A DNA stretch of 36,992 nt, from positions 1-36,992 of the forward strand of contig JAOAEC010000004.1 in assembly GCA_026416975.1 (NCBI GenBank). Reading direction: 5' to 3'. The position numbers were made by a program, and so were the translations under genes. Position 1 is the first letter of the stretch. Each line of letters begins with the position of its first letter. Positions 1 through 36,992 of the stretch are shown here, piece after piece. A model generated the notes under the pieces. It did not search any database, was not told the DNA's origin, and worked only from the letters and a program-made list of their open reading frames with translations. This DNA comes from Patescibacteria group bacterium (GTDB lineage Bacteria; Patescibacteriota; Microgenomatia; UBA1406; GWC2-37-13).

Positions 1-17
1 TAATTATATATACATTT

Positions 18-47
18 AAGTATATATTTAAATATATACTTTGTCAA
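18..47 (-). promoter_or_regulatory. Left-facing promoter with a 24-bp palindromic operator
   Basis: On the minus strand a TTGACA -35 box (47 to 42) is followed after 17 bases by a TATACT -10 box (24 to 19), so transcription would start near 12 and leave the window. A perfect 24-bp palindrome, 18-41 (half site AAGTATATATTT), covers the -10 box and the whole spacer. This is the usual place for a dimeric repressor site. The regulated gene lies outside the window; the regulator is unknown. Confidence 0.6.
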
Positions 48-239
48 TGAGATTTTTGATTTTATTTTTGTTATATTTTAATGCGGTTGCGGATAATTAT
101 GACGATAACAATTTTTCAATCTCTCTTTTAAATTAGTTGTAAATCATATATAAAGTTTGAAGTTTTTGTTTGATTTAAGAATATAGATATAATAAAACTT
201 CTTGTGAACGTTTTAAAAAAATTCGAAAGCATTTCAAAC

Positions 240-434
240 AAAGGTAGGTGCAGCGAGTGCGGCCGGCCACTCGCCGCGCCATCTTCGCTTGCCTGCCCGT
301 CTCTGGCGGGACCTTCGGCCTCGTAAATATTTTAAAAAATCGGCTCGAACTATTCTTTATTTAATCGGCGGCTATCGACAACTCTCGATTTTTCCTTTGC
401 GGCGCTGGCCGCGGGATCGGGCGCGGCCAGCGCC
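240..434. other. GC-rich intergenic island with hairpins
   Basis: This stretch is strikingly GC-rich compared with the surrounding AT-rich DNA and has no credible ORF. It holds an inverted repeat at 253-259/268-274 and a perfect 13-bp hairpin at 401-413/422-434 with an 8-base loop. The words cgccgcgcc (272-280) and ccttcggcctcg (312-323) recur in the island at 24770-24870, the second one in inverted orientation. It lies downstream of tRNA-Lys on that gene's strand. Function unknown: structured RNA, palindromic repeat remnant or protein-binding site are all possible. Bases 48-239 hold nothing I can recognise. Confidence 0.55.
401..434. repeat. Perfect 13-bp GC hairpin, 8-base loop
   Basis: Arms ggcgctggccgcg (401-413) and its exact reverse complement (422-434) enclose an 8-base loop. 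It follows tRNA-Lys by 31 bases in that gene's direction and could stop its transcript, but no T-run follows on either strand, so it is not a standard intrinsic terminator. Confidence 0.6.
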
Positions 435-465
435 TCTCCCGTTCCTTCCTCGATTTCTCTGATAG

Positions 466-538
466 TGAGCCCGCCGAGACTCGAACTCGGAACCAACAGC
501 TTAAAAGGCTGCTGCTCTGCCAGTTGAGCTACGGGCCC
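466..538 (-). tRNA. tRNA-Lys (anticodon TTT)
   Basis: Read on the minus strand it folds as a full cloverleaf: acceptor GGGCCCG/CGGGCTC, a GCTC/GAGC D-stem, anticodon stem GCAGC/GCTGT with loop CTTTTAA (anticodon TTT), and a T-arm CCGAG-TTCGAGT-CTCGG. The discriminator base is A. CCA is not encoded. It diverges from trmD and shares a palindromic promoter with it. Confidence 0.95.
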
Positions 539-553
539 AAAAATACAATATTA

Positions 554-582
554 GATTATAATTTTATAATTATAATCAACAA
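554..582. promoter_or_regulatory. Divergent promoter in a perfect inverted repeat
   Basis: A 10-bp inverted repeat (554-563 and 568-577, loop TTAT) places one TATAAT box on each strand: 560-555 for tRNA-Lys and 571-576 for trmD. On the minus side TTGTTG (582-577) lies 16 bases upstream of its -10 box, giving a short leader before the tRNA. No good -35 box is visible on the trmD side. Confidence 0.5.
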
Positions 583-606
583 ATTTAAAAATTAAAATGA
601 TTTTTT

Positions 607-1443
607 ATGAAAATCTATATTTTGACTCTTTTTCCTCAGATGATCTCTTCTTTTTTTTCTCAAAGCGTTGTAAAAAAAGCCGTTGATAAAAAACTAGTTG
701 AAATTAATTTAATTGATCTTCGAGATTTTGCTCATGATAAACGAGGTTCAGTTGATGATCGGGTTTATGGCGGAGGAAAAGGAATGATAATAAGAGTTGA
801 TGTTGTTGATAAAGCGCTAGAAAAGTTAAAAGTTAAAAGTCAAAAGTTACCCGTCTGCAACGCTATGCGTAGCATTGCGGGCAGGCAATTTTCAATTTTT
901 AAACAAAAAAAATCCGTCAGCTGGCGAAAAGAAACAAAAATTATATTAACTTCGCCAAAAGGAAAAGTTTTTAATCAAGAAAAAGCAGTTGAATACTCAA
1001 AATTAGATGAATTAGTGATTATTTGCGGACATTATGAAGGAGTTGATGAAAGAGTAAAAAATTTTATTGATGAAGAGGTGTCTTTGGGTGATTTTATTAT
1101 GACTGGAGGAGAGATTACTGCTTCAGCTATTGTTGATTCAGTAGTGCGTTTGATTCCAAGTGTTTTAGCAAAAGAGGCGACTCAAAAAGAAAGTTTTTCA
1201 GAATATAGCATTGATTATTTAATTTCATTAATTGGAGAAAATGAAACTTTAAAAAAACTTAAAAACAAAAAAATCAAAAAAATAAAACTTTTAGAATATC
1301 CTCAATATACTCGGCCAGAAAATTATCAAGGATTAAAAGTGCCAAAAATTTTGCTTTCAGGCAATCATAAAGAAATTGAAAAATGGCGGATTAAAAAAGC
1401 TTGGGAGGAGACAGTGAAGAAAAGAAAAGATTTGTTGGTATAA
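607..1443 (+). CDS. trmD: tRNA (guanine-N1-)-methyltransferase TrmD
   Basis: TrmD methylates G37 next to the anticodon of tRNAs using S-adenosylmethionine and protects against +1 frameshifting. The family signatures are present: DDRVYGGGKGM near residue 50, CGHYEGVDERV near 140, the knot motif GDFIMTGGE near 160, and LLSGNH near the C-terminus. At 278 aa it is longer than the usual 230-250. The excess is an insert at about residues 74-104, just before the strand KIILTSPKG. Its DNA is heptamer repeats plus a GC-rich hairpin, yet the frame is kept. No Shine-Dalgarno sequence precedes the ATG. The core motifs are intact, so I expect an active enzyme with a surface loop. Confidence 0.95.
   Translation: MKIYILTLFPQMISSFFSQSVVKKAVDKKLVEINLIDLRDFAHDKRGSVDDRVYGGGKGMIIRVDVVDKALEKLKVKSQKLPVCNAMRSIAGRQFSIFKQKKSVSWRKETKIILTSPKGKVFNQEKAVEYSKLDELVIICGHYEGVDERVKNFIDEEVSLGDFIMTGGEITASAIVDSVVRLIPSVLAKEATQKESFSEYSIDYLISLIGENETLKKLKNKKIKKIKLLEYPQYTRPENYQGLKVPKILLSGNHKEIEKWRIKKAWEETVKKRKDLLV
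825..905 (+). repeat. In-frame repeat and hairpin insert within trmD
   Basis: Three heptamers of the form GTYAAAA (825-845) are followed by an imperfect GC-rich hairpin (850-885, loop TGCG at 866-869) and then AT-rich sequence containing caatttt copies. The hairpin shares gcctgcccg, on its minus strand, with position 291-299 of the first GC island. The combination looks like an inserted palindromic element translated as part of TrmD. Confidence 0.6.
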
Positions 1444-1455
1444 TATAAAAAAAAT

Positions 1456-2330
1456 ATGCCGTCTTATTTATTTTTTGCGATTTTAAGTTTAATTTTTTTT
1501 GCTTTTTCAACAATTGCTTTTAAACTAACTGCCAAGTATTCTTTACCTAATCATTTAGCTTGGTTTTTTTGGTATTTTGTTATTTATTTTATTTTAGGTC
1601 GTTTTATTCCTCTTTTTGTTTTTATAAAAAACCCAATTCCTCCAAATATTTTTCTTCTCCGTTATAATCTTCTTTACGGTTTTTTTATTTATTTAGGTGT
1701 TTTCTTTTTTAGTTATTCTCTTTATCATTTAGACGTCAGCATTATCTCATCTTTATCTAATTTTACCAATGTTTTTATTTTAATTTTAGCCTATTTTTTT
1801 TAGGAGAGAAAATTATTTTTAATAAAATCGGTTGGTTTTTATTAGTAGCAGTTGGTGGTTTTATTTCTTCTTATGACGAAAAATTAAAGGAAAAAAATTT
1901 TTTAAACAAACATGTTTTTTCTTTTATTTTTTGGACTTTTTGTTTAGCAACAACAAGAATTGTCATAAATAAAGGAACAAAAATTTTAGGTTATTGGTAG
2001 TTTGTTTATTATCAGTTTACTTACTCAATCATTTTTTTAATTCTAATTTTTCCCTTTATTCGTAGAAAAATAAAAACTAGTTTAAAATCAATTTTTTATT
2101 TGTCAATTCCAATTGTTTTTGAATTTTTTGGTGTTTTATCAATAATTAAGGCCTTTTTTTATCAAGTCTCTATTCCAGCAATTATAAGTTCTTTCCCTCT
2201 TTCTTTTATTATTGTTTTTATCATTTCGCGAATAAATAAAAAATTTTTAGAATATCATCCCATAAAGACTTATTTAATAAGATTTTTAGGAATAATTTTG
2301 ATATTAATTGGGATTATGAAAATAAAATAA
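1456..2330 (+). pseudogene. Broken EamA/DMT-family permease
   Basis: The sequence encodes a string of hydrophobic helices of a drug/metabolite transporter (EamA-like, normally about 290-300 aa with ten helices). The frame is broken after residue 115 by a tract of eight T (1794-1801); adding one T lets translation continue as FLGEKIIFNKIGW. An in-frame TAG at 1998-2000 breaks it again. The tail (2100-2330) continues in the repaired frame to a normal end. Total span fits one complete gene. Two independent lesions favour a real pseudogene, although the T-tract alone could be a sequencing error. The substrate is unknown. Confidence 0.75.
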
Positions 2331-2356
2331 AAGAAAAGATTTAATAAAATAAAAAG

Positions 2357-2429
2357 TGCCAGGGGACAGAGTCGAACTGTCATCTCATGTTTTTCAGACA
2401 CGCGCCGTGACCACCTTGGCTACCCTGGC
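2357..2429 (-). tRNA. tRNA-Phe (anticodon GAA)
   Basis: Minus-strand cloverleaf: acceptor GCCAGGG/CCCTGGC, D-stem GCC/GGC, anticodon stem CGTGT/ACATG with loop CTGAAAA (anticodon GAA), T-stem GACAG/CTGTC with loop TTCGACT, discriminator A. CCA is not encoded. The transcript runs into a T-rich stretch right after the gene (reverse complement of 2340-2356). Confidence 0.93.
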
Positions 2430-2488
2430 TGTTTTTATATCTAAATAATATATCACAAATTCAAAAATTTTACACACTTTTTTTACAG

Positions 2489-2517
2489 TTGACAAATGAA
2501 TAAAATTTTGTTTTAAT
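2489..2517 (+). promoter_or_regulatory. Promoter of the superoxide dismutase gene
   Basis: TTGACA (2489-2494) and TTTAAT (2512-2517) are separated by exactly 17 bases. The predicted start near 2524 gives a leader of about 23 bases before the ATG at 2547. A TATAAG at 2537-2542, close to the ATG, is an alternative -10 box for a leaderless message. Confidence 0.6.
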
Positions 2518-2546
2518 TAAACTATTACAAGTTTAGTATAAGTTAT

Positions 2547-3197
2547 ATGAAAATTATCAAACTTGAACCAAAAAAATTTTCAGAAAAAATTTTTCAAATG
2601 AAAGGAATCTCAAAAAAAGCAGTTGAGGAGCATTTAAAACTTTATCAAGGTTATGTTAATAAATATAATGAAATTCAGGAAAAATTATCTCAGCTAACTG
2701 ATGATGATTATTCAAAAGCTAATCAAACCTATTCTTTGATCCGTGAGTTAAAATTAGAACTTTCTTTTGCTTGGGGAGGAGTTATCAATCATGAAATATA
2801 TTTTGGGCATTTAGGCGGAAACGGCAAGACACCAGCTGGCGTCTTATTAAAACAAATAAAAAAAGATTTTGGATCATTTGAGGCTTATAAAAAAGATTTG
2901 AAAGCAACAGGAATATCTGCTAGAGGATGGGTTTGGACGGCTTGGAACGAAAAAGAAAAAAGACTTTTTAATTATTTAGGTGATGCTCAAAATACTTTTC
3001 CAGTATGGTACGCTAAACCAATTTTAGCTCTTGATGTTTATGAGCATGCTTATTTTATGGATTTTGGCTCCAACAGAGGAAATTATATTGATGTTTTTTT
3101 TGAAAATTTAAACTGGCAGGTAGTGGAAGAAAATTTTAAAAAGATTTGTTGTTGTCAATGCGGAGAGAATTGTCATTGTGAAGACTGCCAGTGTTAA
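2547..3197 (+). CDS. Fe/Mn superoxide dismutase with cysteine-rich C-terminal tail
   Basis: The protein dismutates superoxide to oxygen and hydrogen peroxide in the cytoplasm. The helical N-terminal domain supplies ligand H29 and then H82 in NHEIYF. The C-terminal domain supplies D163 and H167 in DVYEHAYFMDFG, the family signature. The domain ends normally with NLNW near 187-190. It is followed by an extension ending CCCQCGENCHCEDCQC (201-216): eight Cys and one His, resembling a small metal-binding peptide and not part of the SOD fold. Whether the enzyme uses Fe or Mn cannot be settled here. The gene has its own promoter and is convergent with the hydrolase at 3201. Confidence 0.92.
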   Translation: MKIIKLEPKKFSEKIFQMKGISKKAVEEHLKLYQGYVNKYNEIQEKLSQLTDDDYSKANQTYSLIRELKLELSFAWGGVINHEIYFGHLGGNGKTPAGVLLKQIKKDFGSFEAYKKDLKATGISARGWVWTAWNEKEKRLFNYLGDAQNTFPVWYAKPILALDVYEHAYFMDFGSNRGNYIDVFFENLNWQVVEENFKKICCCQCGENCHCEDCQC

Positions 3198-3200
3198 ATT

Positions 3201-4037
3201 TTATTTAAATAATTGATACGCTTTTTTAGCATCCTCAATAATTGATTTTTGATAATCAAAAATTATTATTCCTTCTTTGTTTTGGTTTATTTTTTTAACA
3301 CAACCATAAAAAGGATAACAAACTTGAGTTCGGCCCAATAAAACATCAAAATAATTTTTGTCTTTTAAGTTGCCGCAGGCGTTAACAAAACAAAGACAGA
3401 TCTCGTTTTCAAAACTTCTGGCTTGGCATAAAACATCAACAACGCGCATCTCTGATAAAAAATGATATTGATTTATAAGTTTATGATTTAAATAATCGCT
3501 TGAGCGCTTTGACCAAAAAGCAGGAATAAAAATAATCTCAATACCCTGTCTTCTTAATTTTTGAAAAAGCTCCGGATAAAAAAGTTCTCGGCAGATTAAG
3601 ACCCCGCATTTTATATTGTTAACAACAAATGTCTTAATCTGATTTTTTCCAGGAGCAATATATCTATTTTCAAATCCAAAAGGAACCAGTTTTTGTTTGT
3701 TATGAAGATAAATTATTTTTCCTTGGCTATCAAAAATAAAGCAACTATTATAAAGTTTGTTTTTTATCTTTCTGATAATTGTTCCGGCAATAATTGATAT
3801 TTGATATTGTTTAGCTTTTTTAGAAAAGAAATTGATCATTTTTTTCTCCTGTTTTAAAATTTTTTCAATTTCTTCTTTTTGATAATAATCCAAAGGACCA
3901 AATAGAAAATCTTCGGGAAAACAAGCAAGATGGCAGTTTTCTTTTTTGGCTTTTTTAAGAAAATTATTGACTTTTTTAAAAACATTTTCTAATTTTTGAT
4001 TAATTTTTACTTCAAACTGAATTAAAGCGATTTTCAT
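3201..4037 (-). CDS. Carbon-nitrogen hydrolase (nitrilase superfamily)
   Basis: Members hydrolyse non-peptide C-N bonds in nitriles, amides or carbamoyl compounds. The Glu-Lys-Cys triad is visible: E42 in CFPEDFLFG, K114 in HNKQKLVPFG, and C149 in GVLICRELFYPE. The length (278 aa) matches a single-domain amidase, with no signal peptide and no NAD-synthetase domain. The substrate cannot be read from the sequence; N-carbamoylputrescine amidase or omega-amidase-type enzymes are the nearest general classes. It ends three bases from the SOD gene, tail to tail. Confidence 0.85.
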   Translation of the reverse strand: MKIALIQFEVKINQKLENVFKKVNNFLKKAKKENCHLACFPEDFLFGPLDYYQKEEIEKILKQEKKMINFFSKKAKQYQISIIAGTIIRKIKNKLYNSCFIFDSQGKIIYLHNKQKLVPFGFENRYIAPGKNQIKTFVVNNIKCGVLICRELFYPELFQKLRRQGIEIIFIPAFWSKRSSDYLNHKLINQYHFLSEMRVVDVLCQARSFENEICLCFVNACGNLKDKNYFDVLLGRTQVCYPFYGCVKKINQNKEGIIIFDYQKSIIEDAKKAYQLFK

Positions 4038-4116
4038 ATTTGATTATTATATCAGCCTATTTTTTATATATTTTTTATAAAATTTTTAAAAGCATCAGAT
4101 TAAGAAAAAACTAAAC

Positions 4117-4145
4117 TTGACAAAATTTTGTAAATTTTTTATAAA
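4117..4145 (+). promoter_or_regulatory. Promoter upstream of 4165
   Basis: TTGACA (4117-4122) and TATAAA (4140-4145) have a 17-base spacer. The predicted start near 4152 is inside the longest possible ORF, whose TTG at 4117 is the -35 box itself. This decides the true start as ATG 4165. A second TATAAT at 4153-4158 would give a leaderless message. Confidence 0.7.
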
Positions 4146-4164
4146 AACCTGTTATAATTTCTTT

Positions 4165-4713
4165 ATGTCTTTTTGGCAGGAAAACAAGATACCATTGGCA
4201 ATAGTTTTTTCCGGATTATTAATTGCTTTTTCGATTTATTTTGCTTTAAAGCCATTCTCTTTAAACAGCTTAAAAACTTCTTTAAAAACAGAGATAAAAG
4301 AAAAAACTACTGAAAATAATCAGGAAGTGGTTTCGCCAACTACTGCTAATATTACTATTACCAATACTATTTCCGTTACCGAAAAACTTTCACCAACTAC
4401 AGACGTTCCTCATTTAGATGAAAATCAGATTAAGCAAGGACTAATTAATAAAACAACCATTCCTACTGATAAATTAGAATATGAGATTGGTGAAAGATTA
4501 AACAGAGAAAATAAAATTTTAATTCGGGGAGTAGTGAAGAATAAAGAAGAAATTTCAGGAGCCGGATTTTTTGCCTATTGCGATCTGGAGAAATGCGAGG
4601 TAACTTATGTTGGTCAAGGAGTACCAAAATGTAGTCAGGTAAATCCTTATAATTATCCGTTAAACTGGGCTGATTATTGTGTAGACACTGGAGGAAATAC
4701 TGTGGCTCGTTAA
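4165..4713 (+). CDS. Membrane-anchored protein of unknown function
   Basis: The chosen start is ATG 4165 (MSFWQENK), because the upstream in-frame TTG belongs to a promoter. The 182-aa product has one membrane helix at about residues 9-27, then a Ser/Thr-rich linker (about 40-85), and an outer domain of about 90 residues with four cysteines (CDLEKC, then one in PKCSQ and one in DYCVD). This layout suggests a single-pass protein facing outwards with possible disulfides. I do not recognise the domain. It is followed by a separate promoter for the ABC operon, so it is probably transcribed alone. Confidence 0.75.
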   Translation: MSFWQENKIPLAIVFSGLLIAFSIYFALKPFSLNSLKTSLKTEIKEKTTENNQEVVSPTTANITITNTISVTEKLSPTTDVPHLDENQIKQGLINKTTIPTDKLEYEIGERLNRENKILIRGVVKNKEEISGAGFFAYCDLEKCEVTYVGQGVPKCSQVNPYNYPLNWADYCVDTGGNTVAR

Positions 4714-4717
4714 ACTC

Positions 4718-4746
4718 TTGCCACTAAATTTAAATTTTGTTATAAA
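4718..4746 (+). promoter_or_regulatory. Promoter of the GldA/F/G-type operon
   Basis: TTGCCA (4718-4723), 17 bases, TATAAA (4741-4746). Transcription would start at about 4753, with the ATG at 4755, so the message is leaderless or has one to three leader bases. Confidence 0.65.
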
Positions 4747-4754
4747 TATATCTT

Positions 4755-5435
4755 ATGATTTTTTTAAACTCTGTTTCTAAATTTTTTGGTCAAAAAAAAG
4801 CAGTTGATAATATCTCATTTAAGGCAAAAGAAGGAGAGATTATTGGTTTTGTTGGTCCCAATGGCGTTGGCAAAACAACAACAATGAGATTAATTTTAGG
4901 ATATTTAAAACCAACCAAAGGTGAGATTAAGGTTGATAATTTAAACCCAATTGAAGAACGAATTGAGGTCCTAAAAAAAATTGGCTATCTTCCGGAAAAC
5001 AATCCGCTATATAACGAGATGAAGGTTAAAGAATACTTAGAGTTTGTTGCTGAAGCAAAAAATGAAAAAAATAAAGAAGTGATTATTAAAAAAGTTGGAT
5101 TGGAAGAAGTTTTAAGCCAAAAAATTGAAGAGTTATCGCGGGGGTTTAAACAGAGAGTTGGTCTAACAGCGGCCTTATTTGGCAATCCAAAAATTTTGAT
5201 TTTAGATGAACCAACTTCGGGTTTAGATCCAATTGAGCAGGAAAAAATTCGGGAGCTGATTAAAAAGTTAGCTAAAGAAAAAACAATTATTTTTTCCACC
5301 CATATTTTATCAGAGGTGGAAGATGTTGCCAATCGGCTGATTATTATTAATCAAGGAAAAATTGTTTATGATGGCACAAAACCAAAAGGAAAAGGAGCGG
5401 TGGAAAGACTATTTAAATTAAAAGTTAAAAGTTAA
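4755..5435 (+). CDS. ABC transporter ATP-binding protein, GldA type
   Basis: This is the ATPase of a three-gene ABC system. Walker A is GPNGVGKT (34-41), the signature is LSRGF (127-131), Walker B is ILILDEP (147-153), and the switch histidine lies in FSTHILSE (about 185-192). The region after Walker A, GYLPENNPLYNEM, strongly resembles that of GldA proteins, which work with GldF and GldG. Those partners follow directly. At 226 aa it is shorter than typical GldA (about 300 aa), ending soon after the ATPase core. No gliding is implied: such systems are widespread outside gliding bacteria and their cargo is not established. Confidence 0.9.
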   Translation: MIFLNSVSKFFGQKKAVDNISFKAKEGEIIGFVGPNGVGKTTTMRLILGYLKPTKGEIKVDNLNPIEERIEVLKKIGYLPENNPLYNEMKVKEYLEFVAEAKNEKNKEVIIKKVGLEEVLSQKIEELSRGFKQRVGLTAALFGNPKILILDEPTSGLDPIEQEKIRELIKKLAKEKTIIFSTHILSEVEDVANRLIIINQGKIVYDGTKPKGKGAVERLFKLKVKS

Positions 5436-5466
5436 AAATTCAAAATTAAAGTTTAAAATTAAAAAT
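5417..5466 (+). repeat. AT-rich heptamer tandem repeat
   Basis: About seven diverged 7-bp units (attaaaa, gttaaaa, gttaaaa, attcaaa, and further units) start inside the last codons of the ATPase gene and fill the gap to the permease gene. It belongs to the same repeat family as in trmD and gltX. The C-terminal residues LKVKS of the ATPase are encoded by it. Confidence 0.6.
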
Positions 5467-5472
5467 TAATCA

Positions 5473-6174
5473 ATGAAAAATCTTTACAAAAAAGAAATAA
5501 ATTATTATCTAAGTAATCCCATTGGCTATTTGGTTTTAATTCTTTTTGGCGTTTTTGCTAATTTTTTATTCATTAAAGATATCTTTATTGTTGGATCAGC
5601 CTCAATGAGAGGATTTTTTGGGATTGTTCCTTGGCTTTTGATGGTTTTTATTCCTGCTTTAGCCATGAGAGTTTTATCAGAGGAAAAAAGAGTTAATACC
5701 ATTGAGGTTTTATTAACTCTGCCTTTTTCAGAAACAGAGATTGTTTTAAGCAAGTTTTTTGCCCTATTGGTTTTAGCAGTTATTGGTCTTTTTTTGACAA
5801 TGAGTCTGCCAATTTCCTTGTCTTTTTTAAGCAAGGTTTATTTGCCAGAGATTTTTATTGGTTATTTAGGATTAGTCTTTTTAGCTGGTTCTTTTATCTC
5901 AATTGGTGTTTTTTTCTCCAATTTAACAAAAAATCAGGTGGTGGCTTTTTTGTCCTCGATTTTATTAATTTTTTTCCTTTTAGTGTTGTCAACAGATTAT
6001 TTTGCCAACGTTTTGCCGAAATTTTTAAATGATGTTTTAATTTATTTTTCCCCTATTTTTCATTTACAAAACTTTGTTAAAGGAGTGATTGATCTTCGTT
6101 CGGTTTTTTATTTTACCTCATTAACCTTGGTTTTTTTGTTTTTAACGATTATTAGTTTGGAAAAGAGAAAATAA
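5473..6174 (+). CDS. ABC-2 type permease, GldF type
   Basis: A 233-aa integral membrane protein with about six hydrophobic segments. Its N-terminus (a short charged stretch, then LSNPIGYLVL) and the motif RVLSEEKRVNTIEVLLTLP at about residues 65-83 are typical of GldF-like ABC-2 permeases. It should form the membrane channel driven by the ATPase at 4755. It is separated from that gene by a repeat tract, and only four bases lie between its stop and the GldG-like gene, so the three are likely one operon. Confidence 0.88.
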   Translation: MKNLYKKEINYYLSNPIGYLVLILFGVFANFLFIKDIFIVGSASMRGFFGIVPWLLMVFIPALAMRVLSEEKRVNTIEVLLTLPFSETEIVLSKFFALLVLAVIGLFLTMSLPISLSFLSKVYLPEIFIGYLGLVFLAGSFISIGVFFSNLTKNQVVAFLSSILLIFFLLVLSTDYFANVLPKFLNDVLIYFSPIFHLQNFVKGVIDLRSVFYFTSLTLVFLFLTIISLEKRK

Positions 6175-6178
6175 AGAA

Positions 6179-7693
6179 ATGGTTAAGACAATTAAAAAAT
6201 TAAAAAAAATTAACTTAGTTGATTTTTTTAAACTAGAAAAAGTAGAAACCAATTTAATTATTTTTCTGACATTGGTAGTTTTTGTTTTAATCAATATTCT
6301 TGTTGCTAATCTATCAATCAGATTTGATTTTTCTGTTGGTCAGGCCTATACTTTGTCTTCGTCAACCAAGAGAATTCTTAAAAATTTAGACGATTTAGTG
6401 AGTGTTAAATTTTTTGTTTCTTCAGATTTGCCTACCAGACTTTTACCTTTGAAAAATGAGGTCTTAGATTTTTTGAATGAGTATAAAAAAACAGCCAAAA
6501 AAATTAATTTTAAAATTTTAGATCCTAAAAAAGACGAAAAGGCGTTAACCGAGGCGCAAGAGATTGGTTTGCCAGCTCTTCAATTCTCTCAGTTGGAAAA
6601 AGACAGATATCAGATTACCAATGTTTATTTTGGTATTGTTATTTCTTATGGCGACAAAAAGGAGATAATTCCTCAAGTGAGTGATTTGGAAAGTTTAGAA
6701 TACAATATCACCTCAGCGATTTATAAACTGACAAAAAAAGAGTTAGATAAAGTGGCGGTTTTGGGAAGAGAGCAAAAGTTTAATTCCCAGGAAGACGAGC
6801 TTTTAAGTTTTAAAAAAACAGCCGAAAAACAATTTATTTTAGATTTTATTGATGTTTCTACTTCCTCAGCCAATAAGAAGATTGATTCTTTTTACAAAAC
6901 GATTTTGGTTTTTGACAACAATCAAAAAAACTATAATAATCAGGAAATTTCTGCGATAAAAGACTATTTAAAAAATAAAGGAAGAGCGATTTTTTTTATT
7001 GATGGCGTTTGGGTATTAGATAATCTGCAGACTTCTGAGGCAAAACATAGTTTATTTAATTTATTAGCGACTGATTGGGGGATTGAGTTGAAAAAAAATT
7101 TAGTACTCTCCACTTCAGCCGAATTAGTAAATTTTGGCAATGAGTTAATCCAGTTTTTTACTCCTTATTACTTTTGGTTAAAAACTGCTAATTTTAATAA
7201 CAAGAGTTCTTATTTTTCCAACATTCAACAACTGACTTTTCCTTGGACATCTTCAATTAAGCTAAAAGATAAAAAAAATTTTAAATATGAGGTTTTAGTA
7301 AAAACAAACAAAAGTTCTTGGGAGCAAAAAGAAAATTTTATCTTAGATCCGCAGAACATTCCTCAACCAGAAAAAAAAGAAACAAAAGAGTTTAACTTAG
7401 TCGTGGAAGCAGAAAATAAAGACGGCGGAAAAATTGTTGTAATTCCTTCTTCAAGATTTATTTTAGAAAGATATTTAACGCGGACGTCAGATAATTTAGA
7501 GTTTGTCTTAAATGTTTTAAATAATTTAGCTTCAGCTGGTGCTTTATCCGGTATTCGTCAACGAGCGGTTTCTTTTTATCCTTTACCAGAGTTGTCTGAG
7601 GTGCAAAAAGATTTATTTAAATATCTAAACATCTTCCTTTTACCAAGCTTATTAGCACTGGTGGGTGGGATAAAATTAATAAGAACAAAATAA
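6179..7693 (+). CDS. GldG-like ABC system auxiliary protein
   Basis: The 504-aa product has a membrane helix at about residues 27-48, a large extracytoplasmic region, and a second helix near the C-terminus (about 480-500). The start of the outer region, FSVGQAYTLSSSTKRILKNL, and the following alpha/beta segment match the ABC-type uncharacterised transport domain of GldG proteins. It probably sits with the GldF-like permease and binds an envelope substrate. A DUF4340 protein often accompanies GldG genes; here a DUF4340 gene is found far away at 29502. Function in this organism is inferred only from the family. Confidence 0.85.
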   Translation: MVKTIKKLKKINLVDFFKLEKVETNLIIFLTLVVFVLINILVANLSIRFDFSVGQAYTLSSSTKRILKNLDDLVSVKFFVSSDLPTRLLPLKNEVLDFLNEYKKTAKKINFKILDPKKDEKALTEAQEIGLPALQFSQLEKDRYQITNVYFGIVISYGDKKEIIPQVSDLESLEYNITSAIYKLTKKELDKVAVLGREQKFNSQEDELLSFKKTAEKQFILDFIDVSTSSANKKIDSFYKTILVFDNNQKNYNNQEISAIKDYLKNKGRAIFFIDGVWVLDNLQTSEAKHSLFNLLATDWGIELKKNLVLSTSAELVNFGNELIQFFTPYYFWLKTANFNNKSSYFSNIQQLTFPWTSSIKLKDKKNFKYEVLVKTNKSSWEQKENFILDPQNIPQPEKKETKEFNLVVEAENKDGGKIVVIPSSRFILERYLTRTSDNLEFVLNVLNNLASAGALSGIRQRAVSFYPLPELSEVQKDLFKYLNIFLLPSLLALVGGIKLIRTK

Positions 7694-7712
7694 TAAATCA
7701 AAAATATTTTTT

Positions 7713-8228
7713 TTATACAATCTTAACATAATCTTTTAAGGCCGCTTTAATATCAATAAAGCTTAATCTTTTCCAGGGAATTTTATTTTTAGGGAAAAAT
7801 TTAAACTTATTAGCGTCATCACCAGTCTTTATTTTTTTAATCTGATCATCTTTTATTTTTGCAGTATAAAAAAAACAAAGCGGTTGATAATTTATACCTT
7901 TATAAGAATAAAAACCAATATAATTACCAAAATAATTTATTTTCTCTATCTCAATAGCTAATTCTTCTTTAATCTCTCTTTTTAATCCCCCCTCAACGGT
8001 TTCTTTAAAATCAATAAAGCCTCCGGGTAGATCCCAAAAACCTTTTTTTGGCGGATATTTTCTTTTTACCAAAAGAATTTCCTCTTTTTCATTTTCCAAA
8101 ATTAAAGCGCAGGTGGGAACCGGGTTAAAGTAAAAATGAAAGCCACAGTTAGAACATTCAACTAATCTTTTTTTGACTTTTTTAAGTTTATTTTGACAAT
8201 TTGGGCAAAATTTAAATTTTTTGAGCAT
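7713..8228 (-). CDS. Nudix hydrolase with N-terminal zinc ribbon
   Basis: The N-terminus carries two Cys pairs (CPNC at 8-11, CSNC at about 25-28), a zinc ribbon like that of NudC-type enzymes. The Nudix box follows: GGFIDFKE, then REIKEEL, with the usual final Gly replaced by Ala. The enzyme should cleave a nucleoside diphosphate linked to another group. NADH pyrophosphatase or a nucleotide-sugar hydrolase are options, but the short length (171 aa) does not support a full NudC. The start overlaps the methyltransferase gene upstream by 17 bases, indicating one operon. Confidence 0.85.
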   Translation of the reverse strand: MLKKFKFCPNCQNKLKKVKKRLVECSNCGFHFYFNPVPTCALILENEKEEILLVKRKYPPKKGFWDLPGGFIDFKETVEGGLKREIKEELAIEIEKINYFGNYIGFYSYKGINYQPLCFFYTAKIKDDQIKKIKTGDDANKFKFFPKNKIPWKRLSFIDIKAALKDYVKIV

Positions 8229-9030
8229 AGATAGTCACTGCCTCTCCGGTATTTAATAATTTATTAATTAAATTTAATAAATTAAAGTATAACTGTTTTA
8301 ATAACGGATAATCCCTTCTTTTGTCATTGTTAAAAGTAACCTTTTTTATTTTAAAACCATTTTTTTTAAGATAATTGATTAAGTAATTTTCTGAAAAATG
8401 CCAAATATGTTCGTTAGTTCTAAGTCCTTCCCAATATTTTTTTCTTAGTTTAAAAATAACATTATTAATGTTAGGTGTGCCAATTACCAGAAAACCATTT
8501 TTTCTAAGAAATTTTTTCATGAAAGTAAATTCCTCATTAAAATTTTCAATATGTTCTAAAACATGATTATAAATAACAATATTAAATTTTTTATTAGGAT
8601 TTTTTTTAAAAAATTTATCGGCCGTTCCTAGAAAAATTTTATGAGGTAATTTTTTTTTTGATATTTGGTAAGCTTTTAGATTTGGCTCGATTCCGCATAC
8701 TTGATAACCGGCTTTTTTTAAAAGCGTTAGCAAGATACCGGTTCCGCAGCCAACATCAAGTATAGAGCCATCGACGACTAATTTTTTAATTTCATTAACC
8801 ACAGGCAAAAATATTTCTATAAATTCTTCTTTTTTATTTTGATAAACATCAATATGTGATATTTTAGGATTAAAAAGTTTCGGTTTGATTACTGTTTTTA
8901 AAACTTTACAGTTAAGGCATTCGCCGATAATCGCTCCTCGGAAATCCTTAAAAATTTTTTCTTTTAAAGAATATTTAATTACCGGTTTAAAAAAACTTTT
9001 ATTTTGACAAATACAAGATGAAATAATCAT
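8212..9030 (-). CDS. Class I SAM-dependent methyltransferase
   Basis: A 272-aa protein with motif I VDGSILDVGCGTG at about residues 87-99, motif II ending in GIEP, and the post-motif YNHVLEHI typical of Methyltransf_23-like enzymes. The N-terminal part has two Cys pairs (CICQ near 6-8, CLNCK near 38-41) that may bind zinc, as in methyltransferases acting on sugars or lipid-linked substrates. The acceptor is unknown. It shares a very compact divergent promoter with gltX and overlaps the downstream Nudix gene. Confidence 0.8.
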   Translation of the reverse strand: MIISSCICQNKSFFKPVIKYSLKEKIFKDFRGAIIGECLNCKVLKTVIKPKLFNPKISHIDVYQNKKEEFIEIFLPVVNEIKKLVVDGSILDVGCGTGILLTLLKKAGYQVCGIEPNLKAYQISKKKLPHKIFLGTADKFFKKNPNKKFNIVIYNHVLEHIENFNEEFTFMKKFLRKNGFLVIGTPNINNVIFKLRKKYWEGLRTNEHIWHFSENYLINYLKKNGFKIKKVTFNNDKRRDYPLLKQLYFNLLNLINKLLNTGEAVTIYAQKI

Positions 9031-9036
9031 TCTAAA

Positions 9037-9046
9037 ATTATATAAT
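9037..9046. promoter_or_regulatory. Overlapping divergent -10 boxes (methyltransferase / gltX)
   Basis: Only 28 bp separate the two start codons. TATAAT is present on the minus strand (9042-9037) and on the plus strand (9041-9046), overlapping inside the palindrome aattatataatt. The minus ATG lies 6 bases and the plus ATG 12 bases beyond the boxes. The two polymerases probably compete for this site. Confidence 0.5.
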
Positions 9047-9058
9047 TCTTTTAATTTT

Positions 9059-10456
9059 ATGGTAAGAACCAGAATCGCTCCCTCACCAACTGGTGAGGAT
9101 TTACATATTGGTAATTTGTATACTGCTTTAATTAATTTTGTTTGGGCAAAAAAAAATAAAGGAAAGTTTATTGTTCGGATTGAGGATACTGACAGACAAA
9201 GATTGGTTAAAGGAGCAGAAGAGAGAATTCTGCAAACATTAAAAGATTTTGGCTTGAGCCCGGATGAAGATCCCCAAAAAGGTGGTCCTTATGGTCCATA
9301 TCGACAATCAGAAAGACTGGAAATTTATCAAAAATTAGCTCATCAACTTGTTGAAAAAGGTTATGCTTATTATTGTACTTGTTCAAAAGAGCGATTAGAT
9401 GATTTGCGAAAAAAGCAAATTGCTGAAAAAAAAATCCCTCGATATGATGGACATTGTAGAAATCTCAAATCTCAAAGCTCAAAACTAAAAACTAAAAATT
9501 ATGTAATAAGACTAAAAGTGCCAAGAGATAGAAAAATCGTCGTTGAGGATTTGTTAAGAGGAAGGGTCGTTTTTGATTCTAATAATCTTGATGATCAAAT
9601 TCTTTTAAAATCTGATGGTTATCCAACTTATCATTTAGCGGTTGTCATTGATGATTGTTTAATGAAAATTTCTCATATTATTCGGGCGGAAGAGTGGTTA
9701 TCATCAACGCCAAAACACATTCTTTTGTATGAGGCGTTTGGTTGGGAAAAACCAGTGTTTTGTCATCTTCCGATTCTTCGCAATCCTGACCGTTCCAAAC
9801 TATCCAAAAGAAAAAACCCGGTTTGGGCCAGTTGGTATTTGAAACAAGGCTATTTACCTTGGGCGGTTTTAAATTATTTAGCCTTAATGGGTTGGTCGCA
9901 TCCTCAAGAAAAAGAGATTTTTTCTTTGGAAGAATTTATTGAAGTGTTTGATCTAAAAGATTTACAGGTAGTTGGACCAGCGTTTGATCCGGTTAAGTTA
10001 GAATGGATGAATGGAGAATACATAAGAAAAACTCAAAACTCAAAACTCAAAACTCAAATTTTAGATTTTTACAAAAAATATCAACAGAAAAATTTACCGG
10101 AAAATTTAGTGGAAAAAACAGTTCCTTTAATTCAGGAGAGGATTAAGAAACTTTCTGACTATTGGGATTATTGTCAGTTTTTTTTTGAAAGGCCAAAAGA
10201 ATATCAGATTGATTTATCTAACAAAAAAGAATTATTAAAAAAAATTTATCAGGAATTGGAAACAATTTCAGATTGGAAAGCACAAACTATTGGTGAAAAA
10301 ATGGTTTATTTAGCAAAAAAACTTAATATTAAAGCTGGAGAATTTTTTATGATTTTGCGGGTAGCTATCACTGGCAAAAAAATCACTCCGCCCTTAAATG
10401 AGTCGATGGAGATCTTAGGGAAGGAGGAGTGTGTTAAAAGATTAAAATTTATTTAA
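9059..10456 (+). CDS. gltX: Glutamate--tRNA ligase
   Basis: Class I aminoacyl-tRNA synthetase that charges tRNA-Glu, and probably also tRNA-Gln in organisms that rely on GatCAB; no glnS or gat gene is seen here. The HIGH motif is present as HIGN (residues 16-19) after PSPTGEDL, and KMSKS as KLSKR (about 247-251). Length (465 aa) is normal. Two low-complexity inserts, about residues 136-148 (LKSQSSKLKTKN) and 325-334 (TQNSKLKTQ), are encoded by heptamer tandem repeats but keep the frame. No Shine-Dalgarno sequence is present and the leader should be very short. Confidence 0.95.
   Translation: MVRTRIAPSPTGEDLHIGNLYTALINFVWAKKNKGKFIVRIEDTDRQRLVKGAEERILQTLKDFGLSPDEDPQKGGPYGPYRQSERLEIYQKLAHQLVEKGYAYYCTCSKERLDDLRKKQIAEKKIPRYDGHCRNLKSQSSKLKTKNYVIRLKVPRDRKIVVEDLLRGRVVFDSNNLDDQILLKSDGYPTYHLAVVIDDCLMKISHIIRAEEWLSSTPKHILLYEAFGWEKPVFCHLPILRNPDRSKLSKRKNPVWASWYLKQGYLPWAVLNYLALMGWSHPQEKEIFSLEEFIEVFDLKDLQVVGPAFDPVKLEWMNGEYIRKTQNSKLKTQILDFYKKYQQKNLPENLVEKTVPLIQERIKKLSDYWDYCQFFFERPKEYQIDLSNKKELLKKIYQELETISDWKAQTIGEKMVYLAKKLNIKAGEFFMILRVAITGKKITPPLNESMEILGKEECVKRLKFI
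9464..9498 (+). repeat. Heptamer repeat inside gltX (first)
   Basis: Five consecutive 7-bp units: ctcaaat, ctcaaag, ctcaaaa, ctaaaaa, ctaaaaa. They are translated as a Lys/Ser-rich loop of GltX. Seven-base periodicity is unexpected in coding sequence. Confidence 0.75.
10032..10059 (+). repeat. Heptamer repeat inside gltX (second)
   Basis: Four consecutive 7-bp units: ctcaaaa three times, then ctcaaat. It encodes TQNSKLKTQ in the anticodon-binding half of GltX and is nearly identical to the first gltX repeat. Confidence 0.8.
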
Positions 10457-10474
10457 TTTTAATTTGTTATACCA

Positions 10475-10507
10475 ATCCACCTATGACCTACGAGGTCATA
10501 GGTGGAT
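10475..10507. repeat. Perfect 15-bp hairpin with 3-base loop
   Basis: The arms at 10475-10489 (atccacctatgacct) and 10493-10507 are exact reverse complements around the loop acg. It starts 18 bases after the gltX stop. No T-run follows, so it is not a classical terminator. It may be a palindromic repeat, an mRNA-stabilising 3' hairpin or a binding site. Confidence 0.7.
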
Positions 10508-10569
10508 AGTGTGGTAGGCTGTTAGCTGATATACCGAAAAAAATACGAAAGTCAATTGAAATTTTTACA

Positions 10570-11451
10570 ATGATAATTAAAAACAAAACTGATTTTATTG
10601 AAAAAATAAAATCTTTTAAAATAAAGACAAAATATGTGGTTATTAAACCCAATTGGGTTAGTAATGTAAAAGGGGAATATACAGAATACAGAATCAGAAA
10701 TTATTGCTTGGTTTTTAGAAGCGTTAAACAAAGATCAAAAAAAGATAATTATTGAAAGCTATACTCCTTGGCGCGGATTAAAATTTAAGTTTAAAAATAA
10801 AAATCAAGATTTGAAAACTGATTTAATTGAAGAAAAAAAATTTTGGGATTTTTATAAAAAAAAGATGAGTATTTTTTAAAAACAACAGGCATTAAAGAGG
10901 TTATTAAAAAATATCAAGCTGATTATATTAATATTACGGATGAATTTTGGAAAGGAGAGTGTGTTGATTCTGATTTAGTTGAACGAGTTATTAAAAAAAC
11001 CAATAAAAAAATTTTATTTAAAGAGTTTTACTCATATATTCCTAAGAAAATTTTTAAGATAAGAAATAAGGCAACGTTAATCAGTTTAGCAAAGATAAAA
11101 TTAGAAACGGAAAATAAAAATATAGTTGTTTCTTTATCAGTTAAAAATTTATTTGGATTAATTCCTCATCCGTCAAGAAAATTTTTTCACAATAATAAAG
11201 AAAAATATCTTCCTCAAGCAATAGCAGATATTTTTAATATTTATACTTCATTATTTAAAAAAACTCTGTGGTTAAATGAAGGAATAAAAACATTAGTAAA
11301 AAATTATTGTTTAGAAAAACAAAATTACGAATATAATAAAAACTTATTGTTTATTAATAGAAACGGAGTAAAAGCAGATGAGACTGTTTGCAGCTATTTT
11401 TTTATTAATCCTAAAATCGTTCCTTATTTTAAATTGATTTATAATAAGTAA
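10570..11451 (+). pseudogene. Broken DUF362-family gene
   Basis: Joining three frames gives a protein of about 290 aa with DUF362-like segments: VVIKPNWVSN at the start, TESEIIAWFLEAL, KKIIIESYTPWRG, and later SLSVKNLFGLIPHPS. The first break is a tandem 7-bp duplication (acagaat at 10681-10687 and 10688-10694). The second is in a tract of eight A (10856-10863), where one more A restores the frame. The TAA at 11449-11451 ends the repaired frame normally. DUF362 proteins are poorly characterised, and some are ferredoxin-linked. The duplication makes true decay likely. Confidence 0.7.
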
Positions 11452-11456
11452 AAAAA

Positions 11457-11476
11457 TTATAGAGCAAAAGGTTTAT
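11457..11476 (+). repeat. 20-bp direct repeat, left copy
   Basis: The 20 bases ttatagagcaaaaggtttat are repeated exactly at 11989-12008. The pair flanks the GNAT gene at 11493-11984, and the right copy lies 26 bases before tRNA-Gly. Confidence 0.75.
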
Positions 11477-11492
11477 ATAAAAAGAATTTTCT

Positions 11493-11984
11493 ATGGTTAA
11501 ATTAAAAATAACTAAAATTGAGAGAAAAGATAGAAATTTGATAAAAAAATTTATTAAAAATCGTTGGGGAAGTGATGAAGTTGTTTATAATGGAAAAATT
11601 TTTTTACCCCACAAACTTTCTGGTTTTGTTGTCAAATATAATCAAAAACTTGTTGGTTTAATTACTTATAAAAAATACAAAAATTATTTATGGATAGTTA
11701 CTATTGACTCTTTAATTGAAAAAAAAGGGATAGGCACAAGACTAATTAATACTGTTAAAAAGGAAGCAAAAAATTTGGGAATAAAAAAAATTAAATTAAG
11801 AACAACTAATGATAATCTTAATGCTTTAAGATTTTATCAAAAGCGGGGTTTTAGAATAACTAAAATTTATAAGGGAGCAGTTGATTACTCAAGGAAAATA
11901 AAACCAACGATTCCTTTAGTTGGAGAAAACAGGATTCCAATTCATGACGAAATTGAACTAGAAATTAATGATATTTTTAAATAA
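11493..11984 (+). CDS. GNAT-family N-acetyltransferase
   Basis: The acetyl-CoA binding motif KKGIGTRLI is at about residues 82-90, followed by the C-terminal pattern NALRFYQKRGF typical of GNAT enzymes. The product (163 aa) is one domain, probably cytosolic; the acceptor is unknown. An extra tail (about residues 130-163) follows the fold. The gene sits exactly between two copies of a 20-bp direct repeat, so gene and one repeat copy form a unit that may have been inserted or duplicated. Confidence 0.85.
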   Translation: MVKLKITKIERKDRNLIKKFIKNRWGSDEVVYNGKIFLPHKLSGFVVKYNQKLVGLITYKKYKNYLWIVTIDSLIEKKGIGTRLINTVKKEAKNLGIKKIKLRTTNDNLNALRFYQKRGFRITKIYKGAVDYSRKIKPTIPLVGENRIPIHDEIELEINDIFK

Positions 11985-11988
11985 AAAT

Positions 11989-12008
11989 TTATAGAGCAAA
12001 AGGTTTAT
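11989..12008 (+). repeat. 20-bp direct repeat, right copy
   Basis: Exact copy of 11457-11476. It lies just after the GNAT stop codon and 26 bases upstream of tRNA-Gly. Confidence 0.75.
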
Positions 12009-12034
12009 TTTGGAAATTAAAAAATATAATTCTT

Positions 12035-12105
12035 GCGGGATTAGTTAAGCGGTTTAATGTCACCTTCCCAAGGTGAAGAGACGGGTTCGACTCCCGTATC
12101 ACGCT
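12035..12105 (+). tRNA. tRNA-Gly (anticodon CCC)
   Basis: Cloverleaf: acceptor GCGGGAT/ATCACGC with one G-A mismatch at the fourth pair, D-stem GTTA/TAAT, anticodon stem TCACC/GGTGA with loop TTCCCAA (anticodon CCC), T-stem ACGGG/CCCGT, discriminator T as usual for glycine. CCA is not encoded. TATAAT at 12025-12030 ends four bases upstream, so the primary transcript may have almost no 5' leader. Confidence 0.9.
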
Positions 12106-12197
12106 CAGAAAATAAAAAACAAAAACAAATGGTTTTTGAATTATGTAAAAAAAGATTATTATTAAAAAGTTAATTTACTAGTGAATGAAAATTAAAA

Positions 12198-12662
12198 ATG
12201 AAAATAAAAATCAAAAAGGCAAAAATTGAAAACTTAAACTTAATTCAAAAACTAAACTATGAGGTTTTTGAGGCGAGTTTGTCTTATGATAAACATTTAG
12301 ACATGAGCTGGCCGTTTAATGAAAAAGGAATAAAGTATTTCAAAGAAGCATTAATAAGCAAAGACTATTGTTGTTTGTTAGCTTATGATGGCAATTTTCC
12401 AGTTGGGTATTTAATTGGCACAGAAAGAAATTTCTCTTATCGGAAAAATAAAGTTGGAGAGATTGACAATATGGGAGTGACAAAAAAGTATCGGGGAAAA
12501 GGAGTCGGGACGGCTTTAATTAATGAGTTTAAAAAATGGTGCCAAAAACGAGGGTTAACCCAACTTCGCGTTTCTACTTATTTTAAATATGATAAAGCTA
12601 TTAATTTTTATAAAAAACAGGGATTAAAAGAGATGGATTTGGTGCTGGAGGGAGAGATTTAA
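12198..12662 (+). CDS. GNAT-family N-acetyltransferase
   Basis: A 154-aa single-domain acetyltransferase. The region EIDNMGVTKKYRGKGVGTAL (about residues 91-110) is the beta4 strand and acetyl-CoA pyrophosphate loop, and KAINFYKKQGL (about 134-144) is the C-terminal helix of the fold. It is not closely similar to the GNAT at 11493 outside these motifs, so it is not a recent duplicate. The acceptor is unknown. It ends shortly before the repeat-bearing promoter of the toxin-antitoxin pair, which could also act on readthrough from this gene. Confidence 0.85.
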   Translation: MKIKIKKAKIENLNLIQKLNYEVFEASLSYDKHLDMSWPFNEKGIKYFKEALISKDYCCLLAYDGNFPVGYLIGTERNFSYRKNKVGEIDNMGVTKKYRGKGVGTALINEFKKWCQKRGLTQLRVSTYFKYDKAINFYKKQGLKEMDLVLEGEI

Positions 12663-12667
12663 AAATT

Positions 12668-12725
12668 ATCACTTGATTAAACACTTGATTTATCACTTGA
12701 CAAAACACATTAGATAAATTATTAT
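12668..12725 (+). promoter_or_regulatory. Toxin-antitoxin promoter with three 12-bp direct repeats
   Basis: TTGACA (12697-12702), 17 bases, TATTAT (12720-12725) is a strong promoter. Three tandem 12-bp units (12668-12679, 12680-12691, 12692-12703) share the core cacttga; the third contains the -35 box. This arrangement fits an operator for the antitoxin or antitoxin-toxin complex. The ATG at 12734 is about two bases from the predicted start, so the message is leaderless. Confidence 0.65.
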
Positions 12726-12733
12726 TTTTCTAT

Positions 12734-12985
12734 ATGAACTATACGATTCCCATATCAGAGATGAGAAAAAAATTTGGCGAGATTGAGGCGATATTACCTT
12801 ATGTTGACTATATTACGATTTCTAAAAAAGGAAAGCCTTTAGCAATCATTTCTGCTGTACCTGAGATTAAAAAATCATTAATAAAAAAATTTGCTGGTGT
12901 TTTTAAAAAAACCGATTTAGACAAAGACAAAATTTGGAAAAACATTTTAAAAAAAAGATCAAGAAAAAATCCGATTAAGTTATGA
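12734..12985 (+). CDS. Antitoxin, Phd/YefM-like
   Basis: An 83-aa protein whose N-terminus follows the Phd/YefM pattern: ISEMRKKFGEI, then YITISKKGKPLAIISAV. It should dimerise and bind DNA with this half, while the Lys-rich C-terminus neutralises the toxin. Its stop overlaps the VapC start by four bases (ATGA), so the two are translationally coupled. The tandem repeats at its promoter are the likely binding site for autorepression. Confidence 0.85.
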   Translation: MNYTIPISEMRKKFGEIEAILPYVDYITISKKGKPLAIISAVPEIKKSLIKKFAGVFKKTDLDKDKIWKNILKKRSRKNPIKL

Positions 12986-13380
12986 AAACATATTTTTTAG
13001 ACACTTCAGCAATTGTAGATTATCTTCGTGGGAAAAAAGAAATTATTGAAAAAATAAACAGTTTAGAAGGCAACTTGGTTTCGAGCTATGTATGCTTAGC
13101 AGAACTTTTTGAAGGAGTTTATTATTCTAAAAATAAGGAAAAAGTTAAAAAAATAATATTAAACTTTTTTCGAGGGTTAAACAAAATTTTTGATATCGAT
13201 GAAAAAATTGCTGAAAAATTTGGTAGTTTAAGAAAAGAATTACGGAAAAAAGGTAAGCTGATTGAAGATATAGATATTTTTATTGCCTCAATCTGTATTG
13301 TTAATAATTTAATTTTAGTGACTTTAAACAAAAAACATTTTAAAAAAATTGAAAAATTGCAAATTTTAGATGAAAGTTAA
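12982..13380 (+). CDS. vapC: VapC-type PIN-domain ribonuclease toxin
   Basis: A 132-aa PIN domain. The acidic residues expected at the active site are D7 (FLDTSAIVDYL), E41 (CLAELFEG) and D98 (IEDIDIFIAS); the late motif VTLNKKHF follows. VapC toxins are Mg-dependent endoribonucleases that cut tRNAs or rRNA and stop translation. All motifs are intact, in contrast to the broken genes around it, which suggests that the pair is maintained by selection or addiction. Confidence 0.9.
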   Translation: MKTYFLDTSAIVDYLRGKKEIIEKINSLEGNLVSSYVCLAELFEGVYYSKNKEKVKKIILNFFRGLNKIFDIDEKIAEKFGSLRKELRKKGKLIEDIDIFIASICIVNNLILVTLNKKHFKKIEKLQILDES

Positions 13381-13525
13381 AATTTTCTTTACCAAAAAAT
13401 CTTTCTTTATTTTTCCCACATCTCCTTTTCATTTTAACTTTAGACTGGAAAGATATTTTTTGGAGACTAAAGAATGAAAAGATAGAGTGGTTTGAGAAGG
13501 AGATTAGGTTATAATTTAAGTTAAT

Positions 13526-13615
13526 ATGATCAAAGTTCATTTAGATACTGATTTAGGTGGAGATATTGATGATCTTTGTGCTTTAGCAAGAAAGAAGTTT
13601 AGCAGGTTTTTATGA
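13526..13615 (+). pseudogene. Nucleoside hydrolase fragment (N-terminus only)
   Basis: The 29-codon frame starts KVHLDTDLGGDIDDLCALA. This is the calcium-binding N-terminus of inosine/uridine-preferring nucleoside hydrolases (DTDxGxDxDD). It then departs from the family and stops, so nearly 300 residues are missing. A TATAAT at 13510-13515 precedes it. It overlaps the start of the SWIM-finger gene by four bases, so a deletion probably fused the two loci. Confidence 0.7.
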
Positions 13616-14378
13616 GAAATAGTTACCAATTTACAGCAAAACATATAATGCAAATAAGTTTTAATTTAGAAGATATAAAGTTTCAAATTGACAAAAGAAC
13701 TTTTTTAAAGGCGATTGATTTATATGAAAAAAAAGAGTAACAAAAATAAAAGAAGAATCTCACTATTTTCAAGCTACAGTAATTGGTACTCAACCATATG
13801 AAGTATTTGTTGACAATTATGATTTTACTAAAGGAAGCTGTGATTGTTATTTGGGAGAAAGAGATATTTTATGTAAACATATGATTGCTTTAGCAATTTA
13901 TATGGTAAAAAAAGGAGAGAGACTTACCAGTAAAGAGAAAGAGTTTATAGAAGAGCCAATTTGTAGTTACAGACGAGAGAAATTGACAGAACATGAATTG
14001 TCACAAGTTAAAAAGGAAATAAAAAAAGCATTAAGATATATTAAACCTTATAATGGTCCTTCAAGGATCTGGTTTGCTTATCAAAACTCTTTAACTAATG
14101 GTTGTCGGCGTTTAACAAAAATAATTTCTCAATTACCAGTTTGTTTGGAGACAACAGAACTTATAGTGAAACTTTTGATTAATTTGGATAGAAAATTAAG
14201 CACAGGTGGAGTAGATGATTCGGATGGAACAGTAGGAAGTTTTATTGAGGCAACCGTTGATCTTTTAATAAACTATAGCAAAGTTGACAAAAACTGTCTT
14301 AAAGCTTTTAAAATTTTAAAAGACAAAGAAACAAGTTTTGGTTGGGAAGAAAGATTAGTTAAATTATTGTCTTTATGA
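13612..14378 (+). pseudogene. SWIM zinc-finger protein, frameshifted
   Basis: The first 42 codons (MRNSYQFTAKH...) stop at 13738. A tract of eight A (13727-13734) shifts the frame; one more A continues directly into the long frame that runs to 14378. That part holds the SWIM zinc-finger motif CDC-x7-C-x-H (CDCYLGERDILCKH) and a helical region with no recognised domain. SWIM proteins bind DNA or protein partners. If a start inside the long frame is used (TTG at 13851), the finger is destroyed, so the intact form needs the repaired frame. The stop overlaps the HAD gene start (ATGA). Confidence 0.65.
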
Positions 14379-15054
14379 AAATACCACTTTTTGATTTAGA
14401 TTGGACACTTATAAAAGGAGGGAATAAAGAACATTTGGACTCTTTTACTTATTCAATTGAAAAAGTTTTTAATCTAAAAACTTCCTTAAAAAAATAGATA
14501 TTCAGGGAAAAATAGATTCTCAAATACTTTTAGAATTAGTTATTTCTAAAAAAATTAATTATTCAAAAGCAAAAGAAAAACTTCCAAATTTAATAAAAGA
14601 AATGGAAAAATATTTTTTTAAAAAAACAACTCCTGGTAAATGTGTCCCAATGCCTGGCGCTTTAACAACTCTTAAAAGCTTAAAAGAAAAAAATTTTTTA
14701 ATAGGAGTTTTGACAGGAAATATCAAGCCAATTGGAGAGTATAAACTCTTAAATTCGGGTTTGAGCAAATATATAAATTTTGGTGTTTTTGGAAATATGG
14801 CATTAAAAAGGAGCGATTTGGTTCCTTTAGCCTTAAATGAAGCAAAAAAAATTAATAAAAAATCATCAATTGAGGACTTGGCAATTATTGGTGATTCAGT
14901 TCGCGATATATATTGTGCCAAAGAATCAGGAATAAAAGTAATTGCTGTCGCTACTGGAAAATATAAAAAAGAAGAGTTATTAAAAAATAAACCTGATTTA
15001 TTAGTTAATAGTTTATTGGATACTAAAAAGATATTAGATTTTCTTTTGAATTAA
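14375..15054 (+). pseudogene. HAD-superfamily hydrolase, frameshifted
   Basis: The frame begins MKIPLFDLDWTLIKGG, which carries HAD motif I (DxDxT), and stops at 14495-14497 after a tract of seven A. One additional A joins it to the rest, which has the cap-domain helices, motif II in GVLTGNIK, and motif IV in IIGDSVRDIYCAKESG. The joined product, about 225 aa, would be a phosphatase of the phosphoglycolate-phosphatase type. A product from the internal ATG at 14602 would lack the nucleophile Asp. Its start is coupled to the SWIM gene. Confidence 0.7.
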
Positions 15055-15059
15055 GGATT

Positions 15060-15560
15060 ATGACTAAAATTACTTTAGTCAAAGGCGATATTACCAAACA
15101 AAAAGTTGAGGCGATTGTTAATGCGGCTAACAAGACGCTTTTAGGCGGAGGAGGGGTTGATGGAGCGATTCATAAAGCCGCCGGTCCTGAACTACTTGAG
15201 GAATGTAAAAAATTAGGCGGGTGTCAGACTGGCGAAGCAAAAATCACTAAAGGATATAAGCTTCCAGCAAAATATGTTATCCATACAGTTGGACCGATTT
15301 TTGGAAAAGAAAACGGAAAAGAAGCAGAACTATTAGCTTCTTGTTATCGAAATTCTTTATTTTTAGCGAAAAAATATAAAATAAAAACAATTGCTTTTCC
15401 ATCAATATCAACTGGTGTTTATGGTTATCCAAAAAAAGAAGCGGCAGAGATTGTTATTAAAACCATTAAAGAGTTTATTAAAAATAACAACTGGTTTGAA
15501 GAGATAAGATTAGTAGTTTTTTCAAAGGAAAGCTATCAGATTTATAAAGAATTACTTTAA
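15060..15560 (+). CDS. Macro-domain protein (ADP-ribose related)
   Basis: A 166-aa stand-alone macro domain. The ADP-ribose binding loops are intact: [20 protein letters not shown] at residues 9-28, [14 protein letters not shown] at about 29-42, and [12 protein letters not shown] at about 118-129. The pattern matches MacroD/YmdB-type enzymes, which remove acetyl or ADP-ribosyl groups from ADP-ribose derivatives. It follows the broken HAD gene by five bases and may be the last gene of that operon. An AT-rich hairpin with a T-run follows it. Confidence 0.92.
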
Positions 15561-15562
15561 TT

Positions 15563-15589
15563 TTAGTTTTCATAAAAAACTAAATTTTT
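15563..15589 (+). terminator. AT-rich terminator-like hairpin
   Basis: Arms ttagtttt (15563-15570) and aaaactaa (15576-15583) with a five-base loop are followed by ATTTTT. It begins three bases after the macro-domain stop. The stem is weak. Confidence 0.4.
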
Positions 15590-15637
15590 AATTGTTTATC
15601 TAGTGGTGAATTGGAAAAATAAAATAAAATATAAAAT

Positions 15638-16165
15638 TTACAAATCAATAATTTTTCCCTGATTGGTTTTTGTTTCGTATAAAGCAATAGTTTTTTGAAG
15701 AGTAATTTTGCCAAAAGCATAACCAGCGGTTGAGCCGGGATTAAGATGTAAAGTTTTGCCGATTTTTTCAATTAATGCTTGATGAGTATGGCCGGTAAAA
15801 ACTACATCATAAATCTGTGATTTTATTAATGAGTCAGTCAAAACTTTGCTTGAGCCATGATAGACTGCGATTTTTTTAGCACCAATTTCCAATTCAAAAC
15901 TTTCTTTATAAAACTCGATGTGCCAGTTTTCTTTTTCTTTTCTTTCAAAAAAACGAAAATGATCGCCTTCATCATTATTGCCAAAAACTGATTTTATCGG
16001 AATGGTTAATTTTGGTTTTAAAGAATAAATAAACTGAGGAACAAAAGGTGAGACCCAGTCGCCACAATGAATAATTAACTCTACTTTTTCTTTTTGAAAA
16101 AATTTAATGGCTTTTTCAACACTTTCTAATTGATCATGAGTATCAGAAAAAATACCAAGTTTCAT
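15638..16165 (-). CDS. YfcE/MJ0936-type metallophosphoesterase
   Basis: A 175-aa calcineurin-like phosphoesterase with every metal ligand visible: D8 and H10 in SDTH, D36 in HCGDW, N63 in FGNND, H103 in YHGSS, and H126/H128 in GHTH. The family cleaves phosphodiesters or phosphomonoesters using Mn or similar metals; no specific substrate can be assigned. Its ATG overlaps the stop of the double-Nudix gene by four bases, so the two are translated from one message. Confidence 0.9.
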   Translation of the reverse strand: MKLGIFSDTHDQLESVEKAIKFFQKEKVELIIHCGDWVSPFVPQFIYSLKPKLTIPIKSVFGNNDEGDHFRFFERKEKENWHIEFYKESFELEIGAKKIAVYHGSSKVLTDSLIKSQIYDVVFTGHTHQALIEKIGKTLHLNPGSTAGYAFGKITLQKTIALYETKTNQGKIIDL

Positions 16166-17046
16166 AAATTTATTTTATTATTTTTGATTTTTTTTAGCAC
16201 TTTTTTTGTGCCAAAGGCTAAATTTTTAGGAAGTTTGTTTATTGGAAACCAAGCGATTTTTTCTGCTTTTTCTGGTTCTAAAATTTTTGGTTTACCTTTG
16301 GTGATTTGACAAAGATAAAAAGGAACTAACCAGTGTTGATTTTCTTTTTTTAAGATATCGTCTAAGCAAAAAATCTGTTTTAAAATTTTTATTTCTATTC
16401 CTAACTCTTCTTTAATTTCTCTTTTTAAAGCATTTTCAGCGGTTTCTCCGTACTCAATCTGTCCACCTGGTAGTTTCCAAAGGCCTCTTTCATTTTTTGC
16501 TTTTTCCCCCCGAAGTTGAAGCAAAACCTCATTTTTTTCATTTAAAATTACTCCGGCGACTCCAACACCAACATAGTCAATTGAGGGAGTGCCAAAACGC
16601 AAGATTCTTTTTTGTTTTCTATATTCTTCTAAAAATTTTTCTAAAGTTTGCCATAAAGGTTTTGGCGGATTATTAATTGGATACCAATCCCAACCATAAC
16701 ATTTTTCCGGCTCTAAGTTTTTTGGTTTTTGATTAAGATCTAATAAGACACCTTCAAGATAAATGTTAATATGAGGAAGCACCTCAAAATTTTCATCAAT
16801 CCAAAAAGTTCGTCCAATTTTAACATCAAGACCAGTTTCTTCTTTTACTTCTCTTATCAAACAATCATTAATTTTTTCACCGATTTGAATATGGCCGCCG
16901 GGGATAAAATACTGATTATGCCCGGCAACATTTTTTCTTTTTCCTAAAAGAATATGTTCTTTGTTTTTAATTTTTTTAAAAATAACCGCATTGGCAGCTA
17001 CATAAGGCCGGTTTTCATTTTCTTTATCAAAAATAATTTTTTTCAT
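16162..17046 (-). CDS. Protein with two Nudix domains
   Basis: Two complete Nudix domains lie in tandem. The first box is GGHIQIGEK followed by REVKEETG (about residues 50-73); the second is GGQIEYGET followed by REIKEELG (about 195-218). Both keep the catalytic REUxEExGU pattern. I chose ATG 17046 (MKKIIFDKENEN), giving 294 aa: the 16 extra residues of the longer frame would be a hydrophobic stretch reading through a divergent promoter. Nudix enzymes hydrolyse nucleoside diphosphate derivatives. A double domain may act on two substrates or as an internal dimer. Confidence 0.85.
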   Translation of the reverse strand: MKKIIFDKENENRPYVAANAVIFKKIKNKEHILLGKRKNVAGHNQYFIPGGHIQIGEKINDCLIREVKEETGLDVKIGRTFWIDENFEVLPHINIYLEGVLLDLNQKPKNLEPEKCYGWDWYPINNPPKPLWQTLEKFLEEYRKQKRILRFGTPSIDYVGVGVAGVILNEKNEVLLQLRGEKAKNERGLWKLPGGQIEYGETAENALKREIKEELGIEIKILKQIFCLDDILKKENQHWLVPFYLCQITKGKPKILEPEKAEKIAWFPINKLPKNLAFGTKKVLKKIKNNKINL

Positions 17047-17053
17047 TAATAAA

Positions 17054-17061
17054 ATTATACT
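17054..17061. promoter_or_regulatory. Overlapping divergent -10 boxes (double-Nudix / 17066)
   Basis: Only 19 bp lie between ATG 17046 on the minus strand and ATG 17066 on the plus strand. TATAAT (17059-17054, minus) overlaps TATACT (17056-17061, plus). No good -35 boxes are visible, and the plus box is very close to its ATG, so this is tentative. Confidence 0.35.
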
Positions 17062-17065
17062 ATCT

Positions 17066-17515
17066 ATGAGGAAGAAAATAAAAATAATCACCATCTGTTC
17101 AAGCGCATCTTTTTATAAGGATGTTTTAAAAATCAAAGAAAAATTGGTTAAAAAAGGGTTTAAAGTTTTGGTTCCAATAACCGCTTATAAAATGAAAAGG
17201 AATAAAAATTTTAATGTTTGTGACTATAAACATTGGCATAAGGACCCAAAATTTTATCCGCTGAAAACAAAATTAATCAAAAATCATTTTCGAAAAATTG
17301 AGAAATCTGAGGCAATTTTAGTCGTCAATTTAGAAAAAAACGGGCAAAAAGGATATATCGGCGGAAATGTTTTAATTGAGATTGCCATTGCTTTTTATTT
17401 GAAAAAGAAAATTTTTATTTTAAATAGAATTAATGAAAATAATCCTTTTAAAGAAGAAATTTTAGCAATGAAGCCAGTTTTTCTCGAAGAGAAAATAGAA
17501 AATTTATCTTTTTAA
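17066..17515 (+). CDS. Nucleoside 2-deoxyribosyltransferase-like protein
   Basis: A 149-aa alpha/beta protein. It opens with a strand and small-residue loop, IITICSSASFYKDV, and has SEAILVVNL and GYIGGNVLIEIAIAF near residues 85-115. This layout occurs in the nucleoside 2-deoxyribosyltransferase/TIR-like fold, where the late Glu acts on the N-glycosidic bond; here the equivalent could be the Glu of LIEIA. The exact reaction is not certain. It sits head to head with the double-Nudix gene, in keeping with nucleotide salvage, and overlaps the convergent GNAT gene by 12 bases. Confidence 0.6.
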   Translation: MRKKIKIITICSSASFYKDVLKIKEKLVKKGFKVLVPITAYKMKRNKNFNVCDYKHWHKDPKFYPLKTKLIKNHFRKIEKSEAILVVNLEKNGQKGYIGGNVLIEIAIAFYLKKKIFILNRINENNPFKEEILAMKPVFLEEKIENLSF

Positions 17516-18040
17516 CATCATTTCTATTTCCGGTAGAGTTTTTCCACAAGGTAAATCATGAATTTCTTCTTTTACAATTTTACCAGTTTTTATAAAACCA
17601 AAAGATTGATAAAAATTAATAGCTTTTTGATTATAAGAGACAACATTGACATAAATATCTTTGTTTTTTTCTAACCATTTTAAAGCTTTTTTCATTAATT
17701 TTTTACCAATTCCTTTTCCTTGGAATTGAGGAAGAATATAGATAGCGCCAATCTCATTTTTTTTTACCCTTTTTGCCGTACAAAAACCAATGACTTGTTT
17801 ATTAATTTTTGCTATCCAAGTTTGAGAGTTGAAGGATTGGTTTTTTAAAGCTTCTTTTCTTTGATCAAGATATGTTTCAAAGTTTTTTTCTATCTCAATA
17901 AATCTTTCTAAAATATCTTTTTTAGTGATCCCTAATTTTTCATTTGGATAAGTATTAATCCAGGTAATTTTACGGACTTGATAAATTCCTTCAGCGTCTT
18001 TTGATTTAGCTAAAATAATTTTAAGTTTGCCTCTATTCAT
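17504..18040 (-). CDS. GNAT-family N-acetyltransferase
   Basis: The 178-aa form starting at ATG 18040 (MNRGKLKI) is preferred. The longer frame starting at 18094 would overlap the coding end of era by 41 bases and adds Arg-rich sequence with no family match. The motif FQGKGIGKKLMKKAL lies near residues 107-121 and QKAINFYQSFGF near 140-151. The N-terminal part (IYQVRKITWINTYPNE) resembles GNATs of the RimI/YhhY-like type. The acceptor is unknown. It lies 13 bases after era, probably in the same operon. Confidence 0.85.
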   Translation of the reverse strand: MNRGKLKIILAKSKDAEGIYQVRKITWINTYPNEKLGITKKDILERFIEIEKNFETYLDQRKEALKNQSFNSQTWIAKINKQVIGFCTAKRVKKNEIGAIYILPQFQGKGIGKKLMKKALKWLEKNKDIYVNVVSYNQKAINFYQSFGFIKTGKIVKEEIHDLPCGKTLPEIEMMLKR

Positions 18041-18053
18041 TTTAATATTGATT

Positions 18054-18926
18054 TTAAATATAAATCTCCTGCCAGTGCGGGTTGGTTTCAACAATTAGAT
18101 CTAAATAAATTTTTTTATTGGTTGCCAAAGCGATCTCTTTTCGGGCATAAGAGCCAATCTCTTTGATTTTTCGGCCGGCTTTGCCAATGATCATTCTTTT
18201 ATAGCGGTCGTTGGTCGTTAAAATTTTTGCTTTAATATACATTATCCCGTTTTTTCTTTCTGAAATTTCTTCAACAATCACTGTTGTCGTGTAAGGAATT
18301 TCTTCACCCATCATCAAAAAAATTTTTTCCCTGATTAACTCAGAGACAAAAGTTTTAGCATCGATATTCAAAAGAGGATAGGAGGCGCTATTAGTTATTT
18401 GATATTCGTTATCAGAATGTGATTCAGGTAAAATTTCAAAAATTTTATCAATAAGCGGTTTAATATGAAGTTTTTTTAAGGCAGAAATCTCAAAAAATAA
18501 CGGAATCTCATCTTTTAAAAACTCATACTGAGGCTTATAGGTTTTTTCAGTAATATCGATTTTGTTAATGACTAAAATTTTTGGTTTATTAATCTGGCGA
18601 ATAATTCCCAAAACTCTTGCTTCTTCAAAGTCGCGTTTTCTGGTGTGATCAACCATATAAATAACAACATCGACCTCTTCTTGGACTGCTTGTAAAGTTT
18701 TTTTATTGATATTTTCAGAAAGATGATCTTCAGTTTTTCTCATTAATCCCGGAGTATCAATAAAAATAATTTGACCTCTTTCATCTTGAAACAAAGCTTT
18801 AATTGGAAAGCGAGTCGTTTGCGGTTTTGGTGAGGTAATTGAAACTTTTTGGCCAATGAGATTGTTTAAAAAAGTTGATTTGCCGACATTTGGCCGACCA
18901 ATTAAAAGAACCCTACCGGATTTCAT
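18054..18926 (-). CDS. era: GTPase Era
   Basis: Era binds 16S rRNA near its 3' end and assists 30S subunit maturation. The G1 loop is GRPNVGKST (10-18), G3 DTPG (57-60) and G4 NKID (121-124). The C-terminal KH domain carries RMIIGKAGRKIKEIG (about 243-257). Length (290 aa) is standard. It is divergent from radC across an 85-bp gap. Confidence 0.96.
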   Translation of the reverse strand: MKSGRVLLIGRPNVGKSTFLNNLIGQKVSITSPKPQTTRFPIKALFQDERGQIIFIDTPGLMRKTEDHLSENINKKTLQAVQEEVDVVIYMVDHTRKRDFEEARVLGIIRQINKPKILVINKIDITEKTYKPQYEFLKDEIPLFFEISALKKLHIKPLIDKIFEILPESHSDNEYQITNSASYPLLNIDAKTFVSELIREKIFLMMGEEIPYTTTVIVEEISERKNGIMYIKAKILTTNDRYKRMIIGKAGRKIKEIGSYARKEIALATNKKIYLDLIVETNPHWQEIYI

Positions 18927-19011
18927 AAGGTAAATTTTAACACAAGAAACGAGTTTTATTATCTTTTTTATTAATATAAGAGGTTTTTGTTTTTGCTAAA
19001 ATGTTAATACA

Positions 19012-19683
19012 ATGGATAATAGATTAGGCCATCGACAAAGACTAAGACAAAGATTTTTAGTGGCAGGAATTGATAGTTTCTTAGATTACGAGATAGTTGA
19101 GCTTCTTTTAACTTTAGGAACCCCTAGAAAGGATTGCAAATCTCAAGCAAAAGAGTTGATAAAAAAATTCAAAACCTTAAATAATGTTTTGGAGGCAAGA
19201 GGAGAAGAGCTTCAAAAGATAAAAGGAATTGGGTCAAAAAACATCTTTGGTATTAAGTTTTTTCAACAACTTCTTAAAAGATATTATCAAAAAAAAATAG
19301 AAAAAAAACCAGTTTTAAATTCAGTTTCTCAAGTGGTTAGGTTTTTACAACAAAAAATTGCCGGTGAAAAAAGGGAGATTTTTTTTGGTTTGTTTTTAGA
19401 TTCCCGACAAAAACTTTTAAAAATAAGCGAGATTTCCATAGGGACGGTTGACTCAGGAATTGCTCATCCGCGAGAGGTTTTCAAAGAAGCAGTTGAGGTT
19501 TCTGCGAGTCAGATTATCTTAACTCACAATCATCCATCAGGCGAAGTAGAGCCATCAGAAGACGATTTAGAGACAACAAAAAAAATGATTGCTGCTGGGA
19601 AAATTTTGGGAATTGAGGTAATTGATCACATTATTGTTGGTAAAGATAACTATTTTAGTTTTAAAGAAAAAAATTTGATTTAA
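19012..19683 (+). CDS. radC: RadC-family JAB/MPN-domain protein
   Basis: The N-terminal half has a helix-hairpin-helix region (LQKIKGIGSKN near residues 68-77), as in other RadC proteins. The C-terminal JAMM metal site is THNHPSGEVEPSEDD (171-185), with H172, H174 and the downstream acidic residue. Length (223 aa) is normal. Despite the name its role in repair is not established. The sigma factor gene begins two bases after its stop codon, so the two may be cotranscribed. Confidence 0.94.
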   Translation: MDNRLGHRQRLRQRFLVAGIDSFLDYEIVELLLTLGTPRKDCKSQAKELIKKFKTLNNVLEARGEELQKIKGIGSKNIFGIKFFQQLLKRYYQKKIEKKPVLNSVSQVVRFLQQKIAGEKREIFFGLFLDSRQKLLKISEISIGTVDSGIAHPREVFKEAVEVSASQIILTHNHPSGEVEPSEDDLETTKKMIAAGKILGIEVIDHIIVGKDNYFSFKEKNLI

Positions 19684-19685
19684 TT

Positions 19686-20189
19686 ATGACAATAATTTCT
19701 GATAGAGAAATAATTTTAAAAATTAAAAATGGCGAGATTAATTATTTTGAGATTATTGTTAAAAAATACACCTCAAAAATTTATCAGTTGATAAAGACAA
19801 AAATTTTAATCAAAGAAGACGTTGAAGATTTAGTTCAAAACGCTTTTATTAAATTTTACAAGGCAATTAATCGTTTTAACGAAAAATTGCCGATTTTGCC
19901 ATATCTTTATCAGATTGCTAAAAACGAGCTGAAGATGTATTATCGTTCTAAAAAGAATTTTTTGCCATTAAAAGAAAATTTTAAAAATGAAGACGAAAGA
20001 AGTTTTTTTGAGAGATTTGAAAGAAAGGAAGATTATTTAAAAAAGTTAAAAAAAGAAGAAAAAGAGATGATAATGATGTTAGTTGACGGTTTTTCCTATA
20101 AAGAAATTGCTGAAAAATTTAAAAAGTCGTTAAATACGGTAAAATCAATTGTAAGAAGAGCTAGAAGAAAATTAATAATTAATAAATAA
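19686..20189 (+). CDS. ECF-type RNA polymerase sigma factor
   Basis: A 167-aa sigma-70 family factor of the ECF group. Region 2 includes EDVEDLVQNAFIKFYKAI (about residues 48-65) and the promoter-melting stretch PYLYQIAKNELKMYYR. Region 4 is a helix-turn-helix, FSYKEIAEKFKKSLNTVKS (about 139-157). It should direct polymerase to a small envelope-related regulon, probably including its own operon. The next gene encodes a small membrane protein, which is the usual position for an anti-sigma factor. Confidence 0.9.
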   Translation: MTIISDREIILKIKNGEINYFEIIVKKYTSKIYQLIKTKILIKEDVEDLVQNAFIKFYKAINRFNEKLPILPYLYQIAKNELKMYYRSKKNFLPLKENFKNEDERSFFERFERKEDYLKKLKKEEKEMIMMLVDGFSYKEIAEKFKKSLNTVKSIVRRARRKLIINK

Positions 20190-20198
20190 TAATTAATA

Positions 20199-20591
20199 AT
20201 GAATAAAGGAAAAAATCTTGAAAAAAAAATTTTAGATCGGGTTTATCGATTTGAAACAAAAAAAACAGTGGGCGAAATATTATTAAAAGGAGCGACATTC
20301 TTATTTTTAGGTTTCACGGTTTTTATCCTCGGGAGTATTTTTTATGAGATTTTAAAAGAGCAGACGACCTTTGATTTATTGGAGATTTTTAGCGAAGATT
20401 TTGAGGTGATAAAAAAATATTTTTTTGAGACAGTTTATATTTTTTATTTAGAGTTGCCGAAGATTATCTTAATTTTATTATTAATTTTGATATCAATCTT
20501 TTTTTATTTAAGCTGGCAGCTATTTAAAAATTTTAATAAAATTAAAAATAAAGTTATTAGTTTAATAAAATTTTGGCGGAGAAAAATATGA
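20199..20591 (+). CDS. Two-helix membrane protein, possible anti-sigma factor
   Basis: A 130-aa protein with a charged N-terminus (about residues 1-25), a membrane helix at about 30-50, a short outer loop, and a second helix at about 90-110, ending in a basic tail. No zinc-binding anti-sigma motif (HxxxCxxC) is present. Only its position, ten bases after an ECF sigma factor and overlapping the next gene by ATGA, suggests that it holds the sigma factor at the membrane. No domain is recognised. Confidence 0.65.
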   Translation: MNKGKNLEKKILDRVYRFETKKTVGEILLKGATFLFLGFTVFILGSIFYEILKEQTTFDLLEIFSEDFEVIKKYFFETVYIFYLELPKIILILLLILISIFFYLSWQLFKNFNKIKNKVISLIKFWRRKI

Positions 20592-21019
20592 AAAAGTTAG
20601 TTTTTATTATTTTTATTTTATTATTGGTTATTATTTTTTATTTTTTAAAAAACAAAAAAACAGATTTAAAAACATTGCCTAAAGTTTTAGAAAATAAATC
20701 AGACTTTTTAATAAAAAAAGAAAATTATCAGTCTGAAGAGAATACTTTTCAAAACATTAACCAAGGTTTAGCTTTAGAGATAATTGAGCCTAAAAATAAT
20801 ACTGTTGTTAGTGATCAAAGCTTAACAATTAAAGGAAGGACTAGCCCTAAAGTTGAGGTTTTTATTAATGAAAAAGAGTTGATTTCTGATGAAAAAGGAA
20901 ATTTTGAAGCAGTTTTAACTCTAGATGAGGGAGAGAATAGTATTAATGTAGTTGCTTCGGATAATAAAGGAAATTACGCGGAAAAAGAGGTGATAGTTAT
21001 TCTTGAGACAGTTAATTAA
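20588..21019 (+). CDS. Anchored protein with a bacterial Ig-like domain
   Basis: I chose ATG 20588, which overlaps the previous stop as ATGA; the TTG at 20573 would bury the start in the preceding gene. The 143-aa product has an N-terminal membrane helix (about residues 4-20), a linker, and a beta-rich domain from about 65 to 140 with the pattern IEPKNNTVVSDQSLTIKG and GENSINVVASDNKGN, typical of Ig-like (glucodextranase B-type) modules on bacterial surfaces. It is likely exported and anchored, acting in adhesion or as a sensor for the sigma operon. Confidence 0.75.
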   Translation: MKKLVFIIFILLLVIIFYFLKNKKTDLKTLPKVLENKSDFLIKKENYQSEENTFQNINQGLALEIIEPKNNTVVSDQSLTIKGRTSPKVEVFINEKELISDEKGNFEAVLTLDEGENSINVVASDNKGNYAEKEVIVILETVN

Positions 21020-21076
21020 TGAAACTTTTTTTAATTTTGAGCATATCTATATATAGTTAAAAATTTTTAAAAACCT

Positions 21077-21868
21077 ATGATAAAAAAAATATTTTTTCTT
21101 GTTTTATTGACAATTTTTATCTTTAATTCAGATGTTTATGCCAAATCCGTAAGAGGGATTATTAGAAATGAAGTTAAACCAACAATTCAGGCGATAAAAG
21201 AACAAACAAAAGAGCAGATAAGAGAAAGTTTAAATCAGGCAACCAATCAAGCAGAAAGAAACAAGATTAGAAACGAGATTCGAGAGAAAAACAAAGGATT
21301 GTTAGATCAAATTAAGAATCAAATAAAAGAAAAACTTCAGAATTTAAAATTTTCAGCAAGGATTGAGGGAAAAATTACATCTTTATCTAATAATTTAATA
21401 AACATTCAAGATGATAATGGTAAAAATTATATTGTCAATATTACTGAAAAAACTCAGTTAAGACGAAGATTTTGGGGAAAGGCAGAGTTATCAGAATTTG
21501 CTGTTGGTAATCGGGTAAAGGTGATTGGTCGGTATACTAATGAAGAAAAGACAATAATTGAAGCAGTCTTAATTCGCAATTTATCAATTCAAAGACGATG
21601 GGGAGTGTTTTTTGGTCAAGTGGTCACTATTTCAGAGAACTATCTGACTTTAAAAACGGTTAATCGAGGTGATTTAATAGTCTATTTAACTAACGAGACA
21701 AGATTAAAAAACAGAAAAGGGGGAACAATTAAATGGAGTGAGATTCAGATCGGGCATAAAATAAGAGTTAAGGGAGTTTGGGACAGGGATCTAAAAGAGA
21801 TAAGAGAGACTGAGGAAGTAAAAGATTTTTCCTTACCGTTTTTGCCAACTATAACAAAAACAGAATAA
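21077..21868 (+). CDS. Exported protein with coiled coil and DUF5666-like repeats
   Basis: A 263-aa protein with a signal peptide (MIKKIFFLVLLTIFIFN, cleavage likely after VYAKS), a highly charged helical stretch at about residues 30-90 that could form a coiled coil, and two beta-rich repeats of about 75 residues. Each repeat has the form of an OB-like DUF5666 unit: GKITSLSNNLINIQDD... and GQVVTISENYLTLKTV..., with an RVKVIGRY/RVKG segment. It is probably periplasmic or surface-exposed. The gene follows the sigma/Ig operon after 57 bases without a clear terminator. Confidence 0.7.
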   Translation: MIKKIFFLVLLTIFIFNSDVYAKSVRGIIRNEVKPTIQAIKEQTKEQIRESLNQATNQAERNKIRNEIREKNKGLLDQIKNQIKEKLQNLKFSARIEGKITSLSNNLINIQDDNGKNYIVNITEKTQLRRRFWGKAELSEFAVGNRVKVIGRYTNEEKTIIEAVLIRNLSIQRRWGVFFGQVVTISENYLTLKTVNRGDLIVYLTNETRLKNRKGGTIKWSEIQIGHKIRVKGVWDRDLKEIRETEEVKDFSLPFLPTITKTE

Positions 21869-21889
21869 AAAGATGTAAACTAATTTAAT

Positions 21890-22549
21890 ATGAATAAAAA
21901 AATTATTCTGATTATAATCATAGTTCTTTTATTTTTGATATTTTTTGGGTGGATTATTTTTAAAAGAGAAAAAAAGACGGTTGGTGACGTTGATAAGGTG
22001 ATTAATGTTTTTTTTACAGCAGAAACATTATATTTAAAAGCAAAAAGACAGATAACTTATGCTGATGGAAAAAAAGCAGAACCGAATCAGATAGAGGTTT
22101 GGATTAAAAATGGTAAGATCAGAGAAGATATTTATAATAAAGGAGAAAAAGTTTATACTTATCTTTCTCAAGATGATGATAAAGTAATCGCTTACAATTT
22201 TAAGAAAAAAACAAAAGAAATATCTCCTGCAGATAAAAAGTATTATCTTTCTGGTTTTCAGAAACCCGCGATTGGTTCAATAAAAATAGGTGAAGATGAA
22301 AAAAATAGATGCTCACTTTATGATTATCAGATTGATACTATTTTAGCGGCGCCTGGATCAACTTATTCTTATTATTTAAAAAACAGAATATACTGTGTTA
22401 ATGATTATCGGATGGTATATTTTAAAAATTATGGTGGTGGATTAGTTGATGGAAAAAAGCCAACTTCGTTTGAAGAAGATAGATTTGAGATTCAGACGAT
22501 TAAATTAAATATTCCTATTGATTCGGCTGTTTTTAAAAATCCATTTTAA
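21890..22549 (+). CDS. Membrane-anchored protein, possibly LolA-like fold
   Basis: A 219-aa protein with one N-terminal membrane helix (about residues 4-23) and a beta-rich exported domain. The pattern of alternating strands (IEVWIKNGKIREDIY, VYTYLSQDDDKVIAYNF) and the ending SAVFKNPF are reminiscent of LolA-like outer-membrane carrier folds, but no signature proves it. Two Cys (CSLYDY, IYCVND) may form a disulfide. It starts 21 bases after the DUF5666-like gene and is likely in the same operon. Confidence 0.6.
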   Translation: MNKKIILIIIIVLLFLIFFGWIIFKREKKTVGDVDKVINVFFTAETLYLKAKRQITYADGKKAEPNQIEVWIKNGKIREDIYNKGEKVYTYLSQDDDKVIAYNFKKKTKEISPADKKYYLSGFQKPAIGSIKIGEDEKNRCSLYDYQIDTILAAPGSTYSYYLKNRIYCVNDYRMVYFKNYGGGLVDGKKPTSFEEDRFEIQTIKLNIPIDSAVFKNPF

Positions 22550-22571
22550 TTTATAAGTTAATTATTTTTTT

Positions 22572-22706
22572 ATGAAAATTATCAAAAAAATAATTGATCT
22601 TTTGAGACGGCTTGGTATTTTAAAGGTAGGAGGAGAAGTTAATACCTATAAAAGCGCAAAAGATTCAGGATATAAAATCGATCCTCTTGAAAAACATAAT
22701 CGCTAA
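22572..22706 (+). CDS. Small basic protein (44 aa), unknown
   Basis: An ATG-started frame, MKIIKKIIDLLRRLGILK, followed by GGEVNTYKSAKDSGYKIDP and a short tail. The N-terminal 18 residues would form an amphipathic basic helix. It starts 22 bases after the previous gene in the same direction. Coding potential is uncertain: composition fits neighbouring genes, but I do not recognise a family. Confidence 0.45.
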   Translation: MKIIKKIIDLLRRLGILKVGGEVNTYKSAKDSGYKIDPLEKHNR

Positions 22707-22763
22707 TTTTTTTTTACTTCTTTTTTGATAAAATATTGCTAATAACGAATTTATCTAACCTTT

Positions 22764-22868
22764 TGTTATAAAGAAGGTTATCAAAGCCGTTCAGAAGCAG
22801 TCAGAAGAGAAAAATTTTTAAAATCAGGTCAAGGACGATTATGGTTAGATAAAATGGGAATTAAATAA
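22764..22868 (+). pseudogene. GIY-YIG endonuclease C-terminal remnant
   Basis: The frame reads CYKEGYQSRSEAVRREKFLKSGQGRLWL and ends at a TAA. This matches the end of small GIY-YIG proteins (S-xEA-xRREKxLKSGxGR). The N-terminal half with the GIY and YIG strands is absent and upstream stops close the frame. It ends five bases before tRNA-Gln, which may indicate insertion or deletion beside the tRNA. Confidence 0.65.
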
Positions 22869-22873
22869 ACAAT

Positions 22874-22947
22874 TGGGAGATCGTCTAACGGTAGGACAGC
22901 AGCCTTTGGAGCTGTTTATCTTGGTTCGAATCCAAGTCTCCCAGCCA
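22874..22947 (+). tRNA. tRNA-Gln (anticodon TTG)
   Basis: Acceptor TGGGAGA/TCTCCCA, D-stem GTCT/GGAC, anticodon stem GCAGC/GCTGT with loop CTTTGGA (anticodon TTG), and a T-arm with loop TTCGAAT. Discriminator G is followed by an encoded CCA, unlike the three other tRNA genes here. A GC-rich hairpin island follows after about 20 bases. Confidence 0.94.
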
Positions 22948-22964
22948 GTAAGAATTAGAAAGAG

Positions 22965-23050
22965 GTCGGGAGGTAGCGCTTGCCGCGCCCGCCTCGGCGG
23001 CAAGCGCGTCAAATCCGCCTTTTTTGAAACTTGCGGACAGCCGCCGAAAA
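22965..23050. other. GC-rich island with 11-bp hairpin
   Basis: Downstream of tRNA-Gln the DNA turns abruptly GC-rich. A perfect 11-bp inverted repeat (gcgcttgccgc, 22976-22986; 22997-23007) encloses a ten-base loop. The words ccgcgcc and gcctcg also occur in the other two islands. Open frames through here are artefacts of composition. As with the first island, it follows a tRNA gene in the direction of transcription. Confidence 0.55.
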
Positions 23051-23113
23051 AGAAGGAAGAAAAAACGCAAAAATTTTAAATAACTTTTATAAATCTCAAA
23101 TGGCGCAACCGGT

Positions 23114-23185
23114 GGACTCAATTAGGAATCTCTTCCAATTGTCCGATTACGCCATTAAAAAAGAGATTCCGCATAAATTGAGTCC
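23114..23185. repeat. Large imperfect inverted repeat, possible structured RNA
   Basis: Two 10-bp stems stack: 23114-23123 with 23176-23185 (ggactcaatt/aattgagtcc) and 23125-23134 with 23161-23170 (ggaatctctt/aagagattcc). A 1-versus-5 base bulge lies between them and the loop is 26 bases. No T-run follows. The rest of 23051-23113 and 23186-23240 shows nothing recognisable. Confidence 0.6.
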
Positions 23186-23240
23186 AATAACAATATATCA
23201 GAAATATGAAAATAATAACAAGTGGTTTTAAGTTGATCCA

Positions 23241-23280
23241 TTACTTGATTTTTAAAAATATGATATACTTTCACTTGGAG
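23241..23280 (+). promoter_or_regulatory. Extended -10 promoter and SD of 23286
   Basis: TATACT (23264-23269) is preceded by TGA at 23261-23263, an extended -10 (TGn). TTACTT (23241-23246) lies 17 bases upstream as a weak -35. GGAG (23277-23280) lies five bases before the ATG, one of the few clear Shine-Dalgarno sequences in the window. Confidence 0.55.
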
Positions 23281-23285
23281 TTAAT

Positions 23286-24743
23286 ATGCAGAAACAAATA
23301 AATGTAGGCAATCAAAACACCCAACAAATAGGGCAAAATCAAATTGATCAACCAGTAACAATTGAAAAGAAACCTAAAGTAAATTACTGGATGATGGCAA
23401 CTATAATTTTATCCGTTTTGATAGTCATTAGCACAACAACTTTTCTTGTAAAAAATCAGCAGAATAAAAACACAGATAATATAGGGAAATCGGAGCAAAG
23501 CACCTCATTGATAAGTATAAAACCAGGCTATAAGGCATATACAAATAAAGTTTATGGATTTTCTTTTGAATATCCTGAAAATTTTATATTTGAACCTGAC
23601 ATTTCGTCTTCATCACCTGAAACATCAATGATAGTCATGCTTGAAGAATACAAGCTTTTTAAAGATGTTAGCCCTTCAGAAAAACATACAAGCGTTGTAA
23701 TCGGGTACACAGAAGGTGTTAACCAAGAAACCTGTAAAACAAATAGCGATAGTTTTAATGGTTTCAATCGATTTTCGAAAGCTGACCCAGCAAAATATAA
23801 GGTTAAAAAAATTACTTCATCCTTTTTGGGAAGTCAGATAGATGGATTATTTGTCCAAGAGAAAATAATTACGGATAATCCGTCTTATAAAGAAGGTTTT
23901 CGTACAAGATTTGAAACAGTTTATCCTCTTTGTGTAAATAATAAATTTTTCGAAATTAGATTCCAGTATAGCGGATTTACAAATGACGAGACTACTGAGG
24001 TTGAACAAGATAAATTCAAGACAGATCTTTTAAATTCATTTAAACTCCTTAATAAAAATGAACTGGAAAGTACAAAAACGGAAAACAAATTATCTGCTGA
24101 AGAACAAGAGATTTTAAATAGATTTAACACCGAAGTTTTACCTGCAAATTTATCAATCGAAAAAGAATTAATAAATAAACAAATAAGTCAAATATTTAAA
24201 TTAGGCGAGATATATGCCATACGAACTGAACCAAAAGGGTTTATTCAAGGCATGACTTATAAAGATGAAGGAGCGATAAATATATATTTGGTAGACAAAA
24301 GTAGCTTTGTAACTTTAGTTAAGGCAGATCACGATATAGTTCATATTGCTAAACTTTATTCACCAAAAGGATTAGAAACCAAAAGAATGATAGTCCAACT
24401 TGGTGGTGGGGCCCATGTTTCTAATCTATATTTGTTAGATATAACGTCAGGAATAAGAGTTATAAAACTTCGTGACCAAAAAAATTACTCGGCCAAAGTA
24501 AGCGAGATTACTGAAATCCCATTTATTAACATAAGAGAAGATGGATCTATTCATGCAGAACAGTTTGAATTTAAGGACAATACAATGAATTGTTTTCAAA
24601 TGGATGTATCTGGGAATTGGGGAGTATATTTAACTATTGATCTTTTATCAGGAGAATTAACAAAAATGCGAATAGAAAAAAATCCTCTTCTTGGGGGAAA
24701 CAGTAACCCCAACGGAAAAACAGAAATCGTTTTTGATAACTAA
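23286..24743 (+). CDS. Membrane-anchored protein with PsbP-like segment
   Basis: The 485-aa product starts with a polar leader rich in Gln/Asn (NVGNQNTQQIGQNQIDQPV), then a Pro/Lys stretch and one membrane helix (about residues 36-55). A region at about 78-250 begins YTNKVYGFSFEYPENF, the pattern of PsbP-like exported domains. The last third (about 280-480) is beta-rich with a repeated strand-loop pattern. It is probably anchored with its bulk outside. The cytoplasmic leader is one I associate with CPR proteins. Codon choice seems less extreme than in neighbours. It lies between two GC-rich islands, possibly acquired. Confidence 0.75.
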   Translation: MQKQINVGNQNTQQIGQNQIDQPVTIEKKPKVNYWMMATIILSVLIVISTTTFLVKNQQNKNTDNIGKSEQSTSLISIKPGYKAYTNKVYGFSFEYPENFIFEPDISSSSPETSMIVMLEEYKLFKDVSPSEKHTSVVIGYTEGVNQETCKTNSDSFNGFNRFSKADPAKYKVKKITSSFLGSQIDGLFVQEKIITDNPSYKEGFRTRFETVYPLCVNNKFFEIRFQYSGFTNDETTEVEQDKFKTDLLNSFKLLNKNELESTKTENKLSAEEQEILNRFNTEVLPANLSIEKELINKQISQIFKLGEIYAIRTEPKGFIQGMTYKDEGAINIYLVDKSSFVTLVKADHDIVHIAKLYSPKGLETKRMIVQLGGGAHVSNLYLLDITSGIRVIKLRDQKNYSAKVSEITEIPFINIREDGSIHAEQFEFKDNTMNCFQMDVSGNWGVYLTIDLLSGELTKMRIEKNPLLGGNSNPNGKTEIVFDN

Positions 24744-24769
24744 AAACGAGCTTCAACTTTCGTAATACT

Positions 24770-24870
24770 CGGCGGAGCCAAGCAAAAATCATGCGCGCAA
24801 AAAATAGCGGAGGCGCGGCGGGTGGGGGCGCCGCGCCGGAGCGAATAGCGAGGCCGAAGGCCGAGATAAC
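24770..24870. other. GC-rich island with 9-bp hairpin
   Basis: A perfect inverted repeat ggcgcggcg (24812-24820) / cgccgcgcc (24829-24837) has an 8-base loop, as does the hairpin at 401-434. The 12-mer cgaggccgaagg (24849-24860) is the exact reverse complement of 312-323 in the first island. No coding frame is credible. It lies between the stop at 24743 and a terminator. Confidence 0.55.
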
Positions 24871-24915
24871 ACATTGAAGTTCAACATTTTTTGTAAACGG
24901 CCAGCCAATAAAAAA

Positions 24916-24940
24916 ACCCCGCCTGAGGCGGGGTGGTTTT
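24916..24940. terminator. Bidirectional intrinsic terminator
   Basis: An 8-bp GC stem (accccgcc at 24916-24923, ggcggggt at 24927-24934) with loop TGA has an A-run on its left and a T-run on its right. It can stop transcription in both directions between the convergent genes ending at 24743 and 24955. Confidence 0.85.
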
Positions 24941-24954
24941 TAATTTTTGTTTTT

Positions 24955-25389
24955 TTATTTTCCGGCAACTTTAACCGGAATTTTTTTTGGTTTTGCCTCT
25001 TCAGCGATTTTTGCCGAGATGACAACAACACCATTCTCTACCTTTGCCTCAATTGATTTCTCATCAACCGGTCGAGGCAAAGTGGTGGTGTAATCAAAAG
25101 AGGCAACCCGATCCATTCGATAAACCACCTTTCTTTTTTTCTTTTCCTCTTCTTTTTCTTCAACCTTTGCCCTGATTCTTAAAACTCCATCTTCAAAAGT
25201 TACCTCAACCTTATCTGATGGAATACCAGGGACAGCCGCTTTAACAATGACCCTATCCTCTTCTTCATAAACATCTAACCCTTCAGTCATTGTTAACTCC
25301 GGCCAGTTTTCTTCCTCTTCTTCATCCCAAGAAAGAAATGGCCGAAGCCAGCGAGGACGAAAAAATGGGTCAAATCTGATTATTGGCAT
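24955..25389 (-). CDS. Small heat-shock protein (Hsp20/alpha-crystallin)
   Basis: A 144-aa holdase chaperone that binds unfolding proteins and assembles into oligomers. The alpha-crystallin domain spans about residues 35-130: DVYEEEDRVIVKAAVPGIPSD is its start, and VENGVVVISAKI with the final IPVKV is the end including the conserved C-terminal IxV motif. A Lys/Glu-rich loop is at about 78-88. The start is set by a very strong Shine-Dalgarno sequence (aaaggaggtgag) eight bases upstream, unusual here. A CIRCE-like operator overlaps its promoter, which points to heat induction. Confidence 0.93.
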   Translation of the reverse strand: MPIIRFDPFFRPRWLRPFLSWDEEEEENWPELTMTEGLDVYEEEDRVIVKAAVPGIPSDKVEVTFEDGVLRIRAKVEEKEEEKKKRKVVYRMDRVASFDYTTTLPRPVDEKSIEAKVENGVVVISAKIAEEAKPKKIPVKVAGK

Positions 25390-25434
25390 ATTTTCTCACC
25401 TCCTTTCTTTAAAAAACTTATAACAGTTTATATA

Positions 25435-25469
25435 TTAGCAGTCTAACATAAAGTCTGCTAATTTGTCAA
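25435..25469 (-). promoter_or_regulatory. Hsp20 promoter with CIRCE-like operator
   Basis: On the minus strand TTGACA (25469-25464) is followed after 18 bases by TAGACT (25445-25440). The operator 25435-25461 has the form 9-9-9: ttagcagtc, nine bases, gtctgctaa, with one mismatch between arms. It resembles CIRCE (TTAGCACTC-N9-GAGTGCTAA), the site of repressor HrcA, and keeps the outer TTAGCA/TGCTAA. No hrcA gene is in the window. Confidence 0.65.
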
Positions 25470-25480
25470 GGGGAAATTTA

Positions 25481-25508
25481 AAAAATTAAAAATCAAAAAT
25501 TAAAAATT
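25481..25508 (+). repeat. AT-rich heptamer repeat (4 copies)
   Basis: Four 7-bp units (aaaaatt, aaaaatc, aaaaatt, aaaaatt) between the Hsp20 promoter and the DUF1858 gene. Same family as the trmD and gltX inserts. Confidence 0.65.
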
Positions 25509-25557
25509 TTTAGTTAGTTTATTTAAAATTTATAAAAAAATGTTTTAAAATAAAATA

Positions 25558-25758
25558 ATGACCAAGATAACAAAAAAAACAGTTTTAAAAAATATTGTTA
25601 AAAAACCAAAATTGAGAAAGATCTTGGAAAAATATCAGTTTCCTTGTCTTTCCTGTCCTTACGCAAAAATAGAGATGAATGAGTTGACAGTCGGCGATGT
25701 TTGTTTAATGTACGGAATTGATGAAGAAAAGTTATTATCAGAATTAAATAAAGATTAA
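25558..25758 (+). CDS. DUF1858-domain protein
   Basis: A 66-aa protein made of one DUF1858-like domain: KKTVLKNIVKKPKLRKILEK, then CLSCPYAKIEMNELTVGDV with the CxxC pair near residues 30-33, and the ending YGIDEEKLLSELN. The domain is often found fused to or beside redox proteins such as hybrid-cluster proteins, and its CxxC may form a disulfide or bind metal. It starts four bases before the next gene's ATG region (stop 25758, next ATG 25763), so the two are cotranscribed. Confidence 0.85.
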   Translation: MTKITKKTVLKNIVKKPKLRKILEKYQFPCLSCPYAKIEMNELTVGDVCLMYGIDEEKLLSELNKD

Positions 25759-25762
25759 CAAT

Positions 25763-26362
25763 ATGGAAAAAGACAATCTTTTTGATATTTTTCATTTTCT
25801 TTCCAAAGCGATTTTGTTAGTGCCAATAGTAATTTTTATCTTAGCCCTTTTTTTTAAATTTAATTATTCTCAAAGAAAAACCTTAATTAGTTTGCCAACG
25901 CCGACAATTGTTTTAACCCCAACCAAGACGGAAAAAAAAGAAGAGATAAAAATTGATTTAAAAGGTCCTTTTGTTTGTGAAGGCGAGTTAAATCAAATCT
26001 CGGCCTCCGTTTTTATAAAAGATAAAAAAATTAAGGTCATCCTTTCAAAAAAAGAGAAAAAAGAGAATCATTTGATTGTTGATGATTGTTATTATTCCTG
26101 GGATGAGGGAAGTTTTTCCGGAAAGCGGATTTGCGGTTTAAAACCAGCCATGTCTTTAGTTGAAACAATGATGAGTTTAGGAGTTTTTTCTTTACAGAAT
26201 CTTTTTGATCAGTTAGCTAATTTTGGCGGTGCTGGTTTAGAGAATACAATAGCAACAAAAGAAGGACAAATCAAAGAGTTTCTTCATTTTTGTCAGAAAA
26301 AAGAAATTGAAGATAAGGTTTTTCAGATACCAGTAAACATTCTTTTTAAAAACAAGGAATAA
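25763..26362 (+). CDS. Membrane-anchored protein of unknown function
   Basis: A 199-aa protein with a membrane helix at about residues 13-30, a Thr/Pro-rich linker (about 40-53) and an exported domain. Four or five Cys (FVCEGE, DDCYYSWD, RICGLK, HFCQKK) could pair as disulfides. The beginning of the outer domain, residue 64 onward, alternates strands much like the protein at 21890, but I see no convincing motif overlap. It starts four bases after the DUF1858 gene and ends just upstream of 5S rRNA. Confidence 0.65.
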   Translation: MEKDNLFDIFHFLSKAILLVPIVIFILALFFKFNYSQRKTLISLPTPTIVLTPTKTEKKEEIKIDLKGPFVCEGELNQISASVFIKDKKIKVILSKKEKKENHLIVDDCYYSWDEGSFSGKRICGLKPAMSLVETMMSLGVFSLQNLFDQLANFGGAGLENTIATKEGQIKEFLHFCQKKEIEDKVFQIPVNILFKNKE

Positions 26363-26387
26363 TTTCTTCTATTTTAAAAAAAGTATG

Positions 26388-26396
26388 TGTTATAAT
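26388..26396 (+). promoter_or_regulatory. Extended -10 promoter of 5S rRNA
   Basis: TGT plus TATAAT (26391-26396) is an extended -10 box. The 5S gene begins eight bases later, so transcription would start at or just before the mature end. Confidence 0.6.
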
Positions 26397-26403
26397 AATA
26401 ATT

Positions 26404-26524
26404 GCCTCGGTTGCTAGAGCGACTTGGAACCACCCTTCTCCATTCCGAACAAGGAAGTGAAACGAGTCAGCGCCGATGATACTTCCCGACTTGTTCGGGA
26501 GGGAAAGCAGGTCGCAGCCGAGGC
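26404..26524 (+). rRNA. rrf: 5S ribosomal RNA, solitary
   Basis: The ends gcctcggttgc and gcagccgaggc pair as helix I. The conserved inner sequences ccattccgaac and aagtgaaacgagtcagcgcc are present. Six T follow at 26525-26530 and may terminate the transcript. No 16S or 23S gene lies nearby, so this copy is separate from the rRNA operon. An internal cccga/tcggg hairpin around 26488-26502 corresponds to the helix IV-V arm. Confidence 0.93.
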
Positions 26525-26530
26525 TTTTTT

Positions 26531-26815
26531 AGTAGCTAGTAGTTAGGAGTTAGGAGAAATAAAATAAGCAGCAACAAGTAGTAAGTATTAAGAAAAATTC
26601 AAACTTCAAAAATCATCCGCTTCAGGCGGACAAAATAACAATTCAAAATGTAAAATTAAAAAAAGCGAAATTACTAATTTATTAATTTTGATTAAAAATT
26701 GATTTATTAAAAATTAATTTTTTAATCTTTAAAAATTGTTTAAGATTTAATATTTAAGATTTTGGACTTAAGTTTTTAGTTGTAGTTTTAATTTTTGAGA
26801 TTTGAGATTTTTATT
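26531..26815. repeat. Intergenic stretch of diverged heptamer repeats
   Basis: This 400-bp gap between 5S and 26928 has no gene. Four 7-bp units (agtagct, agtagtt, aggagtt, aggagaa) occupy 26531-26558. A small GC hairpin (tccgc/gcgga, 26616-26630) lies within AT-rich units such as attcaaa and cttcaaa. The units tttgaga at 26794-26807 are the reverse complement of the gltX heptamer. The rest, to 26890, shows nothing else. Confidence 0.55.
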
Positions 26816-26913
26816 ATTGTCTAGAGTTTGGTTTATTGTTTGTACTTCAATGATTTGGTTTAACTACCTTGTGCAGCTATTTTTAAGGTATACAAATTCC
26901 AGTTAGTTGGGTA

Positions 26914-26919
26914 TATAAT
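26914..26919 (+). promoter_or_regulatory. -10 box of the 26928 gene cluster
   Basis: TATAAT at 26914-26919, with a poor -35 candidate (TACAAA, 26891-26896) 17 bases upstream. The ATG at 26928 is eight bases beyond the box, so the message has at most about two leader bases. Confidence 0.5.
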
Positions 26920-26927
26920 ATCAATTA

Positions 26928-27491
26928 ATGGATAATTTAAAAGAATCGCACCGAACATTTCATTCTTTTTGTTTTTATCCTCAAGCAAGATTTGATGGTC
27001 AACATGATAAAGAAAAGCCGATTTTAGTTGTACGTTCTCATCCCATAACCCAACTTTCCTGGTTTTTTAATGGTTTATTGATTTTCTTATTGATTATTGG
27101 TTTTTGTTTGTTTTTTCACTCTTATCTTAATTTTTTTGAGCTTTCTTTTGTAATTTTTTTTGGTTTAGCTCTTTTATTAAGTTATTTTTGGCTTAATTTT
27201 TTAATTTGGTATTATAATGTGGGGATTATTACTGATGAGAGAATAATTGACATTGATTTTCATCCGATCTCCTATAAAGAGGTAAGCATGACGGTTTTAG
27301 CAAAAGTAGAAGATGTTACTTCAAAGACCGGCGGTTTTTTATCATCGTTCTTTGATTTTGGCAATGTTTTTATTCAGACAGCGGGTACGGAGATCAATAT
27401 TGAATTTTTTAATATTCCTTATCCGGCAGAAGTAGTTCAAGTAATTAATCAATTAATTGAAAAAATTAAAAATGGAGGGAACTATCATTAG
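26928..27491 (+). CDS. Bacterial PH-domain membrane protein
   Basis: A 187-aa protein with two membrane helices (about residues 46-64 and 70-93) followed by a bPH_2-like domain: YYNVGIITDERIIDIDF, then MTVLAKVEDVTSK and FGNVFIQTAGTEINIEFFNIPYP. This resembles YdbS/YdbT-type proteins that sit in the cell membrane. The C-terminus overlaps the next gene by 20 bases. It heads a cluster of three genes that continues to 29499. Confidence 0.8.
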   Translation: MDNLKESHRTFHSFCFYPQARFDGQHDKEKPILVVRSHPITQLSWFFNGLLIFLLIIGFCLFFHSYLNFFELSFVIFFGLALLLSYFWLNFLIWYYNVGIITDERIIDIDFHPISYKEVSMTVLAKVEDVTSKTGGFLSSFFDFGNVFIQTAGTEINIEFFNIPYPAEVVQVINQLIEKIKNGGNYH

Positions 27492-27720
27492 TGACATTAG
27501 TGGCTGGTTTTCTAAGGTAAATTTTCTTCATTTGTTTTTAAAATTGGCAGCAATAGTTTTTTCTTTAGTTTATTTTGGTTTTACGGTAATTATTTATAAA
27601 CAAACAACAATATTAGATAAAACTTTTCAGACAAAATTCGGCCGTTTTTTAATTTTAATTTCTCTTTTGCAAATTTTAGTTGGATTAATTACTATATTAT
27701 TAGCAATTTTTTGGCTTTAA
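27472..27720 (+). CDS. Small two-helix membrane protein
   Basis: I chose ATG 27472 (MEGTIISD) over the upstream TTG at 27457; both overlap the PH gene. The 82-aa product has two hydrophobic helices (about residues 18-37 and 55-80) joined by a polar loop. The fold resembles small DUF5657-like membrane proteins that I associate with CPR genomes, but this is a loose match. It lies between the PH protein and the large anchored protein, starting with an overlap and ending four bases before the next ATG, so it belongs to one operon. Confidence 0.65.
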   Translation: MEGTIISDISGWFSKVNFLHLFLKLAAIVFSLVYFGFTVIIYKQTTILDKTFQTKFGRFLILISLLQILVGLITILLAIFWL

Positions 27721-27723
27721 GCT

Positions 27724-29499
27724 ATGTGGCAACCGCAGTTTGCCGTTTATTTAGGAAAAGAAAGTAAGGAAATTTTTGTTGGGTTTTTAACGGAAAAGAA
27801 TTTTTTTTTAGTTTTAAGAACAGAAGGAATAGATTCTGAAAAAGGTAGAAAGATCTTAAAAAACATAAAAGAAGATTGGTTAAAAGAGTCTTTTGATAAC
27901 TTGGCCGGTTTTGAAAATTTTTTAGTTAGTGAAATAAAAAAATATAATCTGCCGGCAGCTCTTTCTTTAGCCGCTTGTTTTTTAAGTGATCAGGTTTTGT
28001 ATTTAAAAACTATTGGAGAAGGTGAGACATATCTTCGGCGTGGTAAAAAATTTCAAAAGATAATTAAAGGAGAAAAAGTCGCTTCGGGTTTTTTAGAAAA
28101 GGATGATTTTTTTGTTTTAACAATAAAAAGCTTTGTTGATCTTTTTGGTGAAGAAGAGTTAAAGAGTCTTTTTGATAAAAAACCTCCTAGCCAGATTGTT
28201 GACGAGCTAACTCCTCAGATGAAAACCAAAAACGATGAGGGAACAATCGCTCTTTTTATTCAGTTTTCTCAACAAGAGTTTTTTAATGAAATGTTAGTGA
28301 ACAATGAAAAAAGAGAAGATTTGATTAAAGAAGAAATTACATTACCATCTTTTTTTTCAGAGAAAAAGAATTTTTTTTCTTTTCTTGTTAAGCAATTTAA
28401 AGATCTCTCTTATTTAAGTAAAAGAAAAAAAACCCTTACTCTTTTGATGGTGATAATAATTTTTTTTATCTTATTGTGGAGTGTAGTTTTTGGTTATCAA
28501 CGAAGAAAGGAGGCAAAGATAAACGAGACGATAAAAATTACTCAGGAAATAATTGAACAAAAATTATCCCAAGCAGAGGAAACTGCTTTTTTAAACCTCT
28601 CTCAATCCTTAGTTTTAATCTCTGAAGCAAAAAGTGAGCTAGCAAAAGTTAAAAAAGAGATTGGCGAGAAAAGAAAAGAGAAGATAGCCGAGTTGGAAAA
28701 GATGATTAGAGAAAAAGAAAATCTAGTTCTCAGAAAGGAGGAAAAAAATTATGAAGAGTTTTTTGATCTAAAAATTGATAATAAAAATGCTAAAGGAAAC
28801 AGTTTTTATTTAAATGAAGATAGACTAATTATTGTTGACAATGAACGAGGAGTGATTTTTAATCTTTCTTTAACTAAAAAATCACTTGATAAAGTTAGTT
28901 TTAAGGAAATAAAAAAAACAAAACGAGTAGCTGCTTATGAGGATATTTTTTTCTTAACTGATGAAGGTATTTATCAGATAAAAGGGGAAAAACTGGAGAA
29001 AGTGATAGAAAAAGACAAAGATTGGGGAGAGATTAATGATTTTTGGGTGTATAACGGCAACCTTTATCTTTTAGACTCAAAAAATGACCAGATTTATAAA
29101 TATTTAACGGCGGAAAAAGGTTTTGGTGAAAAAACTTCTTATTTTAAAGCTGGTGAGGCGATGGATTTAGAGCAAGCAAATTCAATGGCAATTGATTCCT
29201 CAGTTTATATTGGTTTTAAAGATTTTTTAGCTAAATATACTGCTGGTGTTAGAGAGGAGTTTAAGACCACTTTTCCTCAAAAAGAGGTTAATATAACAAA
29301 AATTTATACCAATAAGAATTTGGAAAAGGTCTATGTTTGGGATAAGACACAAGCGATAGTTTTTATTTTAGGAAAGAATGGTTCTTATGAAAGGCAGATA
29401 AAATCAGTAGTTTTTTCTAAAGCCGACGATTTAGTTGTTTTTGATAATAAAGTCTTTGTTTTGATTAAAGAAAAAATTTATCAAGTAGAATTAGATTAA
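27724..29499 (+). CDS. Protein with PP2C-like domain, membrane helix and beta-propeller
   Basis: The 591-aa product has an N-terminal cytoplasmic part (about residues 1-190) that resembles a degenerate PPM phosphatase (LYLKTIGEGETYLRRGKKF, then FFVLTIKSFVDLFGEEEL), without the usual metal-binding Asp set. A membrane helix lies at about 239-257. A charged coiled coil follows (about 262-345) and then a C-terminal domain of repeated four-strand blades (about 350-591) like a beta-propeller. It may link an outside sensor to an inside domain. It is the third gene of the 26928 operon and convergent with the DUF4340 gene. Confidence 0.65.
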   Translation: MWQPQFAVYLGKESKEIFVGFLTEKNFFLVLRTEGIDSEKGRKILKNIKEDWLKESFDNLAGFENFLVSEIKKYNLPAALSLAACFLSDQVLYLKTIGEGETYLRRGKKFQKIIKGEKVASGFLEKDDFFVLTIKSFVDLFGEEELKSLFDKKPPSQIVDELTPQMKTKNDEGTIALFIQFSQQEFFNEMLVNNEKREDLIKEEITLPSFFSEKKNFFSFLVKQFKDLSYLSKRKKTLTLLMVIIIFFILLWSVVFGYQRRKEAKINETIKITQEIIEQKLSQAEETAFLNLSQSLVLISEAKSELAKVKKEIGEKRKEKIAELEKMIREKENLVLRKEEKNYEEFFDLKIDNKNAKGNSFYLNEDRLIIVDNERGVIFNLSLTKKSLDKVSFKEIKKTKRVAAYEDIFFLTDEGIYQIKGEKLEKVIEKDKDWGEINDFWVYNGNLYLLDSKNDQIYKYLTAEKGFGEKTSYFKAGEAMDLEQANSMAIDSSVYIGFKDFLAKYTAGVREEFKTTFPQKEVNITKIYTNKNLEKVYVWDKTQAIVFILGKNGSYERQIKSVVFSKADDLVVFDNKVFVLIKEKIYQVELD

Positions 29500-29501
29500 A
29501 T

Positions 29502-30386
29502 TTATTCAAAAAAATCCTTTTCTTCTTTTTTGAGAGAGTTAATCTCAGTAGTGTTTATTTGATAGATAAAAGATAAAAATTTTGTTTTAATATAATAATT
29601 TTCTTCATCTTTTTGAAAGAAATCAACGCTTTTTTCTTTATTATTTTCTTTAATTTTAACGGCAAATACTGGGTTGGTAAGAGTTAAATTATCTTCTTTA
29701 GTTAAGATATCATTTGCCTTAAGAGTTTTTAGACTATTAAGAAAAAAATCTACTTTTTCTTTTTTTACATTTTTTTGATTTATCTGCCACTGATTGTTTT
29801 TCTTATTTAAAATAATTTTTTTATTATTGAAATTAATTTCGAGATAATTAACATCTTCTTCATTATCAATTAAATGAGGATTAAGATCGCGAAAGTCATC
29901 CGGATAAAAGACATTATTAAAATTTTCCGCCAAAAAAACCTCACTTTCTTGATCTATCCTCACATAATTTTTGTTAATTCCTGCTTGATTGCCAAGAAAA
30001 AGTGAGTAATTTTTATCCTTGGTGTTTAAGATAATTTGTTGTTTATTTATTCCAAATTCTTGATGTTTGTTTTTATTTTGAGAAACAATCTCTTCTTTTT
30101 TAATTGATAAAAAGGCGTCGATAATTTTCTCAACTCTTTCTTTATCAGCCGAAAACTCTATGTTTTCTTTTTTTAAGTACCAGTGATTATTTTTTTGATA
30201 GATCTCGGTTCTTTTTTCATTAGAGATAACAACGACTTTTAAGACAGACTCTTTTTTTATTGAAGAAAAAGGTTGGGGAGTTTTTGAGGAAAAAAAAGAG
30301 GTAAGTTTATTTTTTAATAAAAAAATTATCAGAATAATAAACAAAACCAAAAAGAGGTTTTTCAAGCGGGAAAAGTTTTTTTTCAT
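29502..30386 (-). CDS. DUF4340-domain protein
   Basis: A 294-aa protein with an N-terminal membrane helix (about residues 9-26) and an exported beta-rich region containing two repeats: EIYQKNNHWYLKKE... and KIILNKKNNQWQIN..., plus SLFLGNQAGINKNYVRI. This is the DUF4340 pattern. In many genomes DUF4340 sits next to GldG in the GldA/F/G operon; here the operon is at 4755-7693. It probably acts with that ABC system in the envelope. Its ATG is 18 bp from the divergent sigma gene. Confidence 0.8.
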   Translation of the reverse strand: MKKNFSRLKNLFLVLFIILIIFLLKNKLTSFFSSKTPQPFSSIKKESVLKVVVISNEKRTEIYQKNNHWYLKKENIEFSADKERVEKIIDAFLSIKKEEIVSQNKNKHQEFGINKQQIILNTKDKNYSLFLGNQAGINKNYVRIDQESEVFLAENFNNVFYPDDFRDLNPHLIDNEEDVNYLEINFNNKKIILNKKNNQWQINQKNVKKEKVDFFLNSLKTLKANDILTKEDNLTLTNPVFAVKIKENNKEKSVDFFQKDEENYYIKTKFLSFIYQINTTEINSLKKEEKDFFE

Positions 30387-30388
30387 GA

Positions 30389-30402
30389 TAAAATATTATA
30401 AT
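30389..30402. promoter_or_regulatory. Compact divergent promoter (DUF4340 / ECF sigma)
   Basis: Between ATG 30386 (minus) and 30405 (plus) are 18 bp. TATAAT lies on the minus strand at 30400-30395. On the plus strand TGA plus TAAAAT (30389-30394) is an extended -10 with its start near 30401; a TATAAT at 30397-30402 is too close to the ATG to serve it. Confidence 0.4.
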
Positions 30403-30404
30403 CA

Positions 30405-30959
30405 ATGGAAAAAAAAAGTAAAGAAAAAAAACTTGTTGAGCGAATCATTAAAAAAGACAAAAGAGCTATTTTTTTATTTTATAATCAACACAAAAAACTT
30501 GTTTTTAATTTTATTTATCAGAGAACCAAAGATTACTATTTATCAGAAGAGTTAACCCAAGATGTTTTTTTTGATTTTTTAGAGGGATTACGTGATTTTC
30601 GTTTTCAATCTTCTTTAAAAACTTTTTTGTTAGCAATTGCTAAAAATAAGACGATTGATTATTTTCGGAAGAAAAAAATAAAAAAAATTTTGTTTTCTTG
30701 CTTGCCAGTCCATTTGGTTGAGGGACTAAAAAAAGTTTTTTTAGAGGAAGAGATTGAGAAAAAAGAGTTGGCTTTTAAAATAAAAAAAGTTTTTGAAAAA
30801 CTACCAGATGATTATCAGAAAATTTTAAGACTAAAATATATTGACGGAGAACAAGTAAAACAGATCGCTGAAAAATTTAAATTAGGATTTAAGGCGACTG
30901 AAAGCTTGCTTTTTCGAGCCAGAAAGGCTTTTATTAAAGTTTTTAATCAACAGAGATGA
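30405..30959 (+). CDS. ECF-type RNA polymerase sigma factor
   Basis: A 184-aa sigma-70 family factor. Region 2 includes YLSEELTQDVFFDFLEGL (about residues 46-63) and the -10 recognition helix in FLLAIAKNKTIDYFRK. Region 4 includes LPDDYQKILRLKYIDG and EQVKQIAEKFKLGFKATES (about 130-165). It is not a recent copy of the factor at 19686, though the layout (sigma, then small membrane proteins) is the same. Its stop overlaps the next start (ATGA), so they are coupled. Confidence 0.9.
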   Translation: MEKKSKEKKLVERIIKKDKRAIFLFYNQHKKLVFNFIYQRTKDYYLSEELTQDVFFDFLEGLRDFRFQSSLKTFLLAIAKNKTIDYFRKKKIKKILFSCLPVHLVEGLKKVFLEEEIEKKELAFKIKKVFEKLPDDYQKILRLKYIDGEQVKQIAEKFKLGFKATESLLFRARKAFIKVFNQQR

Positions 30960-31189
30960 AAACAATTAGTTTGAAATTAAAAAAAAAGGTTGATGAGATT
31001 TTTATTGTCGAGCCAGCTGACTTGGGATTAGATTTTTTAACTGGTTTTTATAAAAAAACAACCCGTTATTTTAAAGTTGCCCCTTTTGTTTTTATTATTC
31101 CTCTTTGTTTTTTATCAGCAATTTTTTTGTATCTGATTTTTGGTAGTTTACTGATTAAATTAGTTAGTCTTCTTCAGTATGGTTTTTAA
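30956..31189 (+). CDS. Small membrane protein, possible anti-sigma factor
   Basis: A 77-aa protein with a soluble N-terminal half (about residues 1-40; VDEIFIVEPADLGLDFL) and one membrane helix (about 46-68). Coupling to the sigma gene by ATGA overlap and its topology, with a cytoplasmic N-terminus, suit an anti-sigma factor. No known anti-sigma motif is present, so this rests on position. The stop overlaps the following gene by 11 bases. Confidence 0.6.
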   Translation: MKTISLKLKKKVDEIFIVEPADLGLDFLTGFYKKTTRYFKVAPFVFIIPLCFLSAIFLYLIFGSLLIKLVSLLQYGF

Positions 31190-31817
31190 AAAAAATAAAC
31201 CAGCTGAAAAAATCGTGGTTGATTTTTTAACCGGTTTGATTTTGGTTTGGCGAAACTTATTCCTTTTGATTTTTTATCCTTACAAAATAGTAAGAAAAAT
31301 TAGTTTAGAGGGAGATTGGTATCAGGTTTGTTTGATCTTTTTGGGTGTTTTTGGTTATTTTAAGTTTGTTTATTTTTTAAGAGACAAACCTTATCCGGCG
31401 AGCTTGACTTTTTTGTTTTTTTTGATTAATTTTTTTTTAACAGTGAGTTTTTTTTGGCTATTTGCTTGGTTAATTGATAATAAAAAAACTAAGAAAGATT
31501 ATTTAAGTCTGATTCACACTTTTTCTTACTCGCTTTTGCCAACTTTAATCTGGTTTTTGACGGTTTCTATTTTTTATCTGATTCTTCCTCCGCCAAGAAC
31601 GACCTCGATCTTTGGAATTTCTTTTAGTGTTTTTTTCTTAGCTTTTTCTTTTAGTCTTTTAATCTGGAAGTTGATTTTGGTTTTTTTGAGTTTAAGATTT
31701 TCTCTGCGGTTGGGTTTTTACCGGATATTTTATTTTTTGATTTTTTATCTTTTGTGGTTTTTACCTTACTCAGTCTTTCTTTATCATTTTCGGATTTTTC
31801 GCGTGCCGTTTATTTAA
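31179..31817 (+). CDS. Yip1-like multi-pass membrane protein
   Basis: A 212-aa protein with about five membrane helices and a polar N-terminus. A segment near the start, VWRNLFLLIFYPYKIVRKI, and the following helix pattern resemble the Yip1/YIP1-like family, whose bacterial members have no established function. It is the last gene of the second ECF operon. It ends four bases into the convergent DUF262 gene, so the two transcripts overlap at the ends. Confidence 0.65.
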   Translation: MVFKKNKPAEKIVVDFLTGLILVWRNLFLLIFYPYKIVRKISLEGDWYQVCLIFLGVFGYFKFVYFLRDKPYPASLTFLFFLINFFLTVSFFWLFAWLIDNKKTKKDYLSLIHTFSYSLLPTLIWFLTVSIFYLILPPPRTTSIFGISFSVFFLAFSFSLLIWKLILVFLSLRFSLRLGFYRIFYFLIFYLLWFLPYSVFLYHFRIFRVPFI

Positions 31818-33613
31818 AGTTTTTGGTAATATTTTTTGATTTTTTCCGCCATTAATTTTCTTCTTTGATGTAAAAACTCTTCAAAGTTTTTATTATCTGC
31901 CTGAAAAATAAGTTCGGGAATACAGTTTTCTTTAAGATTTCTTTTTAAATCAACTTCATCATCAATCTCTCCTAAGACAAGTTTTTTGGTTTTAATCTGT
32001 TTTAAAATAATATCCATATATTCTTTGGGCGGTTTGTTTCCAATTCTGATATTAAGGTTTTTATCCATAAAAACATAGTTGGCGATTTGATTATAGGATT
32101 TTTTATCAAATCCGTATTTTTTAAGATAATTTTTTGGAAAAATATGATGAACATCACCTTGAGTAATCACCATATTTTCAACAGTTATCTGCGGAGATAA
32201 AAAGCCTTCGTTTTTTTGTTTTATTTGGGCGGCTAAATAAACATTAAAATGAGGACTGGTGATAATGGCTGATTCTAATTTTTGAATTAAACCGCTTTCC
32301 CAAAAATCAGGCCCTACTACCGAAGTTTCAATGCTGTTTAAGAAATCCAAAGGATTTTTATGGTGAAAATTTTTAATATCTTCATCAATTTTGCTTTCTG
32401 GCGAGCCAGAATATCTTTCAGTTAAAATTAATAAAACAAACCAACGTCTGACAACTTTATTAATAATTTCCGGTTTAATTTTTTTATTGATTAGCAAAAG
32501 ATACAAAGCATAAGCAAAGTTGATTGTCATTTTTGAACGAATTAGTTGATTGTGAATAAATCCAGCCGATCTGATAATTTTTAAAAAATTTTTAAAATGA
32601 TATTCATTAACAAAATCAAAAAAAGAGGCTTTGAATTTTTTATAAGTCTCTTCAATAATTTTTTCTTCAAACTTTTTTGTTTCAAAGTTTCTACCAGAAA
32701 GAAGAGAAACTAAATCTCTTAATCGGCCTCGTTTAAAACCGGAGGTAAAAACTACTCTGATGACATCGCGATAATCAGGGTCGTAAAGATCATCAATTTC
32801 ATTTTTAAGCCATTGAATTTTAGGAAAATATGATGTCTGGCAGAAATTTTGATGCTCTTCTTTTAGATCATAAAAAAAATTGGGGTTGATAGCCATATGG
32901 GAAAAATAATCAATGGCTTTTCTTAAGTTTAAACCGTCATATTTTTCATTAGCAGCCATCCGACTCATTGCAAAATCAGCTTGATTGAGCATTACGCCTT
33001 GACTGTTAATCCGGACAAAAATTTCAGTGACAGTTTCAATATCTAAATCACCTGATAGTTGGATAACACCAATCTGACGGTTTAAGATATTTTTTAATTT
33101 AGTGATTTTTTCATTTAAAAAATCAGGAGAAACATCAGGATTTTTTGAACAATAATCATTAATAAATTGAAAGTTGGTGGGATTATTAATAATTGTAGAA
33201 ATATCATCAATCCGGCTTTTATCTTTTTTTGTTTCTGAAACACTCACTTCAAACTCCTCGGTTTTTGGATTAAAAGCAATAATAATTCTTCTTTTTTTAA
33301 AGTTTTTATCAACAATTTCTAAACCTAAAAGAGCGGTGCTTAAAGCGATAATTCTTTGTTGGCCGTCAATTAAAATTTGTTTTCCTTCAGAGCTTTGGCC
33401 GTTTTTTAACTCAACTTTTGGAGAAAGCCAGGTGATAAGATAGCCTATTGGGAAACCTTTATATAAAGAATCAATCAGGTCGCGAACCTTATCCGCGCTC
33501 CAAATAAATGGTCGCTGAATTTCTGGAATGGCGATTTGGTTGCTGGTAATCCAAGAGAGAATATGACTGATATAGAACTGATTAACAGAGTACTTTTGAA
33601 TCTCAATGTCCAT
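31814..33613 (-). CDS. DUF262/HNH protein, GmrSD-like
   Basis: A 599-aa protein of the type IV restriction family (GmrSD). The DUF262 half has IPEIQRPFIW (29-38), YKGFPIG (51-57) and DGQQR (83-87), a ParB-like nucleotide-binding motif. The C-terminal part carries VHHIFPKNYL and, further on, NLNIRIGNKPP (about 488-528), an HNH-type nuclease site as in DUF1524. Single-chain forms of this size exist. It would cut modified or foreign DNA using nucleotide hydrolysis. No methyltransferase lies nearby. It opens the defence-like region, transcribed towards the second sigma operon. Confidence 0.85.
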   Translation of the reverse strand: MDIEIQKYSVNQFYISHILSWITSNQIAIPEIQRPFIWSADKVRDLIDSLYKGFPIGYLITWLSPKVELKNGQSSEGKQILIDGQQRIIALSTALLGLEIVDKNFKKRRIIIAFNPKTEEFEVSVSETKKDKSRIDDISTIINNPTNFQFINDYCSKNPDVSPDFLNEKITKLKNILNRQIGVIQLSGDLDIETVTEIFVRINSQGVMLNQADFAMSRMAANEKYDGLNLRKAIDYFSHMAINPNFFYDLKEEHQNFCQTSYFPKIQWLKNEIDDLYDPDYRDVIRVVFTSGFKRGRLRDLVSLLSGRNFETKKFEEKIIEETYKKFKASFFDFVNEYHFKNFLKIIRSAGFIHNQLIRSKMTINFAYALYLLLINKKIKPEIINKVVRRWFVLLILTERYSGSPESKIDEDIKNFHHKNPLDFLNSIETSVVGPDFWESGLIQKLESAIITSPHFNVYLAAQIKQKNEGFLSPQITVENMVITQGDVHHIFPKNYLKKYGFDKKSYNQIANYVFMDKNLNIRIGNKPPKEYMDIILKQIKTKKLVLGEIDDEVDLKRNLKENCIPELIFQADNKNFEEFLHQRRKLMAEKIKKYYQKL

Positions 33614-33817
33614 AAGAGTTTTATTAAGATTTTTTATATTATATTACAAAAATGACATTATTACAAAACAAAACAAACAAAAGAACTTTAATAAATTTCA
33701 CCCAATTTTTCAATTTAGATTTATTAGATTTATTAAGTTGCTGTTTTTTTATTTCTTCTTTGTAGATTTTTATCTTTTAGGTTATAAAAAATAGGGGGGG
33801 TTGGTAGAATAGAAAAC

Positions 33818-34001
33818 ATGTTAACCTTCATAACAAATGTTGGGTCTTCTAATTTTAAAAAAAGATTAGTTGATTTGATTAAAAAAGCACAGAATTAAAA
33901 TTTTTAGTTGGTTTTTTTACTTTTCAAGAATAAAAGAATTATATGAGTAATTAAAAGCTAAATTGAATCCTGTAAAAAATTTTGTATTGTTAAAGAAATA
34001 A
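33818..34001 (+). pseudogene. Remnant of a phospholipase-D-domain/helicase gene
   Basis: An ATG at 33818 starts MLTFITNVGSSNFKKRLVDLIKKAQ, which stops at 33896-33898. The neighbouring frames continue ELKFLVGFF, then YFSRIKELYE, then LKAKLNPVKNFVLL, each interrupted by stops. The composite resembles the N-terminus of large helicases with a phospholipase-D-like nuclease domain found in defence loci. Nothing of the rest remains. A run of seven G lies at 33794-33800. The other parts of 33614-34038 show nothing I can name. Confidence 0.5.
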
Positions 34002-34038
34002 TATTAATTTCAGAAATATTATGTATTATATAAATGTA

Positions 34039-34067
34039 TTGACTTTTTGATAAGGATATGGTATACT
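34039..34067 (+). promoter_or_regulatory. Strong promoter of the 71-aa/GHKL module
   Basis: TTGACT (34039-34044), 17 bases, TATACT (34062-34067), preceded by TGG at 34059-34061 as an extended -10. The predicted start near 34074 leaves a leader of about 22 bases. No Shine-Dalgarno sequence is seen before ATG 34096. It is among the best promoters in the window. Confidence 0.7.
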
Positions 34068-34095
34068 TATTAAGGGTTTAAAAATTAAAACTAAT

Positions 34096-34311
34096 ATGAA
34101 AAACAAAAGAGAAAGGTTTATCAGACTTGCTTCATATAGAACAAATGAAATTCTTAAACGACTTAAAATTCTTGGAAATTGCGCTAATAGGAGTGCTTAT
34201 GAGTATTATGAAGAGGATATCGAAAAAATATTTTCTTCTATTGAAAAAAAAGTTAGAGAAATCAAAGCAAAATTTCATTATCCAAAAAAGATAGAGGAAT
34301 TTAAATTGTAA
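34096..34311 (+). CDS. Small helical protein paired with GHKL ATPase
   Basis: A 71-aa, strongly charged, all-helical protein: RERFIRLASYRTNEILKRL, then NCANRSAYEYYEEDIEKIF, then IEKKVREIKAKF. It has no membrane segment and no Cys pair that would suggest zinc binding. I recall short proteins with this pattern (RLA-R-NE-L--L--LGN-NR--Y-Y) in defence-like loci, but I cannot confirm it. It could be a regulator, an antitoxin-like partner or a DNA-binding subunit. Its stop lies one base before the ATG of the ATPase gene, so the two are translated together. Confidence 0.75.
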   Translation: MKNKRERFIRLASYRTNEILKRLKILGNCANRSAYEYYEEDIEKIFSSIEKKVREIKAKFHYPKKIEEFKL

Positions 34312-34312
34312 T

Positions 34313-36613
34313 ATGTTTAATCTTTTTTTAAAAATATTACAGGCAAGAAATGAAGAAGATGTTACTTCAATAATAAAAAATAATAGCGAATTAAGCAATA
34401 AATCTAATTGGCACCCTTTAGATGATAAAGAAAATAATTTTGGTGAAATAGAGGCACAGGGAAGAAATCCTGAAAGGGCCCTTATTGAAAAGATAACTAA
34501 TGGAATTGATGCTATTTTAATGAAAGAATGTAGAGATCGAGGAATTGATCCAGAATCTCCTAACGCACCCAAGACCATAAATGAGGCATTAAGTCTATTT
34601 TTTAATATAGAAGAAGGAGACTTAAGTAGTATTCCAGAGGATAAAAAAGATAAATTAGCCTCATTAATTTATGTTGTTGCTGAAAATTTAGAAAATAAAA
34701 CCGCCAATTTCTACATTTTTGATAAGGGTGAAGGACAACATTCTGATAAATTCAAAGACACCTTTCTTAAATTGGGTGGGAATAAATCAAAGACCTATTT
34801 TGTTCATGGAAGATTTGGGACAGGTAGTTTTGGCGTTCTTCCTAATTGTGGTGATAATAAATATCAATTAATACTTTCAAAAAGAGGAGTAAAAGGAGAA
34901 AAAAGCTCATGGGGTTGGACAATTATAAGAAAAAATCGTCCTAAAGATTTACAATCTAAACATGCATGGTATGAATACTTTCTTCCTAATGGATCTATTC
35001 CAAGATTTGATGATGTTGAAGATTTAAGTAAAATAATAAAAGACTGTATAGGATATGATAAATTAGACTTATTAGATTTTAAACATGGAACACTATTAAA
35101 GCTATATAATTATGATCTTGTTAATTCGTCAGACATAGATAGAGATTTATATAGAATTTTTAATCGTTATCTTTTTTCACCAGCCTTACCGTTTAGAATA
35201 TTAGACGCACAGGTTAAAGGACATGTGGGGCCTGGTAAGGAAATTGATGGAAATGTTAACAGGCTTCGAAAAAACAAAGAACAATTAGAACAAAATGAAA
35301 AATTACAAATACAAAACGTTGAGTTGCCAAAACTAGGATTGATAAATATAGATATTTATATTGCTAAAAGAAATCCAGGCAAAAAAAGTTTTATTGAAAG
35401 TGAAAAAATTACTACGAATAACGAAGCAGTTTTTTTTATTAGAAACGGTCAATCTCATGGAGAGTTTTCAAGACAGTTTATAAGAGATGATCTTGGTTTA
35501 GAATATATAGCCAAAGATATTGCTATATATATTGATTGTACAAATACGCCACCAAGCGAATTTGATGAAATATTTCCTCCTACAAGAGATTCTTTGCGAG
35601 AAAACAAACACAGAGTCCTTGTTGAAGAAATATTATTAAAAGAATTGAGAGAATTTGAACCTTTAAAAGAAATTAATACGAGAAGAAGAAACGAAATAAT
35701 ATCTGAAAATATAGAAAAAACTAAAGACTTTGAATCTTATATTAATGATTTATATAATTTAGACCCAGCTCTTAGAAAGTTTTTAAGAGGGCAATTACAA
35801 GTAACCGATTTTTCTAGAGGAGGAGATAAAAATGAAGGAGAATATCATGGTAAGCTTTTCCCTACTTTTTTATTAATAAAAGATAAAGAAATAAAAAAAA
35901 CCGGATATAAATCAATTCCAATAAATTCATACGTAAGGGTGGATTTTGAAACAGATGCGTCAAACGACTATTTATTTAGAGAAAAAGATAAGGGTGAACT
36001 TCAATTTACCTATAGAGGATTAATAAGATCATATAAATTATACAACGGCAAATTAACGCTTAAGATTGTTCCACCAAAAAATAGTAAAGCTTATAGTGAA
36101 GAAAAATTTAAAATCATTATGACTAGACCATATGATAAACCGCTAACTCAAGAATTTAATATCAAATATGTTTCTGAAATAACACCACACACTAATCCTT
36201 CAACCCCTCCAAAACCTCCTAAAAATAATCAAATTAAGTTACCAAATAAACAAATTTTAACAAAAGAAGAATGGATAACAAACTATGATAAAAACGATCT
36301 TTGTGAATTTGTAACAGAAAAAAATAATGATTTATATATTCTTAAAGAAGTATTAATAAACGGTGATTTTCAACCTCTTTATGAATATTTAAAACAACAA
36401 AATCTTGCACAAAAAAAAATTGACGAGATGAAAAAACAATTTTTTTTAGCAACTTATATATCAGCTCTAATCATTCATAAAGATTTTGCTTCTGATTCAA
36501 CATATAAGAGAGAAACCGTTAGAACAGTAATGACAAAATTAGGTAAATGTTTACCATTTATATTATTTACAATACAAAAAAAATGGATTAAAGAATTAAA
36601 AATAACAGAATAA
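34313..36613 (+). CDS. GHKL (HSP90/MORC-like) ATPase, putative defence protein
   Basis: A 766-aa protein whose N-terminal 180 residues form a GHKL ATPase: E59-x3-N63-x2-D66 (EKITNGIDAI), D137-x-G139-x-G141 (DKGEG), and the late loop GRFGTGSFG (166-174). The middle (about 200-450) may be a transducer-like domain with FIRNGQSHGEF and PPTRDSLRE, resembling HSP90/MutL-type paralogues. A beta-rich segment (about 510-620), a Pro-rich linker (STPPKPPKNN) and a helical end follow. Related GHKL proteins occur in prokaryotic restriction and conflict systems. No nuclease motif is evident. It pairs with the 71-aa protein and has a separate strong promoter. Confidence 0.8.
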   Translation: MFNLFLKILQARNEEDVTSIIKNNSELSNKSNWHPLDDKENNFGEIEAQGRNPERALIEKITNGIDAILMKECRDRGIDPESPNAPKTINEALSLFFNIEEGDLSSIPEDKKDKLASLIYVVAENLENKTANFYIFDKGEGQHSDKFKDTFLKLGGNKSKTYFVHGRFGTGSFGVLPNCGDNKYQLILSKRGVKGEKSSWGWTIIRKNRPKDLQSKHAWYEYFLPNGSIPRFDDVEDLSKIIKDCIGYDKLDLLDFKHGTLLKLYNYDLVNSSDIDRDLYRIFNRYLFSPALPFRILDAQVKGHVGPGKEIDGNVNRLRKNKEQLEQNEKLQIQNVELPKLGLINIDIYIAKRNPGKKSFIESEKITTNNEAVFFIRNGQSHGEFSRQFIRDDLGLEYIAKDIAIYIDCTNTPPSEFDEIFPPTRDSLRENKHRVLVEEILLKELREFEPLKEINTRRRNEIISENIEKTKDFESYINDLYNLDPALRKFLRGQLQVTDFSRGGDKNEGEYHGKLFPTFLLIKDKEIKKTGYKSIPINSYVRVDFETDASNDYLFREKDKGELQFTYRGLIRSYKLYNGKLTLKIVPPKNSKAYSEEKFKIIMTRPYDKPLTQEFNIKYVSEITPHTNPSTPPKPPKNNQIKLPNKQILTKEEWITNYDKNDLCEFVTEKNNDLYILKEVLINGDFQPLYEYLKQQNLAQKKIDEMKKQFFLATYISALIIHKDFASDSTYKRETVRTVMTKLGKCLPFILFTIQKKWIKELKITE

Positions 36614-36665
36614 TACATAATTGACTCAATATTTAGAATTTGAATAATTTTGACAATACAATTAA

Positions 36666-36992
36666 ATGAAACTTTACCAACAGCGGGAAAAAAATTTATA
36701 TCATCCTAATTCAAAAGAGCCATTTCGAATCTCCCGCTCAAAAATGGAGTTGTTTTTAGAGTGTCCGAGGTGTTTTTATTTAGATAGACGATTAGGACTT
36801 AATCGGCCCGAGTCTCCGGCTTTTACTTTAAACAGCGCCGTTGATCATCTTCTGAAAAACGAATTTGATTTATTAAGAAAAAAAGGCCAGAGAAATCTTC
36901 TGATGAAAGAGTTTGATGTCAACGCCATACCTTTTAATCATCCAGATTTTTACAAATGGCGCGATGATGAAAATCATTTTATTGGCGCATCC
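36666..36992 (+). CDS. PD-(D/E)XK nuclease-superfamily protein (partial)
   Basis: The window ends inside this gene after 109 codons. The visible part, RISRSKMELFLECPRCFYLDRR, then TLNSAVDHLLKNEFDLLRKKG, matches the N-terminus of PD-(D/E)XK-type proteins with Cas4/RecB-like Cys pairs (CPRC). These are common in CPR genomes. The catalytic residues lie beyond the edge. A weak promoter (TTGACT 36621-36626, AATAAT about 16 bases on) precedes it, so it need not be cotranscribed with the ATPase. Confidence 0.75.
   Translation, partial: MKLYQQREKNLYHPNSKEPFRISRSKMELFLECPRCFYLDRRLGLNRPESPAFTLNSAVDHLLKNEFDLLRKKGQRNLLMKEFDVNAIPFNHPDFYKWRDDENHFIGAS

Follow-up and report, generated by a model that had tools for sequence, protein, structure and literature searches.

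A small first gene shared by dissimilar GHKL ATPase operons: a putative autorepressor of a candidate defence module

Introduction

What does a short, basic protein do directly in front of a large GHKL ATPase, and do the two genes form a defence system? The questions are raised by a pair of genes in a Patescibacteria genome (672 kb, 78%-complete), located in a 36,992-nt stretch of DNA, here called the window. An earlier note, made from the sequence alone, had read the 71-aa protein and the 766-aa ATPase as one module under a strong shared promoter, with a plausible role in an undescribed kind of defence.

The locus

The features of the locus are collected in Table 1. The two reading frames are present as the earlier note had described them, with one base (34312) between the stop of the first and the start of the second. 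The best-matching named relatives of both genes are found in Patescibacteria (Roizmanbacteria, Curtissbacteria and others).

Table 1. Features of the locus and approximate domains of the ATPase
Feature	Position	Strand	Remarks
Standalone GmrSD-like gene	31814-33613	minus	PF03235, 8e-31; adjoins the module
Remnant of a phospholipase-D/helicase-type N-terminus	33818-33995		several stops; between the GmrSD-like gene and the module
Sigma-70 promoter TTGACT-N17-TATACT, TG-extended -10	34039-34067	+	sole 10-of-12 match with extended -10 in 33600-36992
Putative operator, 21-bp palindrome ATAAGGATA-TGG-TATACTTAT	34050-34070		9-3-9, one mismatch; overlaps spacer and -10
71-aa gene	34096-34311	+	ORF, first gene of the operon
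766-aa GHKL ATPase gene	34313-36613	+	ORF, second gene; presumed effector
GHKL domain	about residues 1-270 of the 766-aa protein		AlphaFold2
S5-like transducer domain	about residues 280-430 of the 766-aa protein		AlphaFold2
Helical stalk	about residues 432-491 of the 766-aa protein		AlphaFold2
Beta domain	about residues 515-620 of the 766-aa protein		AlphaFold2
C-terminal beta/helical part	about residues 645-766 of the 766-aa protein		AlphaFold2

Both upstream neighbours that had been pointed out were recovered: the GmrSD-like gene matches Pfam, and the decayed stretch behind it resembles the beginning of uninterrupted frames, 736 and 1128 aa long, in genomes of the same family. The GmrSD-like gene was not found beside the other loci with the small gene. 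A PD-(D/E)XK-like gene that starts at 36666 was rejected as a third module gene: 27 of 57 relatives have a match to it, whereas members of the ATPase family are rare. An empty-site test gave no clean insertion boundary, as the upstream neighbours are not conserved beside this gene in relatives. No C5 methyltransferase partner was found in the 78%-complete genome; its two PF01555 matches are interrupted by stops or lie at a contig end.

The ATPase

The 766-aa protein belongs to the GHKL superfamily, since it possesses the N, G1 and G2 motifs of the Bergerat fold. The GHKL residues E59, N63, D66, D137, G139, G141, G166 and G171 are invariant in 20 relatives with 22-68% identity, which bears out the earlier reading of the motifs as intact. 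Pfam gave a match to PF13589 (HATPase_c_3) at 9e-4, which is weak and under the Pfam cut-off, and there was no match in PADLOC, NCBIfam or a PDB sequence search. The AlphaFold2 model (pLDDT 80) from which the domain limits were read matched Hsp90, MORC3/MORC2, TopoVI-B and MutL in Foldseek and, among viral proteins, phage RIIA. As had been noted, a nuclease, helicase or methyltransferase domain was not detected by Pfam, PADLOC or NCBIfam, profiles that an over-diverged nuclease may escape.

The family is patchily distributed (3 of 380 genomes of the phylum) and occurs on seven plasmids, haloarchaeal ones included; phage records contained no member. Its tree divides into clades, and that of the window ATPase includes L094 and L099. 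An N4/N6 DNA methyltransferase lies beside ten members (L053, L056, L059, L062, L066, L068, L105, L106, L108, L113), several of which carry an extra beta repeat; none was seen near members of the window's clade. This methyltransferase next to ten sister ATPases suggests a restriction-like defence. A C5 methyltransferase is found with two haloarchaeal relatives and a helicase with at least one. The closest relative (68% identical, L094:7207-9531) is split into frames of 579 and 174 aa.

The paraMORC or prokaryotic MORC ATPases of Iyer, Abhiman and Aravind (2008, PMC2292703) resemble the window protein in their N-terminal GHKL domain, intact motifs, S5-like domain and sporadic distribution; in both, there is linkage to methyltransferases, helicases and nucleases of restriction systems. 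The sections of that paper that were consulted make no mention of a small first gene. Most of the named subgroups do not fit. The GhXhhpXXRhl S5 motif of MORC is absent from 29 of 29 family members scanned, and the ExxxH near the S5 end, expected in paraMORC2, is absent in the window and sporadic elsewhere. A C-terminal restriction-endonuclease-fold match, as in paraMORC3/Shedu type I-D, was not obtained with Pfam, PADLOC or NCBIfam, nor was the C-terminal TIR of paraMORC4 detected, and the HxH of paraMORC5 is missing. ParaMORC1 is defined by GHKL+S5 with a conserved C-terminal extension of its own, within restriction-modification operons; in the present family a conserved C-terminal extension was seen, as were methyltransferase neighbours in sister clades. 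The window ATPase is probably a new subgroup of this MORC-like/paraMORC group rather than something of an entirely unknown kind.

Other known systems share single features with the locus. In VcSduA (Shedu type I-D, PMC12137116) a GHKL ATPase is the regulatory module of a phage-defence protein, but that protein has a C-terminal PD-(D/E)XK nuclease (DUF4263), for which no counterpart was found in the window ATPase. In 13 loci the small gene stands first before GHKL genes of the type of the PADLOC candidate PDC-M33 (A/B/C; C = DUF6339); the window ATPase obtained no PADLOC match and so does not match PDC-M33A. Two plasmid relatives of the ATPase adjoin a GHKL protein of HEF_HK-like build (HEF_HK/Response_reg_2, PMC8011034). 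HEF_HK proteins are a separate double-ATPase family, however, and the window locus has neither HEF_HK nor Response_reg_2. The earlier view of an undescribed system therefore stands in part: the pair matches no named system in the libraries and papers searched, whereas the ATPase falls within the group described in 2008.

The small protein and its partners

The 71-aa protein is basic (pI 9.7; family median 9.8) and has homologues in many phyla. Among near relatives 18-38 of 77 codons differ synonymously and 2-10 non-synonymously, indicating a genuine protein under purifying selection. Pfam, NCBIfam and PADLOC contain no relatives, nor is there a PDB name; against solved chains the family profile gave no match better than E=0.4. 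The predicted fold, a two-helix hairpin, lies outside the recognised DNA-binding folds and had no match in a fold search of the PDB. A resemblance of this layout to bHLH proteins is speculation. The C-terminal Phe-Lys-Leu tail is conserved and has low confidence in the model.

A scan of the whole GTDB gave 75 genome loci, many from metagenome-assembled genomes, to which 11 viral loci were added; it used a 5-row alignment, the 16-row version being too diverse. The gene occurs in Patescibacteria, Omnitrophota, Chloroflexota, Bacteroidota, Methanomicrobiales, Heimdallarchaeota, Thorarchaeota and others, and it normally heads a tight operon: in 64 of 77 cases no more than 25 bp separate it from the start of the next gene. 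Standalone homologues are present in cyanophages and viral contigs (L038, L039, L124; PHROG 35258, unknown function); these copies could interfere with the host system. In a Lachnospiraceae genome, longer proteins contain the small domain as a fusion (L111:6965-9424), and one of them has a SprT-like/metallopeptidase match.

Retrieval by small-protein similarity means that every locus has the small gene but not necessarily the ATPase. A GHKL ATPase, assigned by a regular expression and reading of the sequences without a curated profile for every member, accompanies the small gene at 70 of the 74 evaluable genome loci. L076, L087, L089 and L111 have no adjoining recognisable GHKL gene, L093 ends too early to be evaluated, and L108 has its ATPase upstream of the small gene. 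A GHKL ATPase stands behind nine of ten small genes in a separate phylum sample; counted from the ATPase side in an unbiased phylum sample, two of three genomes have the small gene. The adjacency thus recurs very widely, and the proposal that the two genes are one module held.

Less well supported is the idea of a specific partnership with this ATPase. When downstream proteins are grouped by sequence, the GHKL ATPases behind the small gene fall into mutually dissimilar clusters: c0, c1 (the window type), c3 (PDC-M33A), c4, c8, c11, c25 and c71. Eight is a working count, as c0 is heterogeneous through the DNA-binding accessory proteins connected to it. ATPase genes have been exchanged behind a common header. 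Loci L062 and L065 are 87% identical in DNA from about -90 to the end of the small gene, and a downstream patch of 113 bp is 84% identical, but the ATPase genes in between belong to different clusters and are unrelated. The small gene also fronts a few operons of other kinds, namely an N4/N6 methyltransferase with an MvaI/BcnI endonuclease and no GHKL gene (L076:6974-9557) and, as a second copy, a CD-NTase-like gene with Cap15 in a CBASS-like operon (L081:10714-12601). Because unrelated ATPases stand behind near-identical copies of the small protein, it does not belong to the window ATPase alone.

Two alphaproteobacterial plasmids carry the small gene and a GHKL ATPase followed by a GajA-like gene (L036) or by an ATP-binding gene and UvrD (L034), an arrangement that resembles Gabija plus an additional GHKL component. 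At 15 loci (e.g. L059:4921-6402, L085:3444-5012) large serine recombinases are found close to the operons, which suggests that the operons travel as recombinase-borne cassettes.

The promoter region

The strong extended -10 promoter that the earlier note had assigned to the pair was confirmed; as a class, promoter-like matches are in modest excess (28 against 20.8 in shuffles). In 55 of 97 loci the small gene has a TTGA[CT]N-16..18-TANNNT match upstream. The palindrome that overlaps this promoter differs at one position from ATAAGGATATGNTATCCTTAT, which occurs without mismatch at the same promoter position in L040 (c1), L042 (c4) and L043 (c0), and with three mismatches in L053. It was noticed by eye and then tested, with shuffle and position controls from the same loci: five upstream regions are within three mismatches of ATAAGGATATGNTATCCTTAT, against 0 of 1,940 shuffles, and the six sites in 1.15 Mb of loci all lie just upstream of a small gene. 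Strong inverted repeats occur at the operator position of 11 of 97 small genes and of 13 of 682 control ORFs (p=4e-5). In four loci 19 of the 21 operator columns (90%) are invariant, compared to 25% upstream and 7% downstream.

In the window genome the site of Table 1 is the single one with up to two mismatches. The sole independent control, a scan of the phylum, found the palindrome nearly absent, as few of the sampled genomes carry the small-protein clade concerned; a match with two mismatches in genome G216 equals the level of the reversed-pattern control and was taken as chance. A recognisable palindrome is present in a minority of loci, and operator sequences vary among small-protein clades. 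Other clades appear to have other palindromes, CTAATATTAG near the -35 in L094, L099 and L110 and TATTTTAAAATA in the spacer of L048 and L096, both read by eye. Upstream similarity tracks small-protein identity, even across ATPase clusters (Mantel r=0.31, p=0.001), and a common ATPase cluster adds nothing consistent. It could partly stem from linked inheritance: the promoter spacer alone tracks the small protein no better than its flanks do, so that binding and linked inheritance are not separated.

Possible roles of the two proteins

In view of the above we consider it moderately likely that the small protein is the autorepressor of its operon and the ATPase the effector of a self-regulated defence operon. 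The gene for the small protein stands first in the operon and has a palindrome over its own promoter, and autorepression is the simplest account of a promoter, palindrome and small gene common to operons with different effectors. The promoter evidence thus suggests a regulator rather than a structural partner. In this mechanism the 71-aa protein probably dimerises and binds the palindrome across spacer and -10, which would keep expression low until some trigger releases the repression. The effector would be a GHKL+S5 ATPase, dimerising and of the MORC/MutL/Hsp90/topoisomerase-VI-B type, and its ATP-dependent closure on foreign DNA would probably block that DNA; alternatively the ATPase may recruit something that destroys the DNA, no nuclease being visible. 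Family knowledge and genomic context make DNA clamping of the MORC/MutL kind most plausibly the defence activity. Comparable autoregulatory roles are held by C proteins and by CapW/BrxR.

A closer parallel in position and size, as judged from its description, is RptR, a small repressor encoded by the first gene of a restriction island, which acts as a dimer and autorepressor on palindromes over the -10 box (PMC12255303). The same paper also refers to C proteins and CapW/BrxR. RptR is built of four helices, and its 6-bp sites (TAGCTA) form direct repeats, whereas the family studied here has two helices, goes with a 21-bp palindrome and occurs in front of GHKL ATPases in both bacteria and archaea.

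Some observations sit uneasily with autorepression: the predicted two-helix hairpin has neither a recognised DNA-binding fold nor a PDB match, most loci are without a recognisable palindrome, and phages carry standalone copies. Moreover, distances between small proteins and ATPases correlate within clusters c1, c3 and c4, and the correlation in c3 (Mantel r=0.57) would fit a physical partner as well. A serious rival, which we consider unlikely on balance, is that the small protein serves as a structural subunit or cofactor, binding a surface common to all these GHKL ATPases, with the palindrome being bound secondarily or by another factor. The association with GHKL ATPases of about 95%, across about eight clusters, would agree with this, and the conserved tail, modelled with low confidence, would fit a docking peptide. 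Yet the ATPases behind near-identical small proteins have no detectable similarity, the small-protein phylogeny follows the ATPase cluster weakly (34 changes against 44 expected, minimum 38 in 200 shuffles), operons lacking a GHKL gene are fronted too, and several relatives of the window ATPase have no small gene.

These last ATPases, found on plasmids and in one sampled phylum genome, also bear on a toxin-antitoxin-like pair, in which the small protein would neutralise a toxic ATPase and possibly repress its own operon like many type II antitoxins. A small first gene, a larger second one, tight spacing and a promoter palindrome are typical of type II operons, but the ATPase relatives without the small gene speak against such a pair, as does the need for a single small protein to neutralise many unrelated effectors, and we regard it as improbable. 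Least probable is a role of the GHKL ATPase in housekeeping or DNA repair, with the small gene as a leader. The fold is indeed like that of MutL and Hsp90, but the patchy distribution, the plasmid carriage, the serine recombinases and, in the wider set, neighbours such as GmrSD, SIR2, methyltransferases, GajA and CBASS genes argue against it. The defence role once proposed is strengthened by this context of restriction-modification genes, methyltransferases, PADLOC candidates and CBASS genes.

Significance

One short signature gene ties together about eight dissimilar types of GHKL-ATPase operon, some of which sit in restriction contexts while for most no defence role has been assigned, and it offers a handle for finding more. 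If the small protein is an autorepressor, this would explain how the operons are kept quiet and how effectors are exchanged behind one promoter-regulator header. A bolder and doubtful possibility is that this unnamed two-helix family of about 75 aa is a master regulator, working across bacteria and archaea, that defines and mobilises a whole superfamily of GHKL-ATPase defence operons, with ATPases swapped behind a constant header of promoter, operator and regulator. It would then represent a new prokaryotic DNA-binding fold, based on a helix-loop-helix build and palindromic operators.
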